DNA from: a virus
Virus record (IMG/VR): IMGVR_UViG_3300021963_000060
Span: 35,523-99,522 of that record
Reading direction: 5' to 3' (one strand)
DNA: 64,000 nt
A program made the translations under genes and the position numbers. Below the pieces are notes generated by a model, which did no database searches, was not told the origin of the DNA, and was given only the letters and a program-made list of their open reading frames with translations. Of the stretch, positions 1-64,000 are shown in pieces; position 1 is the first letter of the stretch; the number at the start of each line of letters is the position of its first letter.

Positions 1-126
1 TGGTTCTCCACGAATTGCAGCAAGATCAACACTTTCACGATAAGCAATAAGTGCTGCTAAAAACTCTTTGTTGTTTACGTAATGCTCGGATCTCTTTCTT
101 TTGGTCATTACCGCTGTCGTTATCAT
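1..126 (-). CDS. gp55: Late-transcription sigma factor gp55, N-terminal part (cut by window edge)
   Basis: This is the first 42 codons of a gene that runs off the left edge. The peptide contains TKRKRSEHYVNNKEFLAAL, which I recognise as the start of the T4-like cyanophage sigma factor gp55. In T4, gp55 directs host RNA polymerase to late promoters of the TATAAATA type, and such sites occur throughout this window. Two starts are possible: ATG at 126, with AGAG six bases upstream, or ATG at 108, giving MTKRKRS, the start I remember for relatives. A TTGTCT-17-TATAAT promoter lies just upstream. The call rests on the N-terminal motif only, because the sigma core regions are outside the window. 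Confidence 0.75.
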   Translation of the reverse strand, partial: MITTAVMTKRKRSEHYVNNKEFLAALIAYRESVDLAAIRGEP

Positions 127-152
127 AAGTATCTCTAATTTAATATGTAGAG

Positions 153-181
153 ATTATAACATTTTCAAAAATAAAAGACAA
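153..181 (-). promoter_or_regulatory. Sigma70-type promoter for gp55
   Basis: On the minus strand TTGTCT (176-181) and TATAAT (153-158) are separated by exactly 17 bases. This is a good host-type promoter whose transcript would begin about 20 bases before the gp55 start at 126. Expression of gp55 from a host-sigma promoter fits its role of switching on later genes. Confidence 0.6.
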
Positions 182-182
182 C

Positions 183-211
183 TTGACTCACCTCCAAATA
201 GTGTGTATAAT
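183..211 (+). promoter_or_regulatory. Rightward sigma70-type promoter, possible antisense promoter
   Basis: TTGACT (183-188) and TATAAT (206-211) are separated by 17 bases on the plus strand, back to back with the leftward gp55 promoter. No plus-strand gene follows, so a transcript would be antisense to the small gene at 252-644 and then uvsW. On the minus strand the same bases carry a GGAGGTGA ribosome-binding-like sequence, so the match may be chance. Confidence 0.35.
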
Positions 212-251
212 ACCTTTGTTAGGGTTGATAAGTAATATATTAATTAATAGC

Positions 252-644
252 TTAAGAATTCTTATAGATCTTTTCTAAGAGCTCTTTAGCATCATTAACA
301 TTTGAGATGTAGCCCATTTTCTTGGTTACAATCGTTTTATCACTTTTTACATTGTTCGTTTTACGAACAAATGTCTGATACATAGAAATAATTTCAATAT
401 CATTTGATTCAGTCATAGTCATTACATTTTCCATATCTAAAATAAACATATCTTCAGTTGTTGTTTTTAGCCATGGCTCTATCTTGTATCCATTGACTCC
501 ATTCCTTCCTTTAATTTCACTTATAACAATAGGATTTGTAAGTAGAAGAATGGTTCTATTGTTTTCTTCAGAAGCTGCTACTTTAGCAAATACTTCTTCT
601 CCGGATTTTAACTTTAGGGTTGCATAAAAATCGTCTTCTATCAT
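252..644 (-). CDS. Conserved cyanophage hypothetical protein next to uvsW
   Basis: This 130-residue protein has no function I can assign. The N-terminal part (DDFYATLKLKSGEEVFAKV) looks like a small beta-barrel strand pattern, reminiscent of Sm-like folds, but this is only an impression. The C-terminus is helical and Lys-rich. Its ATG overlaps the uvsW stop codon (ATGA), so it is translationally coupled to uvsW and UvsY, and it lies between the recombination genes and gp55. The position suggests a role in replication, recombination or late transcription, but nothing in the sequence proves it. Confidence 0.75.
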   Translation of the reverse strand: MIEDDFYATLKLKSGEEVFAKVAASEENNRTILLLTNPIVISEIKGRNGVNGYKIEPWLKTTTEDMFILDMENVMTMTESNDIEIISMYQTFVRKTNNVKSDKTIVTKKMGYISNVNDAKELLEKIYKNS

Positions 645-2104
645 GATTTTAAATTAATAGTAATTATTTCATAATTAAATTTTTCTTCGTTATAAATTTT
701 TATTCTTTCTATCAGATGATTTAAAGTATAATTTTTTCTTGAATTATGAGTACAATCATCAGATATATCATAAAGCATTGCTTTTGTTTTATTTTTTCCT
801 TTTCTAAGGACTCTTCCAATACTTTGTAAATTTCTAATTCTTGATTTACTTGGAGAGGCAAAGATTACATTATGGAGATTTCTTATATTAATACCAGTAG
901 AAAAAACACCATATGATGCAATGATAATTGCATTTTCTTCACACTCAGTTATAGCTCTAACTTCCTCTCTTTCACTTGTTTCAACACCACCATGAACAAA
1001 AAATACCTTTCTGTTACTATCAACACTATTATTTATTAGGTTGTATAGTGGTTCTCCATGTGTTTCAATTCTAGAAAAAAGAATAAGACTGTTTCCTTTT
1101 AAATCTAATACTAAATTTTTAATAAAATTATTTCTTTTCTCGTGATTGATAATAAATTGAATCTCATCTTCATAAGTTTCAAATCTTTGTGGACTATGTT
1201 TTAGTATTAAACACCTAATATCCAATTTAGTTAGATGTCCTTGTTCCATCAATTCTGAAGTTCTTGTAACTTTATATGATGGTCCAAACAGGCCTTCAAG
1301 AACCCATTTATGAGTTTGTGACCCATCTAGAGTTCCAGTGAAACCAAATCTATATTTTGCATTATGTAATTTGGTCATAATACCAATCAAAGATTTGCTC
1401 TTAAATAGATGAGCCTCATCTCCAATAACTACATCATAGTCTTCAAAAAAATTCTTATCTAATTTATAAATTGATTGCCATGTAGTGATTGTAACTGGAT
1501 GACTATTATCTTTTTCTTTACCACCATATATTTTATAACAATATGAATCAACATCCCAACCATAATCTCGGAAGTCCCCGAACATCTGCTCTACTAGACT
1601 TGTCGTTGGAACAACTAAAAGAATTTTTTGGTTCTTATCCACATAGTAACGCACGAGGGCGTAGATCATCAGACTTTTTCCTGACGCAGTGGGACTTATC
1701 AGCAACTTTCGATTATATCGTAGGGCATCATATACTCCCTCTATTTGATAAGAACGTGGAGAATGTGAACAAATAGAGGTCATGTAATCTTTTACGCCTT
1801 CCATTGAGATTTCCTCGTTAACTTCGAATGGAAGACCGTAATATTTGTTTTCTGAAAAACTATAAGTATAATTGTGTAATTTTAATTTAGATATTAATTT
1901 ATCCAATAATCCAATATAAATTTCTCCAGTATGAATGTTTAATAAACGAATCATACCATCCCAATATTTACTTCTCATTTGAGGCATAAACTTTGCCCCA
2001 GGAACCTCAAATGTAAAGTATTCTTGAAGCTCATACAAAATATGAGGTTCACATTCTAACTTGATGTAAACCTCATTCTTTTTGTGTATTATTACGTCAC
2101 TCAT
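641..2104 (-). CDS. uvsW: UvsW, ATP-dependent RNA-DNA/DNA helicase
   Basis: This 487-residue superfamily 2 helicase is close to T4 UvsW (about 500 residues) in length. Visible motifs are Walker A SPTASGKS (137-144), the DEAH box (229-232), motif III-like FTGT (about 255-258) and motif VI QSIGRVLRKG near residue 424. The N-terminal 100 residues match the small UvsW DNA-binding domain in position. In T4, UvsW unwinds R-loops and branched DNA and drives branch migration, moving replication from origin-dependent to recombination-dependent initiation. It lies directly downstream of uvsY, as in other T4-like cyanophages. Confidence 0.95.
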   Translation of the reverse strand: MSDVIIHKKNEVYIKLECEPHILYELQEYFTFEVPGAKFMPQMRSKYWDGMIRLLNIHTGEIYIGLLDKLISKLKLHNYTYSFSENKYYGLPFEVNEEISMEGVKDYMTSICSHSPRSYQIEGVYDALRYNRKLLISPTASGKSLMIYALVRYYVDKNQKILLVVPTTSLVEQMFGDFRDYGWDVDSYCYKIYGGKEKDNSHPVTITTWQSIYKLDKNFFEDYDVVIGDEAHLFKSKSLIGIMTKLHNAKYRFGFTGTLDGSQTHKWVLEGLFGPSYKVTRTSELMEQGHLTKLDIRCLILKHSPQRFETYEDEIQFIINHEKRNNFIKNLVLDLKGNSLILFSRIETHGEPLYNLINNSVDSNRKVFFVHGGVETSEREEVRAITECEENAIIIASYGVFSTGINIRNLHNVIFASPSKSRIRNLQSIGRVLRKGKNKTKAMLYDISDDCTHNSRKNYTLNHLIERIKIYNEEKFNYEIITINLKS

Positions 2105-2155
2105 AGTTAATGATATTTTCTATGAGTATTTAGAGACATTTAAAAATATTATATT

Positions 2156-2593
2156 TTACCCTAGTCCTGATTGAAATCTCATATATTCTATTGAGTTCTT
2201 AATTTGATATCCTCTATTATGAATCATTTTAATAATGTCTTCAATATAATTAAGCATTACATCATAGTATTCTACTTTTAAATTTATTTGTGCTAATTTT
2301 GAATCGGCATCCATATACTTTTGAAGAGAATCTTTATCTCTTACTTTTTTAGGAAATGGATTTTCAATATAAACTTCTGGATCAGCCTTTCCTGTATAAT
2401 ATTCATATCTATCATGTTTTATATTTTTTCTATTTTGTTCTGCTTTCTTTCTTAGAAGTAGAATATTATTATAAAGATTATAGTACTTTGAATGTAGGAT
2501 TGGTATATTTAAAGATTCTGTATGTAAGTTATCAATATCAATTTTGGAATCTTTTTCCCACATACTTTGGATCATATCAAGATCAATACTCAT
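2156..2593 (-). CDS. uvsY: UvsY, recombination mediator protein
   Basis: This 145-residue, largely helical protein matches T4 UvsY (137 residues) in length and neighbourhood. It begins MSIDLDMIQSMWEKDSKIDI, and its middle section is rich in Lys, Tyr and Asp. UvsY loads the RecA-like UvsX recombinase onto gp32-coated single-stranded DNA. UvsX is not in this window. The gene overlaps the upstream gp3-like gene by four bases (ATGA) and is followed by uvsW, the normal cyanophage order. Confidence 0.9.
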   Translation of the reverse strand: MSIDLDMIQSMWEKDSKIDIDNLHTESLNIPILHSKYYNLYNNILLLRKKAEQNRKNIKHDRYEYYTGKADPEVYIENPFPKKVRDKDSLQKYMDADSKLAQINLKVEYYDVMLNYIEDIIKMIHNRGYQIKNSIEYMRFQSGLG

Positions 2594-3153
2594 AAATTAT
2601 TTCCTTTCTTATCAGTTATATTATACATCAAATACTTAAATGTTACATCTGCAGTAAAGTATTCAACATCAGTTTGAGTTGCGTCAAATTGCAATGCAGA
2701 CAAACTGTATGGGAACATTGATCTGAATACAATTTGAAAATTACTATTTTGATTGCTATTTAATACTAATAATGTTCCATCAGAATACAAATTCATTTGA
2801 GACTTATATGGTTGCTCAAACTTTTCATTAGATTCTTGAAACTCATATATTTGATTTAAAGATTCTGGATATCCTATTCCCCTAATCCAGTTTTGGATTT
2901 CCATATAATTTTCTAGATTTTCATCAACTAGAAATCTTAGTGTGAAATCTTCAAATTCTACTTTATCTCCAGGGACAGGTATATCTCTAAGATAACTTGG
3001 TTGATTTGCAATACCTAAGGTAATTCCTGGTATATTAGCACTATTTGAGAAGAATGCGACTTTAGGAGACCTGTTAATAGTAAACTTAAATCCAACAGGT
3101 GCTAAAAAGTTTCTATTCTGAATTTGATTTTTGAAGGAATTTCCAACAGACAT
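2590..3153 (-). CDS. gp3: Tail completion and sheath stabiliser protein gp3 (tail-tube-fold family)
   Basis: This 187-residue protein lies between gp23 and uvsY, where T4-like cyanophages carry gp3. It contains the pattern APVGFKFTINRSPKVAFF near residue 19 and a later LRFLVDENLENY segment, both familiar from cyanophage tail-terminator and tube-initiator proteins of the gp19-like fold. In T4, gp3 caps the tail tube and stabilises the last sheath ring. A gp54 (tube initiator) assignment is the main alternative, because the two share a fold; gene order favours gp3. It starts just downstream of the gp23 terminator, and a CTAAATAT near-late motif lies upstream. Confidence 0.7.
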   Translation of the reverse strand: MSVGNSFKNQIQNRNFLAPVGFKFTINRSPKVAFFSNSANIPGITLGIANQPSYLRDIPVPGDKVEFEDFTLRFLVDENLENYMEIQNWIRGIGYPESLNQIYEFQESNEKFEQPYKSQMNLYSDGTLLVLNSNQNSNFQIVFRSMFPYSLSALQFDATQTDVEYFTADVTFKYLMYNITDKKGNNL

Positions 3154-3171
3154 TTTTTTAAATATTTAGAT

Positions 3172-3196
3172 AAAAAAAAGGTGCCTTTCGGCACCC
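3172..3196 (-). terminator. Rho-independent terminator after gp23
   Basis: The transcript of the minus strand forms GGTGCC-GAAA-GGCACC, a perfect 6-bp stem closed by a GAAA tetraloop and followed by eight U residues. It lies between the gp23 stop and the gp3 start. This separates the very highly expressed capsid message from the tail and recombination genes downstream. Confidence 0.92.
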
Positions 3197-3217
3197 TTGA
3201 ACTTTATGGAATTTTGA

Positions 3218-4621
3218 TCACATAAGGTTCTTGATTTGTACTCTTCTGTAGTAACGGTTTGCGTTAGTTGTAAGAGCACCAAGACCCTTGTTAGCGCCTT
3301 CTGCGAATGGGTTAGCAACAAGACCATAACGAGTCTTGAAGCCGATCTTGGGCTGGAAGGTGTTCTCGCCAACAGCACGTACCATCTGGAGAGGTACATA
3401 TGGGCAATAGAAGAGACCAGCATCATAAGGGGAAGAACCCTTATAACCTACAACGTAGTACTGGTTGCTGCTTACGTTTGCAGCATAAGGATCGATATAA
3501 ACACGATACTTACCCATTAGAACACCAGCGAAGGTGTTACCAGTGTCGTCAACGTTGAGGTTTGCATTTAGAGCAGGGGTGTAATCAAGTACACCAGCCA
3601 TGCTTAGTGCGGAAGCAACGTCTGCAGAACACATGATAACGTTGCCCTTTCCTCTACGAGTTCTTTGTGCGATTGCGTTAGCGTCGCGCTCGATTTGGAA
3701 GAGTAGACCCTTGAACTTCTCAACGGACCAACGACCATTGGAGTCAACGTCAAGGTCAAATACACCCTGAGTTGCTACGTTAGCAGCAGCACCTTGCTCA
3801 GCAACCTTATAGATGGTTCTGATAACTTCTCTGTTGATTTCTGCGAGGATCTCAGTGGAGAGAATGTTAGCAAGTTCTGCTTCTGCATTTAGACCGTGGA
3901 TTGCCTTGAGGTCTTGAGCGAGCTCTAGGGAGTACTCAGCCTTAAGTGCTCTGGACTTTGCTTCAACAAGAACTTTCTCGATTGAGAAAGCCATTTCGTT
4001 GAATTGATTACCAGAACCGTTTCCGAGATTCTCAGAATCGGTGGTCTTCATGCCCTGACCAACGTTATATGCAGCTTCGCTTGCAGTTGCAGTTGGGTTT
4101 AGGAGACCAGGGTTGCTGCCTGCTTGTGCAGTAGTACCCATACCAACAGCAGCATTAGTTGCTGCAGTTGTGTTGTAACCGCTGTCCTGACCAGAGAATG
4201 CAGTATCTACTTCATTGTAGAAGCTTTCTGCACCAGTCTGGTTGTTGTAGCGGGAGCGCATTGCGAAGATAAGTCCAGTAGGACCGTTCATTGGTTGAAC
4301 ACCAGCGAGGTCATAAGCGACCAGGTTAGGCATTGCACGTCTGATTAGTGAAATCAGAACAGGGTCGAAACCTGCAACTGGACCACCAGCATCGGCACCA
4401 GCACTAAAACCTGCTGATCCGTTACCAGTAGAAGTGTTTACAGTTGGGGATTCAGTTAGGAGACCAGTGCTTGAAAAAGACTGCTGCTCTCTTAAAAATC
4501 TTTCTTGGTTCTCTAGCAGGACGGCGGTTACTGCCTTTCTGTGGGGATCTTTGATAGGATCAAGACCTTCATAATTTAGAAGGGGTGCCCACTTTTCCTG
4601 CAGATGCTCTGCGTTGAACAT
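3218..4621 (-). CDS. gp23: Major capsid protein gp23
   Basis: This 467-residue protein builds the hexamers of the head. Its start MFNAEHLQEKWAPLLNYEG and the following DPHRKAVTAVLLENQE segment are characteristic of cyanophage gp23 (T4 gp23 is 521 residues). The sequence LLTE (54-57) fits the (I/L)xE rule for cleavage by the gp21 protease, so the mature protein probably starts at Ser58. The central Gly/Ala-rich part and RVYIDPYAAN fit the HK97 fold. Its codons are richer in G and C than those of neighbouring genes, as expected for the most abundant phage protein. A terminator follows the gene. Confidence 0.97.
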   Translation of the reverse strand: MFNAEHLQEKWAPLLNYEGLDPIKDPHRKAVTAVLLENQERFLREQQSFSSTGLLTESPTVNTSTGNGSAGFSAGADAGGPVAGFDPVLISLIRRAMPNLVAYDLAGVQPMNGPTGLIFAMRSRYNNQTGAESFYNEVDTAFSGQDSGYNTTAATNAAVGMGTTAQAGSNPGLLNPTATASEAAYNVGQGMKTTDSENLGNGSGNQFNEMAFSIEKVLVEAKSRALKAEYSLELAQDLKAIHGLNAEAELANILSTEILAEINREVIRTIYKVAEQGAAANVATQGVFDLDVDSNGRWSVEKFKGLLFQIERDANAIAQRTRRGKGNVIMCSADVASALSMAGVLDYTPALNANLNVDDTGNTFAGVLMGKYRVYIDPYAANVSSNQYYVVGYKGSSPYDAGLFYCPYVPLQMVRAVGENTFQPKIGFKTRYGLVANPFAEGANKGLGALTTNANRYYRRVQIKNLM

Positions 4622-4674
4622 TTGCGTTTACCTTTTACTAAGTGTGTGTGTGTTTTATTTGGATAATATTAAAT

Positions 4675-5901
4675 TCACTTTTTAGCAACTGCTGAAAGAG
4701 TTCTCAAGTAAGCATTCATTGTATCTGAGTGATACTCAGTTGCAACGTCTACTCCTTCAGAAAGAGTTTCAGTTTTTGCTTGAGGAGATACTACTCTTGA
4801 AGGGAAATAAGATTCCTTCAAAGTCTCCAGCTTTTCACGATATTGTGCTTCACTCTCAAACTCAACACTTTCGGCAAGTGAAGCGAGCTTGTCTTTCTGA
4901 GAAAGTGCTAGACCCTCAGAAATCTCATCAAAGATTCCTTCTGCAACCGACTCTGCGAGACGCTTGTTTAGGGAAATATTTCTTTCGATCTGCTCGTTGA
5001 GTTTTGTCTCCATTTCATCAAGTTTTTCTACCATGCTCTCTAGCACATCATATTTATCTTCAGGGATTGATACATAATGATCTTCAAAAAGTCCTTTCAG
5101 ACCAGTCATGAAGGACTCAGTGAGTTCTTCCTTCAGACCTTTCTCGATTGATAATCTATTTTCGTTAACCCATTCCTCGGAAACATATTCCAAGTATGCG
5201 TCAACACGCTCTTGAAGTTCAGACTTAATTTCTTCGACTTCTTCAAAAAGTCTCTGTTCATATTGAACTTCAAGAGATTCTTTGATTTCAGATACTTTTG
5301 ATCTGAGTGCAGATTCAAAAATAATTCTTGCTTTATCCTTAAACTCTTCGGAGAGTTCTTCTTCATCACCAGTGTTTAGGAGAGCATTCATATCTTCTTC
5401 GATATCATACTCTTCTTTCTGGGTCTTAGACTTTTCTTCGTCTTCGTCCTCATCCTCATCTTCTTCTTCGTCTTCGTCCTCATCATCTTCTTTCTTAGAA
5501 GCTTCAGTGACTAGATCCTCTTCATCTTCGCCTTCGGTTTCAATCTCCTCATCATACTCTTCTTCTTCATCAATTTCTTCATCAATTTCTTCAACTTCTT
5601 CTTTTACAGCATCAGACTTCTTAAGTGACTTCATTGAGTCAGCAGCTTTTGCTTTATTATTGACTACATTACTTACAGACTTAAGACCCGTAGCTGGATC
5701 CTTAAGTTCTGCAGAACTATCATCAGGTCTATAATTATCTGGAGTAGGACCACCCAGATCTTCCCAAGAACCAGTCTGTCCATCAACAGCACCGGGCGCT
5801 AGTTTACCCATTGGCTCAGCTGCTTTTGCTCCAGCATTAACAGCGGTACGGGATTGCTTTGTGCCTACTTCCATTTCTTGTAGATTGTTACCACGAGACA
5901 T
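4675..5901 (-). CDS. gp22: Prohead core scaffolding protein gp22
   Basis: This 408-residue internal scaffold is longer than T4 gp22 (269). The middle (about 100-170) is an almost pure Asp/Glu run, followed by long charged heptad-like helices (about 170-360) suited to a coiled-coil core. The N-terminal 60 residues are rich in Gly, Pro and Ala. During head assembly the core is degraded by gp21. The gene lies between the protease and capsid genes, as in T4. It has an SD (GGAGAG) seven bases before the ATG and a perfect TATAAATA late promoter upstream. The acidic run produces a long Ser-rich mirror ORF on the other strand, which is not a gene. Confidence 0.92.
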   Translation of the reverse strand: MSRGNNLQEMEVGTKQSRTAVNAGAKAAEPMGKLAPGAVDGQTGSWEDLGGPTPDNYRPDDSSAELKDPATGLKSVSNVVNNKAKAADSMKSLKKSDAVKEEVEEIDEEIDEEEEYDEEIETEGEDEEDLVTEASKKEDDEDEDEEEDEDEDEDEEKSKTQKEEYDIEEDMNALLNTGDEEELSEEFKDKARIIFESALRSKVSEIKESLEVQYEQRLFEEVEEIKSELQERVDAYLEYVSEEWVNENRLSIEKGLKEELTESFMTGLKGLFEDHYVSIPEDKYDVLESMVEKLDEMETKLNEQIERNISLNKRLAESVAEGIFDEISEGLALSQKDKLASLAESVEFESEAQYREKLETLKESYFPSRVVSPQAKTETLSEGVDVATEYHSDTMNAYLRTLSAVAKK

Positions 5902-5937
5902 TTGAACTCTCCGATTTACCTTTATTAAATCTATATT

Positions 5938-5945
5938 TATTTATA
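5938..5945 (-). promoter_or_regulatory. Late promoter TATAAATA upstream of gp22
   Basis: This is a perfect copy of the T4-type late -10 motif TATAAATA on the minus strand, in the 63-base gap between gp21 and gp22. It would be recognised by the phage sigma gp55 and would drive gp22 and probably gp23. Confidence 0.8.
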
Positions 5946-5964
5946 AAATGACAATTTAGACATA

Positions 5965-6612
5965 TTAAAGAGAATTTAAAAAATCATTAAATAATCTAAT
6001 CTTATTCTCTTCTAGTGCTTTTTGATCAATTAAAGTGTTGATTCTTTTTTGGAAATTAGAAACTTTTTGCTCAAGAATTCCATTATTCCAAACCCACTCA
6101 ACACCCTCCATAATTCCTTGAACAAATGCATCAGGCGCTGAAGGATCTGCGACAATATCAGCAGCTGTTGCTAACATAAAATCTTCACCTACTTCACTAT
6201 AACCTTCTTTTGTTTGTCTTAATGAACCAATTCCTCTAGAAGAAACACCAAGAGTTACTCCATCTTTAAGAAGTGACTCGGCAATTTTTCCCATGGGAGT
6301 TGAAAGAATTTGTGCCTTACCTACAAAGTTATTTCCATCACGATATAATTCTGTAATTTTATGAGAGACCCTATCTAAATTTACAGTAGGTCCATCTGGA
6401 TGGCCTAGTTCACCAAGAGCTCTACCCTTTTTAACATACTGCTCACTATATCTTTTAACTTCTCTTTCCATTACGGGCATACGGTAAACCCTTCCATTAC
6501 GATTTACCTGCTCAGCTTGAAGAAAAATTCCTTTAATAAAAAGATTTTTCTTACCATTAGTTTCTTCGGTAAGAACTTCTACTTTTTCGATTTCCTCTCT
6601 GATTAATTTCAT
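5965..6612 (-). CDS. gp21: Prohead core protein protease gp21
   Basis: This 215-residue protein matches T4 gp21 (212 residues). It is the serine-type maturation protease that cuts the scaffold and the capsid N-termini. Visible features are ELGHPDGPTVNLDRVSHKI around residues 85-105, with the candidate catalytic His, and GVSSRGIGS around 140-148, with the candidate Ser. I chose the ATG at 6612 (MKLIREEIEKVEVL) because it follows the previous stop codon immediately and matches family length. The reading frame stays open 20 codons further upstream, but that stretch overlaps the previous gene. Confidence 0.93.
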   Translation of the reverse strand: MKLIREEIEKVEVLTEETNGKKNLFIKGIFLQAEQVNRNGRVYRMPVMEREVKRYSEQYVKKGRALGELGHPDGPTVNLDRVSHKITELYRDGNNFVGKAQILSTPMGKIAESLLKDGVTLGVSSRGIGSLRQTKEGYSEVGEDFMLATAADIVADPSAPDAFVQGIMEGVEWVWNNGILEQKVSNFQKRINTLIDQKALEENKIRLFNDFLNSL

Positions 6613-6613
6613 T

Positions 6614-7162
6614 TTAAGCTTGCCCCGTAAATTGTACTTGTTGGATGTATAGTGTTCCAGAACCAGTTCCATAATTAGAAACTTTTAGTGATTTTCTAAG
6701 ATCACCATCTGTAGAAAATGCTGTTACAATACCACTAGTATTTGCGCCAACTGTTATTCTTGTTGAAAAATAACCATCATAATCAGAACTTCTATCTACA
6801 GATAAAACTGGGACATGAGTAAAGTTATAATATGGTTGTTGAACTGAAGTAAAAGAAACATAATCACCAATATCAAATGGGGATCCAGTTCCCTGAAGAA
6901 AATCTATAGTAGTTGTTGTTCCTGTAGTAATTCCAGAAACAGCATGTGAAGCAGGACTTAATGCTAAAGTTGCTTGAGATCCTGCTGGAATATAATAATC
7001 AGACGTAGTTGCTGTTGGTTCAGTTCCAATAGCGACATGAGTACCTGCACTAACTGCAACAAATCTTATAGTATCAGAATATACTGGAAATGATGTTGAA
7101 AGAGTTGCTGATCCCGATGCAATTGCGGTTGAAAAACCACTACCAACTGGTTTATGAGCCAT
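6614..7162 (-). CDS. Virion structural protein, unknown function
   Basis: This 182-residue protein is rich in Ser, Thr, Gly and Val with beta-strand spacing throughout, like phage head-decoration or fibre proteins. It has no enzymatic motif. It sits between the prohead protease and another structural-type gene and has its own late promoter (AATAAATA) upstream, which argues for expression during virion assembly. I cannot name a family. Two bases separate its stop codon from the gp21 start. Confidence 0.7.
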   Translation of the reverse strand: MAHKPVGSGFSTAIASGSATLSTSFPVYSDTIRFVAVSAGTHVAIGTEPTATTSDYYIPAGSQATLALSPASHAVSGITTGTTTTIDFLQGTGSPFDIGDYVSFTSVQQPYYNFTHVPVLSVDRSSDYDGYFSTRITVGANTSGIVTAFSTDGDLRKSLKVSNYGTGSGTLYIQQVQFTGQA

Positions 7163-7181
7163 TATTCCTATAATACACTTT

Positions 7182-7189
7182 TATTTATT
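7182..7189 (-). promoter_or_regulatory. Late promoter AATAAATA
   Basis: AATAAATA on the minus strand lies about 20 bases upstream of the ATG at 7162, within an AT-rich gap. It fits the NATAAATA late-promoter consensus of T4-like phages. Confidence 0.65.
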
Positions 7190-7195
7190 TATTAT

Positions 7196-8452
7196 TTAAT
7201 AAATTTCTCTCCATCTCATAGAAACACCAACATTAGAAGGATCATTTCCTATATTGCTTACTCTCACTGAAAAAATTTCAGAATCTGTAGAATCAAAATT
7301 TTGAGACAAAAAGTTTTTCTTTGAAGTTGGCCCAGTTTGAACTTGTGCAGTTGTTGCTGATGGTTTAACTATATTTTGACTATCTCCTGCAGCATAACCT
7401 CCCATAAAGTCTTCAAAGTAAACTGTGCTAATACCAGTTGCTGTTTGGTTGTATTCAACTACAGACTCATCATTTTCAGAAATCCAAGTACCAGTAGTAT
7501 TAATTCCAACAGAACTTCTTAGTTTTACAACTTCATATTTTACATTTGATCCACTACTGAATACTGTAATATCTTCAAGTTTTACTGTTGCCCTATTTGG
7601 ATATCCTTTGAAAGAATTTTTTAATCTTATTGCAATAATAGGAACAGTAGTTCCAATACCAACAGATCTAAGTGGAGTTGTATGTGAAAATTCTCTTCCT
7701 GCTTCTGTATATCCACCCTCACTCATAACTGTGGAGCAAATTTGAACGAATGATCCACCGGCACCAACTTGTGTTCCACTGTTTCTAATTTCGCATCTTA
7801 CAGGAAGATTTGGATTAGACATATAGACAGTAGGCAAAACATTTGAATTATAAAATTCATGTGCGACAATATTGAGTCCATCTATACTAAAACCACAACG
7901 AACTCTACCAACTCCTAACCATTCAAAGTCTGTAAAAAATAGTTGAGATTTTGTGATATCTAAATTAAATCCAGATACACCATTCCCATCAAGTTTATCT
8001 TTGTTCCATTGAGATTGTGGAATTCTTCTTTCTGATACTCCTATTCCTGCAGTAACATAAGATCTAATTACAAAACTTAGAGTTCCATCTGGAGATTGTT
8101 CAAAGAAAATTCCGTCTCTATCGTCAAAATATCCAGTTCTTTTAGTAACATTCTGTTGCGCAGGACCAAAATTAAATGTCGAATAAATTAACTGAGATTT
8201 ACCGGGCATATAATGATGATATCTTTTAGTCTGATGGATACAATATCCATTAGTACTAATTCCAGATTGAAGTATAGCCGCTGCTTGATTTCTATCAAAA
8301 GAAACAGTAGCTCCAACACCAGATTTAACATCAATAAAATCAGGATCAATTGAATATAGATGTTTATAATCACCCAGTGTAAATGGGTCTGATGTTCTTA
8401 ATCTACCAAAAGCATCTATTTCTGGTTTAAATGGATCATATAAGTGAGACAT
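7196..8452 (-). CDS. Virion structural protein with DAFGRLRTSDP motif
   Basis: This 418-residue protein starts MSHLYDPFKPEIDAFGRLRT. The FGRLRTSDPFTLGDYKH segment is one I recognise from many cyanophage and other marine phage structural proteins. The rest is predicted beta-rich, with many Ser, Thr and Gly. Its exact site in the particle is unknown; its place between head genes suggests a head-associated or fibre-like component. Its ATG overlaps the stop of the preceding gene by one base (TAATG), so the two are coupled. Confidence 0.75.
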   Translation of the reverse strand: MSHLYDPFKPEIDAFGRLRTSDPFTLGDYKHLYSIDPDFIDVKSGVGATVSFDRNQAAAILQSGISTNGYCIHQTKRYHHYMPGKSQLIYSTFNFGPAQQNVTKRTGYFDDRDGIFFEQSPDGTLSFVIRSYVTAGIGVSERRIPQSQWNKDKLDGNGVSGFNLDITKSQLFFTDFEWLGVGRVRCGFSIDGLNIVAHEFYNSNVLPTVYMSNPNLPVRCEIRNSGTQVGAGGSFVQICSTVMSEGGYTEAGREFSHTTPLRSVGIGTTVPIIAIRLKNSFKGYPNRATVKLEDITVFSSGSNVKYEVVKLRSSVGINTTGTWISENDESVVEYNQTATGISTVYFEDFMGGYAAGDSQNIVKPSATTAQVQTGPTSKKNFLSQNFDSTDSEIFSVRVSNIGNDPSNVGVSMRWREIY

Positions 8453-9252
8453 TAGATTACCCTCCAGGAATTACCTTTCCAAATAAATGTTAAACTTCCA
8501 AAATTAAAAGCAAGAATTGCTCTATCCCTACCATCAATTTTATCTGATCCTGTTGGTAGAATTGTTATATGTCTGTTAGTTCCTTTTGCTGCTTCTCCAA
8601 GTTCATCTTTAACAACAAATATTTTTCCTTCTCTGTCTGCTTTAGGTAGAGTAATAGTTACTGCACCTGCATAATTAACCCCAATATAGTAATCTTGAGG
8701 TCTTATTGTATAAGATGAAGTTGTTACGGATGTTATTGGAACATCCATATACGTTAGATTTGTTTCACCACCTCCACCAAATGTGGAAATTTGTTGTTGA
8801 ATCCTTGAAAGAAATAGTTTATAATGCTTATTTAAATCTTCTAAAGTAACAAAATTCTGATCTAAAGGAGTTAATGGATCACTTTGCTGTTTTACATTAG
8901 AAGGTTCAGAAAGAAGTCCTAAAGATTTTTCTTTAATTTCTTCTGGTTCTTTTAATTCTAATACGTCTTTTTTATCTTCTACATTTTCTATAATATTCTC
9001 TTCTTTTGGTTCCTTAGGAACCTCTAAGTCAATATTATCTTCAAGTAAAATATTTTCAAGAATTTCTATTTTTCTTTTTGTCTTTTCTTTTATTTTTTTA
9101 CTTTTCTTTTTTAGAGAACCTACCTCTTCAAAGATAGAGTTTAAATCCAAATCACCAACAATAGATTTAAATTGTGTTTTTTCTTTCTTTTTTTCTTTGT
9201 TTACCTCAGAAAAAAATGAAGAAAGACTTAAATCTAAATTGATATCATCCAC
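8452..9252 (-). CDS. Structural protein: charged coiled coil plus beta-rich C-terminal domain
   Basis: This 266-residue protein has two parts. Residues 1 to about 140 are dominated by Lys and Glu with long helical runs, probably an extended coiled coil. Residues 165-266 form a beta-rich domain containing ITLPKADREGKIFVVKDE and ending FIWKGNSWRVI, a pattern common in phage fibre and decoration proteins. The start is GTG at 9252; no in-frame ATG lies near it. It is coupled to its downstream neighbour by a TAATG contact and follows the gp67-like gene closely. I cannot say whether it is head or fibre. Confidence 0.7.
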   Translation of the reverse strand: MDDINLDLSLSSFFSEVNKEKKKEKTQFKSIVGDLDLNSIFEEVGSLKKKSKKIKEKTKRKIEILENILLEDNIDLEVPKEPKEENIIENVEDKKDVLELKEPEEIKEKSLGLLSEPSNVKQQSDPLTPLDQNFVTLEDLNKHYKLFLSRIQQQISTFGGGGETNLTYMDVPITSVTTSSYTIRPQDYYIGVNYAGAVTITLPKADREGKIFVVKDELGEAAKGTNRHITILPTGSDKIDGRDRAILAFNFGSLTFIWKGNSWRVI

Positions 9253-9257
9253 TTACA

Positions 9258-9440
9258 TTATTCCTCTTCCGAATTGAAATTAATTTGATCAGTTCCGCTA
9301 TTATTAAAAATTGAATCTGCTACTGAAGGTCTCAAATCATCTATTTTATCAGATGCTTTTGAGAACAAAATTTCTTTAATCCTATCACTAATCTGAGAAG
9401 GTGATTCATCAGAAGCGATCATGTCCATGAGTTCGTCCAT
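9258..9440 (-). CDS. gp67: gp67-like prohead core protein
   Basis: This 60-residue acidic protein starts MDELMDMIASDESPSQISDR and ends with an acidic tail. T4 gp67 (80 residues) is also a short protein with an N-terminal helix and an acidic C-terminus, located next to portal gene 20, and it is a minor component of the scaffold core. Size, charge pattern and position agree, but sequence similarity is weak at this length. A perfect late promoter lies just upstream, overlapping the gp20 stop. Confidence 0.65.
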   Translation of the reverse strand: MDELMDMIASDESPSQISDRIKEILFSKASDKIDDLRPSVADSIFNNSGTDQINFNSEEE

Positions 9441-9468
9441 AGTAATTATAATTTAATTAATCTTTGGT

Positions 9469-9476
9469 TATTTATA
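9469..9476 (-). promoter_or_regulatory. Late promoter TATAAATA upstream of gp67-like gene
   Basis: Perfect TATAAATA on the minus strand overlaps the end of gp20 and lies about 30 bases before the gp67-like ATG. It would drive the block gp67-like to gp21. Confidence 0.75.
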
Positions 9477-11148
9477 TTTCTCCACCTTTGGGTTCTTTAA
9501 CTTGGGTGACTTTTCCATCTGCCTCCAAATCTGGTTCCATAACTGGTTGACCTAAATCCATTCCAGCAGCTCCTGGATCCATTGGAGCTCCTGTTTGAGG
9601 ATCTATAGGTGCATTTGGATCCGCAATAATTCCTTCTTCAATTTCATTTTTAATTAGTTCATCTTGTTCAATTATTTCTTGATCAGTTTGACGAAGAATC
9701 TTACTTCTTACATAATTTTGAGAGAAATACTTCCCAACATAAGGTTCTGCAGTTGCTACTAAGTTTAGTCTTTCCGTTAGAAGTTCAGCATCCTTCAATT
9801 CTGAAAAATGATTATCATATAGGAAGTCATACTGAATATGATCTGCCATTTTCTCCCAATCTTCTGGAGTTATGATATTCTTCAAAATCAATTGAGTTTT
9901 TAACATGTCGTTAAACATGTTAGAGAATCTCTTTCTCAATCTTCCCACAAATTTAGTGAACTTAAGTTCATCTCTTAAAATTTCTGAAGAGCGACCAAGA
10001 TTAAAACCGCCTTCACCGTCCATTCTAGATGGTGGAACATTTAGAGAGCGATATAATTTCTTCTTAAAATATTCTACGTCAGTGAGTTCTCCAAGATTTT
10101 GACCTCCGGGAAGTGTAGTGATTTCAGTTCCTCTACCACCTTCACGACGAGGAAGCCAGAAATCCTCAAGCATACTCATGAACTTCTTATCATCACGAAT
10201 CTCACCAGTACTTGCATCATAAACAAGTTTGTTACGATAACGCATCATAACATCTCTGAGATATTGTTCTGCTTTTACCTTGGGAAGATTACCTACATCG
10301 ATGTAGAAGATTCTTCTTTCTGGCGCTCTAGAAAGTCTATAAATTACAAGAGAATCTTCAATCATACGAAGTTGATTGAGAGATTTAATTGCTTTGTTTA
10401 AATATGATAAACAAATTCCTTTGTTTCTGTCTACTAATCCTGAAGTGCAATATGTTACAGCATCTCTAGAGATTTTAACTCCACCTCCTCCAGTAGAAGA
10501 TTGATTTCCTCCTCCAGGGCCAACGGGATATGATGCTTTTGGAGTATAAACAAAATACTCCTCAATTTCTGGGAACTCGAAATCATCAGAGTCAAAACCA
10601 TTTTTTATAGTTCTTACTCCAGACTTATTTTCCTTTTTCTTTTCTTTTCTGATATATCTCATCTTTAGAGAATCAATATATCTTAATTCTTGAATACCAT
10701 CATGTGGATTCTTAAAATCAATTACCTTATGATAATAAAGTCTTCCATCAATATACCAGTTTCTATAAATTTCGTGAGCTTTTTTATCGAAATCTAGTAG
10801 TTCTAGTAAGTATTTGAATTCTTCTCTTATTTTCTTTTTGATTCCATCACTCGCATTCAAATTAGAAAGTTCTATCTGAACGGGAGTATCATTTGAATCT
10901 GATACTATTGCTTCGTTTACGATATCTTCAATGGCGCTATCTACTTCTGGATGAAGCGCCATTTCTCTGTATCTTTTAATTAAATCAAACTCTGATCTAT
11001 ATACACCTTCTATATCAACATAAGACCCAAAAAAACCACTTGTCAAATAATGATCAACCCCATCCTCATTATTTTGAGGGATGGGGGATACTACCGATGG
11101 TGATTGAGAATTTGTGTCCTCTATAGAGAAACCAAATAATCTAGACAT
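9472..11148 (-). CDS. gp20: Portal vertex protein gp20
   Basis: This 558-residue protein (T4 gp20 is 524) forms the dodecameric portal at one head vertex, through which DNA enters and leaves. It starts MSRLFGFSIEDTNSQSPSVV. The HPEVDSAIEDIVNEAIV segment (about 73-89), RAPERRIFYIDVGNLPK (about 280-296) and VPPSRMDGE near 372 are gp20 signatures; this region is the usual target of cyanophage gp20 diversity surveys. The C-terminal tail is rich in Pro and Asp. It has its own late promoter, overlapping the end of gp19. Confidence 0.97.
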   Translation of the reverse strand: MSRLFGFSIEDTNSQSPSVVSPIPQNNEDGVDHYLTSGFFGSYVDIEGVYRSEFDLIKRYREMALHPEVDSAIEDIVNEAIVSDSNDTPVQIELSNLNASDGIKKKIREEFKYLLELLDFDKKAHEIYRNWYIDGRLYYHKVIDFKNPHDGIQELRYIDSLKMRYIRKEKKKENKSGVRTIKNGFDSDDFEFPEIEEYFVYTPKASYPVGPGGGNQSSTGGGGVKISRDAVTYCTSGLVDRNKGICLSYLNKAIKSLNQLRMIEDSLVIYRLSRAPERRIFYIDVGNLPKVKAEQYLRDVMMRYRNKLVYDASTGEIRDDKKFMSMLEDFWLPRREGGRGTEITTLPGGQNLGELTDVEYFKKKLYRSLNVPPSRMDGEGGFNLGRSSEILRDELKFTKFVGRLRKRFSNMFNDMLKTQLILKNIITPEDWEKMADHIQYDFLYDNHFSELKDAELLTERLNLVATAEPYVGKYFSQNYVRSKILRQTDQEIIEQDELIKNEIEEGIIADPNAPIDPQTGAPMDPGAAGMDLGQPVMEPDLEADGKVTQVKEPKGGEI

Positions 11149-11175
11149 TATTTAAAAATTATCGTAACCTTCTTC

Positions 11176-11183
11176 TATTTATA
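11176..11183 (-). promoter_or_regulatory. Late promoter TATAAATA upstream of gp20
   Basis: Perfect TATAAATA on the minus strand. Its bases include the gp19 stop codon, and it lies about 28 bases before the gp20 ATG. Confidence 0.75.
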
Positions 11184-11829
11184 GAAGACTTCCAGGACCA
11201 TCACCGATTTCAAAGTATTGAACTTGGAATTCAACAGTGAATTCTTCGATGGTGTCTGAAGTATCGTATGATAAGTCAATCTGTGAGATATTTGTTGGGA
11301 AAATATCGTAGAACTTGTATGATCTTAGTACAGTTGCTTGACCTTCTCCAGTAGCACCAAATCCAGGACCTTGTGCATTAACTGAATTGATTACCTTTGT
11401 TCCTTCTTTCTTGTCGCTTCTTCCTAGTTGATAAACACTAGCATTTCTCATATAAGATGCTGGGTTGGTAGCACCTGTAGCATTATCTAGTTTGCTGAGT
11501 AGGTTCATCCATGCCTCAAAAGCATGTCTTAGTTTGAAGTCTTCGTCATTGATTACAGTAACAGTCCAAGTATCGAAAGTTCTATCACCAGCAACTTTAA
11601 GAATTCTTCCTCTAAAGGGAACATCAATTGGTGCTACGTTTGATGCTGGGAGAGCAGCAGACTTGCAGAGAAATCTGAAGTCAGTTTGTGCCTCACTATC
11701 CCAGATAGCACCAATTTCTGCGGGGAAATCATCGAGAGCAACTTCGAATAGATTAGGTCTAGCACCGCCTCCAGCTAATCTTGTCTTGAAGGCGGAAATA
11801 TTTTTGATTGATGGTCCGTTAGCAGCCAT
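11179..11829 (-). CDS. gp19: Tail tube protein gp19
   Basis: This 216-residue protein polymerises into the inner tail tube through which DNA passes. T4 gp19 has 163 residues; cyanophage versions are about this long. It begins MAANGPSIKNISAFKTRLAG and shows the tube-fold pattern FLCKSAALPASNVAPIDVPF (about 52-71) followed by GRILKVAGDRTFDTW. It has a strong SD (AGGAGG) before the ATG. It lies directly downstream of the sheath gene, as in T4, and codons are biased as in other abundant virion proteins. Confidence 0.95.
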   Translation of the reverse strand: MAANGPSIKNISAFKTRLAGGGARPNLFEVALDDFPAEIGAIWDSEAQTDFRFLCKSAALPASNVAPIDVPFRGRILKVAGDRTFDTWTVTVINDEDFKLRHAFEAWMNLLSKLDNATGATNPASYMRNASVYQLGRSDKKEGTKVINSVNAQGPGFGATGEGQATVLRSYKFYDIFPTNISQIDLSYDTSDTIEEFTVEFQVQYFEIGDGPGSLL

Positions 11830-11868
11830 TTTAGGGTCCTCCTATTGTAATTAATTTAGAATTTAGAA

Positions 11869-14073
11869 TTAAACTCTTCCAACAACTTCTTCAAATGAAA
11901 CTCCTGTTCTAGTAGCAACAAATGTTAGTGTTACATAGTTAATTGATTTAGCTGGTTTTAGGAAAATATCAGCTCTGAATTCATTATTATCGATTACGTC
12001 AGGAGTATTGTTTGATTCATCACATACAACTAGGAAACCGTATAGGCCTCTCTTAGCTTGAACCTCTCTCAGATAAGGTTCTACTATGTTAACAAAGTTT
12101 GCTCTGGTGATTTCATCGTTCAACTCAAATAGTTGTGCTTGTGCAGTTCTCTCTAGAGCCTGCTCAACTGTTAAGAATAGTCTTCTAACGTTAATTCTAT
12201 CAAAGGCAGAAGAATAACCGAGAGCGGTCTTATCACCGAATAATATAATTCCAATTCCTGGTTGATTAACTATTGAATTAATTCTCTTAGGATAAAGTTG
12301 ATCTCTCTGTGCCTTCGATGGGTTATATGCAAGTTTAATTGCATTATTGAGGACACCTCTTTGTTGTCCTGCAGGAGAGAACCATGGATAAGAATTAATA
12401 CTTGTTCTTACGCATAGACCCGCAATATCTGCATTGCATGGTACATATCTGAATAGATTGTTGAATCTATCGTAAGTGTACTTATATCCAGTATCGAAGA
12501 TTGCGTATGATGAAGAGGATAGAGGACTAAAGAACTCAATGATATTATCAGTTTGAGTATCTGCATTTCCTACATCAATTACGTCTCCTCTGTGAGGAGA
12601 AATAACGGCCATACAATCTTTTCTATTAGATGCTAGGGAAATCAGTTCGTTTGCTTTTGCCTGACTTTCAAACTTGTTTGTTAGGCCAGGACCCATGATT
12701 AAGTAATCAACTTCAATATCTCTATTTCCAAATAACTTGTATGAAGTAATTAGGTCACCTAGAGTTGCCTTCATTCCACCTTCATTATTAGCACCAGAGT
12801 AATCTTTACCACCCTGGAGAGAATAAGTTACGTTTCCGATGGAACTGAATGTTACTCCTTGTGCAGGTTGGTTCCAAGAACCATCTGCTTCTCCGATTCT
12901 TTCCCAAGTAGTTTTTCCATCAACAACTTCAAAACCACCAGGTACTGGTGCAGTATTGTTGTAAGTATCTACTCCAGTAGAAGGATTATCACCTGCATAA
13001 ATGAAACTTGAGTAGTTTGCTATGTAATTCTTCCACCATGTCTTTTGTGGAGCATTTACTTGTGATACTGAGTCAAATGCCTTTGAGATGAAGAGATGCT
13101 TCTCAAGAAGGTTACCTTGAATTCCAGTTACCTTTCCTTCGTCATCAACGATTACAACGTGCATTGCATCGTTCTTACCACTTCTCTCTAGAACATAATT
13201 ATTAGTGATTGGTTTTGGTGCAATAGACTTCCAGAATAAAGTCGTATTGCTTAGTGTTAGAGTCTGTTGATCATACCAATCTACAACATCGGTGACTGTT
13301 TGAGCCATTCCGACATATGAACCAAGTTGGTCACGGAATCTTAGAGTATCACCTTCTAGGAAAGAATTAGTTCTGCTTCTTTCTGCATAATCTACAAATG
13401 TTTCTGCACCACTTGAAGAAACTCTAGAAATGATTCTTACATCAATCTTTGATTTTCCAGTAGCAGAAGTTGTTACTCCAGTAACAATACCTTTGATATA
13501 ACCACTGAAGAGTTCTGTTGCACCTACTCCAGCTCTTACGCTATTGATCCCTACAGTTACACCAGCACCAATAACTGCACCAATTCCTGCTGGGTTAGTA
13601 GTTGCAATCCCGATTGTTTGGTCTGCTAAATCGTCAATTACACAAATCTTTAGGGAATTTGCCCAAGTTCCTGGGTTCTTAGCAGCAAAGATGTAGTCTG
13701 CTACGTCATCTGCCCAATTTGAGTTATAATCGTCAAAGTTCTTAATCTTAACAGCATCTGAGTAGGAAATTCCTACACCAGCGTTTGCGTTGTTTAGAAA
13801 CTCACCATCAGTTCTTACTACTTTTAGAACACCACCATAACTAAGGAATGAGGAAGCACTCATCCAGTATTCGTATTGTGCATCTACTGAGCGTGGCTTA
13901 CCGAATACATTAATTAGTTCTTGCTCGGTGGTAATATCAACTGGCTCATCGACTGGACCTTGTGCATATGGACCAGCAATCGCTCCGATGTTATCTAAAA
14001 CATTATCAGCTCTTCCTACCGTTAAATCAACTTCTCTGACGAGTACGCCCGGAGATAATTGAGGAGTCGCCAT
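11869..14073 (-). CDS. gp18: Contractile tail sheath protein gp18
   Basis: This 734-residue protein (T4 gp18 is 659) forms the contractile sheath. It starts MATPQLSPGVLVREVDLTV, the classic sheath N-terminus that makes the inter-subunit strand exchange. The conserved C-terminal domain contains GYSSAFDRINVRRLFLTVEQ around 625-644 and ends with GVSFEEVVGRV. The insert (about 100-420) is the variable outer domain. It has SD AGGAG six to seven bases before the ATG and a late promoter inside a 10-bp inverted repeat. Confidence 0.97.
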   Translation of the reverse strand: MATPQLSPGVLVREVDLTVGRADNVLDNIGAIAGPYAQGPVDEPVDITTEQELINVFGKPRSVDAQYEYWMSASSFLSYGGVLKVVRTDGEFLNNANAGVGISYSDAVKIKNFDDYNSNWADDVADYIFAAKNPGTWANSLKICVIDDLADQTIGIATTNPAGIGAVIGAGVTVGINSVRAGVGATELFSGYIKGIVTGVTTSATGKSKIDVRIISRVSSSGAETFVDYAERSRTNSFLEGDTLRFRDQLGSYVGMAQTVTDVVDWYDQQTLTLSNTTLFWKSIAPKPITNNYVLERSGKNDAMHVVIVDDEGKVTGIQGNLLEKHLFISKAFDSVSQVNAPQKTWWKNYIANYSSFIYAGDNPSTGVDTYNNTAPVPGGFEVVDGKTTWERIGEADGSWNQPAQGVTFSSIGNVTYSLQGGKDYSGANNEGGMKATLGDLITSYKLFGNRDIEVDYLIMGPGLTNKFESQAKANELISLASNRKDCMAVISPHRGDVIDVGNADTQTDNIIEFFSPLSSSSYAIFDTGYKYTYDRFNNLFRYVPCNADIAGLCVRTSINSYPWFSPAGQQRGVLNNAIKLAYNPSKAQRDQLYPKRINSIVNQPGIGIILFGDKTALGYSSAFDRINVRRLFLTVEQALERTAQAQLFELNDEITRANFVNIVEPYLREVQAKRGLYGFLVVCDESNNTPDVIDNNEFRADIFLKPAKSINYVTLTFVATRTGVSFEEVVGRV

Positions 14074-14100
14074 GTTTTTCTCCTGAAATTCTCAGTTTAT

Positions 14101-14132
14101 CTGAAAATATTTATTAAAACCTATATTTTCAG
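14101..14132. repeat. 10-bp perfect inverted repeat around the gp18 late promoter
   Basis: CTGAAAATAT (14101-14110) is the exact reverse complement of ATATTTTCAG (14123-14132), with a 12-base spacer. The late box AATAAATA (minus strand, 14108-14115) overlaps the left arm and the spacer. It could be a protein-binding site, a cruciform or a transcript hairpin. Confidence 0.7.
14108..14115 (-). promoter_or_regulatory. Late promoter AATAAATA upstream of gp18
   Basis: AATAAATA on the minus strand lies about 35 bases upstream of the gp18 ATG in the only sizeable gap between gp17 and gp18. It fits the NATAAATA consensus and probably drives gp18 and gp19. Confidence 0.7.
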
Positions 14133-14154
14133 GTGATAAAACAGTGCATGAACA

Positions 14155-14382
14155 TCACCAGTCAGGATATTCCCACATTACTTCTTTATTTTTCTTTTTT
14201 CTTGAGCTTATTACCCTTTTTATAGAGCAAGATTTGCATTCATATGAATATGAAGATGGTTGATATTTATTTTTTCTTGTTCGATAAAATCCATCAATAA
14301 GATCTTTTACTTCACCACATGTTCTACATGTTCTTTCTGTGAGGTATAAGTGTTCTACCTGAAAATGATCATCGACATCCAT
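14155..14382 (-). CDS. Small zinc-ribbon protein downstream of large terminase
   Basis: This 75-residue protein has two Cys pairs, CRTC (about 19-22) and CKSC (about 49-52), flanked by basic residues. This is the arrangement of a zinc ribbon of the kind seen at the N-terminus of phage HNH and endonuclease VII-like proteins, but no nuclease motif follows. I chose ATG at 14382 because it overlaps the gp17 stop (TAATG); a GTG five codons upstream is possible. Coupling to gp17 suggests a role in packaging or late expression, but no function is shown. Confidence 0.7.
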   Translation of the reverse strand: MDVDDHFQVEHLYLTERTCRTCGEVKDLIDGFYRTRKNKYQPSSYSYECKSCSIKRVISSRKKKNKEVMWEYPDW

Positions 14383-16025
14383 TAGACATAATCCCACATA
14401 TAAGACATGTTTCCATATTCATCGGAATACCAGCGATCTCCATTATCATCCACAAAACTATCATTTTCTGTACCATTAACAATAAATCCAAATGGAGACA
14501 TATCTTGTTCTATTTGATTCTTTTGTTCTTCATATAGTCTTTTTCTTATGTCTTGATCAGTCAGTTCTTTAAAATAGTCTTGAGCAACTAACCAAGCATA
14601 GATTACTAGACACATAGCAAGGTCATCATTACAACCATCTTCTGCTTCAAATGAATTTCCCTTTTGAATAAAAGTCGTTAGTTCACTTATGATCTCATAA
14701 TCTGAGAATAATAATTTACCTTCTTCAATTAATGTTTTTAAATTTAAGCATCCAACTTTCTTAACGGTCTTGGACATCTTAACTCCAAGTTGAGTTTTCT
14801 TTCCAGAAAATCCCTGACCAACAATTTGACCTGCCCTACCTCTCATAGAGCACATAAGAACATTTTGATATTCTAGATCATAGTTTAAAATTGAAGCCAC
14901 CTGATCTCCAATATCATTTACTTCGCATAGTATATAAGCATTATTGTAATTTTTAGCTACTTCGTATATAATTGAAGGAAAGAGCATAGGTTTTATTTCA
15001 TTATTCCTATACTTTGCTACAACTTTATGGGGGAATTGAGTTATATCGGTAACTACGAAAGCAGAATAATCATTTCCAACTCCCCTAGCAACGTCCACCG
15101 TAATTATGTAATCATGCTCTTCATTTCTTTCTTCATAAACATCAAGTCCAGCATTTCTTAAGATTGGGTTATCATAAACCATCGTTCTAAGTTTGGATGG
15201 TGATATTAGAGTATCAACTGATCCCAAAAATTCACACTCAAACTCTACTTTAAACTGTTGTTCAGAAGTATTAGCTATAGTCTGCTCTTTCCACTTAGCA
15301 TCCCTACCAGGAACTTCACTCCAATGAACATCGGTGGGAATATATTCATTCTTACTTCTTTCAGCATCATGCCATATTTTATAAAAATGATTCATCCCAT
15401 GAGGGGTTGAAACAATAATTACCTTAGTGTTTTTACCAGATGAAATAGTAGGATAAACAGAACTGAAAAACTGATCAGCAATGTGGTTAGGAATAAACGC
15501 AAATTCGTCCAGGAATATAATATTATAAGAGCCACCGCGTACCGCAGAGGCGCTAGTAGAAGCAGCAATAATTTTTGACCCATTTTCTAACTCCAGAGAT
15601 GCTTTGTTCCAAGTCATTACACCCTGTTGTAACCACTTGGGTAAATTTTCGTATGCAGTTTGTAAACGATCTAATAAATCTTTTGCAGTAGATGCCTTGT
15701 TAGCAAGAATAGCAATATTTACATTATCATTAAAAATTGCATAGTGAAGGAGATATGATACAACAATAGTTGACTTACCAGACTGTCTAGGTAACTTGCA
15801 AATATTGAAACGATGATTATGAAATCTATCGATCATCAACTCTTGGAATTTATATGGTTTAAACGGTTGTAGACCATAATCCAAGGTAACGATCTGAATA
15901 TAATTTTTTGCAAAGTATATTGGATCGTCCTGACATTTAGCAAATTCTAAAACTTGCTCTTCAGTAAATTCTACAACCGTATTCGCCTTCTTTAATAAGG
16001 GATTACCAAGATAATGATCAGCCAT
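14382..16025 (-). CDS. gp17: Terminase large subunit gp17
   Basis: This 547-residue packaging motor (T4 gp17 is 610) has ATPase and nuclease domains. Walker A is RQSGKST (80-86) and Walker B ends FLDEF (171-175). The nuclease domain begins at about 300, with the first acidic site in TVDVARGVGND (D311) and later acidic residues in LCEVND and in GCNDDLAM near the C-terminus. It moves DNA into the prohead through the gp20 portal. In this genome it is separated from the small subunit gp16 by an inserted block of about 12 kb. Confidence 0.97.
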   Translation of the reverse strand: MADHYLGNPLLKKANTVVEFTEEQVLEFAKCQDDPIYFAKNYIQIVTLDYGLQPFKPYKFQELMIDRFHNHRFNICKLPRQSGKSTIVVSYLLHYAIFNDNVNIAILANKASTAKDLLDRLQTAYENLPKWLQQGVMTWNKASLELENGSKIIAASTSASAVRGGSYNIIFLDEFAFIPNHIADQFFSSVYPTISSGKNTKVIIVSTPHGMNHFYKIWHDAERSKNEYIPTDVHWSEVPGRDAKWKEQTIANTSEQQFKVEFECEFLGSVDTLISPSKLRTMVYDNPILRNAGLDVYEERNEEHDYIITVDVARGVGNDYSAFVVTDITQFPHKVVAKYRNNEIKPMLFPSIIYEVAKNYNNAYILCEVNDIGDQVASILNYDLEYQNVLMCSMRGRAGQIVGQGFSGKKTQLGVKMSKTVKKVGCLNLKTLIEEGKLLFSDYEIISELTTFIQKGNSFEAEDGCNDDLAMCLVIYAWLVAQDYFKELTDQDIRKRLYEEQKNQIEQDMSPFGFIVNGTENDSFVDDNGDRWYSDEYGNMSYMWDYV

Positions 16026-16056
16026 GATTTAATTTTTTTTATGTTTTTTTATAGTA

Positions 16057-17748
16057 TCAGCAATTCCAAGCTCTAAGTGACTTATTGATTCTGCTATCGG
16101 GATCGTTAGCAGTTTTTGCACTTGTTAGTTTTGATTTCATTCCCTTCATTCTGGCGCAAAATGACGCCCTGCGGGGATTTCCAACCTTCTTTGAAGGTGC
16201 CTTAAGGTCGCTTCCAGGATTCTCACGCTCATAAGATTTGCGTCCTTTTTCATTTAGACCGCCCTCTTTATTTTTTCCCGATTCACGAGTCCATGCGGCA
16301 GATTCTCCTAATTCTCCAAGTGCTTTTGCTTTGCGAATCTTCTTAGGATTCTTAAGTTTACCACCAGGATAGTTTCTTTCATCATTACCCTCAAAATCAG
16401 GATCTACATTAGCACGATGTCTTGCTGCTCTTTCAGGAGATGCTTTATCTGCGTGAATACCCGCTCTACGATTAGGAGCAATCTTATCTGCTGCTCTCTT
16501 TTCCTTCTGCTTCTGACGACTTCTTTGCTTTTTGAAGTCTTTTATCGTCATACCTTCTTCAATTTCAAACTCTTCTCCCATTGGTCTTATATAACCTTTA
16601 CTTGGTTTTGGGTTAGCACTGCTTCCTCCCTGAGGACCAACTGCTTGAATGAGAGCCTGTCCAGGTTGAATTTGAGAAATTGAATGATGAACTAAGCTGC
16701 AACCTGGATATACTTTTTGTAATTCATCAGTGACTTCTTTTCTGGAAGGTAATTTAGTTTGTGGGAAAAACATATTCATTGAATAATATTTTCCTCTCCA
16801 AAGCACAGTTGCTAGAATTACATTACCATTTTGCGCTTTCATTCTTGTTGTTGCCTCAGATACCATTGTTTTTTTGATATCTTCTGGTTTAATTAGATCA
16901 ATAAATTCTACAAACTTATTACCAAACATATCTTCAATTTCTAAACTTTCTGACTTAGTTTTTTTAGATTCTACTTTTTTTAACTTAGTGTAATAATCAG
17001 GAACTTCGTCCAAATGTTGTAATGCGGTTATTCTTGCTGCAGTTTTATCTGAAGTGTGCTCACCTTCAACTTTAATACCCATCTCTAATTGCTTTTTAAT
17101 TGCTTCTAGAGATACTCCATGCTTTTTAGCAATTTCTTTTGGTGACTTATATGCTTGTACAGGACCTTTTGGATCCTTTTCTTCTTTTACAGAACAATCT
17201 TTATAACCATGAACTGGACATCTTTTTTCTTTCTTAGATTTATTGCATTCACAACCTTCTTCTTGTAGAATCTTTTCAACTAAAGATAGTTCCTCTTTTT
17301 TAACAGTAGGCAAACTAACTGCTGCTGCTTTTTTCTTTTGAAGTTCTATTGCCTTTGGTCCCAATTGCTTAGCTGCATCTGGTGTTAGTGCTCCTGCACC
17401 AGAAGATTTTTTAACAGCAAAACTAATATCTTTTCCTTCAGGTACACAGTTAGGAACAGTTTTTTTACCTTTTTTCTTCATTCCAATCTGTTTGTATCCT
17501 TTCCAACATGCCTCATCAATTTCTTCATCGCTATCCAAATAGTCGGCCGCAGTATCAATATAGTCTGCTGCTTTAGTAATTTTCGATTGTACCCATGCAG
17601 GTAGTTGGGTATCTCCACTTTTTATTACTTTTTTTAATCTTTTTACAGATTTTTCAATTGTATCCATCTCATTATGAGCCATATATCCTTCATCATCCTT
17701 CCTTTTACCACTAGCAATTTCTTTGTGGTCTTCAGATAATCTTTTCAT
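16057..17748 (-). CDS. Lys-rich cyanophage protein with DUF6321-like C-terminus
   Basis: This 563-residue protein is low in hydrophobic residues and very rich in Lys, Glu and Ser. I recognise three pieces from other cyanophage proteins: AWVQSKITKAADYIDTAADY near residue 50, CWKGYKQIGMKKKGKK near 83, and a C-terminal Arg/Lys-rich block with ASFCARMKGMKSKLTSAKTA that resembles DUF6321. A Cys-rich short stretch (about 167-188, CECNKSKKEKRCPVHGYKDC) could bind zinc. It has its own late promoter and lies just upstream of gp17. A DNA-associated internal or packaging-linked protein is possible but unproven. Confidence 0.65.
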   Translation of the reverse strand: MKRLSEDHKEIASGKRKDDEGYMAHNEMDTIEKSVKRLKKVIKSGDTQLPAWVQSKITKAADYIDTAADYLDSDEEIDEACWKGYKQIGMKKKGKKTVPNCVPEGKDISFAVKKSSGAGALTPDAAKQLGPKAIELQKKKAAAVSLPTVKKEELSLVEKILQEEGCECNKSKKEKRCPVHGYKDCSVKEEKDPKGPVQAYKSPKEIAKKHGVSLEAIKKQLEMGIKVEGEHTSDKTAARITALQHLDEVPDYYTKLKKVESKKTKSESLEIEDMFGNKFVEFIDLIKPEDIKKTMVSEATTRMKAQNGNVILATVLWRGKYYSMNMFFPQTKLPSRKEVTDELQKVYPGCSLVHHSISQIQPGQALIQAVGPQGGSSANPKPSKGYIRPMGEEFEIEEGMTIKDFKKQRSRQKQKEKRAADKIAPNRRAGIHADKASPERAARHRANVDPDFEGNDERNYPGGKLKNPKKIRKAKALGELGESAAWTRESGKNKEGGLNEKGRKSYERENPGSDLKAPSKKVGNPRRASFCARMKGMKSKLTSAKTANDPDSRINKSLRAWNC

Positions 17749-17767
17749 TTCTTGGCTATACTTTTTT

Positions 17768-18136
17768 TTATTTATTATAAAACTTTATCTCAGAGTACTC
17801 TGACTCTGTTTCTTCATTTATTTTTCTCTTTATCTCAGATCTTCTATCATTATTTTTATATACACTTCTAGCTAAAGAAATAAATTCATCCCCAAAACTA
17901 TTCTGATCTTCAAGAAGTCTTATTCTATCTTCTATCGCCCATAGTGTTCTATTAATTTGCAACAACTCAGTTACATATTTTTCAATATAAACGTTTTCTT
18001 TTTTTGCAATTTTTATAAGATCATTTAATTCCTTCATTACATTTTCATTTTTGGTATGTTGATACTTAATAGAAAGAATTGATATCTTATCTAATAGTTC
18101 ACCAATTGATATTGGAATTAATGGGCATGAATTCAT
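17768..18136 (-). CDS. DUF6165-like protein
   Basis: This 122-residue helical protein shows the DUF6165 pattern: ISIGELLDKISILSIK near the start, LWAIEDRIRLLE in the middle, and FISLARSVYKNNDRRSEIK before the end. Members occur beside glycosyltransferases and methyltransferases in bacterial and phage surface-sugar loci; no catalytic function is established that I know of. Its ATG overlaps the stop of the upstream GT2-methyltransferase fusion (ATGA), so it is co-translated with it and probably works in the same pathway. Confidence 0.7.
   Translation of the reverse strand: MNSCPLIPISIGELLDKISILSIKYQHTKNENVMKELNDLIKIAKKENVYIEKYVTELLQINRTLWAIEDRIRLLEDQNSFGDEFISLARSVYKNNDRRSEIKRKINEETESEYSEIKFYNK
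17769..17776 (-). promoter_or_regulatory. Late promoter AATAAATA upstream of the Lys-rich protein
   Basis: AATAAATA on the minus strand overlaps the end of the DUF6165-like gene and lies about 20 bases before the ATG at 17748. It would drive the Lys-rich gene and gp17 independently of the accessory block upstream. Confidence 0.65.
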
Positions 18137-19668
18137 AGTGGATTATCTAAATTGAAATTATTTTTGATTAGGTCAATCAATTCTTTATTTTTAGAAGCAA
18201 CTCCAAGTCCAAAAGTGTGAGTAAAAGTTACTTTTGGTAAATCTAGTTCTTCAAAAAATCTTTTAACTCCATATTGATTACCATTTAGTTCTTCAACACA
18301 AGTATCATGGAAAAGTATTACTCCATTTTCTTTTAAAAATGGAACCCATTTCTCATAATCATTTTTTACTGATTCATAAGCATGATCTCCATCGATATGA
18401 AGTATATCAATTTTTTTATCCCAATCTTTAGCAACGTCATCAAATAAACCTTTGATAAAAGTCACGTTATCTTGCATGAAAAGTTTTTCTCTTTTACTTA
18501 AAACATACTCATAAGATCCATGATTACCACCTGTGAATTTATCTCCTTCAAATGTATCAATACCATAAACATGCCCAATACGAGGCATTGCAAAACAGAA
18601 TGTAGAGAATCCCCAATCAACTCCAAGGTCAACAGTAACTTCTGGTTTGATATAAGAAACTAACCACTCTGCAAAATTTCTATGACCTTTCCAACATGAA
18701 GGAATATCTTCCAAGTTAGTTAAGAATAATTTATCAATAGCAGCACTTCTTTCTGGAGAAGAAAGCATATTTGGATTAAATCCAGTTGTGAAAATTGTAA
18801 GGTTTGGATTATTTACTTTTTGCGAAAGTTCAAACATATATCCAAATGCTTGTGATAAATGAGAACCTCCCATATTCATAGATTCGCTTAATGCATGAAA
18901 TGCATAGTTCATTCCACTTTGAAAATCTCCAAGAGAGAACAAGATCTGACTGCATCGAATGAAAGTTGGTATTCTAAAACTATTAAAATATGGTTTTGAT
19001 ACGTTCAAAAATTCTTGGCCATATTCCAATGATTTTTCTAAATTTTGTACACTAAAATAGTGATTAAAAATAAACCAAATATAGTACCAATTGTTTGGAT
19101 CTTTTTTATATTCTCTCTCACAAATAGAAAAATAAAAAAGTTCTTTATCAACCGTTTTATTGAGTTTTTTAGTAATTTTGATAGTCGTATCTACACTTAC
19201 TTGATTTGGATATTTTTCTGTAGAAACAAAGTTTGGAACTTCGTGTACAGCATTGACCCAAGTGTAATTATTGGTTCTATGAAAACGAGGATGAACTTCA
19301 TTCGATTGGACTGGTTCATTTTTTCCATTATCATCAAATCTCAAATGATTAAAAGTAGTAAATTCTTCCGCAATTACACTAAATCCTTCTGGATGAAATT
19401 CATCAACATCTTCATTAAAATCCAGTGCGAAAGCCCAATCAGTTTCCACATAAGAAAGTGCCTGATTTCTTGCTACAGAGAAATCAAACTCTTCCTTTGT
19501 TTGTGGATGCTCGTAAACTTTAATATTAGATTCTTTTAATAGTTCAATTGTTCTATCAGTACTTCCAGTATCGACTACGACTACATCATCAAACTTTTTT
19601 GCATTTTGAAGAAATTTTTCTACATTCTTTTCTTCGTTTTTACAAATAGAATATAATGTTACTTTCAT
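18133..19668 (-). CDS. Fusion of GT2 glycosyltransferase and SAM-dependent methyltransferase
   Basis: This 511-residue protein has three parts. Residues 1 to about 110 are a GT-A (family 2) domain: YSICKNEEKNVEKFL, then VVVDTGSTDRTIELLK, then the metal-site region ALDFNEDVDEF. A helical, TPR-like linker covers about 190-310. From about 335 a class I methyltransferase domain follows, with TVDLGVDWGFSTFCFA (SAM-binding loop), YGIDTFEG and DILHIDGDHAYESVKND. It may transfer a sugar and methylate it, or act on two sites of one glycan. The ATG at 19668 is chosen because it overlaps the previous stop (ATGA); a TTG five codons upstream is less likely. Confidence 0.82.
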   Translation of the reverse strand: MKVTLYSICKNEEKNVEKFLQNAKKFDDVVVVDTGSTDRTIELLKESNIKVYEHPQTKEEFDFSVARNQALSYVETDWAFALDFNEDVDEFHPEGFSVIAEEFTTFNHLRFDDNGKNEPVQSNEVHPRFHRTNNYTWVNAVHEVPNFVSTEKYPNQVSVDTTIKITKKLNKTVDKELFYFSICEREYKKDPNNWYYIWFIFNHYFSVQNLEKSLEYGQEFLNVSKPYFNSFRIPTFIRCSQILFSLGDFQSGMNYAFHALSESMNMGGSHLSQAFGYMFELSQKVNNPNLTIFTTGFNPNMLSSPERSAAIDKLFLTNLEDIPSCWKGHRNFAEWLVSYIKPEVTVDLGVDWGFSTFCFAMPRIGHVYGIDTFEGDKFTGGNHGSYEYVLSKREKLFMQDNVTFIKGLFDDVAKDWDKKIDILHIDGDHAYESVKNDYEKWVPFLKENGVILFHDTCVEELNGNQYGVKRFFEELDLPKVTFTHTFGLGVASKNKELIDLIKNNFNLDNPL

Positions 19669-20351
19669 AAGTATGTACTCCAATCAATACAAGGTGATAA
19701 AAAATCTTTGTGGCAATGTGTAGAATAACCAGGAATGCTTGAGATTAAATTGCGTCCTCTCCTATGTAGTTCTAAAAATTTTCCATGGTCCGCTGAAGGC
19801 TCGAAACCAGTAGAAAAATGTCTATGAACTTCTTGATCTTCTTTTAATGTTTTGAACTTTACGGCAAAAGTATTAGTAGTTGATGGTGTGGGCATCCAAT
19901 GTGAATATTTTGTCCTAAGAACTTTAGTCATGAAGTCTTTATACATCTCCTGATACTTGTCTCCGTGGTCGTACAAGGTCACATAATGAACTGGAAGACT
20001 AAACCCATCAATTAAAACCTTATCCCATTCGGAACGATGTACATAATCATCTTCTAAGAAATAAATGATAGTTTCATCATCAAAATCTTGAGAAAGAATA
20101 TAGTCTAAAGTCTTACAAAAACTAAGACTTTCTTTACCACAGTTGATTGTAATTGAACTCTCATCTTTGAGAAAAGTGTCCTTCTGCTTCCCATAACACT
20201 CATCAAAGATTATCGTATAATTTGTAGTCTTTTGATTTAATGTTTTCTTAAAATTATTAAATACTTTTTCTTTATCCCACCAATCTGGACGATTTGCTCC
20301 AGATAAATTGACTTTGGATGTATAACAATGTCTTAAAAATACTTCAATCAT
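19665..20351 (-). CDS. Glycosyltransferase-like protein of a phage/bacterial surface-sugar locus
   Basis: This 228-residue protein starts MIEVFLRHCYTSKVNL. It has Rossmann-like strands, an acidic segment YFLEDDYVHRSEWDK (about 95-109) suggestive of a GT-A metal-binding loop, and a C-terminal His-rich stretch (SADHGKFLELHRRGRN and STHCHKDF). A family cannot be given with certainty. It overlaps both neighbours by ATGA contacts, so it is one cistron in an operon with the sulfotransferase upstream and the GT2-methyltransferase downstream. Confidence 0.6.
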   Translation of the reverse strand: MIEVFLRHCYTSKVNLSGANRPDWWDKEKVFNNFKKTLNQKTTNYTIIFDECYGKQKDTFLKDESSITINCGKESLSFCKTLDYILSQDFDDETIIYFLEDDYVHRSEWDKVLIDGFSLPVHYVTLYDHGDKYQEMYKDFMTKVLRTKYSHWMPTPSTTNTFAVKFKTLKEDQEVHRHFSTGFEPSADHGKFLELHRRGRNLISSIPGYSTHCHKDFLSPCIDWSTYL

Positions 20352-21130
20352 ATATTAAATTTATCATAAAGTTTTACATTTTCTATACCAATTACTTCTT
20401 CTGCTGGAGGAGAAGTTCTTTGAAGTTTTGGACGAATCTGATGCAGATTATTTATTCCCCATGCATAATCCTTATCTTCAGAACAAGTGTTGAATATATT
20501 AGAAAAATCATGAGAATAAGATTCTACTTCTAAAAATTCATAAATTTTTAAAAGTTCTTTTTCTGGATTTTTTGTTAAATCGTTATAGTCAACAAGATGA
20601 ATATTATCTCTATAATTTGTTAATCCATAAACTAAACTTTCATATGGATCCGAAACATAATTTCTCCATAAGCATTCTAAACGATTATCAGTCGTGATCA
20701 TTTTTCCTTCCATTCTCAAATGAGCGTCTACAAAATTATCCTGCTCATTATTTTTTTCTATTAGTAAAATATAAGATGCTAAAACTTCACTAACTCTTCT
20801 ATTTGTTGCAATAATTTTTGGTTTTTGTTTAAGAAATTTTTCAATAGAAGAAATATTCTTACACCAAGCTCTGTGTTTATCAATAACACAGGGTTTTTCT
20901 ATATGATTATAAAAATTTTCAAGAATTGAATTATAAGTGTTATAAACTATATTTTTTTTATCGTAAGTATATTGTAAATCTATTTTAGAAAATCCATCAT
21001 CAATAAAACAGAGTAAATCTGAAAGTGGAGATGTTGGAGTTGTTTGTAATTTTGGATGCTGAGAGAGAATTGATCCAAGTAAAGTAGATCCAGATCTTGG
21101 AAGACCTGAAAGAAAAAATAATGTTTTCAT
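20348..21130 (-). CDS. Sulfotransferase family protein
   Basis: This 260-residue protein opens with the PAPS-binding P-loop-like motif LSGLPRSGST (7-16), the hallmark of sulfotransferases. A second conserved region, IIATNRRVSEVLASYILLIE (about 105-125), corresponds to the 3'-phosphate-binding segment. The family moves sulfate from PAPS to sugars, tyrosine or small molecules. In phages it is unusual. With glycosyltransferases on both sides, sulfation of a glycan on the virion or cell surface is the simplest reading. Its end overlaps the next gene (ATGA). Confidence 0.85.
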   Translation of the reverse strand: MKTLFFLSGLPRSGSTLLGSILSQHPKLQTTPTSPLSDLLCFIDDGFSKIDLQYTYDKKNIVYNTYNSILENFYNHIEKPCVIDKHRAWCKNISSIEKFLKQKPKIIATNRRVSEVLASYILLIEKNNEQDNFVDAHLRMEGKMITTDNRLECLWRNYVSDPYESLVYGLTNYRDNIHLVDYNDLTKNPEKELLKIYEFLEVESYSHDFSNIFNTCSEDKDYAWGINNLHQIRPKLQRTSPPAEEVIGIENVKLYDKFNI

Positions 21131-21146
21131 AATTAATAGTAATTAT

Positions 21147-22334
21147 TTACGGATAGTTATCCTCATAAGTTATAGACATAATTTGTTGATTTGAGTGTCC
21201 AGCACTGACTCTCTTCCAGTTATTTTTACCAGCAAATGTTGTAACCGGTGTTAAAACATTCACATTAACATCTCTTACTCCTAACTGACCTAGTTGATTT
21301 CCTCCCCAAACCCACAAAGTTCCATCAGTTTTAATTGCTGCAACATGATCAACACCACAAGCAACTTGTTTCCAATTTGAATTGGTTCCTACCCTTAGAG
21401 GATCTACAGCAACTCCTCCTACTTGATTCAGACCTAATTGGCCATTACCATTATATCCCCATGTCCACAGTGTTCCATCAGTTTTAATTGCTGAGGCATG
21501 TAAATAACCCATGGAAACTTGCTTCCAATTGTTTCCCCCAGCAGTTGTTGTAACTGGTGTAGAACGATCTCCAGATCCAGCACCAAATGTTCCTATACCA
21601 CAAGCATAACTAACACCCCAAGTCCATAAAGATCCATCAGTTTTAATTGCAGCACTTCCGTATGATCCTGCGGTAACTTGTACCCAATTATTTCCCCCTG
21701 CAAATGTTGTTACTGGTGTTGATGCATCAATTGCGTTTATATTATTTCCTAATGCCCCATAAGTGTTCAGTCCCCAAGCCCACAACGTTCCATCAGTTTT
21801 GGTAGCAATTGTGTGCTTGAACCCTGCAGATACACTTTTCCAGTTATTTCCTCCAGTAAAAGTAGTAACAGGAGTAGATCTTTGAATTATGGTGTTATCG
21901 CCAAGTTGACCAGCATCATTCTGCCCCCAAGTCCATAAAGATCCATCAGTTTTAATTGCCGCTACATGACCTCTCCCAGAAGAAACTGTTCTCCAGGTTC
22001 TTTCTGTACCAACCTGTGATATTTGCAATAGGTTACCAGCTCCAAGATTTAATCCAAGTTGACCAAAAGAATTATTTCCCCAAACCCATAAAGTTCCATC
22101 TGTTTTTATTGCAGCTGAACTTAAAAGTCCTGGAGAAACTTCTTTCCAACTAGATCCTGCTGGTACAAAATCAGGAACGCTTCTAAATTCAGAAGTAGAC
22201 CCAAATCCAAGTTGAGCATGTGCATTCCTTCCTGCTGCCCATAAACTCCCTTCTCTAAACAAATCGGAAGATACTAAAACATCATCTAGAGAATATACTA
22301 CTCCGTTCTCTGTATAATTGTAAAAAGTAGGCAT
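21147..22334 (-). CDS. RCC1-repeat (beta-propeller) protein, diverged copy
   Basis: This 395-residue protein is made of RCC1-type repeats of about 50 residues, each with a core such as LWTWGQNDAGQLGDN, a VTT-type strand, NWKSVSAGFKHT and AIKTDGTLW. About seven repeats should close a seven-bladed propeller. The repeats differ more from each other than in the second RCC1 gene at 26659-27849. The N-terminal 30 residues (MPTFYNYTENGVVYSLDDVL) are not repeat. No signal peptide is seen. A virion surface or binding role is likely but inferred. Its ATG overlaps the stop of the Cys-cluster gene (TAATG). Confidence 0.85.
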   Translation of the reverse strand: MPTFYNYTENGVVYSLDDVLVSSDLFREGSLWAAGRNAHAQLGFGSTSEFRSVPDFVPAGSSWKEVSPGLLSSAAIKTDGTLWVWGNNSFGQLGLNLGAGNLLQISQVGTERTWRTVSSGRGHVAAIKTDGSLWTWGQNDAGQLGDNTIIQRSTPVTTFTGGNNWKSVSAGFKHTIATKTDGTLWAWGLNTYGALGNNINAIDASTPVTTFAGGNNWVQVTAGSYGSAAIKTDGSLWTWGVSYACGIGTFGAGSGDRSTPVTTTAGGNNWKQVSMGYLHASAIKTDGTLWTWGYNGNGQLGLNQVGGVAVDPLRVGTNSNWKQVACGVDHVAAIKTDGTLWVWGGNQLGQLGVRDVNVNVLTPVTTFAGKNNWKRVSAGHSNQQIMSITYEDNYP

Positions 22335-22702
22335 TAGAGTATTTCCCAGGAATTATTATTTGAATAAATCACAGGAGTATTCATTATACTACTCCAATTT
22401 TTAAAATATTTTAATATATCCTTATTTATTTCATCTTGAGTTGAAACCAATTTGAGATATTGTCCGTTCTCATTATTTTCTACAGAGACGAGAACTCCAC
22501 ATTTATCAGGTCTCATTTCTTCAGATATAAGTTCTTGAGCCCATGCACAGAAATATCCTTCACATACTTTGGGTCTTACCTTATGAATACTGCATCCAGA
22601 TTCGCATAAGAACTTACAGGACTTTCCACCACCAAACTCATATCCATAAGCAGAACCTTGTAACCAAGTACAGCAAGCAGTACATTCTCCACATTCCCTC
22701 AT
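22334..22702 (-). CDS. YkgJ-type cysteine-cluster (metal-binding) protein
   Basis: This 122-residue protein begins MRECGECTACCTWL, the C-x2-C-x2-CC signature of the YkgJ (zinc/iron-chelating) family, followed by more Cys at CKFLCESGC and CEGYFC. That makes ten Cys in the first 55 residues, enough for an iron-sulfur or zinc site. The family has no firmly known function, but members often sit beside oxygenases or glycan genes. It is coupled by overlap to both neighbours, and its fixed place in the glycan operon suggests a partner role. Confidence 0.8.
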   Translation of the reverse strand: MRECGECTACCTWLQGSAYGYEFGGGKSCKFLCESGCSIHKVRPKVCEGYFCAWAQELISEEMRPDKCGVLVSVENNENGQYLKLVSTQDEINKDILKYFKNWSSIMNTPVIYSNNNSWEIL

Positions 22703-23403
22703 AAGTATTCCACCTCACTAAAGTAATGAGTATAAGGTTCATAATCACTCATACCTTTCTTTAATGGAATGGGATGATTATCGGCAATATAATCATCATC
22801 AGTATATTCCATAAATGATTTTGCCTTCACATTCTTATTGGTTCCAATCCAAAATTCTCTATCAAAACGATAATCGGTATTCAAATAGTTGTGGTCTAAT
22901 GTTTGTATATATGAAGCATTTGCCCACCAGAAGTTCCCACAGTAGCACCCAAGACCTTCATTACTCGTCATAGTCCCATCACCCCATAAGGTTGGTCCTA
23001 GAGGTTTGTAGGTCTGTCCTACACAGTCATAATCATTTAAATATTCAATACATTCTTTCCAGCGATCAATCACAAAGTATTCCATCATCAATCTCCAAGA
23101 ATTTGCAACGAGAGTTTCTTTACTAGTACCCTTCATATGAAAATATAAAATCTTATGTTCTGGATTTTCGTATGCAAAGTTTTTTAATGCTATAAGTGTT
23201 TCTGTTTCTTCTTTCCAATTTGTATTGTAAAAAACCCTTGCTTTTTCTGGTACATTGAATAATTCTTTATCACCATTAACACCAATATGGATATGATCGG
23301 CAGCGTCAACTAATCCAGAACAATATAGTCTATGAATTTGTTGCTGGTAGACAAACGCACTCATTCCAGATTGGAAAGTATGATAAAAAATTGCTATTTT
23401 CAT
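22699..23403 (-). CDS. Glycosyltransferase-like protein
   Basis: This 234-residue protein starts MKIAIFYHTFQSGMSAFVYQ. It shows segments familiar from uncharacterised sugar-locus proteins: YFHMKGTSKET (about 95-105), DYDCVGQTYKPLGPTLWGDG (about 130-150) and CYCGNFWWANASYIQTL (about 160-176). The last two resemble the core of bacterial proteins annotated as hypothetical glycosyltransferases, but I see no clear DxD. Overlaps of four bases link it with both neighbours. Confidence 0.55.
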   Translation of the reverse strand: MKIAIFYHTFQSGMSAFVYQQQIHRLYCSGLVDAADHIHIGVNGDKELFNVPEKARVFYNTNWKEETETLIALKNFAYENPEHKILYFHMKGTSKETLVANSWRLMMEYFVIDRWKECIEYLNDYDCVGQTYKPLGPTLWGDGTMTSNEGLGCYCGNFWWANASYIQTLDHNYLNTDYRFDREFWIGTNKNVKAKSFMEYTDDDYIADNHPIPLKKGMSDYEPYTHYFSEVEYL

Positions 23404-24167
23404 AATGAGAACCTATCTCCATCCATACCTTTAATTAAATCAAATCCAAGAACTGGAACATTTAAAATTTTATCTCTATCGATAAAATGATAGAAAGAAT
23501 GTTCTATATCAATTCCAGCAGTTAATTGAATTGCTCTTTCCATATACATAAAACTTTTTTGAAGAACATTAAAAATATCATTAAACAAGAATCTATCAAA
23601 AGACCACAGACCAGTTACAATACTTCCTTTACATCCATAAAGAAGTGAGTAAATATTTTCAATATCTTCAAATCTTTCTTCATAATCATAATACTTCATT
23701 ACATATTTGTTTGTTAAAAATTTTGTTTTATAGTCATTAATATCAAAATATTCATTTAATTTATATCTACCACTTAATTTAAATACTCTATTAACATCAC
23801 TAAATGTATTATTTTCTTGCATGTAATCTAAAACTAATTCTAAGCATCTACACTCAAGCATAGACTTTACAAATGTAAATTTATTAGGATCTCTATGTAG
23901 ATTTTCGTATAAAGCTTTGATATAAGGATCATCATAGAATTCTAAAAATAAATCAGATTGTTCTATGAATTTATTTTTATATTCTTCTTTGATAGGTTTT
24001 TCCGAGGCCTCATAGATCAAGATATATGCATCTGGAACTCTATCTTTAATAGATTTTATTGTATCTAATGTTTGTTGATATCTCTCTTCTGCATTAAAAG
24101 CACTTAAATCATCTTCTTTGAAATGATTAACTGCAGATCCAACTAAAAATAAAAACTTATAATTCAT
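23400..24167 (-). CDS. Glycosyltransferase-like hypothetical protein (WavE/DUF-type)
   Basis: This 255-residue protein begins MNYKFLFLVGSAVNHF, a Rossmann-like first strand. Later segments are TIKSIKDRVPDAYILIYEAS and RVFKLSGRYKLNEYFDINDY, the latter typical of proteins in polysaccharide loci that recall the WavE family. No catalytic motif can be fixed by eye. It overlaps the upstream gene by 11 bases and the downstream gene by four. It probably acts on the same glycan as its neighbours. Confidence 0.5.
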   Translation of the reverse strand: MNYKFLFLVGSAVNHFKEDDLSAFNAEERYQQTLDTIKSIKDRVPDAYILIYEASEKPIKEEYKNKFIEQSDLFLEFYDDPYIKALYENLHRDPNKFTFVKSMLECRCLELVLDYMQENNTFSDVNRVFKLSGRYKLNEYFDINDYKTKFLTNKYVMKYYDYEERFEDIENIYSLLYGCKGSIVTGLWSFDRFLFNDIFNVLQKSFMYMERAIQLTAGIDIEHSFYHFIDRDKILNVPVLGFDLIKGMDGDRFSL

Positions 24168-24837
24168 AAAAACAAGAAGAATGATGTGAAATAATTTTTT
24201 GATTATTTAATATATTATTTACTCTGGTTGTCCAGAGATCTGGAATAGAATCCTTAAACTTACTAATCCTAAACCAGTGATAAGTTGCTGGATATAAAGT
24301 TCCTGTTCCGTATATTCCATATCCAGAGAGTTTATATTCTTCAGGACCATCATAACCAATTGGATACATTAATTGATAAGGCATTCCAATTTGGTCTGCT
24401 CTTAAGGTAAGAAGTTGTGCAGTATCTATTTGAACTCCATTTTGCATAAACCAAGCAAAGTCTGAATTACCTAAAGTATTCCAAGCATCTTTAGTTACAA
24501 TTAAACAAGAAGCAGCAGCATAGATATGATTTCTCATTTGTGTATGAGAAATATTTTGTGCATTACCAACAAAAGATTTATTTTTTACCGCCCAGTCATA
24601 TGCTCTTTCTATCAATTCTTTATTGTGGGGAAGACAATCAATATCTAAAAAACAAGCAACTTCTTCCTTCTCCATAACAGAAGTCATAAATTTCCCATGA
24701 GACGTATAAACATCATCATAATCAGTAAAATCTTGATGATGATAGGTAACATCAATACCTACATGATCACAGACTTTTTTATGATTTTCTATAAGTTGTT
24801 CTGGAAGATTGTTTGTATAAAATGTATGAAATTTCAT
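24157..24837 (-). CDS. Nucleotide-sugar glycosyltransferase-like protein
   Basis: This 226-residue protein starts MKFHTFYTNNLPEQLIENHK. It has the GT-A hallmark ACFLDIDCLPHN (about 62-73), where DID is a probable DxD metal and nucleotide-sugar site. The later SYGIYGTGTLYPATYHWF-like region is aromatic-rich. It fits small GT-A enzymes of capsule or LPS loci. Its ATG overlaps the stop of the oxygenase-like gene (ATGA). The substrate is unknown. Confidence 0.6.
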   Translation of the reverse strand: MKFHTFYTNNLPEQLIENHKKVCDHVGIDVTYHHQDFTDYDDVYTSHGKFMTSVMEKEEVACFLDIDCLPHNKELIERAYDWAVKNKSFVGNAQNISHTQMRNHIYAAASCLIVTKDAWNTLGNSDFAWFMQNGVQIDTAQLLTLRADQIGMPYQLMYPIGYDGPEEYKLSGYGIYGTGTLYPATYHWFRISKFKDSIPDLWTTRVNNILNNQKIISHHSSCFYEL

Positions 24838-25292
24838 GAATAATCGGTATTAAAACTAATAATAATTCTTTCTTCTGTTTCTTCCTCTGTATAATGAACT
24901 AAATCGCTTGAGAAAATAACTAATAATCCAGGATAAGGTTGAATTGAGGTTTCTGGGAAAATGAGTGGAGTTCTTCCAGAAATATAAAATGCCCCACTTA
25001 TAATACTTTCTTCATGTCTATGTGCTTTAAGTTTATTTCCTGGTTGTGAAATATTAAACCAACTATTAATAAACTTGAGTGGTGGAATATTATATTTCTC
25101 ACAATAGATTATAATATATTCATTGATAATAGTTTTTAATCCTATCAGTTCTGGATACATCAAAACAGGCATTCCATGATTATAAGTAGAAGTGCCTCTT
25201 GTTACTAATCCATGAGAAGCAGTTTCTATTTGTAAAAGTTTTTTCTTTATAGAATTGAGATTGAGAAAAGATAAATTATACTCTTCTATCAT
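24834..25292 (-). CDS. 2OG-Fe(II) oxygenase-like protein
   Basis: This 152-residue protein fits the small phage 2-oxoglutarate/Fe(II) oxygenases of the TIGR02466 (putative 2OG-Fe(II) oxygenase) type. Visible features are WFNISQPGNKLKAHRHEESI with the first metal His, SGAFYISG, and the C-terminal PGLLVIFSSDLVHYTEEE with the distal His, followed by RIIISFNTDYS with the 2-oxoglutarate-binding Arg. Such enzymes hydroxylate proteins, nucleic acids or small molecules. Several occur in cyanophage genomes. It lies in overlap with both glycosyltransferase genes, so a sugar or tail-protein substrate is plausible. Confidence 0.75.
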   Translation of the reverse strand: MIEEYNLSFLNLNSIKKKLLQIETASHGLVTRGTSTYNHGMPVLMYPELIGLKTIINEYIIIYCEKYNIPPLKFINSWFNISQPGNKLKAHRHEESIISGAFYISGRTPLIFPETSIQPYPGLLVIFSSDLVHYTEEETEERIIISFNTDYS

Positions 25293-26625
25293 TCATAAAC
25301 TCCCAAAATTCTTTAGTTGGTTCATCCCAAGTTCTTGGTTTCTTTTGGCGGAATAGATGAACATTATCTCCATACCACATACATTTTCCTGTGGATGATG
25401 TCCAAACATAATATTCCATAATGGGTACAAAGACACAGACTTCTTTTCCCAGTGATGCTGCAACATGAGCAACAAAACTGCAAGAAGTTACAACTAAATC
25501 TAAGTTCTGGATGATGGAAAATGTATCAGCAAACTCTCTATTAGGAACTGATAGTGATTGTTTGATTTCTGGATAATCATTCGCATCTTTATTATCACTA
25601 TGAGTTTGAAGTGAATATAATGAGTATCCTTTATTTCCCAGAACACTCATATAATCTTTTAGTTCTACTGATCGGAAAGAATTTTGCTCAAATCCAGAAC
25701 TGGAAGCCCAAAACATTCCAACCTTATATTCAGTATCTTCTTTCATCCATTCCCATTTTTTATCATAATCAGGAAGTGTTTGAAGATAAGATTCTCTTCC
25801 AATATCTTTCAGTTCTAGATTAAGATAATAAGGAAGTGCAAGACCATATACCCAGCAAGCATCTTTTGGAAACTCTGGTTTATCCCAAATACAAACGGCA
25901 TCATAACCATTGTATTTAAAGAGTTCCACAAGTTCTTTTCGTGTAGAACTCCAAATTGGTTTCATTCCCAAATCTTTAAGATGTTTCATAAACCTGATAT
26001 GAATCACCTCATCACCAGCACCACACTGATTATCGATAATAATCGTTCTTCCTGGAGTGATAGTTCCATCCCACTTCTCAAAATCAGGATGCTTTTGATT
26101 CTTGTATGCTTCTACTTCTCCTGCTTTGAGAAAGTGTTGAAGTCCTGTATGAATATCATCCTTACGGAAATAGTGTCCTGATAGATTATGATATGCTTTT
26201 CTTTCAATCTCTTCTGGTAGATTCTTTTGAATAAGATTGAATAAAAGTTTTTCAGACTTTTCTTTTTGATTCAGTGCAGAATATGCAAAAGTTTCTTCCA
26301 AAAGAAGTTCAGGATCTTGAGGATTTTGTTTTTTCAGTTTTTCAATTTGAGTTATGGATTTCTCTGGATGATTTGACTGATTATAAGCATTAATCAAATT
26401 CATAGAGGTGGTATATTTTTCCTCTTTTGTTTGTGCTAGTTTAAGAGACTTTTCTCCATATTCAATTGCTTTGGAGAAGTTTTTAAGTTCAAAAAATATC
26501 TTTGCTACATCATCATATTGCGAAAATACTTGGGATTGTTTTCCAAAAGCATCAAGAAGTTCAAAAGTTAATTGTTGTTCTTTAAATGAATATAGTGTCT
26601 TTGCAACCAGTTCAAGTGGGTTCAT
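25276..26625 (-). CDS. TPR domain protein with GT9/GT-B-like C-terminal domain
   Basis: This 449-residue protein has TPR-like helical pairs over residues 1 to about 180 (for example KNFSKAIEYGEKSLKLAQ and NPQDPELLLEETFAYSALNQ). From about 190 a GT-B-like half follows: TIIIDNQCGAGDEVIHIRFM, then EYKVGMFWASSSGFEQNS, then DLVVTSCSFVAHVAASLG near 390, as in ADP-heptose-transferase-like proteins. TPR-GT fusions often glycosylate proteins. The gene starts the glycan operon on its transcribed side, after a strong hairpin at the RCC1 gene end. Confidence 0.72.
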   Translation of the reverse strand: MNPLELVAKTLYSFKEQQLTFELLDAFGKQSQVFSQYDDVAKIFFELKNFSKAIEYGEKSLKLAQTKEEKYTTSMNLINAYNQSNHPEKSITQIEKLKKQNPQDPELLLEETFAYSALNQKEKSEKLLFNLIQKNLPEEIERKAYHNLSGHYFRKDDIHTGLQHFLKAGEVEAYKNQKHPDFEKWDGTITPGRTIIIDNQCGAGDEVIHIRFMKHLKDLGMKPIWSSTRKELVELFKYNGYDAVCIWDKPEFPKDACWVYGLALPYYLNLELKDIGRESYLQTLPDYDKKWEWMKEDTEYKVGMFWASSSGFEQNSFRSVELKDYMSVLGNKGYSLYSLQTHSDNKDANDYPEIKQSLSVPNREFADTFSIIQNLDLVVTSCSFVAHVAASLGKEVCVFVPIMEYYVWTSSTGKCMWYGDNVHLFRQKKPRTWDEPTKEFWEFMNDRRV

Positions 26626-26638
26626 ATTGAATAATTTA

Positions 26639-26666
26639 TTTTGTAGGTATTTAGATACCTACAAAA
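26639..26666. terminator. 12-bp perfect inverted repeat, possible bidirectional terminator
   Basis: TTTTGTAGGTAT and ATACCTACAAAA are exact reverse complements separated by TTAG. The outer A and T runs could give U-tracts in either direction. It covers the RCC1 stop codon and lies before the TPR-glycosyltransferase gene. The stem is AT-rich outside its core, so terminator strength is uncertain. Confidence 0.55.
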
Positions 26667-27849
26667 TGTCTGAGGATTTTATTGCTACTGTATGAGAAGC
26701 TCCACAAGCAAGTTGTTTCCAGTTGGTTCCTCCTGCGAATGTAGTGACTGGAATGGATCTATTGGTTTGTGTATTGTCTCCTAGTTGTCCAATATGATTA
26801 CGACCCCAAGTCCATAAGGTTCCATCAGTTTTGATTGCTAATGTATGTAGACTTCCTGCACTTACTTGTTTCCAGTTAGTTCCTCCTGCGAATGTGGTGA
26901 CTGGAGTGGATCTATCAGTTGTTGTATTGTCTCCTAGTTGTCCACCAATATTATAACCCCAAGTCCATAAGGTTCCATCGGTTTTAATTGCTGCTGTATG
27001 TTCTTGTCCACAAGCAACTTGTTTCCAGTTAGTTCCTCCTGCGAATGTTGTTACTGGAGTGGATCTATCAGTTGCTGCATTGTCTCCTAGTTGTCCACTA
27101 CTATTACGACCCCAAGTCCATAAGGTTCCATCAGTTTTGATTGCTACTGTATCATTTACTCCAGCAAAAACTTGTTTCCAGTTAGTTCCTCCTGCGAATG
27201 TGGTGACTGGAGTGAATCTTTGGGTTGTTGTATTGTCTCCTACTTGCCCACTAAGATTACGACCCCAAGACCATAAAGTTCCATCAGTTTTGATTGCTGC
27301 TGTATGAATTTGACCACAAGCAACTTGTTTCCAGTTGGTTCCTCCTGCGAATATAGTGACTGGAATGGATCTATTGGTTGATGTATTGTCTCCTAGTTGT
27401 CCATAAGCATTACTCCCCCAAGTCCATAAGGTTCCATCAGTTTTGATTGCTAATGTATGTAGAAAACCTGCACTTACTTGTTTCCAGTTAGTTCCTCCTG
27501 CGAATGTGGTGACTGGAGTGAATCTTTGGGTTGTTGTATTGTCTCCTAGTTGTCCACCAATATTATAACCCCAAGTCCATAAGGTTCCATCAGTTTTGAT
27601 TGCTGAAACGTGATTAGCTCCACAACTAACCTGTTTCCAGTTTGCTCCGCCAGATAATGTTGTGACCGGAGTGGATCTATTGATTGTTGTATTCTCTCCT
27701 AGTTGTCCAGAAGAATTATTACCCCATACCCAAAGTTCTGGAGTGATTAATTGATTAGAAATATTGGGATAAACTGAAATTAAATAATCTTTCGATATAA
27801 ATTTATCGCCCAAATCTATCCCATCAGATCCTCTGAAATTTATACTCAT
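26659..27849 (-). CDS. RCC1-repeat (beta-propeller) protein with near-identical repeats
   Basis: This 396-residue protein contains about seven RCC1-type repeats of 51 residues. A typical unit reads [18 protein letters not shown], then a [13 protein letters not shown] strand pair, then AIKTDGT. Repeats are nearly identical in both protein and DNA, so the array is young or kept uniform by recombination. The N-terminal 40 residues ([18 protein letters not shown]) differ from the repeats. It is inserted directly after gp16, where most T4-like phages have gp17. A virion decoration or binding protein is the best guess; no signal peptide or anchor is present. Confidence 0.87.
26690..27730. repeat. 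Tandem array of about seven 153-bp RCC1-coding repeats
   Basis: Blocks such as ggttccatcagttttgattg and gtttccagttagttcctcct recur about every 153 bases, with only scattered substitutions. They encode the propeller repeats of the RCC1 protein. The uniformity makes unequal recombination, and hence repeat-number change, likely. The repeats are coding and are not a CRISPR array. Confidence 0.9.
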
Positions 27850-27899
27850 ATTTTACAGAAAATGTTGGAGATAATAATATTATTTAGAACTAGAATCTA

Positions 27900-28349
27900 T
27901 TAATCTTTTGATTCTAATTTTGTAGATTTTAGTAGTTTAGATAATTCTGCAGTAGAACCTACAAAAAGTGCATTTGTAACATTTGTTGGCCCTTTACTTT
28001 GTTTATTATCATCAATATCCTTAAGTTTTTTCTGAAGATCCATTAACTTATCAGTAGCATCTGCAACATTTTTTATCAATTGTCCAGCAACCTCGTAAGC
28101 TCTGGGCATATCACTTTCTTGTGCTAACTCTAAAATACCATTTATAGCTTCTTGTCCTTTTTCTATAATAGAATATAAATTTCCTCTAGTATATTCATAA
28201 TCTTTTACTATATCATCTTTTATTGATGATTTATTTTCATTTTGATCCGATGGAATTATTTCTACGGAAGATTCTTTGACTTCAACTAATTCAGAAACTT
28301 CGGAATTAGTATTAAAAATATCATCCAATTTTTCATACTTTTTAGTCAT
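27900..28349 (-). CDS. gp16: Terminase small subunit gp16
   Basis: This 149-residue protein (T4 gp16 is 164) is acidic at its N-terminus and helical in the centre (YEYTRGNLYSIIEKGQEAIN and GILELAQESDMPRAYEVAGQ), the conserved cyanophage gp16 core. Small terminase forms a ring that recognises DNA and stimulates the gp17 ATPase. It follows gp15 as expected, but the next genes are the RCC1 and glycan block and not gp17. Confidence 0.9.
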   Translation of the reverse strand: MTKKYEKLDDIFNTNSEVSELVEVKESSVEIIPSDQNENKSSIKDDIVKDYEYTRGNLYSIIEKGQEAINGILELAQESDMPRAYEVAGQLIKNVADATDKLMDLQKKLKDIDDNKQSKGPTNVTNALFVGSTAELSKLLKSTKLESKD

Positions 28350-28354
28350 GATAT

Positions 28355-29356
28355 TTAAAATCCTCCACTAAAACCAAAATCATCTCCCAGTTTTATCTGT
28401 TCGTTATCTTGACTTGTTATTAATTTAACATCAGTTCCAGAAACATGAGTTGATATAATTGTATTATATGAACCTCTCTTAACTAAAAGATCATTTCCAT
28501 CTTTGTCACTTACAAATAAAGTTTCATCATTAATGGTAATATATGAATTTTTTGGAATAGTTGATACATTTGCTACAGTTATTCTTACATCATCAATATC
28601 AATATCTTTAGAAATAGTTGTTACAATATTATTTGTGTAACTCTTGGTAGCAACTGGTTCTGCAGTATAAGTCAAATCTCTAGATGGAGACTTGCTGGAA
28701 TCTCCAGCAACAAATCCAATAGATACTTTTTTGATAATATCTGAAGATGCACCAGATTGAATGGGGCCAAACAGATATGTCTTAGCAGTAAATCTTAAAG
28801 TGTATATAAGTGCTCTTCTTGTAGAATAATCACCTTCATAATCATCCTGCATTGTTATACCCTCTAAAGTTATGGGTATATCTCTTTTTTCACCTATAGT
28901 ATCAACTAAATCAATAGTTAAGTTATAGTTTGGTTGAAAATATGGTAATATTTGCTCTATTATTTGAAGCATATCATCATTTAATTTACACATGATGCTC
29001 AATTCAAAATCCATATTATATGGAACAGGCATATATGCCTTTTTAATATCTTGAGAATCTGTTTTTGATGATATGAGAAAAGTTTGAGTAGTCGTTAACT
29101 TTCTTGTTGAATCATAATTCAATCCAACAAATTCAAAGGACATTCTTGGTAAAGTAACCAAACCAGATTTGTTCAGATCTGGTTGCTGCTCAATTCTAGC
29201 CAAAAACTTCTGGGTAGGACCATACGCAAGAGGAACTTTTAATGAGGAAACTATTTTTCCACTATCATTTTTCTTCTTAATGTATATCTCATTAAAAAGT
29301 GTTCCAAAACCAATTACAGTTTTCCTAAGAATCTCGTGATAAAAATACTCAAACAT
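28355..29356 (-). CDS. gp15: Tail sheath stabiliser gp15
   Basis: This 333-residue protein (T4 gp15 is 272) begins MFEYFYHEILRKTVIGFGTL, the typical gp15 start. The central part includes RIEQQPDLNKSGLVTLPRMS and LPYFQPNYNLTIDLVD, both conserved in the family. gp15 forms the hexameric tail terminator that joins the tail to the gp13/gp14 neck. A C-terminal extension (about 240-333) with a small Ig-like strand pattern is longer than in T4, as often in cyanophages. Confidence 0.93.
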   Translation of the reverse strand: MFEYFYHEILRKTVIGFGTLFNEIYIKKKNDSGKIVSSLKVPLAYGPTQKFLARIEQQPDLNKSGLVTLPRMSFEFVGLNYDSTRKLTTTQTFLISSKTDSQDIKKAYMPVPYNMDFELSIMCKLNDDMLQIIEQILPYFQPNYNLTIDLVDTIGEKRDIPITLEGITMQDDYEGDYSTRRALIYTLRFTAKTYLFGPIQSGASSDIIKKVSIGFVAGDSSKSPSRDLTYTAEPVATKSYTNNIVTTISKDIDIDDVRITVANVSTIPKNSYITINDETLFVSDKDGNDLLVKRGSYNTIISTHVSGTDVKLITSQDNEQIKLGDDFGFSGGF

Positions 29357-29389
29357 TTTAATTTTATTTAATATATTGTATTTAACAAA

Positions 29390-30793
29390 TTATGGATTTC
29401 CAAAAGGATTTCTTTCATCAAAATCTAGAATTTTATCTGCCTCAACTTCTATTTCTAGATTTTGAGAATATCCATCTCTAAGATTTATTTTATCTTGAGG
29501 ATCTGATATATTATCAGTATTTATTATCTCAAGTACATATCTAGCTCCAGACTTTTGACCTATTAAAGTTTCACCTTTAACAAAACTTCCACTGGAGTTT
29601 GATATTTCTAATATTCTAGTAACTGCATTCCAAGATTTTACATATGCAGATGTACTACTTGCACTTCCTATGATAGGTTCATTTGGAATATAAGTTCCAA
29701 TTCCTGTAATAACAGGACTTCCTATAACTATAGTTGGATTTGAGAAATAATTTAAACCACTATCTAGTAATCTTATTGAAGTCACAGAACCATTTGATAT
29801 TTGGGCAACTGCTCTTGCTTCTGATGTTGCTCCCCCAACAAATGATACATTGGGCGGTGTTGTATATCCAGATCCACCAGAAGTTACTGTTATAATTCCA
29901 ACTATTCCATTTCCCAAAGTTGCATAAGCTTCTGCTCCAGCACCTCCACCTCCAGAAAATGCAATTTTTGGGGCAATTGTATATCCTGCTCCTGGATTCG
30001 TTATTAATACACCTTGGACTCTAAGTAATTCCTCATCTGTTTCGCAAAAATCAACTATTCCTCCAATCATTGTTGCTATTCCAGATGCTCTAACTCCTCC
30101 AGATGGAGCAGTAGAAAATGCTACATTTGGAGAAGATTTATATCCAGAACCTCTATTTGTGACCGTAACAAATCTAACACCACCATTAACAGTAGATGTT
30201 ATTGCACTAGCAGTTGAACCAACACCAACCATTTTTAAGGTCTGAGTTAAAGAAGTATCCTTGTTACTATCATCAATATCTTCTATACCAGTATTAAATA
30301 CCTCATCTTCAAATCTAAATGGTTCACAAGTTAGTTCATATACGTAATTTTTTTGTAGTTGATAGAATGGTTTTTCATGCTCTACGTATTTTATTTCAAA
30401 TAATTTATCATTAAGTGGAAAATAAATTATATCCCCTTCCTTTGGCCTAGTCGCTAATTTTGAATTAGGTAACCTTTGTATCAATGGGGTAATATAATTT
30501 TCAAATCTTTCCTTAGAAACTATTAAAGTTAAATCATCTATTTCTTGTACACCAAATTTTGATAATACAGTTCCTTGCCCACCAAATCCTTGATAAGTAT
30601 CAATATACATTTCTATAGGATATGCGGCACTAAATTCCGATTCTATTACTTCTTTAATTACGGTTCTTTGTGTAACATATTGTCTAGGAAGATAGTATAC
30701 TTCAATACCATATATTTTTATATGTTCATTTACTAAATCTTGTATTAAGTTCTGCTCACCTTTAGAACCCTGTAGAAAAAAAGGATTTAACAT
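29390..30793 (-). CDS. gp14: Neck protein gp14 with Gly-rich insert
   Basis: This 467-residue protein is much longer than T4 gp14 (256). Its N-terminal half (MLNPFFLQGSKGEQNLIQDL, VYYLPRQYVTQRTVIKEV) and C-terminal end (EIEVEADKILDFDERNPFGN) match gp14. Between about 195 and 395 lies an insert of Gly-rich repeats, with units like GSGYTTPPNVSFVGG and GAGYTIAPKIAFSGGG. The same GY-P unit occurs in the giant structural proteins upstream. The insert probably makes a beta-structured decoration on the neck. Confidence 0.92.
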   Translation of the reverse strand: MLNPFFLQGSKGEQNLIQDLVNEHIKIYGIEVYYLPRQYVTQRTVIKEVIESEFSAAYPIEMYIDTYQGFGGQGTVLSKFGVQEIDDLTLIVSKERFENYITPLIQRLPNSKLATRPKEGDIIYFPLNDKLFEIKYVEHEKPFYQLQKNYVYELTCEPFRFEDEVFNTGIEDIDDSNKDTSLTQTLKMVGVGSTASAITSTVNGGVRFVTVTNRGSGYKSSPNVAFSTAPSGGVRASGIATMIGGIVDFCETDEELLRVQGVLITNPGAGYTIAPKIAFSGGGGAGAEAYATLGNGIVGIITVTSGGSGYTTPPNVSFVGGATSEARAVAQISNGSVTSIRLLDSGLNYFSNPTIVIGSPVITGIGTYIPNEPIIGSASSTSAYVKSWNAVTRILEISNSSGSFVKGETLIGQKSGARYVLEIINTDNISDPQDKINLRDGYSQNLEIEVEADKILDFDERNPFGNP

Positions 30794-30797
30794 ATGA

Positions 30798-31628
30798 TTA
30801 ACCTATCATATCTAATGGTGGAAGCTCATAAGTAGAAGACATTTTTTCAATTATTGCATCAAGTTCTCTTTGACCATCATCATATAATTGTCTTCCATTT
30901 AATTCTACACCACCAGGAAGTTTAACTCCCTGAAATTTAATTAAATTTTGACCCCACTGCCTTTTGATCAAAGCAGTTAGGTATGGTTTTAGGAATGAGT
31001 CATTCCAAACTCTATCATAATCCATTGGGTCTAACATCCTATAACAGTCAATTATTAAATATTGACCTGGAGTAAGACTTGACCAATCTATATCTAAGTA
31101 AAGTCTATCTTGCCTCTTGTTAAATCTTATTTGTTTTTGGGTACTTAATAACCAATCAATATCTTCCAAATATCTTTTAGTCATGGAATAAGTTAATAAT
31201 TCCATGGATCCCCAATAATAAACATCATTTAAAAATAATTGGTATTTGATACTAAACATTCCACTTGATATCGAATTAGACCCTTCGAATTGCATAATCT
31301 TGTTTACACCAATTACGTGTGGGGGTATTTGAATATAATTACTGTTTTCTTTAAATGAGAATGTGGTTGCTGTTCCTACAATAGAAGAAGTTGCTGAAGT
31401 AGTATCAATTCCTACTTTTCCTCTACCCCTATCAATATCTTGTTGAGTTACTTCATACTTTAAAAAAGTTTGATATACGCCATCGAAATGTCTTTCTTGA
31501 AATAATTGTAAAGCATCATCTACAAGATCATCTATTTGCTCTTCGGCTACGTTAACTTCCAAAACAGGAGCGCCAAGTTTTCTCAAGCAATAATCGACTA
31601 GTTCTTGTCTTGTAGATGGTTTAGCCAT
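30798..31628 (-). CDS. gp13: Neck protein gp13
   Basis: This 276-residue protein (T4 gp13 is 309) begins MAKPSTRQELVDYCLRKLGA. It contains IDDLVDDALQLFQERHFDG (about 32-50) and MLDPMDYDRVWNDSFLKPYL (about 203-223), which are characteristic of gp13. It closes the filled head and forms the neck with gp14. Its ATG overlaps the stop of the small gene upstream by one base (TAATG), and it is followed by gp14 after four bases, so the neck genes are co-translated. Confidence 0.95.
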   Translation of the reverse strand: MAKPSTRQELVDYCLRKLGAPVLEVNVAEEQIDDLVDDALQLFQERHFDGVYQTFLKYEVTQQDIDRGRGKVGIDTTSATSSIVGTATTFSFKENSNYIQIPPHVIGVNKIMQFEGSNSISSGMFSIKYQLFLNDVYYWGSMELLTYSMTKRYLEDIDWLLSTQKQIRFNKRQDRLYLDIDWSSLTPGQYLIIDCYRMLDPMDYDRVWNDSFLKPYLTALIKRQWGQNLIKFQGVKLPGGVELNGRQLYDDGQRELDAIIEKMSSTYELPPLDMIG

Positions 31629-31792
31629 TATAGTTCTGAAATAACTTCTTGTTGTTTATAATATAATTTCATATAACATTTAGCAATATTTTTCAGAGTT
31701 TCAATATCATCTATATTATCTATGTCTCTAGAAAATTTTTCAAACTCAAACATTTTTCCATAATTTTCTAAAGTTATACTATTAGGATTCAT
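31628..31792 (-). CDS. Small conserved cyanophage protein (54 residues) upstream of gp13
   Basis: This 54-residue ORF starts MNPNSITLENYGKMFEFEKF and ends KLYYKQQEVISEL. It is mostly helical with many charged residues. It overlaps the end of the upstream gene by 11 bases and the gp13 start by one base, so nearly every base is coding and the three genes are coupled. I believe similar small proteins occur at this place in other cyanophages. Its function is unknown; a chaperone or minor neck role would fit its place. Confidence 0.75.
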   Translation of the reverse strand: MNPNSITLENYGKMFEFEKFSRDIDNIDDIETLKNIAKCYMKLYYKQQEVISEL

Positions 31793-32105
31793 TTCCATTT
31801 ACCAAACTCCTTAATAGAGATTTTATTTCACTCAAATCATTTTTAACAGAATTAACATCATTTTCTAATGATCTAATTCTGCTATTTTCTTTCTCTTTGA
31901 TTTTTTTAGAATCTTGATAACTTTTATAATCATTTAGATTCATATTTAATACTGCTTTTGTTCTTTCATCTCTAATAAGAGAAGGATTTCCTTCGACAAC
32001 AGAAAATGGACTTTTTTGGGGCATTTTGTTCAAATCACCCATTGCAATTTTTTTATTTGCAATGGGGGGACCAAAATCCCCCTCTTTTTTATTTGGAATA
32101 TTCAT
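31782..32105 (-). CDS. Small hypothetical protein with C-terminal coiled coil
   Basis: This 107-residue protein has a Pro/Lys-rich N-terminal half (MNIPNKKEGDFGPPIANKKI) and a C-terminal helix with heptad spacing (about 65-103, IRSLENDVNSVKNDLSEIKS), likely a coiled coil. No enzyme motif is visible. It lies between the 2564-residue structural protein and the gp13 group, with short gaps or overlaps on both sides, and is probably a minor virion or assembly component. Confidence 0.7.
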   Translation of the reverse strand: MNIPNKKEGDFGPPIANKKIAMGDLNKMPQKSPFSVVEGNPSLIRDERTKAVLNMNLNDYKSYQDSKKIKEKENSRIRSLENDVNSVKNDLSEIKSLLRSLVNGNES

Positions 32106-32112
32106 AGTTTTA

Positions 32113-35100
32113 TTATGCTAAAGCAATTACTCTTAAACTTCTAAGTCTTGGTGGATATGCCTGATTTTCAGAAGTTCCTACAAATTTAATACTAAAATGC
32201 TTGAAGTCTGGTAAATTATCAATTGTAAATTCATAATCTCTATAAACCAATTCTGTACTTATGAATCCATTACCATCAGTCTTTTCAATTTCAAAATCAG
32301 ATCTACCATCACTCTTCGAAATATCAATAACCTGACCAGATTCATAGATATTGTTATATCCTGGGAATGGATAATAAATTGGTTCCTCGGAAGGATCCTT
32401 CATTACAGCATAAAGTGCTCTCAATTCATTATATTTATTTACGTGAGCACCTACGATTATTTTAATTGCAGTAGCAGGAACACCAAGAGTAATTGGATTA
32501 GTTGCATAAACAAATGATGAGGGATCCTCTCGTATTGTCGAAACTCTAACATCAGTAGCAAAATCATCAACGATACTATCAACCCTATTGCTGGTAAATA
32601 TCATACCAACTCTATCGAGGTCAATAACTGGAGATAGATTCTCATTAGATGTTGATAACTTAAGATTCATTGTAAATGATTTGTTACCAGGCATCTGTGT
32701 TAGATTATTTTGCTCATTAATTTTAGATGCAATTATTCTTGGAGACTTCAAGTAAGTATTTTCATCAATACTGATAGGTTCATAACCCTGATCTACATAA
32801 GATTCTTCATTACCATCAGCACTAGTTCCACTTACTGTTCTAATTTTTCCAGTTAGATTTGTACCAGTTAGATCCATTGTCTGGATAATTGGTTTTACAA
32901 TTTCATATGCAATATTTTGTGTTGCATAGATATTTGCTCCACCTGCTGATTTTGTTCCAGCGGAATAAAGTTTTGGAGTTGTAGTTCCAACACTTCTATC
33001 AACTTGGCCGTATGGTAGTGGTTCTGTTTTTCCAGCAGCACTTGTATCAATTTTAATAAAGTAAGAATCTAAGTTAATTGACTTAGCAATATCAACATCC
33101 TGTAAATCGTGTATTTTATTAATTCTTCTTAAGGAGATTCCATTAACTTCATACTTAAATACTAGAGATCCAGGTGGATGAGTGAATGATTTTGTTTGAT
33201 CTATTCCTCTAGTAATTCCAGTTAATGTTGTACCATCAATACCTTCATAAGAAATTATCTCCCTATCAATAATAATATAACCAGGATTTGTTGCAGAAAC
33301 TGGTAGATTTTCAAAATTAGCAAAAGCACTAGTTCCTGTGATACCATCACCATCAATAATCATATCAGTTAGATTGATAGAGTCTGTAGAATCACTTAAA
33401 TAAACTGTTGCTAGAGTTGATGGTCTAATATCAGAATATGCATCCTTTATTTCAACTCTATTATTTTTTGCGTGCATTCCATGGTTTTTATGGTTTACTT
33501 TAACATGTAAACCGTCAGATTCTTCAGATTCTACATCAATAAAATTGATAATAACATTTCCACCTATAGATGCATTAATATTTGTACTTCCAACACCAAC
33601 TGCAGAACTAATATATTGTACTGTTTTACCTACACCAGTTGAAAAATCACCTTGAACTTGATCTAAGATAAGTTGATTTATACCCTTAACATCGGATATT
33701 GAGAGTCTGATATTTCTTCCTAAAGGAGTACCACCCAAACTAGAAACCGTAACAATATCGCCAATTTTATAACCAGATCCACCTTGAGATATTGTTGCAC
33801 CTAAAGCAACAATAGATCCATTTGATATTGTAATATTTGCAGTAGCATTTTTTCCTGTTCCAGTTAGATTAACAAGAGGTACGTTTGCATAATATCCATT
33901 TGAGTAACCAATACCTGCATTAATAATATTCATATTACCAAATGCAGATCCTGCATATCCAACATAATTACCAGAGGCATTGGAACCCATTTGAATAATA
34001 GTGTTACCTAATTCTAATCCAGGATCTTGAACAGTAGTTCCAAGACCAACTCTAATCTTTCTTGAAGTAAAGTTTAGTGAATTTGGTACAAGATTAGCAA
34101 TCTGCTTATTTCCAACATTTAAATCTGGATTATAGAAATTTATATCTCCAGGACTTGTGCTGAATTTAGCCTTGTATAGGGTAAATTTAAGATCTTCATA
34201 TTGAGATGGATCCCATGTTGATCCATTCTGAGACTTAAACAGTGATCCAAGAAGAACCTGCTGAGTTACAACAATTCTTTGGGATTCTGGTTGAGATAAT
34301 GTTGAAACATCAGTTTCACCAAGTCTAGAAATCCAAACAGTGTATTCATTTGATTCGGACAGTAGGATTAGAGCGTGCTCTTCACCGCCTTTTAGATATA
34401 CTGGTGATGGGAAGTGTACAGTTGTTGCTACTGATGCATCTTCAGATACCTTAATATCTTTTGGTTCTACTACAATCTCACTGAATGGATAAACATCAGT
34501 TTTTGGTACGCCCATAGACATTGGACGCATTTGAATTGTAACAGGTAGATTATTTGGATCCTTTGTTCTGAAGTATAGGTCAACCTTAGTTATGAATACA
34601 CCATCTTCTTCCTCAACAAAGAATGATTGAGCAAGGGGATCCCAATAGCAATAACCCCAACGTCCATAATGATATCTCCAGTTATAAGGCCAACCATACC
34701 ATCCATAAACATTAGTAGATACTGAAGTTGTTGTCTCGGAAACTTGCTTACTCTCAGTTAACTTCTCAGAAGTAATATTTGCACTTCTTACAGAAACAAT
34801 TGTTTCTTGTATAGTATTCAAAATACCTTGTGCATAATAGTTGGCTTCACCACTTGTTGAGGTAACTCCATCAATTTGAGAGTTTATATCGCTGTTTGTG
34901 AGACGGAAACTCTTTGTTCCAGTTTCAAATGTGGGGTTTGTAGGTACGTTTGGATTAGGAATAAAGAATGAACCAATTACAGTTCCAACTTGATCAGTAA
35001 ATAATCTAATATTTCTTACAACAGCTTCAGCACCACTAGTTTGTCCTCTAAGAACCATTCCTTTTTGGAGATATCCATAGAAGTCACCTTGAGCTTGCTC

Positions 35101-38100
35101 AGAAAGACTGTAAGTGTCTATATTAAGCAATTCTGAAGTTGGAGAATATGTTTCAGGTAAAGATGTTGTACTTGTGGAATTATATGGATTTGCAGTGAAA
35201 ATATCTGTTGGTTCATTATATGGACCATATCTATGATTAGCAACAGCAGTTCTGAAAACAATCTGAGTAGGAGTTACACCTATAGTTGGATTTTCAAAAG
35301 TAGAAGAATCCATCACAGTACCAATAACAGTTTCTCCAACTTCAAATGTACCAGAATTCATAGTGATTTCTAGTAATTTTGGAACAATATACTCATTAAC
35401 GTCTTCACCATCAAAGAAAGCATAAACTTGAGTAAATGGTTTAAATCTCTTTCCAGTAAACTCAACGTTTCTAGATCTCATATATGAAATGAAATCTGTT
35501 GCGATAATAGAGTCTCCTTGAGAGTAAGTATTTACTTGCTCCGTAAGTTGCATTCTAGTACCTTCTCTAGTTGAGGTACCGGTTTTAGTAGTTGTAGCAA
35601 CTGTGGTATATGATCCCCAACCACCATACCATCCCCAAGGATAACCATAGTAGTAGTAAGGATATCCATATCCCCACCAACCATAATAGTGACCCCAATA
35701 TCCATGATAATATGGGTAACCATAGTAACCATAGTAGTATGGATATCCATATCCATAGTATCCGTAGTAAGGCCATCCATAATAATATCCATTCCAATAT
35801 GAATTATATGTTGTGGTCTCTCCTGTCCAAGTAGTTTCCCAAGCACCCCATGTAATTGGACTATAACCAGTCTGTGGGTCCCAACCAGCAGCAACTAATT
35901 GTTGTTGTGTTTGTGTAAAGTTATCAATTTCTACATTTTTAGCATCTGCTCTAACTTGGTCTACCCAAGTATCAGAAGATGGATAAAGTTCAATAGTTCC
36001 ATTATACCTTGTAACAAGATATGGAGTTACGTTTTCAGTTCTTGTCGCAAATGGTTGTTGAACTTGTACAACGTGCTCATAATCAAGAGTAATCATTTGA
36101 CCAGTTCTCTTGATATTATTTCCGATTAAATCAGTAACATATCTTGGATCTGCATTAGGATCAACTGAAGTTCCAATTCCAACTAAAGAAGAAGATCCTA
36201 AAAGTAAATCAACTTCGGTAGTATATGGAGCAGGTCTTAATTCACCATTCTTAGAGTCAATACTATTTTTAACAATAGTTATTTTACTTTGAGATGTTGT
36301 AGTAGTAAAATCGTCAACAAAAAATCCAGATTTAAATCTATCTAGACCATTAGCATCCTTAATTTTTAAATTCTCTGTATTAGTCTCAAGTAAATTAAGA
36401 GTAGTATATGATTCTAGATTCTTAATTCTCTCCTCTAGTTTAGAGATATCTTTCATTTGATATCTCTTATGTGGAGTAATATTTACTGTTGCTCTAGAAG
36501 CATCGCAAAGATATGGTGGTAAAGTTACAGTTGCAACTTCTAGTGCGTTTTCAACCAGTTGAGGAGCTTGAGGAATCTCAGATGGTTCACCCTTTACTAA
36601 TTGGAAAGTACCATCCTTAGTTAAGAAAATTTTATCAATTCTGGGAAGATAATATGAATAACTTAATACAATTGACTCATCGGATGCTAGTACATTTTTA
36701 GCACTATTTCCAGAGGAAGTAAATGATCTAGCTAAAAATTCAAAAGGAGATCTGTTTGCAGTTTGAATATTATATGGAGAAACCCTTGGTCTAGCATCGA
36801 TAATATCTGTATTATTGATACTTTCTTTAGCAAAAGTAACAGTGCAATAATCAAATTGATTATATGAATCTGCAGTGGTTATATCTCCAGTATCCGAACT
36901 AGCAAATGATGCAGATTCGTAAATTATTCTTATCTTTTTGGTTGGTTCTTTAGCCTCAGGTTTTCTAATTAACTTAGCATAATCATATATTGTTTCTTTT
37001 TGTCCATAATCGAAGGAAAAGTCTGGAAGAATACTCTTATCACCTAACGTAGTGTCTCCAACTACTGCTTCAATTCCAGTTTCTCTGAATTTTACAATCT
37101 CACCTTGTTGAAGTACCCTATTATTCAAATAAGAAAATTCTGCTTTTAGATCATTAATTCTACCAACATAAATTGCTACAGCACCACTATCCCTTCCAAT
37201 AAATTCTTCACCTGGAATTAAATCATTAACTGTTCCTGTTGGTCCAGATAATGTCGATAGACTAACTGTTGGTAATAAAGGATCCTGAACACCAGAAGAT
37301 TCTAAAATACCATAAACTCTAGTAATTTCTGGAACCATTAGACAAATTTCTTCGTCCTGAACTCTAGTTCCATATGGGAAATTACCAACTTCTAATCCAT
37401 CATTAACCGTAGTGCTTCCTATACCAGAATAATCGTATCTGGATCTATTGAGCACTATAGAATTAATTCTATTTTTAATCTTTGTTTTAGATTTTATATT
37501 TACTTTTCTTAGGGTAGCAATTAATCTTGCTTGTGGATCATTAGATCCAAGGCCATAAATTGTTAGTTCTTTAGACGCATTTGTGAATACAAACTTATCT
37601 TGTGTTAGAACTTCAAATGCACCATTTGATCTTACTAAAATATATCTTTCCTCATCAAATGGTAAGAATGTTTCCCCACTATCTGCAGTAACAGTGCTAG
37701 ACTGACCACTTGTAATTGTAATGGGATATTCTTTTCTTATTGTTATAGACGAATCTGTTAGATCAACAGAGGAAATATAAGGTCTTGGTAGAGAAGTGAA
37801 TAAGGTATTATCTGGAGATGGTTGGAAGTTGGATGCTAAAATTGATAATTCATTTAGATCAGTTTCTGATGTAGGTAGTGAACCATCACAAACTCCAGAA
37901 ACACTAGTAATTCCAGCAACAGTTATAGTTTTCTCTTGTACTGTTAAAACTCTGTTAAGAGTTGGAAGATCTCCATTTGGTTTTCTATAACTGATTAAAC
38001 CACCTTCTTTTACTTTATTAATAAAAGTAAAATCATTATCTACAGTAAGGCTAACTGTACTGATACCACTAACATTCTTGGATATCTTAGAGAAACCTAC

Positions 38101-39807
38101 AGAATGTGCTAATGATGGGATAATATCAGCACTAAAAATAGTTGTAGAACCATTTAGTTGTGATACAGATCTAACATCTTTGTTGCTAAACTCAGTTATA
38201 GCTACAGATACTCTACTATCAGTTTCTGTACCATTAAAAATGAATTTTTCACCTACGGCAAATGAACCAGTAATATTATAAGCAGTTACGATACCAGAAT
38301 TTACTACATCATATCTAAGATATCCTGATGCCCCACTAGATTTACCTTTAATATGTACTGGAGTAGTTAAATTAATAGGTTCATTTAGAACAATTTCACT
38401 ATATGTCTGAATATCAAATAAACTTAAATCCCATTGATTTAAGTTTGGATTTGATGAATCATATGCTCCAGACTCTAAAGCAAAATCATAAACTCTAGCT
38501 AGTCCAATCTCTTTTCCATTACCTGAAGTTTGAGAAGCTCCTACTCTTTGATCTCTCAGACTTACAATAAATGGTGATCCTAAATCAATTTTAGGGGAAC
38601 CGTATACTCGGTTTACTGTATATGTAGAACCAGTTACATAATTTACACTTTCATTTTCAACCTTTTTAGTTGTTCTTGGTTTATCAAAGTCTAAGTATAC
38701 GCTGGATAAGATAGAAACTTCATATCCTCTAACATATGCTTTTCCTGGAGAAATTTTATAAGTTGCTAATGATTCTCTAGGTACATTATTATTATAAGTT
38801 AATTGGTCTGCTCTATAGAGACCATTATTACCAAGATTATTTGTTAAAGTTTCTTTTGGTGTAATGTCGAATGGTCTTACATAGTAATCGCCAGACTCAT
38901 CAAAAGTTCTTCTTGCAATTTCATCTTGAATTACACTATATTGGGGTTTTGATTTCGTTGAAATTAGAACCCCTTCTTTAATATCAAGTAAACTAATGAA
39001 ATTTTCGTTATTTGTACTATCTAAAGGTTTTTTACTTAAAGTTGCTGTTATCTTGAATCTATCTGCACCTGGTGCAGCATAGTTTGTGAAACCTTGAGCA
39101 TTATCAGAAAGACTTTCATCTTCATCGGAAGTTATAATTTCTTCCTTAATATCAAAACCAACTTTGTATGATGGTTGATTGTTATATGGATCTAAAATTA
39201 AAACCTGATTAGATACATTTACAAAAGTTCCTCTAATATAGTAAACACCTTCTGATAAAATTACAGCAGATCCTACAGAAGTTGAATTAGTTTGAATTGT
39301 ATTTGCAAATCCTTCGCCTGCTTGAACAATTACTGTCTTTTTAACAATATTTTCATCAATGATTAGTTTTTCATTATCTAAAAATACTCCTTGATTATTA
39401 TCACCAGAAGCAGTGTAAGATACGAAGATAGTTACATTCTCATTCAGAGAATCTTCTTCACTTAAAACTGATATAATTTTTGCTTGTACTTTTGAAGTTT
39501 CGCCTTTGATAATTTTGCCTACAATATTATCAATATAAAAGCGAACAGGTATTCCTAGATATTCAGGTTCTAACTGAACTGAATAAAATTGATTATTATA
39601 ATTTGTTTGACCAGGAATTACAACCGATCCTTCCTTGAAGGTGTGATTTGCAAACTTCTCAATCTGATTTTGGAAAATAGATTGAAGAGTAGTTAACTCT
39701 CTGGCTTGAACAGGATAACCAGGCTTGAATAATACTTTATAGTAATTTTTTGACTCATTAAAGTCATCAAAGTAAGGTGAGATATTTAAATTAGTATCTT
39801 GAGGCAT
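32113..39807 (-). CDS. Giant structural protein (2564 residues) with DUF4815-like N-terminus
   Basis: The N-terminus (YYKVLFKPGYPVQARELTTL, residues about 22-41, then FANHTFKEGSVVIPG) matches DUF4815, found at the start of large phage tail and baseplate proteins. Residues about 1336-1404 are almost only Tyr, Gly, Trp and Pro, and a second aromatic block (YGWYGWPYNWRYHYGRWGYC) is near 1705, followed by WDPLAQSFFVEEEDGVFITK, a well-known motif of cyanophage structural proteins. Gly-rich repeats follow (about 1950-2100). Next to gp8, it probably belongs to the baseplate or short fibres. It has no counterpart of this size in T4. Confidence 0.88.
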   Translation of the reverse strand: MPQDTNLNISPYFDDFNESKNYYKVLFKPGYPVQARELTTLQSIFQNQIEKFANHTFKEGSVVIPGQTNYNNQFYSVQLEPEYLGIPVRFYIDNIVGKIIKGETSKVQAKIISVLSEEDSLNENVTIFVSYTASGDNNQGVFLDNEKLIIDENIVKKTVIVQAGEGFANTIQTNSTSVGSAVILSEGVYYIRGTFVNVSNQVLILDPYNNQPSYKVGFDIKEEIITSDEDESLSDNAQGFTNYAAPGADRFKITATLSKKPLDSTNNENFISLLDIKEGVLISTKSKPQYSVIQDEIARRTFDESGDYYVRPFDITPKETLTNNLGNNGLYRADQLTYNNNVPRESLATYKISPGKAYVRGYEVSILSSVYLDFDKPRTTKKVENESVNYVTGSTYTVNRVYGSPKIDLGSPFIVSLRDQRVGASQTSGNGKEIGLARVYDFALESGAYDSSNPNLNQWDLSLFDIQTYSEIVLNEPINLTTPVHIKGKSSGASGYLRYDVVNSGIVTAYNITGSFAVGEKFIFNGTETDSRVSVAITEFSNKDVRSVSQLNGSTTIFSADIIPSLAHSVGFSKISKNVSGISTVSLTVDNDFTFINKVKEGGLISYRKPNGDLPTLNRVLTVQEKTITVAGITSVSGVCDGSLPTSETDLNELSILASNFQPSPDNTLFTSLPRPYISSVDLTDSSITIRKEYPITITSGQSSTVTADSGETFLPFDEERYILVRSNGAFEVLTQDKFVFTNASKELTIYGLGSNDPQARLIATLRKVNIKSKTKIKNRINSIVLNRSRYDYSGIGSTTVNDGLEVGNFPYGTRVQDEEICLMVPEITRVYGILESSGVQDPLLPTVSLSTLSGPTGTVNDLIPGEEFIGRDSGAVAIYVGRINDLKAEFSYLNNRVLQQGEIVKFRETGIEAVVGDTTLGDKSILPDFSFDYGQKETIYDYAKLIRKPEAKEPTKKIRIIYESASFASSDTGDITTADSYNQFDYCTVTFAKESINNTDIIDARPRVSPYNIQTANRSPFEFLARSFTSSGNSAKNVLASDESIVLSYSYYLPRIDKIFLTKDGTFQLVKGEPSEIPQAPQLVENALEVATVTLPPYLCDASRATVNITPHKRYQMKDISKLEERIKNLESYTTLNLLETNTENLKIKDANGLDRFKSGFFVDDFTTTTSQSKITIVKNSIDSKNGELRPAPYTTEVDLLLGSSSLVGIGTSVDPNADPRYVTDLIGNNIKRTGQMITLDYEHVVQVQQPFATRTENVTPYLVTRYNGTIELYPSSDTWVDQVRADAKNVEIDNFTQTQQQLVAAGWDPQTGYSPITWGAWETTWTGETTTYNSYWNGYYYGWPYYGYYGYGYPYYYGYYGYPYYHGYWGHYYGWWGYGYPYYYYGYPWGWYGGWGSYTTVATTTKTGTSTREGTRMQLTEQVNTYSQGDSIIATDFISYMRSRNVEFTGKRFKPFTQVYAFFDGEDVNEYIVPKLLEITMNSGTFEVGETVIGTVMDSSTFENPTIGVTPTQIVFRTAVANHRYGPYNEPTDIFTANPYNSTSTTSLPETYSPTSELLNIDTYSLSEQAQGDFYGYLQKGMVLRGQTSGAEAVVRNIRLFTDQVGTVIGSFFIPNPNVPTNPTFETGTKSFRLTNSDINSQIDGVTSTSGEANYYAQGILNTIQETIVSVRSANITSEKLTESKQVSETTTSVSTNVYGWYGWPYNWRYHYGRWGYCYWDPLAQSFFVEEEDGVFITKVDLYFRTKDPNNLPVTIQMRPMSMGVPKTDVYPFSEIVVEPKDIKVSEDASVATTVHFPSPVYLKGGEEHALILLSESNEYTVWISRLGETDVSTLSQPESQRIVVTQQVLLGSLFKSQNGSTWDPSQYEDLKFTLYKAKFSTSPGDINFYNPDLNVGNKQIANLVPNSLNFTSRKIRVGLGTTVQDPGLELGNTIIQMGSNASGNYVGYAGSAFGNMNIINAGIGYSNGYYANVPLVNLTGTGKNATANITISNGSIVALGATISQGGSGYKIGDIVTVSSLGGTPLGRNIRLSISDVKGINQLILDQVQGDFSTGVGKTVQYISSAVGVGSTNINASIGGNVIINFIDVESEESDGLHVKVNHKNHGMHAKNNRVEIKDAYSDIRPSTLATVYLSDSTDSINLTDMIIDGDGITGTSAFANFENLPVSATNPGYIIIDREIISYEGIDGTTLTGITRGIDQTKSFTHPPGSLVFKYEVNGISLRRINKIHDLQDVDIAKSINLDSYFIKIDTSAAGKTEPLPYGQVDRSVGTTTPKLYSAGTKSAGGANIYATQNIAYEIVKPIIQTMDLTGTNLTGKIRTVSGTSADGNEESYVDQGYEPISIDENTYLKSPRIIASKINEQNNLTQMPGNKSFTMNLKLSTSNENLSPVIDLDRVGMIFTSNRVDSIVDDFATDVRVSTIREDPSSFVYATNPITLGVPATAIKIIVGAHVNKYNELRALYAVMKDPSEEPIYYPFPGYNNIYESGQVIDISKSDGRSDFEIEKTDGNGFISTELVYRDYEFTIDNLPDFKHFSIKFVGTSENQAYPPRLRSLRVIALA
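35595..35800 (-). repeat. Low-complexity segment coding for a Tyr/Gly/Trp/Pro-rich stretch
   Basis: About 200 bases built from repeats of ccatagtaacc- and tatccatat-like blocks on the plus strand encode about 69 residues that are nearly all Tyr, Gly, Trp, Pro and His. The DNA repeats produce open mirror frames on the other strands, which are not genes. The peptide resembles aromatic Gly/Tyr-rich adhesive segments. Confidence 0.85.
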
Positions 39808-39813
39808 AATAGT

Positions 39814-41394
39814 TTAGAATTGCAAAATTACTTTAATATCTTCTTTTTGATTTTTTGACCTGGTTATTGAAGGTCGGTTATCAACGTATATAATACTTCC
39901 TGAATATTTTTTAACCTCAGGTTGAGAAACACCATTGATAAATGGTTGACCCAGGTAGTATGTTCTATTATTTATGGTGGTACTTATACCTGGGTTATCA
40001 TTTGTTCCAAAAGTATTTTGAATTTCTAATGATGTAGTTCCACCTAAAATTTCTATAGATCCACCGGCACCTGGAGTTGCAGTAAATCTATTTAATTTAA
40101 ATCCATATGTTGGATCAATATCCTTTGAGTTAGTGGTAGTGAATCCACATAGAGTTCTATCTTGCCAGTATTTTAAAACACCGGTTACTTGATCATATGA
40201 TATAACCCTACCAAAAGCAGTTGTTCCTGCAGAAATTGTCTGTCTAATAAAAGTATCAGGTGTAAACTTTGCAGTACTGTATCCAATACCAGTTAACTTT
40301 AATGCATATACTCCACTAGCTTTTTCCAAAGTTAATAGTGAATTTGAATCATAAGATTGTGGATTTCTTATTATTCCTACTCTTGAAATTTGGTTTCCAG
40401 TAATAAAATCTGGGTTTTCTGAATCATTTTCAATTCTAGAGTAAACTAATACACTAGTTGCTCCTAGTTCACGGTATATATCGTGACCATGACCACCCTG
40501 AGGGGGAATGATAACATCAAATATGGGATCAACTGTTCCTTTTGGTACACCAGCAGCCTCTAGATCCAGAGTACCATAGGTATATCCATTTCCTCCATTT
40601 GAGATTACAACGGATTCTACTTTGGAATCATTATTAATAATAATGGTTGCTTCTCCACCATTACCATCACCTTTAATTGGTATATTGGTATAAGTTCTAT
40701 TTGCAGTTCCTAAATCAGATCCTCTATTTTTTATTACAATTGTTTTTATCTGACCACTATCTGCGGCATTATTCCTAACTAATGCATTATCAGAACTAGT
40801 TTCCCAGTTTGGAGGAACAGGTATAAAATTAACAGAATCAAATTTTATTATTTCTGTTGGTTTAATTGTATAAAGGTATTTCCATACATATCCATCTCCA
40901 CTATTCCCTGCAGATCTTGGTTCCAAATCTACAAATGTTGGTTCATCTAATGATGGTTTTCCTTCAGGAGTTTCTGGAGTTGTACCATTTTGTAGACAAA
41001 TATAAACACGGTAATCACTATTAACTACATAATAATTCGATGAATATAAGTTAGTAGAATTGGATGGTTTTGATAAATTAGTTCTGCTAATATCATGACG
41101 ATACATATCGTAAATATTACCAGAAGTCCAAGTTGTTTTTCTAACTACTTGTCTAACATCATCAATTAGAATTTTCTTTAATGCAATTAAAGTATCCCAA
41201 TAGTTATTTTCTTCATCAAAAGAATCTTTTGGTGAAGGAGGTAGAACATCCCATTCCTGAGGTAAATATGGATCATAGTCGGAAGAATTGGGAAGTCCTA
41301 CAAAAGAGTAATATGAATTTCCAGATGAGGTTATATCAGTTACAAAGCTCCTAGCACTCAATATTCTAAGTTGATCAGTAATTATTGCTGACAT
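39814..41394 (-). CDS. gp8: Baseplate wedge protein gp8
   Basis: This 526-residue protein (T4 gp8 is 334) begins MSAIITDQLRILSARSFVTD, and its first 200 residues (DTLIALKKILIDDVRQVVRK, then GDGYVWKYLYTIKPTEIIKF) match cyanophage gp8. The rest is a beta- and Gly-rich extension with units like GNGYTYGTLDL. gp8 is a dimer in each baseplate wedge. It lies between two giant structural proteins and has a late promoter just upstream. Confidence 0.88.
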   Translation of the reverse strand: MSAIITDQLRILSARSFVTDITSSGNSYYSFVGLPNSSDYDPYLPQEWDVLPPSPKDSFDEENNYWDTLIALKKILIDDVRQVVRKTTWTSGNIYDMYRHDISRTNLSKPSNSTNLYSSNYYVVNSDYRVYICLQNGTTPETPEGKPSLDEPTFVDLEPRSAGNSGDGYVWKYLYTIKPTEIIKFDSVNFIPVPPNWETSSDNALVRNNAADSGQIKTIVIKNRGSDLGTANRTYTNIPIKGDGNGGEATIIINNDSKVESVVISNGGNGYTYGTLDLEAAGVPKGTVDPIFDVIIPPQGGHGHDIYRELGATSVLVYSRIENDSENPDFITGNQISRVGIIRNPQSYDSNSLLTLEKASGVYALKLTGIGYSTAKFTPDTFIRQTISAGTTAFGRVISYDQVTGVLKYWQDRTLCGFTTTNSKDIDPTYGFKLNRFTATPGAGGSIEILGGTTSLEIQNTFGTNDNPGISTTINNRTYYLGQPFINGVSQPEVKKYSGSIIYVDNRPSITRSKNQKEDIKVILQF

Positions 41395-41408
41395 TTTTTG
41401 AGAGTTTT

Positions 41409-41416
41409 TATTTATT
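41409..41416 (-). promoter_or_regulatory. Late promoter AATAAATA upstream of gp8
   Basis: AATAAATA (with a second overlapping copy shifted by four bases) on the minus strand lies about 15 bases before the gp8 ATG and ends at the stop of the giant gene. Confidence 0.6.
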
Positions 41417-44400
41417 TATTTAACATAATTTAGGTACTTTAATGGATTCTTTCTTCTAATTACTGGAGAAGATGAAATTCCAGAAATTCCATTCTGAATA
41501 TGAGTATTAAATGTCTTGGGATCTAATCTTCCTTCACTAGCCATAAGTTTACCCCAAGTATAATCTCCATAGAACGGAGTATTCAATATAGAAGCAAAAT
41601 CCATTCCATTATAATCAACAACGCGAGTTGTTATTCTTGCAGGTAAGAACTCATCAACATAAAGAACTCCACCTTGATTAACAAGAACAGATAATGTAAC
41701 TCCAATTATAGTAACAGTTGAATTTATTGTCGCCGTAACATTATTTTCTACAGTAACTCTACCTGCTAATTGAGTTGGAACATCATATGAAGTATTTGTT
41801 TGGATATTTTCTATACTTAATTCATTAAACTCTTCGATTATAACTGCACTATCATATGTTTCAAATCCAGTAACAGTAACTGGGGTTTTAATGACTGTTC
41901 CATCTTGTCTAAGATCAATATCCGCAACTTGATATACATTATCAAAATAAGTAGAACCTGTTCCTATGATAGATCCATCATTTCTTAATGAAGTAAAACC
42001 AACACCAACGTTAGAATTTTTAATTACAAAATAATCACCAACTTCTATGGAAGTTCTTATTAATGGTTCTTTTACTATAGATGGATTCTTTAATGGAGAT
42101 TCTTCAGAGATGTAAAAATCAAATGATACTCCAAAAGGAATTTGTTCAGTCATCACTGTTCCTATAGCAACTATTTCACCAAAATCACCATAATATGCAA
42201 TATCTGTTATTGTCTCTGATTTTGAGTATTCGGGACTAATAGTATTAGAATCAATTAATGGAACTTGGTCAATTATTTCAATATCTGAGAGTATTTTTCC
42301 TTGAGCATTTTCTTTTCTACTATCAAAGAAAGTCTTAACACTTTCTACATAGAAAACAGTGTCACCCAAACCAATATTCTGAATTAAATTAGTTGTTGGG
42401 GAAATTAGAGGCTCATAATTTACTCTATCTTTAGTAACTTCTTTTCCATTAATAATAACATCTTGCTTTTGTTTGTACCAAGTTACTGGTCTTAGATAAG
42501 TAGAATCTACTGATATTCCTGGACCAGCATATGAATTAGTTTCTACAGAATCAGAAGCATTGACTCTAGAAATAGTTCTTAAATCTTGCTCTAAAGATAC
42601 GGAGTCGTCATTTATTAGTAAATAATCTCCAGGTTTTACTGACTCTAAGATATCAACATCAACAACATCAATTCCTTTCGTTCCTCTATAGAATACGATA
42701 GTAGATTTATCGCCAGAATTTGGATATGCTGGATCAGGACCTTTTGGTGGTTCGGTGAAGGTTATTGTGCTTCCTCCATCGAATAAGTAACCAACTCCAG
42801 GTACTTGTAAAACACCATTAATAAAAACTAACAATGTTGCTTGTATATCAATGTTAGATCCTCTATTGGTCAATATTGACTTTTGTTGACCACTAATCAT
42901 TAATGGGAAAGTTCTATTAAATCCATCAAAATATTCATCAATACTATCAAAAACTTCAAACTCACCCATAGACCAAGCAGCAAATTCTTCATTATAAATT
43001 TCAGTAACATCAATTTGGAATTCATCTAGAGGTAAGTATACAAAATCTCCAAGAATTAAAGTAGTAGAATTATCAATAGTTAAAATAGAACTTTCAGAAA
43101 CTACAGATGGACTTGGATATTCAAATACAGTGGTAACTATATTTGGTTGAACTAAAACATTACCCGTAATAATATTTTCGTTAAAAATATTTTGTAATGG
43201 TATTCCAGTAGTTCCTCCTACTGAAACAGTCAATACATCTCCTTCGGAATAAGCATAACCATAAGATTTGATATTAAAATCAGTTACTTTATAATCAAAT
43301 CCAACATTAATGTCTACTAATGCACCAGTACCAATTCCTGAAGATGATGATGTGTAAATTAAAGGAATATTGGAATATGGAAGAGGAGAATCAAATACTA
43401 CTTTAAGTCTATCCGTTTGATTATATCCAGAAAGAGAACTTGTGATGTTTACAGATGTTACTCTTCCATTAGTTACATTTGCGTAACCAACGTAATCAAT
43501 ATTTGCTGAATTCAGTCCTTCTTTCTGTACACCAACATTAACATATGTCTGTATACCAGAACGATAACCAGAACCTGGATTTTCTACAATAATAGATTGA
43601 ATAGTTCCAGCAGCAGAAACTACTGCAGATCCTCCAGCTCTTAGCAGAGGTTGGTATCCAAGACCACTAGTTGAACCTACTGATACAATGATACCACCTA
43701 TAGGAGCATTTGATCTATTAACATCATACCTTATATCTACTGGAGATGAGTTAAAATGTAGTTTTGTCTGATAATTATCTTCAGTTAAATAATAATTTCC
43801 AACTACATTATTGATAGGAGTCAATCTCCTTGGGGTTTGATACGCATTTCTTAAGAATATTAATGGATTCTGATCGGAAATTCCAATTATATCTGAACCA
43901 TTTTGTTTTAATGTAAAAGAAGTAGTTATTCCGTTGAATTGGGTGGAAACATCATCAAATAGATAGTTTGAACTATACGGATCTGAATTAGAATTTATTT
44001 TTCCTGTTCTTAAGAATATTCTTCCACTAAAAGTAGAATGTGTAGTAATACCAGCAAAATCTCTCTGATCTGGATCCTTAGATGATAAAATACCGACAGG
44101 CATTTTTCCATAAGGAGCACTTGAGAAATTAATAGTGTTATCAACAATGTTATAATTACCCTTCAATTTTGTAACAACACTGTTATTTGGGTGAATGGAA
44201 AGCCTTGTTCCCATCCAATTTCTTTCTACCTCTATAGAATTATTTGAAACTACACCAATAGAATTTACTCTCATTATTTCATCATCTATTTTGATGATAT
44301 CACCTGCATAATATCCTGTAGTATCAGCAACTAAAATATTATTATCAGTTATGAATACTTCAGATGTAGTGTTTGTAGTGTAAGAAGTTTCTTTAATTGG

Positions 44401-47400
44401 AATTTGAACCAGATTATCAATTGTAATTAATGATTTTAAGTTTTGGTTAGATGAGATAATCTTATGTTGTGTTCCTATACCAACACCTTTAATTTTTATA
44501 GGAATTGGACTAAAACTCAATGCATTTGATGCAGTAGACGCAAGTTGTATTTTAAATTTATCAAATTTAATCGCATATAAGTCATAGTTTGTTGGAAGTA
44601 AACTAGTTACTCCAATTCCAGGGAAATTGGTTGGTTCAATTTCAAGAGGACGTTGAGTTCCGATTCCAGTTGCTGTATATCTTACCTTTTCTCCACTTAC
44701 AAAGAAATGATTAGGAATTCTAATCGTATCTTCAGAAACGTTAACTATAGTTGATATTTCGCTATTAAATTCTCTTTCAAAAATAGGAAGTCCATTATTA
44801 TAAAGATTGAATGATCTTCTAACATCCCTATCAGTTCCAGTATAATAAGAATAATTTGATCTAATTGAAGAAGTCTTGAGATCAATAGTATTATTTGGAT
44901 TTAAGAGATCTACAGTACCTAGGCAATTGATAAAAGTTCTCAGTTGGACTTTTCTTCCTGCTTTTGGTGTAAATAAAATCTCAGTGAATCCACCATTCAA
45001 TCTAGTACTTATTGTTCCTAATTCTGAATGTGTGGATGTCTTTCCATATTCTACAAAATAAGTGTTAGTACCATCTTCGATTACTACTATTTCCGATAAA
45101 CTAGCTTTTATCTGTCCATCAATAGTAACGTCTTCGGCACTGATAAAAGCATGTGCTGCATTGTATCCATTATTACCACTATTATATTTTGATATTACTG
45201 TTGCTATAGGAGATGGACTTGAATTTATTTCTATAAAGTCACTTTTCAGAAGTGAATTGTTTAATGCGGCACTCTTTGTATCAGTTTTTTCTTTATTAGA
45301 AATGATAATAGAAATTAATTTTGATTTAATGGTAACGGTTGGATTTGTATTTGGAATAAAATCTAAAGCTATTCCAGTTCCACCAAAAGAATATCCATAG
45401 TAAGTTCCTAGTCCAGTAAAGTTTCCGAATCTACCATAGTCTAATACTTGAGCAGTAAATCCATCATGAACTACTGTTAATTCATCATATTGATAATTTC
45501 CATTAGAATCTTCTAATTGAACAATAAACTTAGCAGATCTACAAGCCTGTATTGTAATCAGATTTTGTCTGCCTACTGTCTGTAAATTCTTAGTTAATGA
45601 ATTAAATTCAACGCAACCAAAATCATACGATGAAGCTTCGTTGAAAAATTCATTAAAATCATAACTGAGGATATTTAAACTATAATCATTAACTCTATAG
45701 TCAACAGGGTAGAATAATAATCTTGCATCATTCCCATTTATTTCAAAGTCAAAAGATCCTAGTTGCTTTTTACTTTCAACTCTTGCATATTGAGTAATAT
45801 ATGCATCCTGACCATCATGAAGTACATTTACAATGTAGGCTTGTCTATCAGAAGAGAAGCGATTATCTCTAATATAGGTTAAGTATTTTTTACTTCTTAT
45901 TTCATTCTTGTTGAATGAATCAACTACACTGAAAACAGTTTCTCTACTAGTATTATTAAATTGATCACTAATATCATCAATGACTAATACTCTATTACCT
46001 ATTGAGTTGAGGTGATCTTGTATAACTTTAGAATTGAAAATAATCTCATCACTTATAAGTTTTGTTCCAATATTGAGACTATTTTCAGTTACTAAATCAA
46101 AATCACTGACTGAATCTGCTTCAATCTCAGTGTAAAAATCCGTAATAGCACTAAAGTCGCCTTGATTTTGGTCTGTTTTTAATTTTTCATTTAGATTTGT
46201 ATTTTCAACAATCAAATCACTAAATTTCTTAAATCCGGCAACGTGATTTAAAGTTGATACTGGATTATTCCAATCTGAAATTTGTACTTTTGATTTTAAT
46301 GAGTATGAGAAATACTGATAATAGTCATTATTGTGAGTTCTTTGGAAAGTATTATTTAAGAATCCAGTTTCTCTAGACCAATCTCTATTGACTATGGATG
46401 ATGAAGAAACGACGTATTTACAATTTGTTGGAATAACTTCACTGATTATTCCTTGAGTCTTTGTGGTTTCAGCTACAATTTTTTCGCCAATTTTTATAGT
46501 ATCTGTTGTTAGTACTTTTAAATATTCATTTCTAGAATCCCAATATTCAACAATACCAGTAGCAGATGGTGTTTTAATGGTTTCCCCAATAATAAAATCA
46601 TTTTTTTGTAGGACAATATCAAATATTGGGAAATTAACTTCTGGAGTAACTTTACCCGAAGATCTAATTGCATCAAATTCTCCTGGATACTCACCAGACT
46701 GTAAAAATCCAGTCAAGTTAAATTTAATTGTTGGATCAGAACCACCAATATTAGGATCAACTTCGGTTAAGATGAAGAGTCTATACTTATATTCTGAGGA
46801 ATTATAACCCTTACCACCTATCGACTGTCTAATATTAACATTTTCAATTATAATTTTACCACCAACTTCAAATGGGAATGATTCCAAAGTACTAAAACTT
46901 GCATCCAATTTTACAGAAACTTCATTAGTTTTATCATTAAAAATAATTGATCTAATGCTTATAGCATTACTATTATTAATTGGAATTATTTGTGGACTTG
47001 CATTGTATATTCCATATGTATTTCTAAGAATAGTTACAAATTGGTCCCCTAAATTATATCTTAGTTTAACTTCTGGAATAATTTCTTTAGTAAATCCATC
47101 AATTACAACTAAGTCAGGTGAACTTGTATAATTTTTTCCAGTAGATGTGATACCTATAGATTTGAATGATGTTAGTGGATCTACCTTTACAACATCAGAA
47201 AACTTAACTGTTGGGGTAAGAGTCAAATCTGATGGATAATCAAATCCGATATCATCGATTCTAATTTTCTTTATCTTACCAATTGTATTACTTCTAGGTA
47301 ATATAATTGCACCTTTTCCTGTACTTGAAATAACAGAGGAAACTCCAGGAAGATAACGATACCCCTTTCCTCTATTTTTAATTTCAATATTTTCAATAAC

Positions 47401-50400
47401 ACCAAATGCAGATTTTGAATTTGTGTTATATGCTATATTTGCTTCATTTGAATTATAAGATTGCTTTTCAGGATCTTTTGTTAGATTATATTTAAAGGTG
47501 TTTGTTGTTATTCCTACAACTTTATGATTACCTGAATATGAACTCTTCCTAATTAAGATTCTATTATTGTTATCAATATTTTCATCATCAATAACAATTT
47601 CTTGTTTGATCGATGGGACATCAATATCATTATACTTCTTAAGAGGAGTTAATCTATAATATATTGATTCTGGAAAATTGTTATTAATTTTTACTGTAAC
47701 AGAAGATTCAGAACTTACCCCAACTAAACCATTTCTAATTATTTCAAAATCTTTAGTTGTTTTAGTGGTTTCAAATTTATTTTTGAATGTCTTATCAGAA
47801 TAAAATTCCAGTTCAAAAGCTGGATACTTGTTTGTTCCACTAATGAAAGATAAAGATTCGTCAGAAACATTAAATGTTAATGTCTGATTTGAAACTGCCT
47901 TTATTTCAGGATTGACTGGGGATAAAGTAGCATTTTCTTGAGTCTGAATATTTACAAAAGATGGAATGTCTGAAGTAGCTTCATAATAACTATTGCATAG
48001 ATTTATTCTATTGTAATCAATAACATATACAAAATAAATTCTATTATTCTCCAACCCAACGGAAGGAGTTTCTGAGACAGAAGAATATATTACTTTTTGT
48101 CCATTAATAAATCCATGATTTTCAATTCTAATACTTGAATTTAATAAATTTATATTTTCACTTAAAATATTTCTAGGATTTATTAGTAATCTTCTGTTTA
48201 GTTCATCATATTTTACGTAATTTGAAATATTATTTTTTGCTACTAAATCTATATCAACATAATCTAATAAAGACAGACCATGTGTTGATGCAGTAGATAC
48301 TGTTACTACATTTCTAGAAATTTGCCCCTTTAGTTTATTGCTATAATTTGTTTTAAAACTATGGTAATTTCCAGTTCCAAATCCAACAAAGTATACAGTT
48401 GTTTTGGATGTACCAATTCCTACAAATTTACCATCAGTACCTAATCCAATTTTATTTGTTGATATTCCAATTATATCATTTGAAATCTTAGCTGCATAAA
48501 CTATTGAATTGTTTGTTAAGACAAAAGTACTTCCTATACCAACACTATCAACTAATAGAGGTTCTCCTCCATTACTTGAATAGATTAATTCATCACCAGT
48601 ATTAAATCCATGATCAGGTAGGTAGATGGATTTTGTTGGTATTATTATAGAAGAAGAATTTAGTCCAAGAATATTGACTGGTATGGTAACGCCAATTCCA
48701 GGTCCAAATGATGTTCCAATTCCTACAGAATTAACTGGATTAAAATAAATTTCTCTATCAATTTTATATTCATGCTTACTGATATCAGCATTTACAACAA
48801 TTTTTCTTGATTTATCAAAAAGTATAGTTCCTGCAGTGTGTGCTCCTGCATTTTTCTTCCTTAAAACTAATACTCTAGAATTCTTAGAATCTATAGAAAG
48901 AACTTTTACTTCTTCGGAATCAATAGTAAATACATCATTTTCTTTTCTATATGGGAAATTTAAATTTCCAGATACTTCGAAATAAGTAACAATACCAGTT
49001 ACACTTTCCGATGCAACACTAGAAGATAATACTAGATTATTTTCCAGAACTCTTATCTTATAACTTTTTTCTAATTTAAGGTTAGTTGTGCTTAACCCAC
49101 TTATATTGACTACATCTTCATTTAATAAATTATGAGGTAAAGTAGAAATACCAACATATTCATTTACAGAATTGAGAGGATAGAAAACAACATCTTCAAT
49201 ATTTGTCTTATTTACACTAACATTAGATATTATTTTCCCTTTAATTTTTGATACAAATGCATATGCACTATCAACTACTTCAGTATTATCATTATCAAAT
49301 TGAAGAACATCACCAACTTTATAATCTTCTCCGCCACTTATTATTCTAAAATAGTCAATTGAACCTGGTGAAGAATATTTAACCTTTGTTATGGGATTCT
49401 TGATTTTATTTGAATCAATCAAATAATTATAGTATCCATTTTGATCTGAAATATTATATGGATAAGTATTTCTCAATAGTCCTGCTTCTACTAAATCAAA
49501 TTCATCTTGATTTGACTTAGAATCAAAGTTAAAATCTATTGGTCTTGACTTATAAGTATCTCCAACTAAGTATGGGAAAGTTGGCCTAAAGTATCCCTCA
49601 AATGGACCGACAGCATCAAGTAAATTAGCATCTATTGTGGAAAAGTATGCATAAACTCCATTTGGAAACTCTGGCGTAACACAATATCTTCCATTGTGTT
49701 CATCTAAATCTCCAACTTTAGAATCAAATGAATAATCTTCTACAAAAAATCCTGTTGGGTATAAATTATCAGATGGCCTGTTATTTCCTAAAGTCTGAAT
49801 ATATCCAGACTTCATTCTCCTTACTTGGCCTCCAGTTGGTTTATCATATCCATATGGACCGTAGATTGGATTTCCATCATAGGCCCAACCTATAATTGGA
49901 GAGTGTGCTTGAGATACTGCTTCCTTCCCATTTTCAATTTTTAAATCTGCCTCAAATACTCTCTTTCCTCTTACTGTTCTGTTAGAAAATACTGATCTTC
50001 TTAATTTTCTTGATGAATATAAATGGGTATATTGTAATCCAAAATCTTTATTCGTTCCTTCAACGATTACTCCATCATCTTCAAATATCTGATTTGAATT
50101 TAATAACCTCTCAAATAAATTAACTCTCCACTTCTTAATGTTAGCTTCAAAAGAAGCCTCTGATCCAGCAGATATTACTTGAAGGGTTGTTGTTCTATCT
50201 TCATATCCAATTCCACCATTAACTACTTTTACTGATGAGAAGACTCCATTTTTAATAACAGGCACTAAAATAGCTCCAAAACCACCAGATCCATTTGAAG
50301 TAACTTCAATAGTTGGTTGACTATTATAATCTCTTCCTGGATTATTAATTAAAACATCAGTAATTCTTCCATTTACAACAACTGCAGTTAATCTCGCTCC

Positions 50401-53400
50401 TGATCCAGAATTTAATCTAAAACTAGGTTGTCTTTGATAATTTAAAATCTCTTGACTTCCATAGTTCAAACCATTAGATTTTAGATGTATTTTCTTGATA
50501 CTACCTCTAAAAATTGGTTTAATACTGGCGCTAAAATCTTGATTTGTGAATGTAGATACACCAATTACGCCATCAATTTTTACTTGTATTTCTGGATAAC
50601 TGAAGAAATGATCACCAGACCCTACTGATGTAATATCAATATATTGCTTTGTTCTATAATAAAAATCATTCCCAATCTCATTATTACCAATCTGAGATAA
50701 TTTAAAATTATCATCATCCAGTCTAGTAATATAATAGTTTTGATTATTAGTTAACCCACCAATAGAAGTACCAGTTCTTGTATAAGTTACTAGTTCTCCG
50801 CTATTAAATCCATGCTGCTTTGAATATATTTTATTAGTGAAGGTTGTTATTCCTACAGTAGAAACGTATACCTTTTTACTTGAATATCCACTACCACTAT
50901 TAAGAATACTGATAGAGGTTATTCTTCTCTTTTTAGACCTTGCTTGGAAATTATGAATTCCTTCTCCATATGTTGGTCCTATATCTAATGTATTAATTCC
51001 AACTATTGCATCATCATATTTTTTATGCAACTTAATCCTATATTCATCTACAACAGAAACAAAGTATTCTGATCCTGTAGAAATACCACCAACACCTTTT
51101 TGGCCATCAGTTTGATAGATTACTTTTTCCGCATCTCTAAACTTGTGATACGTAGAAAAACCAAGAATGTTATTTGAAATATCTACAAGTCCAGAACTTG
51201 CCCTAGAATTAAATGGAACAATATGATCAAATGCCGTTAGTTTTGCTTTTGCTACTGCTCCAGACCCATTACCACCAGTAATTGTAATTATTGGATCATT
51301 TAGATAATCATATCCACCGTCTAGAATATCAATTCTTTCCAACTTCCCTTCAACCTCACAAAAACCAGTAGCTCCAACACCAACAGAATCTTCTATTATA
51401 AGAGATGGTGGATTTATAATATCATAATCTCTACCTCTATTTGAAATAATTACTTCTTCAATAGGACCATAGTAAATAATGTCCTTTGACTTATATGATA
51501 AAAATTCTGTACCATTTAAAGAAATACCAATTTTTCCGGGGTTAACAAAATAATCTCCTGGTTCATCAACTGGAGTTGAGATCTTTCTGACTAGTTTTTG
51601 TGGTTGTAAAGTTTTAATATTGTATAGATTATCGGCAAAATCTAGTAAAGACAGTTTGTTATTGGTTACAGAACCTTCAAATTCAATAAAAATATTATTG
51701 AAGATGTTATCTCTGCTTCTTGATAACTTTAATTTAAAATCATCTACTTTCTTTACAAAATAAATTCCCTTATCAATATTCAGTTTATTAGTATTTGATG
51801 CTGGAATATAAACCACAGCATCACCACTGTGGAAACCATGTCTCTTAGTGAATATAATTTCAGTATATACTTTTGTTAGTTTGTAGTTAAGATTTTCATA
51901 TAGTATTCCAGATAAACCATAAATTTCTATAGTATTCAAGTTTACTACAGAAACTACCTTATATTTTTTACTTTCAGAATTAGATAGTGTAATACTTACT
52001 ACATCTTCTAATAATAAGTTATGTTCTTTTGAAGTTGTTATTCTATATCTTGTATTTTCGTCATTTAATGGAATTAAACTGGTAATATCAAATAATTCTG
52101 AAGGTAAAAAATTACCAGAGAATGATGCAGTTCTATCAGAAGTCTGAATCGGTTCGTTAAAATATGAAGGTACAGATGGAGAAGTTACATAGATTGATTT
52201 TTCTTCATCAGAATAAACGTTTTGTACGTTTGAATTTACTGTAGATAATTCTGGATAATTTACTGAATTAATCTTTGCGATTCTTCTCTCTATCTTATAA
52301 ATTGCACCAAGATTTATTGGATTATCTGTTTGTATTACAATGCTTTTTTCATCAGATACTTTCGAAATAAATCCAGTATATTCTACACCAGTAGATGCAA
52401 TAATTTTAATTTGATCACCTGATTTGAATTTATGATTATCTACAGTGAATACTGAATATGATCTACCAAAATTATCTAATGATAATAATTGCTCTACTTT
52501 ATGTCCAGAAGCAACGTTAAAAAACCAATTATTGAATTTTATATCAACTTCTTTAGATCCAAGAGAAACTATCTTCGAAGAATCACCTTTATTAAAATAC
52601 AGAGTATTTTCTGGAATTCTTATATCAGAAAGAACTCCTGATATTCTCATTTTTACAGTTTCACCATCTTCATTTGATACACCATAAATGTATGAATTAT
52701 GGAATAATTCCTGACCAGATTGTAGAGGTTGATCTATTCCTGAACACCCAAAAAATTGTGTTAATGATTTTGATGTGTATGATACTAAAAGTGTTGTATT
52801 GTCGTCAATATAAACCAACAGTTCACCAGAGTCTGGAAATCCAATAGTGGAATCTACATCTAATACTTCAGCAAAAGTTTCTACTGAGTTAATTAATGTA
52901 GTTTTTGGATGAACATTAAAATTACCAAAAACTGAACCTGATACAATAATATCTTTATTGCTACCAAAATCCAAACTTACAATATAATATTCTCTATCTC
53001 CACGTAATATTTTTTCTACATTAGTAACAGTTCCTCTAGCATAAGGGAATAAACCTTCAATCTCATCTTGATATATTGTAGAGTTAATAAGTTCTTCAGG
53101 ACTTCCTGCAATTCTTTCTACAACCAGATCTTTAGTTAATCCATAATCAGCATCTGATGGTTGGAAAAGATAATCTCTAGGTTTAATAACTTCAACATCT
53201 TCCCCATATAGAATCTTAAATAAGATCTTAAATGATTGATCAGTTCCCTTTGCAGAATAAAAATCTTTAGCCTGCTTGATGAAAATATTTTGATTTACAT
53301 CTTTATCAACTTCTCTACCTTCAAATCCAGGGTTAAATTGATACTTAATTTTATATAAAAATTCCTTTAAGAATAAGATACTTAAATTATTAACTACACT

Positions 53401-53841
53401 TCCTTTTGAATGACTATCTGTATTAGTTTTTGAAAATACTAATAGATCTGGTTTTTCATCACTCTTGTATGAACTAGTGCCGCTAAATCCTCTTATACAA
53501 CCCTCAAAAGAGGTTTGAGTCTTGCTTGTATATGTAATGATTTCAGAATCAATTTGAATAAGGCCATACTTGTCTGGATATCCAGCAGTAGAACTTACAT
53601 TAATAATATCATTATATGCTTCAATATCTTCTGTTAAGGTGGTAGATTCAACAATAGATGTTAGTGTATCTAACTTAACGTATTGATCTATATTAGAAAG
53701 TATATCTAATACCTGACCTTGATTTTCTACTGACCTATAATACTGAGATAAAAACTCAGATACTAAAGGAAATTCCTCTCTTACAAAAGAGGGAAGTTGA
53801 TTTTCTAGGAAAGAACTGACCTTTACTCTTGAATCTACCAT
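41416..53841 (-). CDS. Giant baseplate-associated structural protein (4141 residues) with YHYH-like domain
   Basis: At 12.4 kb this is the largest gene in the window. The N-terminus (MVDSRVKVSSFLENQLPSFV, EFLSQYYRSVENQGQVLDIL) is that of the cyanophage protein encoded between gp6 and gp8, the place of T4 gp7 (1032 residues). Around 1315-1400 is a YHYH-like domain: GWAYDGNPIYGPYGYDKPTG, then LDEHNGRYCVTPEFPNGVYA. Many repeats with GSGY or GRDY followed by a Pro-strand fill the rest. No frameshift was seen, and codon use looks normal. It probably forms a large peripheral baseplate structure. Confidence 0.9.
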   Translation of the reverse strand: MVDSRVKVSSFLENQLPSFVREEFPLVSEFLSQYYRSVENQGQVLDILSNIDQYVKLDTLTSIVESTTLTEDIEAYNDIINVSSTAGYPDKYGLIQIDSEIITYTSKTQTSFEGCIRGFSGTSSYKSDEKPDLLVFSKTNTDSHSKGSVVNNLSILFLKEFLYKIKYQFNPGFEGREVDKDVNQNIFIKQAKDFYSAKGTDQSFKILFKILYGEDVEVIKPRDYLFQPSDADYGLTKDLVVERIAGSPEELINSTIYQDEIEGLFPYARGTVTNVEKILRGDREYYIVSLDFGSNKDIIVSGSVFGNFNVHPKTTLINSVETFAEVLDVDSTIGFPDSGELLVYIDDNTTLLVSYTSKSLTQFFGCSGIDQPLQSGQELFHNSYIYGVSNEDGETVKMRISGVLSDIRIPENTLYFNKGDSSKIVSLGSKEVDIKFNNWFFNVASGHKVEQLLSLDNFGRSYSVFTVDNHKFKSGDQIKIIASTGVEYTGFISKVSDEKSIVIQTDNPINLGAIYKIERRIAKINSVNYPELSTVNSNVQNVYSDEEKSIYVTSPSVPSYFNEPIQTSDRTASFSGNFLPSELFDITSLIPLNDENTRYRITTSKEHNLLLEDVVSITLSNSESKKYKVVSVVNLNTIEIYGLSGILYENLNYKLTKVYTEIIFTKRHGFHSGDAVVYIPASNTNKLNIDKGIYFVKKVDDFKLKLSRSRDNIFNNIFIEFEGSVTNNKLSLLDFADNLYNIKTLQPQKLVRKISTPVDEPGDYFVNPGKIGISLNGTEFLSYKSKDIIYYGPIEEVIISNRGRDYDIINPPSLIIEDSVGVGATGFCEVEGKLERIDILDGGYDYLNDPIITITGGNGSGAVAKAKLTAFDHIVPFNSRASSGLVDISNNILGFSTYHKFRDAEKVIYQTDGQKGVGGISTGSEYFVSVVDEYRIKLHKKYDDAIVGINTLDIGPTYGEGIHNFQARSKKRRITSISILNSGSGYSSKKVYVSTVGITTFTNKIYSKQHGFNSGELVTYTRTGTSIGGLTNNQNYYITRLDDDNFKLSQIGNNEIGNDFYYRTKQYIDITSVGSGDHFFSYPEIQVKIDGVIGVSTFTNQDFSASIKPIFRGSIKKIHLKSNGLNYGSQEILNYQRQPSFRLNSGSGARLTAVVVNGRITDVLINNPGRDYNSQPTIEVTSNGSGGFGAILVPVIKNGVFSSVKVVNGGIGYEDRTTTLQVISAGSEASFEANIKKWRVNLFERLLNSNQIFEDDGVIVEGTNKDFGLQYTHLYSSRKLRRSVFSNRTVRGKRVFEADLKIENGKEAVSQAHSPIIGWAYDGNPIYGPYGYDKPTGGQVRRMKSGYIQTLGNNRPSDNLYPTGFFVEDYSFDSKVGDLDEHNGRYCVTPEFPNGVYAYFSTIDANLLDAVGPFEGYFRPTFPYLVGDTYKSRPIDFNFDSKSNQDEFDLVEAGLLRNTYPYNISDQNGYYNYLIDSNKIKNPITKVKYSSPGSIDYFRIISGGEDYKVGDVLQFDNDNTEVVDSAYAFVSKIKGKIISNVSVNKTNIEDVVFYPLNSVNEYVGISTLPHNLLNEDVVNISGLSTTNLKLEKSYKIRVLENNLVLSSSVASESVTGIVTYFEVSGNLNFPYRKENDVFTIDSEEVKVLSIDSKNSRVLVLRKKNAGAHTAGTILFDKSRKIVVNADISKHEYKIDREIYFNPVNSVGIGTSFGPGIGVTIPVNILGLNSSSIIIPTKSIYLPDHGFNTGDELIYSSNGGEPLLVDSVGIGSTFVLTNNSIVYAAKISNDIIGISTNKIGLGTDGKFVGIGTSKTTVYFVGFGTGNYHSFKTNYSNKLKGQISRNVVTVSTASTHGLSLLDYVDIDLVAKNNISNYVKYDELNRRLLINPRNILSENINLLNSSIRIENHGFINGQKVIYSSVSETPSVGLENNRIYFVYVIDYNRINLCNSYYEATSDIPSFVNIQTQENATLSPVNPEIKAVSNQTLTFNVSDESLSFISGTNKYPAFELEFYSDKTFKNKFETTKTTKDFEIIRNGLVGVSSESSVTVKINNNFPESIYYRLTPLKKYNDIDVPSIKQEIVIDDENIDNNNRILIRKSSYSGNHKVVGITTNTFKYNLTKDPEKQSYNSNEANIAYNTNSKSAFGVIENIEIKNRGKGYRYLPGVSSVISSTGKGAIILPRSNTIGKIKKIRIDDIGFDYPSDLTLTPTVKFSDVVKVDPLTSFKSIGITSTGKNYTSSPDLVVIDGFTKEIIPEVKLRYNLGDQFVTILRNTYGIYNASPQIIPINNSNAISIRSIIFNDKTNEVSVKLDASFSTLESFPFEVGGKIIIENVNIRQSIGGKGYNSSEYKYRLFILTEVDPNIGGSDPTIKFNLTGFLQSGEYPGEFDAIRSSGKVTPEVNFPIFDIVLQKNDFIIGETIKTPSATGIVEYWDSRNEYLKVLTTDTIKIGEKIVAETTKTQGIISEVIPTNCKYVVSSSSIVNRDWSRETGFLNNTFQRTHNNDYYQYFSYSLKSKVQISDWNNPVSTLNHVAGFKKFSDLIVENTNLNEKLKTDQNQGDFSAITDFYTEIEADSVSDFDLVTENSLNIGTKLISDEIIFNSKVIQDHLNSIGNRVLVIDDISDQFNNTSRETVFSVVDSFNKNEIRSKKYLTYIRDNRFSSDRQAYIVNVLHDGQDAYITQYARVESKKQLGSFDFEINGNDARLLFYPVDYRVNDYSLNILSYDFNEFFNEASSYDFGCVEFNSLTKNLQTVGRQNLITIQACRSAKFIVQLEDSNGNYQYDELTVVHDGFTAQVLDYGRFGNFTGLGTYYGYSFGGTGIALDFIPNTNPTVTIKSKLISIIISNKEKTDTKSAALNNSLLKSDFIEINSSPSPIATVISKYNSGNNGYNAAHAFISAEDVTIDGQIKASLSEIVVIEDGTNTYFVEYGKTSTHSELGTISTRLNGGFTEILFTPKAGRKVQLRTFINCLGTVDLLNPNNTIDLKTSSIRSNYSYYTGTDRDVRRSFNLYNNGLPIFEREFNSEISTIVNVSEDTIRIPNHFFVSGEKVRYTATGIGTQRPLEIEPTNFPGIGVTSLLPTNYDLYAIKFDKFKIQLASTASNALSFSPIPIKIKGVGIGTQHKIISSNQNLKSLITIDNLVQIPIKETSYTTNTTSEVFITDNNILVADTTGYYAGDIIKIDDEIMRVNSIGVVSNNSIEVERNWMGTRLSIHPNNSVVTKLKGNYNIVDNTINFSSAPYGKMPVGILSSKDPDQRDFAGITTHSTFSGRIFLRTGKINSNSDPYSSNYLFDDVSTQFNGITTSFTLKQNGSDIIGISDQNPLIFLRNAYQTPRRLTPINNVVGNYYLTEDNYQTKLHFNSSPVDIRYDVNRSNAPIGGIIVSVGSTSGLGYQPLLRAGGSAVVSAAGTIQSIIVENPGSGYRSGIQTYVNVGVQKEGLNSANIDYVGYANVTNGRVTSVNITSSLSGYNQTDRLKVVFDSPLPYSNIPLIYTSSSSGIGTGALVDINVGFDYKVTDFNIKSYGYAYSEGDVLTVSVGGTTGIPLQNIFNENIITGNVLVQPNIVTTVFEYPSPSVVSESSILTIDNSTTLILGDFVYLPLDEFQIDVTEIYNEEFAAWSMGEFEVFDSIDEYFDGFNRTFPLMISGQQKSILTNRGSNIDIQATLLVFINGVLQVPGVGYLFDGGSTITFTEPPKGPDPAYPNSGDKSTIVFYRGTKGIDVVDVDILESVKPGDYLLINDDSVSLEQDLRTISRVNASDSVETNSYAGPGISVDSTYLRPVTWYKQKQDVIINGKEVTKDRVNYEPLISPTTNLIQNIGLGDTVFYVESVKTFFDSRKENAQGKILSDIEIIDQVPLIDSNTISPEYSKSETITDIAYYGDFGEIVAIGTVMTEQIPFGVSFDFYISEESPLKNPSIVKEPLIRTSIEVGDYFVIKNSNVGVGFTSLRNDGSIIGTGSTYFDNVYQVADIDLRQDGTVIKTPVTVTGFETYDSAVIIEEFNELSIENIQTNTSYDVPTQLAGRVTVENNVTATINSTVTIIGVTLSVLVNQGGVLYVDEFLPARITTRVVDYNGMDFASILNTPFYGDYTWGKLMASEGRLDPKTFNTHIQNGISGISSSPVIRRKNPLKYLNYVK

Positions 53842-53844
53842 TTT

Positions 53845-55782
53845 TTATTTTCTTACTAGGTCGCCGTTAATGTAACTTGATGATCTTGTATAATTTGAAC
53901 CTGATGGGTTCGCACCTGATGAAATTTCATCTGATACCATATTTAATACAGTTCTAGTATTATCTAGTTGCAAATAAAGATCCTGTAATCCGATAACATC
54001 GTTCGACTTAGGGATAGCAGAAATCTCAATAATTGATTCGCCATTAAATTTAGTTGTTGATAAAATATTAACAGGGTTGAGCAGTATTTCTCCTTTAACA
54101 TAGTCTATAGTACCTACAGACTTTCTAACAATTGTACTATTAGAGATATCTTCACTATTATTTTCAGAATTTAATTTAAAGAAGAATATAGTCCCAGTTT
54201 TACCTCCAGGATTTGGTAGATCACTTAAGTATAAAGTGCCAGGTATTCCCTTAACAGTAAATCCAGAAGACTTAATATTATAACCTTGCATACTCTTAAT
54301 ATGAAATTCATTTCCATAGCAAATTTCATACTCTGCAAGTTGATTGATTGCAGCACGCATGTCTCTTCTAATTTGTATTTTTGTTATATTAGAAGTGATG
54401 GATACGTCAGAATCGTCAATTAATTTTTGGAATTTACTATATTTAAATCTAGCACCGTACTTATTTAATTCAGAAGAATTTGAATACTTATTAATGTTGT
54501 TGAGGACAGAATCTAAAACAGATTCTGCGTTAGATGCTAAGTTTGTATTATAGTAAATATTTGAATCAATTTCAATATAAAGATACTTCAGATCAAGTAT
54601 TTCAGGTACAATACCCGCAACACTATATTGTCTGAGCGTTTTCTTTAAATTTCTTTTTACACCATTAGGAACAAATTGTCCATTAGTTGGTTTAATTGTA
54701 ATAAAAACTTTTCCATATTTTGGAGGTGTTAATTCTTCTCCACCAAAAACAGAAACTGATTCTGCTTCTGGATATATTCTTGGAATTAATGCCTCATAAT
54801 CTGCTGCTGTAACGGCTCTATTTTGTGCAGAATATAATCTAGGAGCATTATTCTTAATTGATCTAATCGATTCAATTTCAGAACCACCAGTTGATGGAGT
54901 AATTGTTGATATAAGAGAAACTCCATCTCCAATAACTCGTCCATTATTATCAATTAGTCTTCCAGCAAAGGTGAAATCAGAAACTCCATTTCCATTTTCT
55001 CCTCCACTGGTTACATAACTTACATCAACATAATTTCCTGTATTTAATTTTTTACCAAATACTCCGTCACCAAAGATTAACTCATATCTCTGATCTTCTA
55101 CTTCTTGTAGAAAATAAATCTTTGATTGATCATCAAGATTGAATAAACTATTTGACTGTGAGAATTTATTCTTTACAGTTGATACTACAGAGTCTTTTAC
55201 AAAAACTCTGATTAAGGATGTATCGATATTTGCATTACCTAAGATAAATCTTTGATCTGGGTTTCCTGCATCTACTGTAAAATTTTCAGTAATGAATGAT
55301 CCTTCAAATATTTCTATTCCTTGCCCATTATTATCAAAATAAGCAATCCCATCAACAACTGGAACTGTAATATCTTCTGGGACTACGTAGGTATAGTTCT
55401 CAGAACCAAAAGAAGCTGCTGTAGTACAGACTACACCCTTCTGTAGTGTGATTGATACTGGTTTTGTCGGGAACGTAGTAGTATCAACGTAAAAATTAAT
55501 TCTAGCTCTAGCGGATGTTCTTGATCTAGGAATATATCCAATGTTTCTTGCTAGAGCAACGACGTTTTCTCTAAGTGTTGCACTATCAATAAAGACCTCA
55601 TTGCTAATCATGTTAGCATTATATGAGGAGATATATGTATTATATGCAAGAATGTCTAGAATGATTGAAAGATTAGATCCTTCAAAATCATAGTCAGTAA
55701 AATTTGAATTCGATCTCAGATAGTCGATTATCGAATTCTTTATATCTTTGAAGTCTAGATTCGTAAAATTTACTAGGGACAT
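53845..55782 (-). CDS. gp6: Baseplate wedge protein gp6
   Basis: This 645-residue protein (T4 gp6 is 660) begins MSLVNFTNLDFKDIKNSIID and contains LDILAYNTYISSYNANMISN (about 48-67), a gp6 signature also found in baseplate J-like proteins. RAVTAADYEALIPRIYPEAE near 327 is another conserved J-like element. gp6 forms the continuous ring of the baseplate that triggers sheath contraction. Its ATG follows the gp25 stop immediately, the T4 order. Confidence 0.95.
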   Translation of the reverse strand: MSLVNFTNLDFKDIKNSIIDYLRSNSNFTDYDFEGSNLSIILDILAYNTYISSYNANMISNEVFIDSATLRENVVALARNIGYIPRSRTSARARINFYVDTTTFPTKPVSITLQKGVVCTTAASFGSENYTYVVPEDITVPVVDGIAYFDNNGQGIEIFEGSFITENFTVDAGNPDQRFILGNANIDTSLIRVFVKDSVVSTVKNKFSQSNSLFNLDDQSKIYFLQEVEDQRYELIFGDGVFGKKLNTGNYVDVSYVTSGGENGNGVSDFTFAGRLIDNNGRVIGDGVSLISTITPSTGGSEIESIRSIKNNAPRLYSAQNRAVTAADYEALIPRIYPEAESVSVFGGEELTPPKYGKVFITIKPTNGQFVPNGVKRNLKKTLRQYSVAGIVPEILDLKYLYIEIDSNIYYNTNLASNAESVLDSVLNNINKYSNSSELNKYGARFKYSKFQKLIDDSDVSITSNITKIQIRRDMRAAINQLAEYEICYGNEFHIKSMQGYNIKSSGFTVKGIPGTLYLSDLPNPGGKTGTIFFFKLNSENNSEDISNSTIVRKSVGTIDYVKGEILLNPVNILSTTKFNGESIIEISAIPKSNDVIGLQDLYLQLDNTRTVLNMVSDEISSGANPSGSNYTRSSSYINGDLVRK

Positions 55783-56184
55783 TTATCTTACTGACTGTAA
55801 TGCAAATGATAATCTTTGAGGTGATACATCAACGCCTATGATTTGATACTTAAGATTAATATCAAAGGTGTTTTCATCATAATTTGGAATGGTAATACAT
55901 TCAATTATAGTAACTCTAGGTTCATATTCTTTGATCAATCTTATAACTTCATCATTTAGAATATCTGCAGAGATATTATCAACGTTTTCAAAGATTGTTC
56001 TAGAAACCCTGGATCCAAAATCTTGGTTAAAGAATTTTTCACCAGGGATAGTATAAACTAGATTTCTAATAGATCTTGCAATCGCAGTCTCATTCTGTAT
56101 CGTAATTAAATCCTTGTTTAAAGGATTCACCTGAAAAGACAAACTAATGTCTTTAAACCCCTTGCTGATACGCTGTATGGGCAT
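55783..56184 (-). CDS. gp25: Baseplate wedge protein gp25
   Basis: This 133-residue protein (T4 gp25 is 132) begins MPIQRISKGFKDISLSFQVN. The core includes LVYTIPGEKFFNQDFGSRVS with the family EPR motif downstream (KEYEPRVTIIECI). gp25 is the most conserved baseplate protein; it binds gp6 and nucleates sheath assembly. It has a late promoter upstream and is the first gene of the baseplate operon that continues through gp6, the giant protein and gp8. Confidence 0.96.
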   Translation of the reverse strand: MPIQRISKGFKDISLSFQVNPLNKDLITIQNETAIARSIRNLVYTIPGEKFFNQDFGSRVSRTIFENVDNISADILNDEVIRLIKEYEPRVTIIECITIPNYDENTFDINLKYQIIGVDVSPQRLSFALQSVR

Positions 56185-56206
56185 TTAACGGATAATAAAT
56201 CTATCT

Positions 56207-56214
56207 TATTTATT
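56207..56214 (-). promoter_or_regulatory. Late promoter AATAAATA upstream of gp25
   Basis: AATAAATA on the minus strand lies about 25 bases before the gp25 ATG, in the gap between gp25 and the small gene at 56219. It would start the whole baseplate operon. Confidence 0.7.
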
Positions 56215-56218
56215 AAAG

Positions 56219-56446
56219 TTAAGACCATTTCTTAGAATAGATTGGTTCAGTCCCATACTCCCAATCATCATAGTCATCGTCGTTTCTTATCTTCTCATGA
56301 ATTTCATTCTGAATGTTGAAATTATGCTTCTTACTCTCTTTAGTTTTTTCATTTAGTCTCTCAAATGCACCATAATCAGTAATAAGATTGGTTGTTCCCC
56401 ACATCTTGTACATGTAATCTGCATCTCGATCTGTAGGTTTTTTCAT
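56219..56446 (-). CDS. Small conserved cyanophage hypothetical protein
   Basis: This 75-residue protein (MKKPTDRDADYMYKMWGTTN) is charged, with an acidic aromatic C-terminus (RNDDDYDDWEYGTEPIYS). It has a good SD (AGGAG) before the ATG and sits upstream of gp25, behind two short hairpins. I see no motif that reveals a function. Confidence 0.7.
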   Translation of the reverse strand: MKKPTDRDADYMYKMWGTTNLITDYGAFERLNEKTKESKKHNFNIQNEIHEKIRNDDDYDDWEYGTEPIYSKKWS

Positions 56447-56462
56447 TTTTTTCTCCTGATTT

Positions 56463-56504
56463 GAAACAATCAGAACTTTTTACGGGGTTCCTATCCCGTC
56501 ATTC
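56463..56504. repeat. Two small inverted repeats upstream of the 75-residue gene
   Basis: In the gap between two genes, ACGGG and CCCGT pair around an 8-base loop, and CTGATT and AATCAG pair close by. Neither has a U-tract, so they are not clear terminators. They may limit read-through or protect message ends. Confidence 0.35.
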
Positions 56505-57089
56505 TATAAAAAATCCCTCTCTTAAAAAATCCTCATCTCTAACATACTTATATTTACCATCAATTTCCATATTATCCTCTTTCCAGATAGGAATCGCAAC
56601 ATTATTTCCGTATCTAAAATCTGGATTTTGTCTAAAGTGAACTTCGATTAACTTATCTCCTATAAATTCACAGTTGATATACTCATATTCCCCCTTCAGT
56701 CTACTCAGAATAGAAGGAAATTCAATATATCTTTCAATCTTCTCCCATTTTTCCCATTTATACAGAGGGCTTTCCGGTTTTCTGTGCCCCTTAACAACTA
56801 AAACTGGTTCTTTCTTATAATAATCAACGGATATATGTTCTCCCTCAAAGATCTCACACCAAAACTCTGCAGGGTGTAAGTGCTCTGTGTCCCTCTCAAT
56901 GTACTCTATTCGAGATACGCGGCCCATACCCATAAGATTAATGGAGGGTCTTACAATAAAAAAGTCGGACTTGGGAACTGGGACTCCCGAAGGTCCGCAG
57001 TTATATCCCAAAATCCGACTTAAAAATAATTTGTTGTATGCCCAGAGATCTTCATGATGAATACTATTCCATTCATCATAGACTTCCAT
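56499..57089 (-). CDS. Conserved cyanophage protein with faint ATP-grasp-like pattern
   Basis: This 196-residue protein (MEVYDEWNSIHHEDLWAYNK) has FFIVRPSINLMGMGRVSRIE (about 43-62), a conserved aromatic-acidic stretch PAEFWCEIFEGEHISVDYYK (about 73-92), and VHFRQNPDFRYG towards the end. The order RPxxNxxGMG, then an acidic ExFxGxHxSxD strand, is reminiscent of ATP-grasp enzymes. The protein is too short for a full ATP-grasp domain, so this is weak. Two small genes lie just upstream, with a short gap of four bases. Confidence 0.6.
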   Translation of the reverse strand: MEVYDEWNSIHHEDLWAYNKLFLSRILGYNCGPSGVPVPKSDFFIVRPSINLMGMGRVSRIEYIERDTEHLHPAEFWCEIFEGEHISVDYYKKEPVLVVKGHRKPESPLYKWEKWEKIERYIEFPSILSRLKGEYEYINCEFIGDKLIEVHFRQNPDFRYGNNVAIPIWKEDNMEIDGKYKYVRDEDFLREGFFIE

Positions 57090-57093
57090 AGAA

Positions 57094-57228
57094 TCAATCA
57101 GAACTTGATGTATTATCTAGTTGTTCTGAAGTTTGTTCTGCTGGGATCTCTTCAGTTTTTTTCTGAAAACATGCAAGTACACCAGCGACCCAACTATAGA
57201 TTGTATTCTTAGACTGTTCTTCGCTCAT
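57094..57228 (-). CDS. Small conserved hypothetical protein (44 residues)
   Basis: This 44-residue ORF (MSEEQSKNTIYSWVAGVLAC, ending in an acidic Ser-rich tail) has one short hydrophobic segment (about 10-21) that could touch a membrane, though it is too short to be sure. Its ATG overlaps the stop of the upstream 47-residue gene (ATGA), and it ends just before the gene at 57089. This overlap and the normal codon use are the main evidence that it is real. Confidence 0.6.
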   Translation of the reverse strand: MSEEQSKNTIYSWVAGVLACFQKKTEEIPAEQTSEQLDNTSSSD

Positions 57229-57368
57229 TTACCTTGGCCTCGATATTTTTTCTTAGCAGGATTGCTACTTGTTGCGGCATATTTTGTGTGTTTCCCAAGA
57301 CCCTGACGGGTAGACTTGGGTTTAGATTCAATTTTTTGTCCGCCATTAAAAGAAGGTCGCTTAGCCAT
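57225..57368 (-). CDS. Small basic cyanophage protein (47 residues)
   Basis: This 47-residue protein (MAKRPSFNGGQKIESKPKST, ending KKKYRGQGK) is very basic, with no acidic patch, so it may bind nucleic acid or be part of the particle. I recall near-identical short proteins in many cyanomyoviruses. Its ATG overlaps the end of the upstream 52-residue gene, and its stop overlaps the next start, so it is part of a tightly packed run of small genes. Confidence 0.75.
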   Translation of the reverse strand: MAKRPSFNGGQKIESKPKSTRQGLGKHTKYAATSSNPAKKKYRGQGK

Positions 57369-57519
57369 CAATTTCCTCCATGTCTATTTCATTAGGGTCA
57401 ATAGTATCATCTCCCTCAAAGTATTTTAGAGCGAGATCTTGTAGAATATCAGCACATTCTTCATAAGTCAAGTCTTGATAGATCTTACGACCTTTGTATA
57501 GAATGTTGATCTTTTTCAT
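57361..57519 (-). CDS. Small acidic cyanophage hypothetical protein (52 residues)
   Basis: I chose ATG at 57519 (MKKINILYKGRKIYQDLTYE), because it overlaps the stop of the glycosyltransferase gene (ATGA). A longer reading from 57567 would extend into that gene and lacks support. The C-terminus is acidic (DPNEIDMEEIDG). Its size and pattern match small conserved proteins found beside this glycosyltransferase in other cyanophages, as far as I recall. Confidence 0.65.
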   Translation of the reverse strand: MKKINILYKGRKIYQDLTYEECADILQDLALKYFEGDDTIDPNEIDMEEIDG

Positions 57520-58301
57520 CAGATGATTCGTGTCTTTTCGTGTCCAACTCTGATACGAGGATCGCACCAGATTTCGAAACCTTCTTCCTTTGCATCAAGA
57601 CAGAATGATACGTCTTCACCGCACATGTCTTGTACTGCTCCGGATTCGAAGACTTGCATCTTAGGTGCAAACCAGGGATATTCGAGATTCTCAAATACAC
57701 CTTTCTTAATCAGTACCCAACCGAAACCAGTATAGTCTACGGTGAAAGGCTTACGACGCTTCTGAATTGAATCTACGGTTTCGTGATTCATGACTCCACC
57801 ATTACGACGGAAATCATCTTCATCCAACCAGTGAGCTACGGATGTCGTATGACCATCTTCTGTAGCGTACCAACCAGCAGCAATCTCTCGTTCTACAACA
57901 TTACCTTCTTCATCAGCAGATAGTGCTAGATCACAGAGTTGCCAGAATTTTTCAGTATTGAAAACAATATCACTATCAATCCAGAGTTGATAATCATACT
58001 GTAGTTTGCCGTCCCAGGGAATCTGCTTTGGACCCCTCAGAACGTTTGCTCCGAGACATTTGCAACGAGCAAAGTTTACCATTGATGAGTAATCCTGAGA
58101 AATTTGGATACTCATTCCGTTCTGCACTAGATCAAAACACAGTTGCACAAATGCTTTCAGAAAAGTAAATGAACATCCCCTACCAGGTAGGCAGAATACA
58201 ATCGACTTCCCTCGCATTCTTTCTTTGATAGCATCATAATCCCATTCTTCTTTGGGTGCTGTAATGGGACTTTTTGCTTTTACAGTGAATCCTTTAGCCA
58301 T
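57519..58301 (-). CDS. GT-A fold glycosyltransferase-like protein
   Basis: This 260-residue protein has SIVFCLPGRGCSFTFLKAFV (about 33-52) as its first strand and loop, then YDYQLWIDSDIVFNTEKFWQ (about 101-120) with the DSD metal and nucleotide-sugar site. It ends with AVQDMCGEDVSFCLDAKEEG and WCDPRIRVGHEKT, typical of GT-A enzymes in cyanophages. It lies outside the glycan block and among small conserved genes, so it may be a core phage enzyme. Two overlapping promoter types precede it. Confidence 0.78.
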   Translation of the reverse strand: MAKGFTVKAKSPITAPKEEWDYDAIKERMRGKSIVFCLPGRGCSFTFLKAFVQLCFDLVQNGMSIQISQDYSSMVNFARCKCLGANVLRGPKQIPWDGKLQYDYQLWIDSDIVFNTEKFWQLCDLALSADEEGNVVEREIAAGWYATEDGHTTSVAHWLDEDDFRRNGGVMNHETVDSIQKRRKPFTVDYTGFGWVLIKKGVFENLEYPWFAPKMQVFESGAVQDMCGEDVSFCLDAKEEGFEIWCDPRIRVGHEKTRII

Positions 58302-58325
58302 AAGTTTCAGTAACCTTCAAGATCA

Positions 58326-58354
58326 ATTTTATCGTCTTATTTATGCTTTGTCAA
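58326..58354 (-). promoter_or_regulatory. Sigma70-type promoter overlapping a late promoter, upstream of the glycosyltransferase
   Basis: TTGACA (58349-58354) and TAAAAT (58326-58331) are 17 bases apart on the minus strand. The late box CATAAATA lies inside the spacer (58338-58345). The gene could be read first by the host sigma and later by gp55-directed polymerase. Confidence 0.55.
58338..58345 (-). promoter_or_regulatory. Late promoter CATAAATA
   Basis: CATAAATA on the minus strand lies 37 bases before the ATG at 58301, and fits the NATAAATA consensus. It is embedded in the spacer of a TTGACA/TAAAAT promoter. Confidence 0.6.
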
Positions 58355-58542
58355 TGTGAGGCATCCTCGAATATTTTTCGATTCACACTCAGTTCCTCAA
58401 AGCTCAAATCTTCGATATTATAGTCGGTTTTCATTAGACCTACCATATTTTTTAAAGTCATCCAAATCACAGGAAACTCGTCCTCACTCACAGAATGGAA
58501 GAGGCACCGATCCTTAGCATAAATGTGATATACTTTTTCCAT
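58351..58542 (-). CDS. Small conserved cyanophage hypothetical protein (63 residues)
   Basis: This 63-residue protein starts MEKVYHIYAKDRCLFHSVSE, followed by MVGLMKTDYNIEDLSFEELS. I recall near-identical proteins in many cyanomyoviruses; no function is known to me. It has a GAGGGG sequence 13 bases before the ATG. Upstream is a TATACT element of the type used in the GC-rich array to the right, but this gene's own composition is that of the AT-rich part. Confidence 0.75.
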   Translation of the reverse strand: MEKVYHIYAKDRCLFHSVSEDEFPVIWMTLKNMVGLMKTDYNIEDLSFEELSVNRKIFEDASH

Positions 58543-58547
58543 ATGGT

Positions 58548-58658
58548 CTATTTTTTCCCCTCAAAAATTTTTTTTGTTGACTTCAGAGTATATATGAGTT
58601 TTCTCTGAAATCCTATGGGGCGGTTTTTTGTACCGGGAAAAATTTTTTTAGAACACAT
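58548..58658 (-). CDS. Possible small basic ORF (36 residues)
   Basis: An ATG at 58658 opens 36 codons (MCSKKIFPGTKNRPIGFQRK) rich in Lys and Arg and ending just before the next gene. A GAGGTGA ribosome-binding-like sequence lies before an earlier three-codon ORF (MRE) whose stop abuts this ATG, allowing re-initiation. The TATACT element of the next gene lies inside it. It may equally be non-coding leader. Confidence 0.25.
   Translation of the reverse strand: MCSKKIFPGTKNRPIGFQRKLIYTLKSTKKIFEGKK
58576..58592 (-). promoter_or_regulatory. TATACT promoter element with 7-bp dyad, upstream of the 63-residue gene
   Basis: The minus strand reads TATACTCTGAAGTCAAC, which matches the array elements at 59267 and 59564 (TATACTGGCCAAGTCAAC). 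The segment TTCAGAG...CTCTGAA forms an inverted repeat around it with a 14-base loop. It is the leftmost copy of the element family. Confidence 0.5.
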
Positions 58659-58813
58659 TCACTCTCTCATTTTGTCACCTCTGTAGGTTAGGGTAGTTAT
58701 CGTTTTTTAAATCAGGGCGCGCCGCCATAACGATAACGTTATACCATAAACTGCTGATCACGAATGCTCCGCACGAATGGGGGGGGCAAGCGTGAGTGCC
58801 TGCCCCTGCCGTC
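58659..58813. other. Composition boundary and gene-free stretch
   Basis: No convincing gene was found here. The sequence changes from A/T-rich with long A and T runs to G/C-rich within about 100 bases. Notable items are GGCGCGCC at about 58718 and the motif ATAACGATAACGTTAT just right of it. A 71-codon open frame on the minus strand crosses the region, but it overlaps the better supported gene at 58814 and lacks an array element. Confidence 0.6.
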
Positions 58814-58999
58814 TCACCCGATGCCGCGATAATCGGTGTGCAGTCCAGCCAACTCAGCGGCGCAGAATCCGTCGATTCCGTCCCGAGCATAAGCGGCGGA
58901 AGAATGAGAATTCAACTGCGGGCGACCCTTCACCACGTTGGTGCTGACCCATACGGTCTGGCGGGTGGCGAGGTCGGTTGCGATGTTGTAGAGCGCCAT
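58814..58999 (-). CDS. Small array gene, unknown function (61 residues)
   Basis: This 61-residue protein (MALYNIATDLATRQTVWVST) is the leftmost gene of the GC-rich array. It contains ARDGIDGFCAAELAGLHTDY, with no known motif. The start is supported by an array promoter element ending 13 bases before the ATG. GC-rich third codon positions set it apart from genes to the left. Confidence 0.65.
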   Translation of the reverse strand: MALYNIATDLATRQTVWVSTNVVKGRPQLNSHSSAAYARDGIDGFCAAELAGLHTDYRGIG

Positions 59000-59011
59000 G
59001 GGGAGGTGGTG

Positions 59012-59036
59012 TGAACTGGAGCCAGTATAGCAGATC
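59012..59036 (-). promoter_or_regulatory. Array promoter element, GATCTGC-TATACT type
   Basis: The minus strand reads GATCTGCTATACTGG then CTCCAGTTCA, with arms CTGG/CCAG forming a dyad at the presumed start site. The leader to the ATG at 58999 is C-rich (CACCACCTCCCC) and has no Shine-Dalgarno sequence. Confidence 0.6.
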
Positions 59037-59053
59037 GGGGGGCGATGCCCCCC
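59037..59053. terminator. GC palindrome GGGGGGC-GAT-GCCCCCC
   Basis: A 7-bp perfect stem with a 3-base loop sits between the stop codon of the gene at 59062 and the array promoter. It has no U-tract, so it is a stem-loop terminator only by position. Confidence 0.5.
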
Positions 59054-59061
59054 TCAGCGGA

Positions 59062-59253
59062 TCAGTAGCGGATCGGCACGTAAGCGACGGTGACCTCTAC
59101 GTAGAGGGGCTCATCGGTGTTGTAGTCGTCCATCCGCTTACGAAGGCCGGCGGCGTCTGCCTCTGCCTTCTCAGCGGTGGCGTAGAGTCCGAACAGTTCG
59201 GGACGATCGTAGTAGTCGTTGCCCGTGGTGAAGATGGCGTATGCTTCGGTCAT
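59062..59253 (-). CDS. Small array gene, unknown function (63 residues)
   Basis: This 63-residue protein (MTEAYAIFTTGNDYYDRPEL) has helical, Ala/Glu-rich sequence in the middle (FGLYATAEKAEADAAGLRKR) and a beta-type end (YVEVTVAYVPIRY). Many small cyanophage early proteins have a similar alpha-beta pattern, but no family can be named. Its upstream 40 bases are almost identical to those of the gene at 59320. Confidence 0.65.
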   Translation of the reverse strand: MTEAYAIFTTGNDYYDRPELFGLYATAEKAEADAAGLRKRMDDYNTDEPLYVEVTVAYVPIRY

Positions 59254-59266
59254 CGGATCGGATCGG

Positions 59267-59290
59267 TTGACTTGGCCAGTATAGCAGATC
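59267..59290 (-). promoter_or_regulatory. Array promoter element, GATCTGC-TATACT type
   Basis: The minus strand reads GATCTGCTATACTGGCCAAG then TCAACC, followed by the tandem GATCC-GATCC leader to the ATG at 59253. The same 40-base block recurs at 59548-59587 with two changes. Confidence 0.6.
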
Positions 59291-59297
59291 AGGAGGA

Positions 59298-59313
59298 GGG
59301 GGGAGGTCCCCCC
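59298..59313. terminator. GC palindrome GGGGGGA-GG-TCCCCCC
   Basis: A 7-bp perfect stem with a 2-base loop lies between the stop codon of the gene at 59320 and the next promoter element. It lacks a U-tract. Confidence 0.5.
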
Positions 59314-59319
59314 ATCGGG

Positions 59320-59550
59320 TCAGTATCCCAGCCAGTTCAGGAATTCGCCAGTGTCGATCCGCTCGCCCTGCAGATGCCCGTAATCCTTACGGAACTGATA
59401 GAGGCAATCGGGACCGTGCATGTCGGCGGATTCCAGAGCGATGTGCCAGGCGATGGTGTCGTTGGCGGGGTGAGTACAATCCCAGAGGATGTCGCTGAAC
59501 GTGGTGCCAGGAGCGTAAACGTTCAGGCAATCGCGGAGGGCGGTGGTCAT
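59320..59550 (-). CDS. Small array gene, unknown function (76 residues)
   Basis: This 76-residue protein (MTTALRDCLNVYAPGTTFSD) is mixed helix and strand with several Asp, His and Cys residues but no metal-binding spacing. It ends TGEFLNWLGY. The start follows a duplicate of the 59253 gene leader. No recognised domain. Confidence 0.65.
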   Translation of the reverse strand: MTTALRDCLNVYAPGTTFSDILWDCTHPANDTIAWHIALESADMHGPDCLYQFRKDYGHLQGERIDTGEFLNWLGY

Positions 59551-59563
59551 CGGATCGGATCGG

Positions 59564-59587
59564 TTGACTTGGCTAGTGTAGCAGATC
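59564..59587 (-). promoter_or_regulatory. Array promoter element, -10 variant TACACT
   Basis: The minus strand reads GATCTGCTACACTAGCCAAG then TCAACC. It differs from the 59267 copy in the -10 box (TACACT) and one further base, so this copy may be weaker. Confidence 0.55.
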
Positions 59588-59596
59588 GGGGACCGC

Positions 59597-59935
59597 CTAG
59601 GCGGCGGTGAACTGATCGTAGTATTCAGACTCCAGGTGATCCGCTTCCATCTCCCTGATGATGTCGCAGGTCAGACCCTCCAGGGATTGGCGGCAGTGAA
59701 CCAGCTCGTGGATCAGGGTCAGGATGTAGTCTTTGCGGGTCAGGTCGCGCTCAATGTCGATCAGGAATTCGTGGTCGGTTTCCTGCTGCTGCCATCCTAC
59801 CACACCCTCAGCAGTCAGGCGGCGGTGGTGAACCGTGACGGTAGCAGCGCCGAGCAGCGGTTCCTGATCGAGCATGAAGCGGTAGACCTGTTGGGCGAGG
59901 CGGGGGCGTTGCTTCTGTCCAGAGGTGAGCAGCAT
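59597..59935 (-). CDS. Zinc metallopeptidase-like protein (HELVH)
   Basis: This 112-residue protein contains LTLIHELVHCRQ, the HExxH zinc-peptidase motif (HELVH at 76-80), and downstream IREMEADHLESEY, where E-x-x-A-D could give the third ligand as in gluzincin or ImmA/IrrE-like enzymes. The first half (ATVTVHHRRL) is beta-rich. The catalytic core would be minimal. ImmA/IrrE-like enzymes cut regulators, so a role in host takeover is possible. Upstream is an array element; the stop codon lies in a CCGCCTAGGCGG palindrome. Confidence 0.7.
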   Translation of the reverse strand: MLLTSGQKQRPRLAQQVYRFMLDQEPLLGAATVTVHHRRLTAEGVVGWQQQETDHEFLIDIERDLTRKDYILTLIHELVHCRQSLEGLTCDIIREMEADHLESEYYDQFTAA

Positions 59936-59953
59936 GGCGGTGGAGCGGTGGTG

Positions 59954-59978
59954 TGAACTGAAGCCAGTATAGCAGATC
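59954..59978 (-). promoter_or_regulatory. Array promoter element with embedded stop codon
   Basis: The minus strand reads GATCTGCTATACTGG then CTTCAGTTCA. The TGA in the TGATCTG box is the actual stop codon of the upstream gene at 59977, so gene end and promoter share bases. Confidence 0.6.
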
Positions 59979-60171
59979 AGTATGCTTCCCAGGCGGCAGC
60001 GGCAAGGTCAGCCGCCATCTTTTCCAGATTCTCCTCGGTGGTCCGGGCGCCGTACCATTCCATTGATTCGGGGTCCAGGCGGTCCAGGTCGCATCCGTAG
60101 GAATCCCAGGCGATCTCCTCAGCGAGGGCGAGGAGGCGATCGTAGAGGGCGAGGACTTGCTGTTCGGTCAT
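59977..60171 (-). CDS. Small array gene, acidic helical protein (64 residues)
   Basis: This 64-residue protein (MTEQQVLALYDRLLALAEEI) is mainly helical and acidic, ending in an Ala-rich helix (LEKMAADLAAAAWEAY). The pattern resembles small early-gene proteins that bind host factors, but no family is recognised. Its stop codon is inside the promoter element of the gene at 59597. Confidence 0.6.
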   Translation of the reverse strand: MTEQQVLALYDRLLALAEEIAWDSYGCDLDRLDPESMEWYGARTTEENLEKMAADLAAAAWEAY

Positions 60172-60183
60172 TGTTCTATTGAT

Positions 60184-60209
60184 TGAACTGAGATCAGTCT
60201 ACAGGGTCA
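60184..60209 (-). promoter_or_regulatory. Array promoter element, TGACCC type, -10 variant TAGACT
   Basis: The minus strand reads TGACCCTGTAGACT then GATCTCAGTTCA. The first TGA is the stop codon of the gene at 60207. The dyad is CTGATCTCAG. The -10 differs from TATACT at one base. Confidence 0.55.
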
Positions 60210-60431
60210 GGCGACCTTCTGGGGTTTGATGCAGTGACGGTTTACCCACCGGCCCAGTGACTGATTGGAGTTCAGGGTAAGGGCGAGGGCAGCGCGGCGG
60301 GAGACCTTGAAAGTGTAGGGTTGGCGGGTGTAGTAGCGTTCGAAGCGTACCGCCACCTGACCAGTGATAGGGTTGACCGTGAGGGTTTCGATTGCGTCGC
60401 TGTTGTAGGTGGCGATGGGGAGTCCGATCAT
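60207..60431 (-). CDS. KTSC-like small protein (74 residues)
   Basis: This 74-residue protein has NSDAIETLTVNPITGQVAVR, PYTFKVSRRAALALTL and a final SLGRWVNRHCIKP. This order, a Ser-x-x-Ile strand, a V/F strand pair and a C-terminal NRHI-like end, matches the KTSC domain (PF13619) seen in small bacterial and phage proteins whose biological role is poorly known. The similarity is by eye and moderate. It is the sixth gene of the array from the left and has a divergent promoter copy. Confidence 0.5.
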   Translation of the reverse strand: MIGLPIATYNSDAIETLTVNPITGQVAVRFERYYTRQPYTFKVSRRAALALTLNSNQSLGRWVNRHCIKPQKVA

Positions 60432-60445
60432 GGGGTGCCTTGCGG

Positions 60446-60468
60446 TTGAGAGTATTGTAGCAGATCAG
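60446..60468 (-). promoter_or_regulatory. Degenerate array promoter element (TACAAT)
   Basis: The minus strand reads GATCTGCTACAATACT then CTCAACC. The box before the -10 is retained, but the dyad is broken (ACTCTCAACC). It precedes the KTSC-like gene. Confidence 0.45.
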
Positions 60469-60475
60469 GGAGGGG

Positions 60476-60655
60476 TCAGAGCGCCCCGTTCTGATTCAGG
60501 ATGCCGTAGGAGACTTCGAACCCATTGGAGGTGGGGTAGATTCCCAGGTAAGCGCGACCGATGGAGACTGCAAGCATTTCATCTCCAGGGCGTGCTCGGC
60601 GGTCCAAACCAGCGTAGAAGATCGGTTCCAGGAATCGGGGAGTGCGGAGGATCAT
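60476..60655 (-). CDS. Small array gene, unknown function (59 residues)
   Basis: This 59-residue protein reads MILRTPRFLEPIFYAGLDRR, then ARPGDEMLAVSIGRAYLGIY, then a short tail. It is beta-rich and basic at the start. The ORF is too short for most gene finders but has the array promoter, C-rich leader and GC-rich codons, so it is likely genuine. Confidence 0.6.
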   Translation of the reverse strand: MILRTPRFLEPIFYAGLDRRARPGDEMLAVSIGRAYLGIYPTSNGFEVSYGILNQNGAL

Positions 60656-60665
60656 CGGGGTCGTT

Positions 60666-60691
60666 TGAACTGAGAGAATTCTACAGGGTCA
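60666..60691 (-). promoter_or_regulatory. Array promoter element, TGACCC type, -10 variant TAGAAT
   Basis: The minus strand reads TGACCCTGTAGAAT then TCTCTCAGTTCAAA. The leader CGACCCCG runs to the ATG at 60655 with no Shine-Dalgarno sequence. Confidence 0.5.
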
Positions 60692-60711
60692 GGGGAGGAT
60701 CGATCCTCCCC
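60692..60711. terminator. Perfect 20-base palindrome GGGGAGGATC/GATCCTCCCC
   Basis: The sequence is its own reverse complement over 20 bases, with no loop. It lies between the stop codon of the gene at 60723 and the promoter element. It could be a stem-loop in RNA or a protein-binding site. Confidence 0.6.
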
Positions 60712-60722
60712 CTATGGACGGT

Positions 60723-60884
60723 TCAGCGACCGTCTGTGTAGTCTCCGATGATGATGCCATTCTGGCGAACCTGAGCGTACCCGTATTCTTCAGAGAGGGA
60801 GAGGCACAGATCCCAGGCGCGATCCTCATCAGTGGTAGTGTTCTCCCAGGGAGCGGAGGGGCAGATCACGTCAAGGCGTTGCAT
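60723..60884 (-). CDS. Small array gene, unknown function (53 residues)
   Basis: This 53-residue protein reads MQRLDVICPSAPWENTTTDE, then DRAWDLCLSLSEEYGYAQVR, then a short end with IIIGDY. It has two Cys and an amphipathic helix. It is preceded by one of the best array elements, and its composition is that of the array. No family recognised. Confidence 0.6.
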   Translation of the reverse strand: MQRLDVICPSAPWENTTTDEDRAWDLCLSLSEEYGYAQVRQNGIIIGDYTDGR

Positions 60885-60894
60885 GGTGGTTGTC

Positions 60895-60920
60895 TGAACT
60901 GAGATCAGTATAAGGGGTCA
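60895..60920 (-). promoter_or_regulatory. Array promoter element, TGACCCC-TATACT consensus
   Basis: The minus strand reads TGACCCCTTATACT then GATCTCAGTTCAG. The CTGATCTCAG dyad follows the -10. GGGGTCA and TGACCCC at 60914-60940 also form a 7-bp inverted repeat with the stem-loop next to it. Confidence 0.65.
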
Positions 60921-60942
60921 GGAGGGGGATCCGTGACCCCCC
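60914..60942. terminator. Stem-loop with GGGGTCA/TGACCCC arms
   Basis: GGGGTCA (60914-60920) pairs with TGACCCC (60934-60940), and GGGGG pairs with CCCCC within it in an alternative fold. It lies between the stop codon of the gene at 60956 and the element, using bases of the TGACCCC box itself. Confidence 0.5.
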
Positions 60943-60955
60943 GTGTACCAGTGCC

Positions 60956-61141
60956 TCAGGCGGCCATCAGAGCAGACTCCAGGCAGATCTCCCGCGTGTC
61001 CATCAGGGAGTAATCGTAACCCTCATTCTCCTGCAGCTGCCTCAGGTAAGCGTCAGCAGCAGAGAAGCAATCGAACAGGCGGAGCGACTTGAAATCCTCC
61101 CCCTCATAATCGAATCCACCGATCACAGCGTAGACTTTCAT
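60956..61141 (-). CDS. Small array gene, unknown function (61 residues)
   Basis: This 61-residue protein (MKVYAVIGGFDYEGEDFKSL) has an N-terminal strand, then a helix (SAADAYLRQLQENEGYDYSL) and a short acidic end. The pattern KVYAVIGGFDYEGEDFKSLR is one I associate with small phage proteins of unknown role. It uses a consensus array promoter. Confidence 0.65.
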   Translation of the reverse strand: MKVYAVIGGFDYEGEDFKSLRLFDCFSAADAYLRQLQENEGYDYSLMDTREICLESALMAA

Positions 61142-61153
61142 GGGCGGGTCGTT

Positions 61154-61176
61154 TGAACTGAGATCAGTATAGGGTC
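61154..61176 (-). promoter_or_regulatory. Array promoter element, TGACCC-TATACT consensus
   Basis: The minus strand reads TGACCCTATACTGATCTCAG then TTCAAAC, the consensus of the family. No GC palindrome lies between this element and the stop codon of the gene at 61183. Confidence 0.65.
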
Positions 61177-61182
61177 AGGCGG

Positions 61183-61338
61183 TCACCAGCGGCCGTCCCA
61201 GTGGTCAGCCGCCCAACCGTCCCGCTGGGCTTGACGGGCATCATAATCTTCAGCCGTCATCAGGTCATCATGCTCCAGGTCCCACCGATCATCGTATTGG
61301 GCAGAAGCTTGAGAGCGGTAGACAGTAGAGCAGGTCAT
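61183..61338 (-). CDS. Small array gene, Asp/Trp-rich protein (51 residues)
   Basis: This 51-residue protein reads MTCSTVYRSQASAQYDDRWD, then LEHDDLMTAEDYDARQAQRD, then GWAADHWDGRW. It is acidic and Trp-rich, with no motif. Its upstream gap of 20 bases has only a vestige of the array element (TTCTGATCACAAAC), so it probably depends on the promoter of an upstream gene. Confidence 0.55.
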   Translation of the reverse strand: MTCSTVYRSQASAQYDDRWDLEHDDLMTAEDYDARQAQRDGWAADHWDGRW

Positions 61339-61358
61339 CGGTTGTTGTTAGTTTGTGA

Positions 61359-61502
61359 TCAGAATTCGATGGTGTTCAGCGTTGGACCATCTGCAGGATC
61401 ATTGTTATCATCCATCCCAGCAGTGATAGTTTCAAGAATCTGGAGAATTTCATCGCCATTGGTGCCTTTCTGCAGGAGGGAGATTGCAAGACTCTTAGAC
61501 AT
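61359..61502 (-). CDS. Small conserved cyanophage protein (47 residues)
   Basis: This 47-residue protein starts MSKSLAISLLQKGTNGDEIL, then QILETITAGMDDN. The LLQKGTNGDEILQIL pattern is familiar from cyanophage small proteins with no known function. Codon use is less GC-rich than in neighbours. No clear TATACT element precedes it; TAAAACTGCTCACAC might be a remnant. Confidence 0.65.
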   Translation of the reverse strand: MSKSLAISLLQKGTNGDEILQILETITAGMDDNNDPADGPTLNTIEF

Positions 61503-61567
61503 TGTGAGATTAAAAAATTGAGTAGTGTGTGAGCAGTTTTAGGACTTACTCAGGTCCCGATTGTTAA

Positions 61568-61999
61568 TCAGTAATCAGAGAAGATGTGAACCTGACGGTA
61601 ACCAGCTTCGCAAGCGGTGTAATCGTAGCGGAGGTTAGTCTCCCAGGTTGCTTCCCAATCAACCACAACAAAATCGGGGACAATGTAACCCATTTCGCCA
61701 CAGTATTCTTCAGCAAAATCAGCGGTCGATTCGTAGGTTCCGCGATAACGCTCATCGCAGGAATCAATGTAGGACATGTCGCCCATTTCTTCAATCAGGG
61801 CATCAACTGCCTCATAACCGATTGCTTCACCACAGCGGACATACTCCTCATAATAGTTGCAGAAGTCATCCTCATTGTGCTCATCAATGAACTCAAGCAT
61901 GTCATCCAGAGCGTAGTTATCCTCCAGGCGCTCCTCAATGAATGCAACAGTCTGGGGATCGAGGGTTTCTTTGTAGTTGGCGGTGAGGGTGATCGACAT
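61568..61999 (-). CDS. ArdA-like antirestriction protein
   Basis: This 143-residue protein is strongly acidic, as expected for a DNA mimic. Its order matches the later domains of ArdA: YYEEYVRCGEAIGYEAVDAL (about 49-68), then YRGTYESTADFAEEYCGEMG (about 85-104), a final DW-strand and HIFSDY. ArdA mimics B-form DNA and blocks type I restriction enzymes. The N-terminal ArdA domain seems reduced, since the family is usually about 165 residues. It has a consensus array promoter, so early expression against host restriction is a sensible reading. Confidence 0.7.
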   Translation of the reverse strand: MSITLTANYKETLDPQTVAFIEERLEDNYALDDMLEFIDEHNEDDFCNYYEEYVRCGEAIGYEAVDALIEEMGDMSYIDSCDERYRGTYESTADFAEEYCGEMGYIVPDFVVVDWEATWETNLRYDYTACEAGYRQVHIFSDY

Positions 62000-62016
62000 G
62001 GTGGGTTGGGTTCGTT

Positions 62017-62042
62017 TGAACTGAGATCAGTATAAGGGGTCA
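62017..62042 (-). promoter_or_regulatory. Array promoter element, TGACCCC-TATACT consensus
   Basis: The minus strand reads TGACCCCTTATACT then GATCTCAGTTCAAAC, before the ArdA-like gene. The leader GAACCCAACCCACC runs to the ATG without Shine-Dalgarno sequence. Confidence 0.65.
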
Positions 62043-62045
62043 GAG

Positions 62046-62063
62046 GGGGGCGTTGGTGCCCCC
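62046..62063. terminator. GC stem-loop GGGGGC/GCCCCC
   Basis: A 6-bp stem with a 6-base loop (GTTGGT) lies between the stop codon of the gene at 62074 and the promoter element of the ArdA-like gene. Confidence 0.45.
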
Positions 62064-62073
62064 AGTGGACAGA

Positions 62074-62274
62074 TCAGCGAGTGGCACCCTTGATCATGCC
62101 TTCTACGAAAGCGGCACCGATCTCAGCCCAGAAGGAAGAATCGGTGACACAATCAGAGATCGCCTTAGTCCAATCCTGAGCGGTGGCCGTAGCGAGGATC
62201 TTACGTTGATCGGGGGTCAGGTCTGCGATCGTCTCATCCCAGGCGGTGAGCAGTTCGGTTTCCAGGTTGGCCAT
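62074..62274 (-). CDS. Small array gene, helical protein (66 residues)
   Basis: I chose the ATG at 62274 (MANLETELLTAWDETIADLT), since the array element lies just upstream; a longer reading from 62322 would cover the promoter. The protein is helical and ends with FVEGMIKGATR. Pattern TPDQRKILATATAQDWTKAI gives no family. It is the last array gene before the 250-residue gene. Confidence 0.6.
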   Translation of the reverse strand: MANLETELLTAWDETIADLTPDQRKILATATAQDWTKAISDCVTDSSFWAEIGAAFVEGMIKGATR

Positions 62275-62286
62275 CAGTCGGTTGTC

Positions 62287-62310
62287 TGAACTGAGATCAG
62301 TATAAGGGTC
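62287..62310 (-). promoter_or_regulatory. Array promoter element, TATACT consensus
   Basis: The minus strand reads GACCCTTATACTGATCTCAG then TTCAGAC, before the ATG at 62274. The dyad CTGATCTCAG is intact. Confidence 0.65.
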
Positions 62311-62314
62311 GGGA

Positions 62315-62332
62315 GGGGGCATCGATGCCCCC
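62315..62332. terminator. Perfect 18-base palindrome GGGGGCATCGATGCCCCC
   Basis: The sequence is its own reverse complement over 18 bases. It lies between the stop codon of the 250-residue gene and the promoter element, so it follows the array plan of stop, palindrome, promoter. Confidence 0.6.
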
Positions 62333-62341
62333 AGTGGTCAC

Positions 62342-63094
62342 TCAGTAAACCGTCACAGTAGCGGCGGTCTGCTGCAGGAGTTGTGCTACCTTATCCTGTT
62401 GCAATTTAATTACAACTTGAGAGTTTTTGTTTGCTTTACTGTTGCCCAGGAATGCATTGATTCCGTTGTTGCTTGTGACGCGGATTCTCAAACCACAATC
62501 ATACACATTCCCCTCAGAATCGACAAAGTAAATCATGCGGGAAGATTTGCCGTTGCCCTTGAGAACGGGAGTGAAACCACGTTCGATGTAGGAAACTGCG
62601 GGATGATTGTTAGCGGAGAAGACGTAGATTTCCTGAGATTTCGTGTCGTTAATGACAACATCAAAACCAGAGTTGTTATCAATCAGTCCGATTTGCAGAA
62701 TGTTAATAATTTGATCTTTGCTAAGAGTATCCAACGCCAACTCACAAAGAGCGTTGAAACTGTCGCGGATCTTCAGCACGAACTCTTCATCAGAGCGCAG
62801 CGATTCGGGCATCTGACGCAACTCCCTCATGTTGGAAAGGAAGTGGTCAAAAGTATCACCCAGGACATCATTGTATGCGCTGGTGTTGAACCAATCGAAG
62901 CTGCCGTTGGTGATACCTTCCTTGCGCTTTATGCTGATTTTTTGAGCACCAGCAACGGCGTCTTCTTTGAGTTTAGTCCCACCACGCTTTACTACAGTTT
63001 CACTGTAGATCTTTTTCTCATTCAGGATACGAACAGTTGTATCCTCATTCTTTACGCCTCCGTGGTGAACGGAACCGTCTGTTTTGTAAGTCAT
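62342..63094 (-). CDS. Candidate PD-(D/E)XK nuclease-like protein (250 residues)
   Basis: This is the largest gene of the array. The N-terminal part has GSVHHGGVKNEDTTVRILNE, then VVKRGGTKLKEDAVAGAQKI and ISIKRKEGITNGSFDW near residues 52-67. A Glu near the start, an Asp in the KEDAV segment and a SIK-R-K strand are the order of a PD-(D/E)XK active site, and GSFDW-x-NTS recalls restriction-like phage nucleases. The C-terminal half (RMIYFVDSEGNVYDCGLRIR) is beta-rich and may bind DNA. I cannot prove the family. Codon use is intermediate, and its promoter (TATAAT) is not of the array type. Confidence 0.5.
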   Translation of the reverse strand: MTYKTDGSVHHGGVKNEDTTVRILNEKKIYSETVVKRGGTKLKEDAVAGAQKISIKRKEGITNGSFDWFNTSAYNDVLGDTFDHFLSNMRELRQMPESLRSDEEFVLKIRDSFNALCELALDTLSKDQIINILQIGLIDNNSGFDVVINDTKSQEIYVFSANNHPAVSYIERGFTPVLKGNGKSSRMIYFVDSEGNVYDCGLRIRVTSNNGINAFLGNSKANKNSQVVIKLQQDKVAQLLQQTAATVTVY

Positions 63095-63157
63095 TTGATC
63101 GACAAATTAAAGTGAACGTTTGGAGTCTTTAGGGCGCTGCCGTTCCCTGTGCCCTTA

Positions 63158-63163
63158 ATTATA
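63158..63163 (-). promoter_or_regulatory. TATAAT -10 box upstream of the nuclease-like gene
   Basis: CCTGTATAATTAAG on the minus strand lies directly after the stop codon of the small secreted protein gene, 64 bases before the ATG at 63094. No convincing -35 box is seen. The longer leader differs from the other array genes. Confidence 0.5.
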
Positions 63164-63168
63164 CAGGA

Positions 63169-63312
63169 TCAACGACCCTCCCCGCAGTATTCAGGGGCCG
63201 CTTTGCAAAGTGTCTCAGCACGGCGCTCCTGGTACGAATCCACGGTAGCCATCGCAGCGGTAGCGACGTTGAAACCCAGGATCAGGGTCAGGGCAGTAAA
63301 GGCGAGGCGCAT
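63169..63312 (-). CDS. Small secreted protein with signal peptide (47 residues)
   Basis: This 47-residue protein starts MRLAFTALTLILGFNVATAA and continues MATVDSYQERRAETLCKAAP, ending in EYCGEGR. It has one Arg, then a hydrophobic core and an Ala-rich region: a typical signal peptide, with likely cleavage after ATA-A or AMA. The mature peptide of about 26 residues has two Cys (a possible disulphide). Export by the host Sec system suggests action in the periplasm, for example superinfection exclusion, which is inference. It has an array promoter. Confidence 0.6.
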   Translation of the reverse strand: MRLAFTALTLILGFNVATAAMATVDSYQERRAETLCKAAPEYCGEGR

Positions 63313-63321
63313 GGGGTTGTT

Positions 63322-63343
63322 TGAACTGTGGCCAGTATAGGGG
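63322..63343 (-). promoter_or_regulatory. Array promoter element, rightmost copy
   Basis: The minus strand reads AACCCCTATACTGG then CCACAGTTCAAAC. The dyad here is shortened to CTGGCCACAG. The leader AACCCC runs to the ATG at 63312. Confidence 0.6.
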
Positions 63344-63347
63344 TTAA

Positions 63348-63370
63348 AAGGGGATTCACGAACCCCCCTT
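63348..63370. terminator. Weak GC stem-loop AAGGGG/CCCCTT
   Basis: AAGGGG and CCCC(CC)TT pair around an ATTCACGAA loop, between the stop codon of the gene at 63389 and the rightmost promoter element. The stem is imperfect. Confidence 0.35.
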
Positions 63371-63388
63371 GTGCCACTTGTCAGTCTG

Positions 63389-63601
63389 TCACGCAGGTTC
63401 CGTCACCTCTGTAGGATACACAGGTTCAGTATCTTCTAGCAGTTCAGGGTAGGTTTCACTAACCTCAGTGATTAGTTCATCCTCAGTATAATCATTGAAG
63501 CATTGAACTAGCATGTCGTAAGCATACTGTTCAAGAGTTTTCATGTCCATACTATCCAGGATTTGCTGGGCGTAGGCATCAATCAGGTCTGCTTTGTTCA
63601 T
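63389..63601 (-). CDS. Conserved small cyanophage protein (70 residues)
   Basis: The protein starts MNKADLIDAYAQQILDSMDM, then KTLEQYAYDMLVQCFNDYTE and ELITEVSETYPELLED. I recall this helical pattern from many cyanomyovirus proteins of unknown function. I chose ATG at 63601 because it matches that start; a reading from 63658 would overlap the gene upstream. Codons are less GC-rich than in the array genes, so this is probably older phage sequence. Confidence 0.75.
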   Translation of the reverse strand: MNKADLIDAYAQQILDSMDMKTLEQYAYDMLVQCFNDYTEDELITEVSETYPELLEDTEPVYPTEVTEPA

Positions 63602-63608
63602 GATAGTT

Positions 63609-63878
63609 TCAGTTAGCGTAGATGGACATTTGCTTACGGTCACGGATTGAATCATCAATCATCTCACCAACCTGTTCATAAATGTAGGAACAACCTCCTA
63701 CATCAGCGAGCACATCTTGAGTGAAAAGAGAAGAAAAATACTTCTCTTGATTGTCTTCACCATCAAACTCAACAACATCGTGTTGAGTGAATACAAACGC
63801 AGCACAGGGAGCGTTCTCACCTTGACTCTCAATCATTGAATTGATTGAATCACGAAGTTCGGCAAGTGTGCGATACAT
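63609..63878 (-). CDS. Conserved small cyanophage protein (89 residues)
   Basis: The protein starts MYRTLAELRDSINSMIESQG, followed by ENAPCAAFVFTQHDVVEFD. The AELRDxIxxMIExQGxxAPCAAF pattern is one I know from cyanophage small proteins with no known role. ATG at 63878 overlaps the upstream stop codon (TGATG), so the two genes are coupled; the codon before it is TTG. Seven bases separate it from the next gene. Confidence 0.75.
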   Translation of the reverse strand: MYRTLAELRDSINSMIESQGENAPCAAFVFTQHDVVEFDGEDNQEKYFSSLFTQDVLADVGGCSYIYEQVGEMIDDSIRDRKQMSIYAN

Positions 63879-64000
63879 CAATCGTCTCCAAAGTTGTTGG
63901 TGAGGAAGTCTTCAAGTTCAATGAGTTTGCTATCACTCAAAGAGCACACATACTCATTGATGATAGTAGCGAGAAGGTCAGGATCTTGCCTGCACTTCTC
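63878..64000 (-). CDS. Partial hypothetical protein, C-terminal 40 residues
   Basis: The gene enters from the right edge. The visible end reads EKCRQDPDLLATIINEYVCS, then LSDSKLIELEDFLTNNFGDD before the TGA at 63878. It is helical and acidic, with many Leu, and its stop overlaps the start of the next gene. The pattern resembles the ends of cyanophage small early proteins, but only the tail can be seen, so no function is proposed. Confidence 0.6.
   Translation of the reverse strand, partial: EKCRQDPDLLATIINEYVCSLSDSKLIELEDFLTNNFGDD

Follow-up and report, generated by a model that had tools for sequence, protein, structure and literature searches.

An array of small genes in a marine cyanophage as a probable hot spot of an operator-bearing promoter regulon

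Why does a marine T4-like cyanophage pack ∼13 tiny genes into a single GC-rich stretch and provide most of them with a promoter of their own? The array lies in the window analyzed here, 64 000 nucleotides of the virus record IMGVR_UViG_3300021963_000060, and all its features are on the minus strand. It contains 52–60% GC (GC3 ∼0.67–0.77), compared with ∼31% GC (GC3 ∼0.2) in the adjoining structural genes. An earlier note on this DNA listed 12 copies of a promoter cassette, each preceding a gene of about 45–145 codons, and this description is borne out: at 12 of the 12 sites, a −10-like hexamer is followed by an ORF of 47–143 codons, with the ATG located 21–30 nt past the hexamer, and there is one additional, 13th promoter-like site (TATAAT, 63158–63163) that has an operator and a different leader. 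In the motif-model scan that the note proposed, the core weight matrix, applied to the complete 99 522-bp contig, yields nine matches with a score of at least 18, every one on the minus strand within the array and none outside it, against a mean of 0.05 in permuted-column controls. The AGTTCA leader ascribed to the copies is present at 9 of the 12 sites and is replaced by AAGTCAACCG or CTCAACCGC leaders at 59278, 59575 and 60454. The short dyad after TATACT (ACTGATCTCAGT), which was considered part of the cassette, is not a conserved element, given that related cassettes have TATAATGACTTCAGTT, TAGACTAACCTCAGTT or TACAATACTCTCAGTT in its place.

The most conserved upstream element, overlooked in the earlier note, is a 24-bp palindrome, TGTGNCAsTT-N4-AAsTGNCACA, that ends 29–31 bp before the −10 hexamer and is present at 7–8 sites of the array. 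The cassettes are real, then, but their description was incomplete: they belong to a class of promoters that is found genome-wide and carries this operator. Promoters with the operator are denoted class A; class B promoters lack it and have an extended −10 (TGC-TATACT) instead. The first class A unit consists of the operator CGTGACAGACTGACAAGTGGCACA (63370–63393; PWM score 15.8; 30 bp before the −10), a GC-rich spacer hairpin (63349–63368; MFE −10.6), TATACT (63334–63339) and a 47-aa gene with a hydrophobic N-terminus (63169–63312; PHROG_1792). At the 13th site, also class A, TGAGACACTTTGCAAAGCGGCCCC (63194–63217; score 19.0; gap 30) and the TATAAT hexamer precede a 250-aa gene (62342–63094) for which the family search found no match. 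The next two units both include a hairpin and TATACT: TGTGACGGTTTACTGAGTGACCAC (62334–62357; score 15.3; gap 29), GGGGGCATCGATGCCCCC (62315–62332; MFE −14.4) and the hexamer at 62299–62304 stand before a 66-aa gene (62074–62274), and GGTGCCACTCGCTGATCTGTCCAC (62065–62088; score 18.5; gap 30), GGGGGC-ACCAAC-GCCCCC (62046–62063; MFE −13.5) and the hexamer at 62029–62034 before a 143-aa anti-restriction (ArdA-like) gene (61568–61999; PHROG_36653, E = 9.6e-41; Pfam ArdA weak, E = 0.0087). Further downstream, CGGGACGGTTGGGCGGCTGACCAC (61201–61224; score 12.1; gap 29) and TATACT (61166–61171) precede a 61-aa gene (60956–61141; PHROG_17343); ATGGCCGCCTGAGGCACTGGTACA (60944–60967; score 15.1; gap 31), a GC-rich hairpin (60923–60942) and TATACT (60907–60912) precede a 53-aa gene (60723–60884; PHROG_17176); the weakly matching operator ACAGACGGTCGCTGAACCGTCCAT (60714–60737; score 9.8; gap 30), the hairpin GGGGGAGGATCGATCCTCCCC (60691–60712; MFE −16.7) and TAGAAT (60678–60683) precede a 59-aa gene (60476–60655); and TGGGCCGGTGGGTAAACCGTCACT (60233–60256; score 19.4; gap 31) and TAGACT (60196–60201) precede a 64-aa gene (59977–60171).

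The remaining promoters of the array are class B. TACAAT with the extended −10 TGC (60454–60459) precedes a 74-aa gene (60207–60431; PHROG_7365), TGC-TATACT (hexamer at 59966–59971) a 112-aa metallopeptidase-like gene with the HELVH motif (59597–59935; DUF6782, E = 0.0012; PHROG_10499), and TACACT (59575–59580) a 76-aa gene (59320–59550). The last two promoters, both TATACT (59278–59283 and 59024–59029), follow GC-rich hairpins (59298–59313, MFE −13.6, and 59037–59053, MFE −15.9) and serve, respectively, a 63-aa gene with a homologue in the array of phage S-PM2 (59062–59253) and a 61-aa gene of a family that is mostly last in arrays (58814–58999). Strong GC-rich hairpins, in the operator-to-−10 spacer or before a class B promoter, are thus found at seven sites, where the note had counted six. 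Across cassettes, the folding energy of the spacers is −8.3 kcal/mol, compared with −6.1 for shuffled sequences, and stems of at least 8 bp occur in 28 of 118 spacers (about a quarter; ∼5 expected), with T-runs in only 12 of the 118.

The operator and the −10 hexamer are held in a rigid geometry. Among strict palindromes in nine genomes, with gaps of 5–14 permitted, the gap is exactly 10 in 36 of 36 (none in the reversed control), and the operator is positioned at −52 to −56 in ∼100 of 118 cassettes. An operator-only search, which is independent of the core promoter, detected 178 sites; a TATAAT-like hexamer follows at a distance of exactly 29 bp in 75 of these and of 30 bp in 48, over a background of ∼3–5 sites per distance. 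The two subfamilies suggested in the note are two promoter architectures: among 248 dereplicated promoters, the operator is present at 3 and absent from 54 of those with an extended −10, whereas 160 of the other promoters have it and 31 lack it (P = 1.5e-28). Both classes are found within each of 17 gene families. Of 89 promoters sampled through the operator alone, 20 contain TG at −3,−2 and about one-third a −35-like TTG, so operator dependence outside the arrays appears not to be absolute.

A palindrome that precedes a weak core at constant spacing is the geometry expected of a dimeric activator's operator, and we consider it likely that the array is a hot spot of a promoter regulon of T4-like cyanophages with a predicted activator of this kind. 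Each unit would comprise, after the end of the upstream gene, the class A operator, a spacer of ∼30 bp, often with the GC-rich hairpin in a putative terminator or insulator role, the −10, a short leader and a single small gene. The −10 hexamer would be read by the host housekeeping sigma factor. The weak class A core would rely on a protein dimer that binds near −55, immediately upstream of the −35 position, and acts in the manner of class I activators; at class B promoters, the extended −10 (TGn) would take the place of the operator, so that host RNA polymerase alone could suffice. The fuller version, in which a regulon of roughly 10–40 promoters per genome depends on a candidate phage-encoded dimeric activator that replaces MotA/AsiA, with cassettes plugging in via the operator, strikes us as evenly balanced.

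Palindromic operators of phages are often repressor sites, and the presence of the operator itself is established, so the operator could bind a repressor that silences the genes at a later stage of infection; such shut-off might be required for arrays whose small genes are possibly toxic. The operator, however, lies upstream of the −35 position rather than over the core promoter, and the extended −10 found in operator-free cores is missing from those of class A, which is the pattern expected under activation. Repression therefore seems unlikely.

An equally improbable explanation is that phages exploit a host regulator that recognizes the operator, given that sites of host type, Pho boxes among them, do occur in cyanophages (PMC10976474). 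The distribution of the operator argues against this possibility. Its matches number 25 in S-PM2 (0.8 in the permuted control), 22 in P-SSM2 (0.6), 26 in S-CRM01 (1.2), 15 in Syn9 (1.4) and 14 in Syn19 (1.1), with no enrichment in T4 (1 versus 0.8). P-HM2 has ∼8 matches in its small-gene region, and at many P-SSM2 and S-CRM01 genes the operator starts 81–89 bp before the ATG. The operator is spread genome-wide through this cyanophage family, and the array would be one hot spot. The note's view of the cassettes as a tightly conserved cyanophage type is supported, and the cassette is widespread in cyanophages. Conversely, 81 Synechococcus-family genomes contain only eight sites with at most one mismatch, one of them adjoining an integrase, and a 3.5-Mb Cyanobium genome contains none at up to two mismatches; a host regulon is unsupported.

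The palindrome frequently overlaps the stop codon of the upstream gene, and the S-CRM01 record marks Rho-independent terminators (125862–125891 and 154634–154661) over two operators (125865–125888 and 154636–154659). These observations fit an RNA hairpin that closes the 3′ end of the upstream gene and serves in termination or processing, with the unit being simply a double version of the promoter-early stem-loops discussed below. We nevertheless find this reading quite unlikely. Pairing of the arms does not exceed that in shuffled sequences, there is no covariation, and positions 5 and 20 are free to vary; the length is fixed at 24, no T-run follows, and the distance to the −10 stays at 29–30 also where the genes are AT-rich and the leaders differ. 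Moreover, the palindrome is absent exactly where the downstream promoter has an extended −10, a feature to which a terminator belonging to the upstream gene would be blind. Given the rigid spacing and the non-covarying arms, the palindrome looks like a DNA operator for a protein rather than an RNA hairpin. Among known RNA families, there was only a weak match to Ocean-VII (14–18 bits against a cut-off of 53.5).

Gain and swapping of genes as units, also postulated in the note, is supported: the 395 cassette genes fall into 75 families, and 117 non-redundant neighbour pairs represent 85 different family pairs, which supports modular units with mosaic gene content, similar to the promoter-early stem-loops (PeSLs) of T4-type phages. 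Under the activator model, units would recombine and be exchanged because identical flanking sequence is present on every unit, and could be gained, lost or switched between promoter classes independently of the gene. Given this strong mosaicism and the PeSL-mediated recombination described for other T4-type phages (cited in PMC4503421), the repeat might be mainly a recombination substrate with a secondary promoter role, but this is the least probable of the alternatives, as the base-level operator-to-−10 spacing and the exclusion of the extended −10 fit transcription rather than homology and, outside the arrays, only the operator and the −10 are common to the units.

The predicted regulator is probably phage-encoded. 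A search for proteins conserved in operator-bearing phages and absent from T4 and pelagiphage HTVC008M yielded no clear DNA-binding protein. The sole regulator-like candidate, the strongly acidic AbrB/MazE-like family PHROG_661, stands out only by its position downstream of many arrays, and it was not found in S-CRM01 or in the contig of the window.

PeSLs, described in RB49/phi1, T4/PST and KVP40/nt-1 (Arbiol 2010; Comeau 2014, as cited in PMC4503421), are likewise small intergenic units of a promoter and a stem-loop in a variable region, with shuffling break-points at the units. The PeSL assignment made in the note holds in part, in that the array combines a sigma-70-like promoter for each small gene, hairpins with a putative terminator role, a hyperplastic region and exchange between units; the cassettes differ from PeSLs in that most have the 24-bp operator, which is used genome-wide, and in having two mutually exclusive promoter classes. 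The density of PeSLs in S-PM2 was judged too low to matter in a study of a different region (Puxty 2015). The S-PM2 array (AJ630128, 21.4–24.8 kb) occupies the same locus, a variable small-gene region just upstream of gp25, and is similarly GC-rich, with the same core and some shared families, but differs in gene content and order; only hypothetical genes are annotated there, several seemingly on the wrong strand. An operator-like site also lies upstream of S-PM2 psbA (135162), yet with a spacing of ∼50 bp and an extended −10; for S-PM2d, psbA promoter motifs and a 36-bp inverted repeat have been described, and the repeat was read as a 5′-UTR hairpin (PMC5931967). Class B resembles extended −10 sigma-70 promoters, with TGC directly before TATACT or TACAAT and no upstream element, but here the extended −10 is an alternative form inside a swappable cassette. 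The predicted activator would resemble the MotA box and AsiA system of T4 middle promoters in adding a layer of phage-specific activation to sigma-70 promoters of the host type that serve non-structural genes, but the MotA box is at −30, whereas the conserved cyanophage element is a 24-bp palindrome centred near −55.

Cyanophages lack motA and asiA, and for this reason the timing of early and middle genes in cyanomyoviruses has been called unclear (PMC2984593, PMC5780444). With an operator of fixed geometry and existing infection transcriptomes for S-PM2, P-SSM2, P-HM2 and Syn9, the timing is directly testable, and the conserved operator can serve as bait for the regulator. The rule of an operator or an extended −10 offers a means of predicting promoters in contigs of environmental phages, of which there are thousands. 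An undescribed activator may exist in these phages, with non-structural genes possibly under its control, and new small genes, bringing their own promoter with them, would be connected to the regulon immediately.

Small ORFs fill 58.8–63.4 kb of the window (bases 35,523–99,522 of a linear IMG/VR virus contig of 99,522 bp) on the minus strand, directly upstream of the gp25-like (55783–56184) and gp6-like (53845–55782) genes, both named via synteny with S-PM2. The GC content of this array is 52–60%, compared with ∼31% in the adjoining structural genes, and its GC3 is ∼0.67–0.77. Across the GC island (window 58800–63400; L009:20000–24000), the GC3 of the cassette genes is ∼0.68–0.74, against a mean of 0.28 for S-PM2 ORFs of at least 150 aa. 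Two diverged phages, as well as many contigs, retain this island, whose composition is similar to that of the host. All 12 promoter copies listed in the earlier note are present, a 13th lies at 63158–63163, and a weight matrix of the core promoter gave nine strong matches, on one strand and all inside the array, with none elsewhere on the 99,522-bp contig (permuted controls ∼0.05). A 112-aa cassette protein (59597–59935) contains HELVH and weakly resembles the metallopeptidase family DUF6782, and a 143-aa one (61568–61999) is ArdA-like (anti-restriction); both are possible host-takeover proteins.

The likeness to PeSL, units on record from other T4-type phages (PMC4503421), holds, given the many phages involved and their mosaic gene content. 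PeSL had been considered for S-PM2 by Puxty 2015 and judged too sparse, a different region having been examined (PMC4503421). At the equivalent position, immediately upstream of gp25, S-PM2 has a GC-rich array (53–59%) with its own core copies and gene families partly in common with those of the window. The core query TANAMTnnnnTCAGTTCAAACGA matched at least 120 stretches of viral contigs; among the matches listed, 117 loci supply 395 cassette genes, which belong to 75 families, and 117 non-redundant neighbour pairs represent 85 distinct family pairs, so that the cassette genes form a mosaic, which favours their suggested exchange as modular units. One family is usually at the last position. 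In S-PM2 (21.6–24.0 kb), some annotated genes, p071 and p074 among them, lie on the strand opposite to the cassette ORFs and are probably mis-annotated. The CCTATACTGATCTCAGTTC upstream of one S-PM2d gene, a Pho box predicted by Rihtman 2024 with no binding test (PMC10976474), is the cassette core.

Alignment of 118 dereplicated cassettes on the core (among the matches listed) revealed a second conserved block upstream, TGTGNCAsTT-N4-AAsTGNCACA, absent from the earlier note, which starts at −52 to −56 relative to the −10 hexamer in ∼100 of the 118. When the gap was left free between 5 and 14, all 36 strict palindromes in nine genomes had a gap of 10, and the reversed control gave no matches in these genomes. 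Were the block an RNA stem, its arms should covary, but over the 12 arm positions pairing is no more frequent than in shuffles; the fixed length and independently varying arms argue against a stem and suggest the trace of a dimeric DNA-binding protein. By the pattern expected of such sites, the 24-bp palindrome is thus a predicted operator. Two operators in S-CRM01 (125862–125891 and 154634–154661) are annotated in the record as Rho-independent terminators. The spacers fold at −8.3 kcal/mol compared with −6.1 for shuffled sequences, and stems of at least 8 bp occur in 28 of 118 (∼5 expected; among the matches listed), T-runs being rare; a role as a putative terminator is plausible. Strong hairpins also precede promoters that have no operator, so hairpin and operator are separate.

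A scan with the operator alone, the promoter being left out of the query, matched at least 120 stretches of viral contigs. Among the matches listed, a TATAAT-like hexamer begins 29 bp past the operator at 75 and 30 bp past it at 48 of 178 distinct sites, with ∼3–5 sites at each other distance. About one-third of 89 dereplicated promoters (among the matches listed) have a −35-like TTG at a spacing of 16–17 bp, so that the operator stops ∼7 bp short of the −35 position on its upstream side, with its centre near −55.

The two subfamilies of the earlier note correspond to two promoter classes, both on the minus strand in the window: class A with the operator (60196, 60678, 60907, 61166, 62029, 62299, 63158, 63334) and class B without it but with an extended −10, the hexamer being immediately preceded by TGC (59024, 59278, 59575, 59966, 60454). 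Among 248 promoters from the matches listed, dereplicated at 75% upstream identity, the operator is found in 3 of 57 with an extended −10 and in 160 of 191 others (Fisher p = 1.5e-28). Both classes occur within each of 17 gene families, so the exclusion belongs to the promoter, not the gene; arrays tend to have class A promoters at their 5′ end and class B ones at their 3′ end. An extended −10 is a textbook means of dispensing with an upstream activator, and therefore the exclusion favours activation over repression, with the caveat that TG occupies −3,−2 in 20 of 89 listed operator promoters outside this set.

At a weight-matrix threshold of 13, the operator counts (permuted-column means in parentheses) are 25 (0.8) in S-PM2, 22 (0.6) in P-SSM2, 26 (1.2) in S-CRM01, 15 (1.4) in Syn9, 14 (1.1) in Syn19, 6 (1.2) in S-SM2 and 8 (0.2) in the window contig, and 1 (0.8) in T4 and 2 (0.5) in the pelagiphage HTVC008M; P-HM2 has about eight within its small-gene region. 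A −10 is in register at 18 S-PM2 and 17 P-SSM2 sites (∼2.4 expected), and an ATG often lies 81–89 bp from the operator start (P-SSM2, S-CRM01). Among the targets in these two phages and S-PM2 are cobS, uvsW, a peptidase gene and small genes of unknown function (S-PM2, S-CRM01), as well as tRNA clusters, which have operators upstream in S-CRM01. With only eight sites, at no more than one mismatch, in 81 Synechococcus-family genomes, a host regulon is unlikely. One of these rare matches (locus L379, host genome G046, near 1501) adjoins a site-specific integrase (1699–2982), possibly a satellite element reading the phage regulator. Operator plus TTGACA is repeated in tandem at least seven times, once every ∼57 bp (L242:11–400; L199, contig IMGVR_UViG_3300008113_001711), possibly as a decoy or as stacked promoters. 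Upstream of psbA in S-PM2, an operator-like site (135162–135185) has a longer spacing (∼50 bp) and an extended −10. At three loci (L212, L250, L274), the −10 of operator promoters merges into late-type TATAAATA (CATAATGTATAAATAA), an arrangement that would amount to an overlap of late promoters with operator-dependent ones.

No obvious DNA-binding protein was found among the proteins common to operator-bearing phages and absent from T4 and HTVC008M. A small AbrB/MazE-like protein, PHROG_661, is encoded at L100, L124, L059 and ∼50 further cassette loci and at 1913–2116 in S-PM2, behind CTATATAAAA-type sequence. Its gene is downstream of the array in 50 of the 56 loci where it is present, with the nearest cassette upstream at a median of ∼855 bp; the protein is strongly acidic, its Pfam support is weak, and neither S-CRM01 nor the window contig was found to encode it. 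As a candidate regulator, it is a lead only.

According to reviews, cyanomyoviruses lack motA and asiA, and their early and middle control is described as unclear (PMC2984593, PMC5780444). Activation, timing and regulator identity are all three inferred here. No description of the 24-bp operator was found in the open-access literature, and it is provisionally considered a novel element. The cassette with its operator is a genuine, widespread system: the cassette itself is PeSL-like. The new and testable part is the operator, together with its mutual exclusion with the extended −10.
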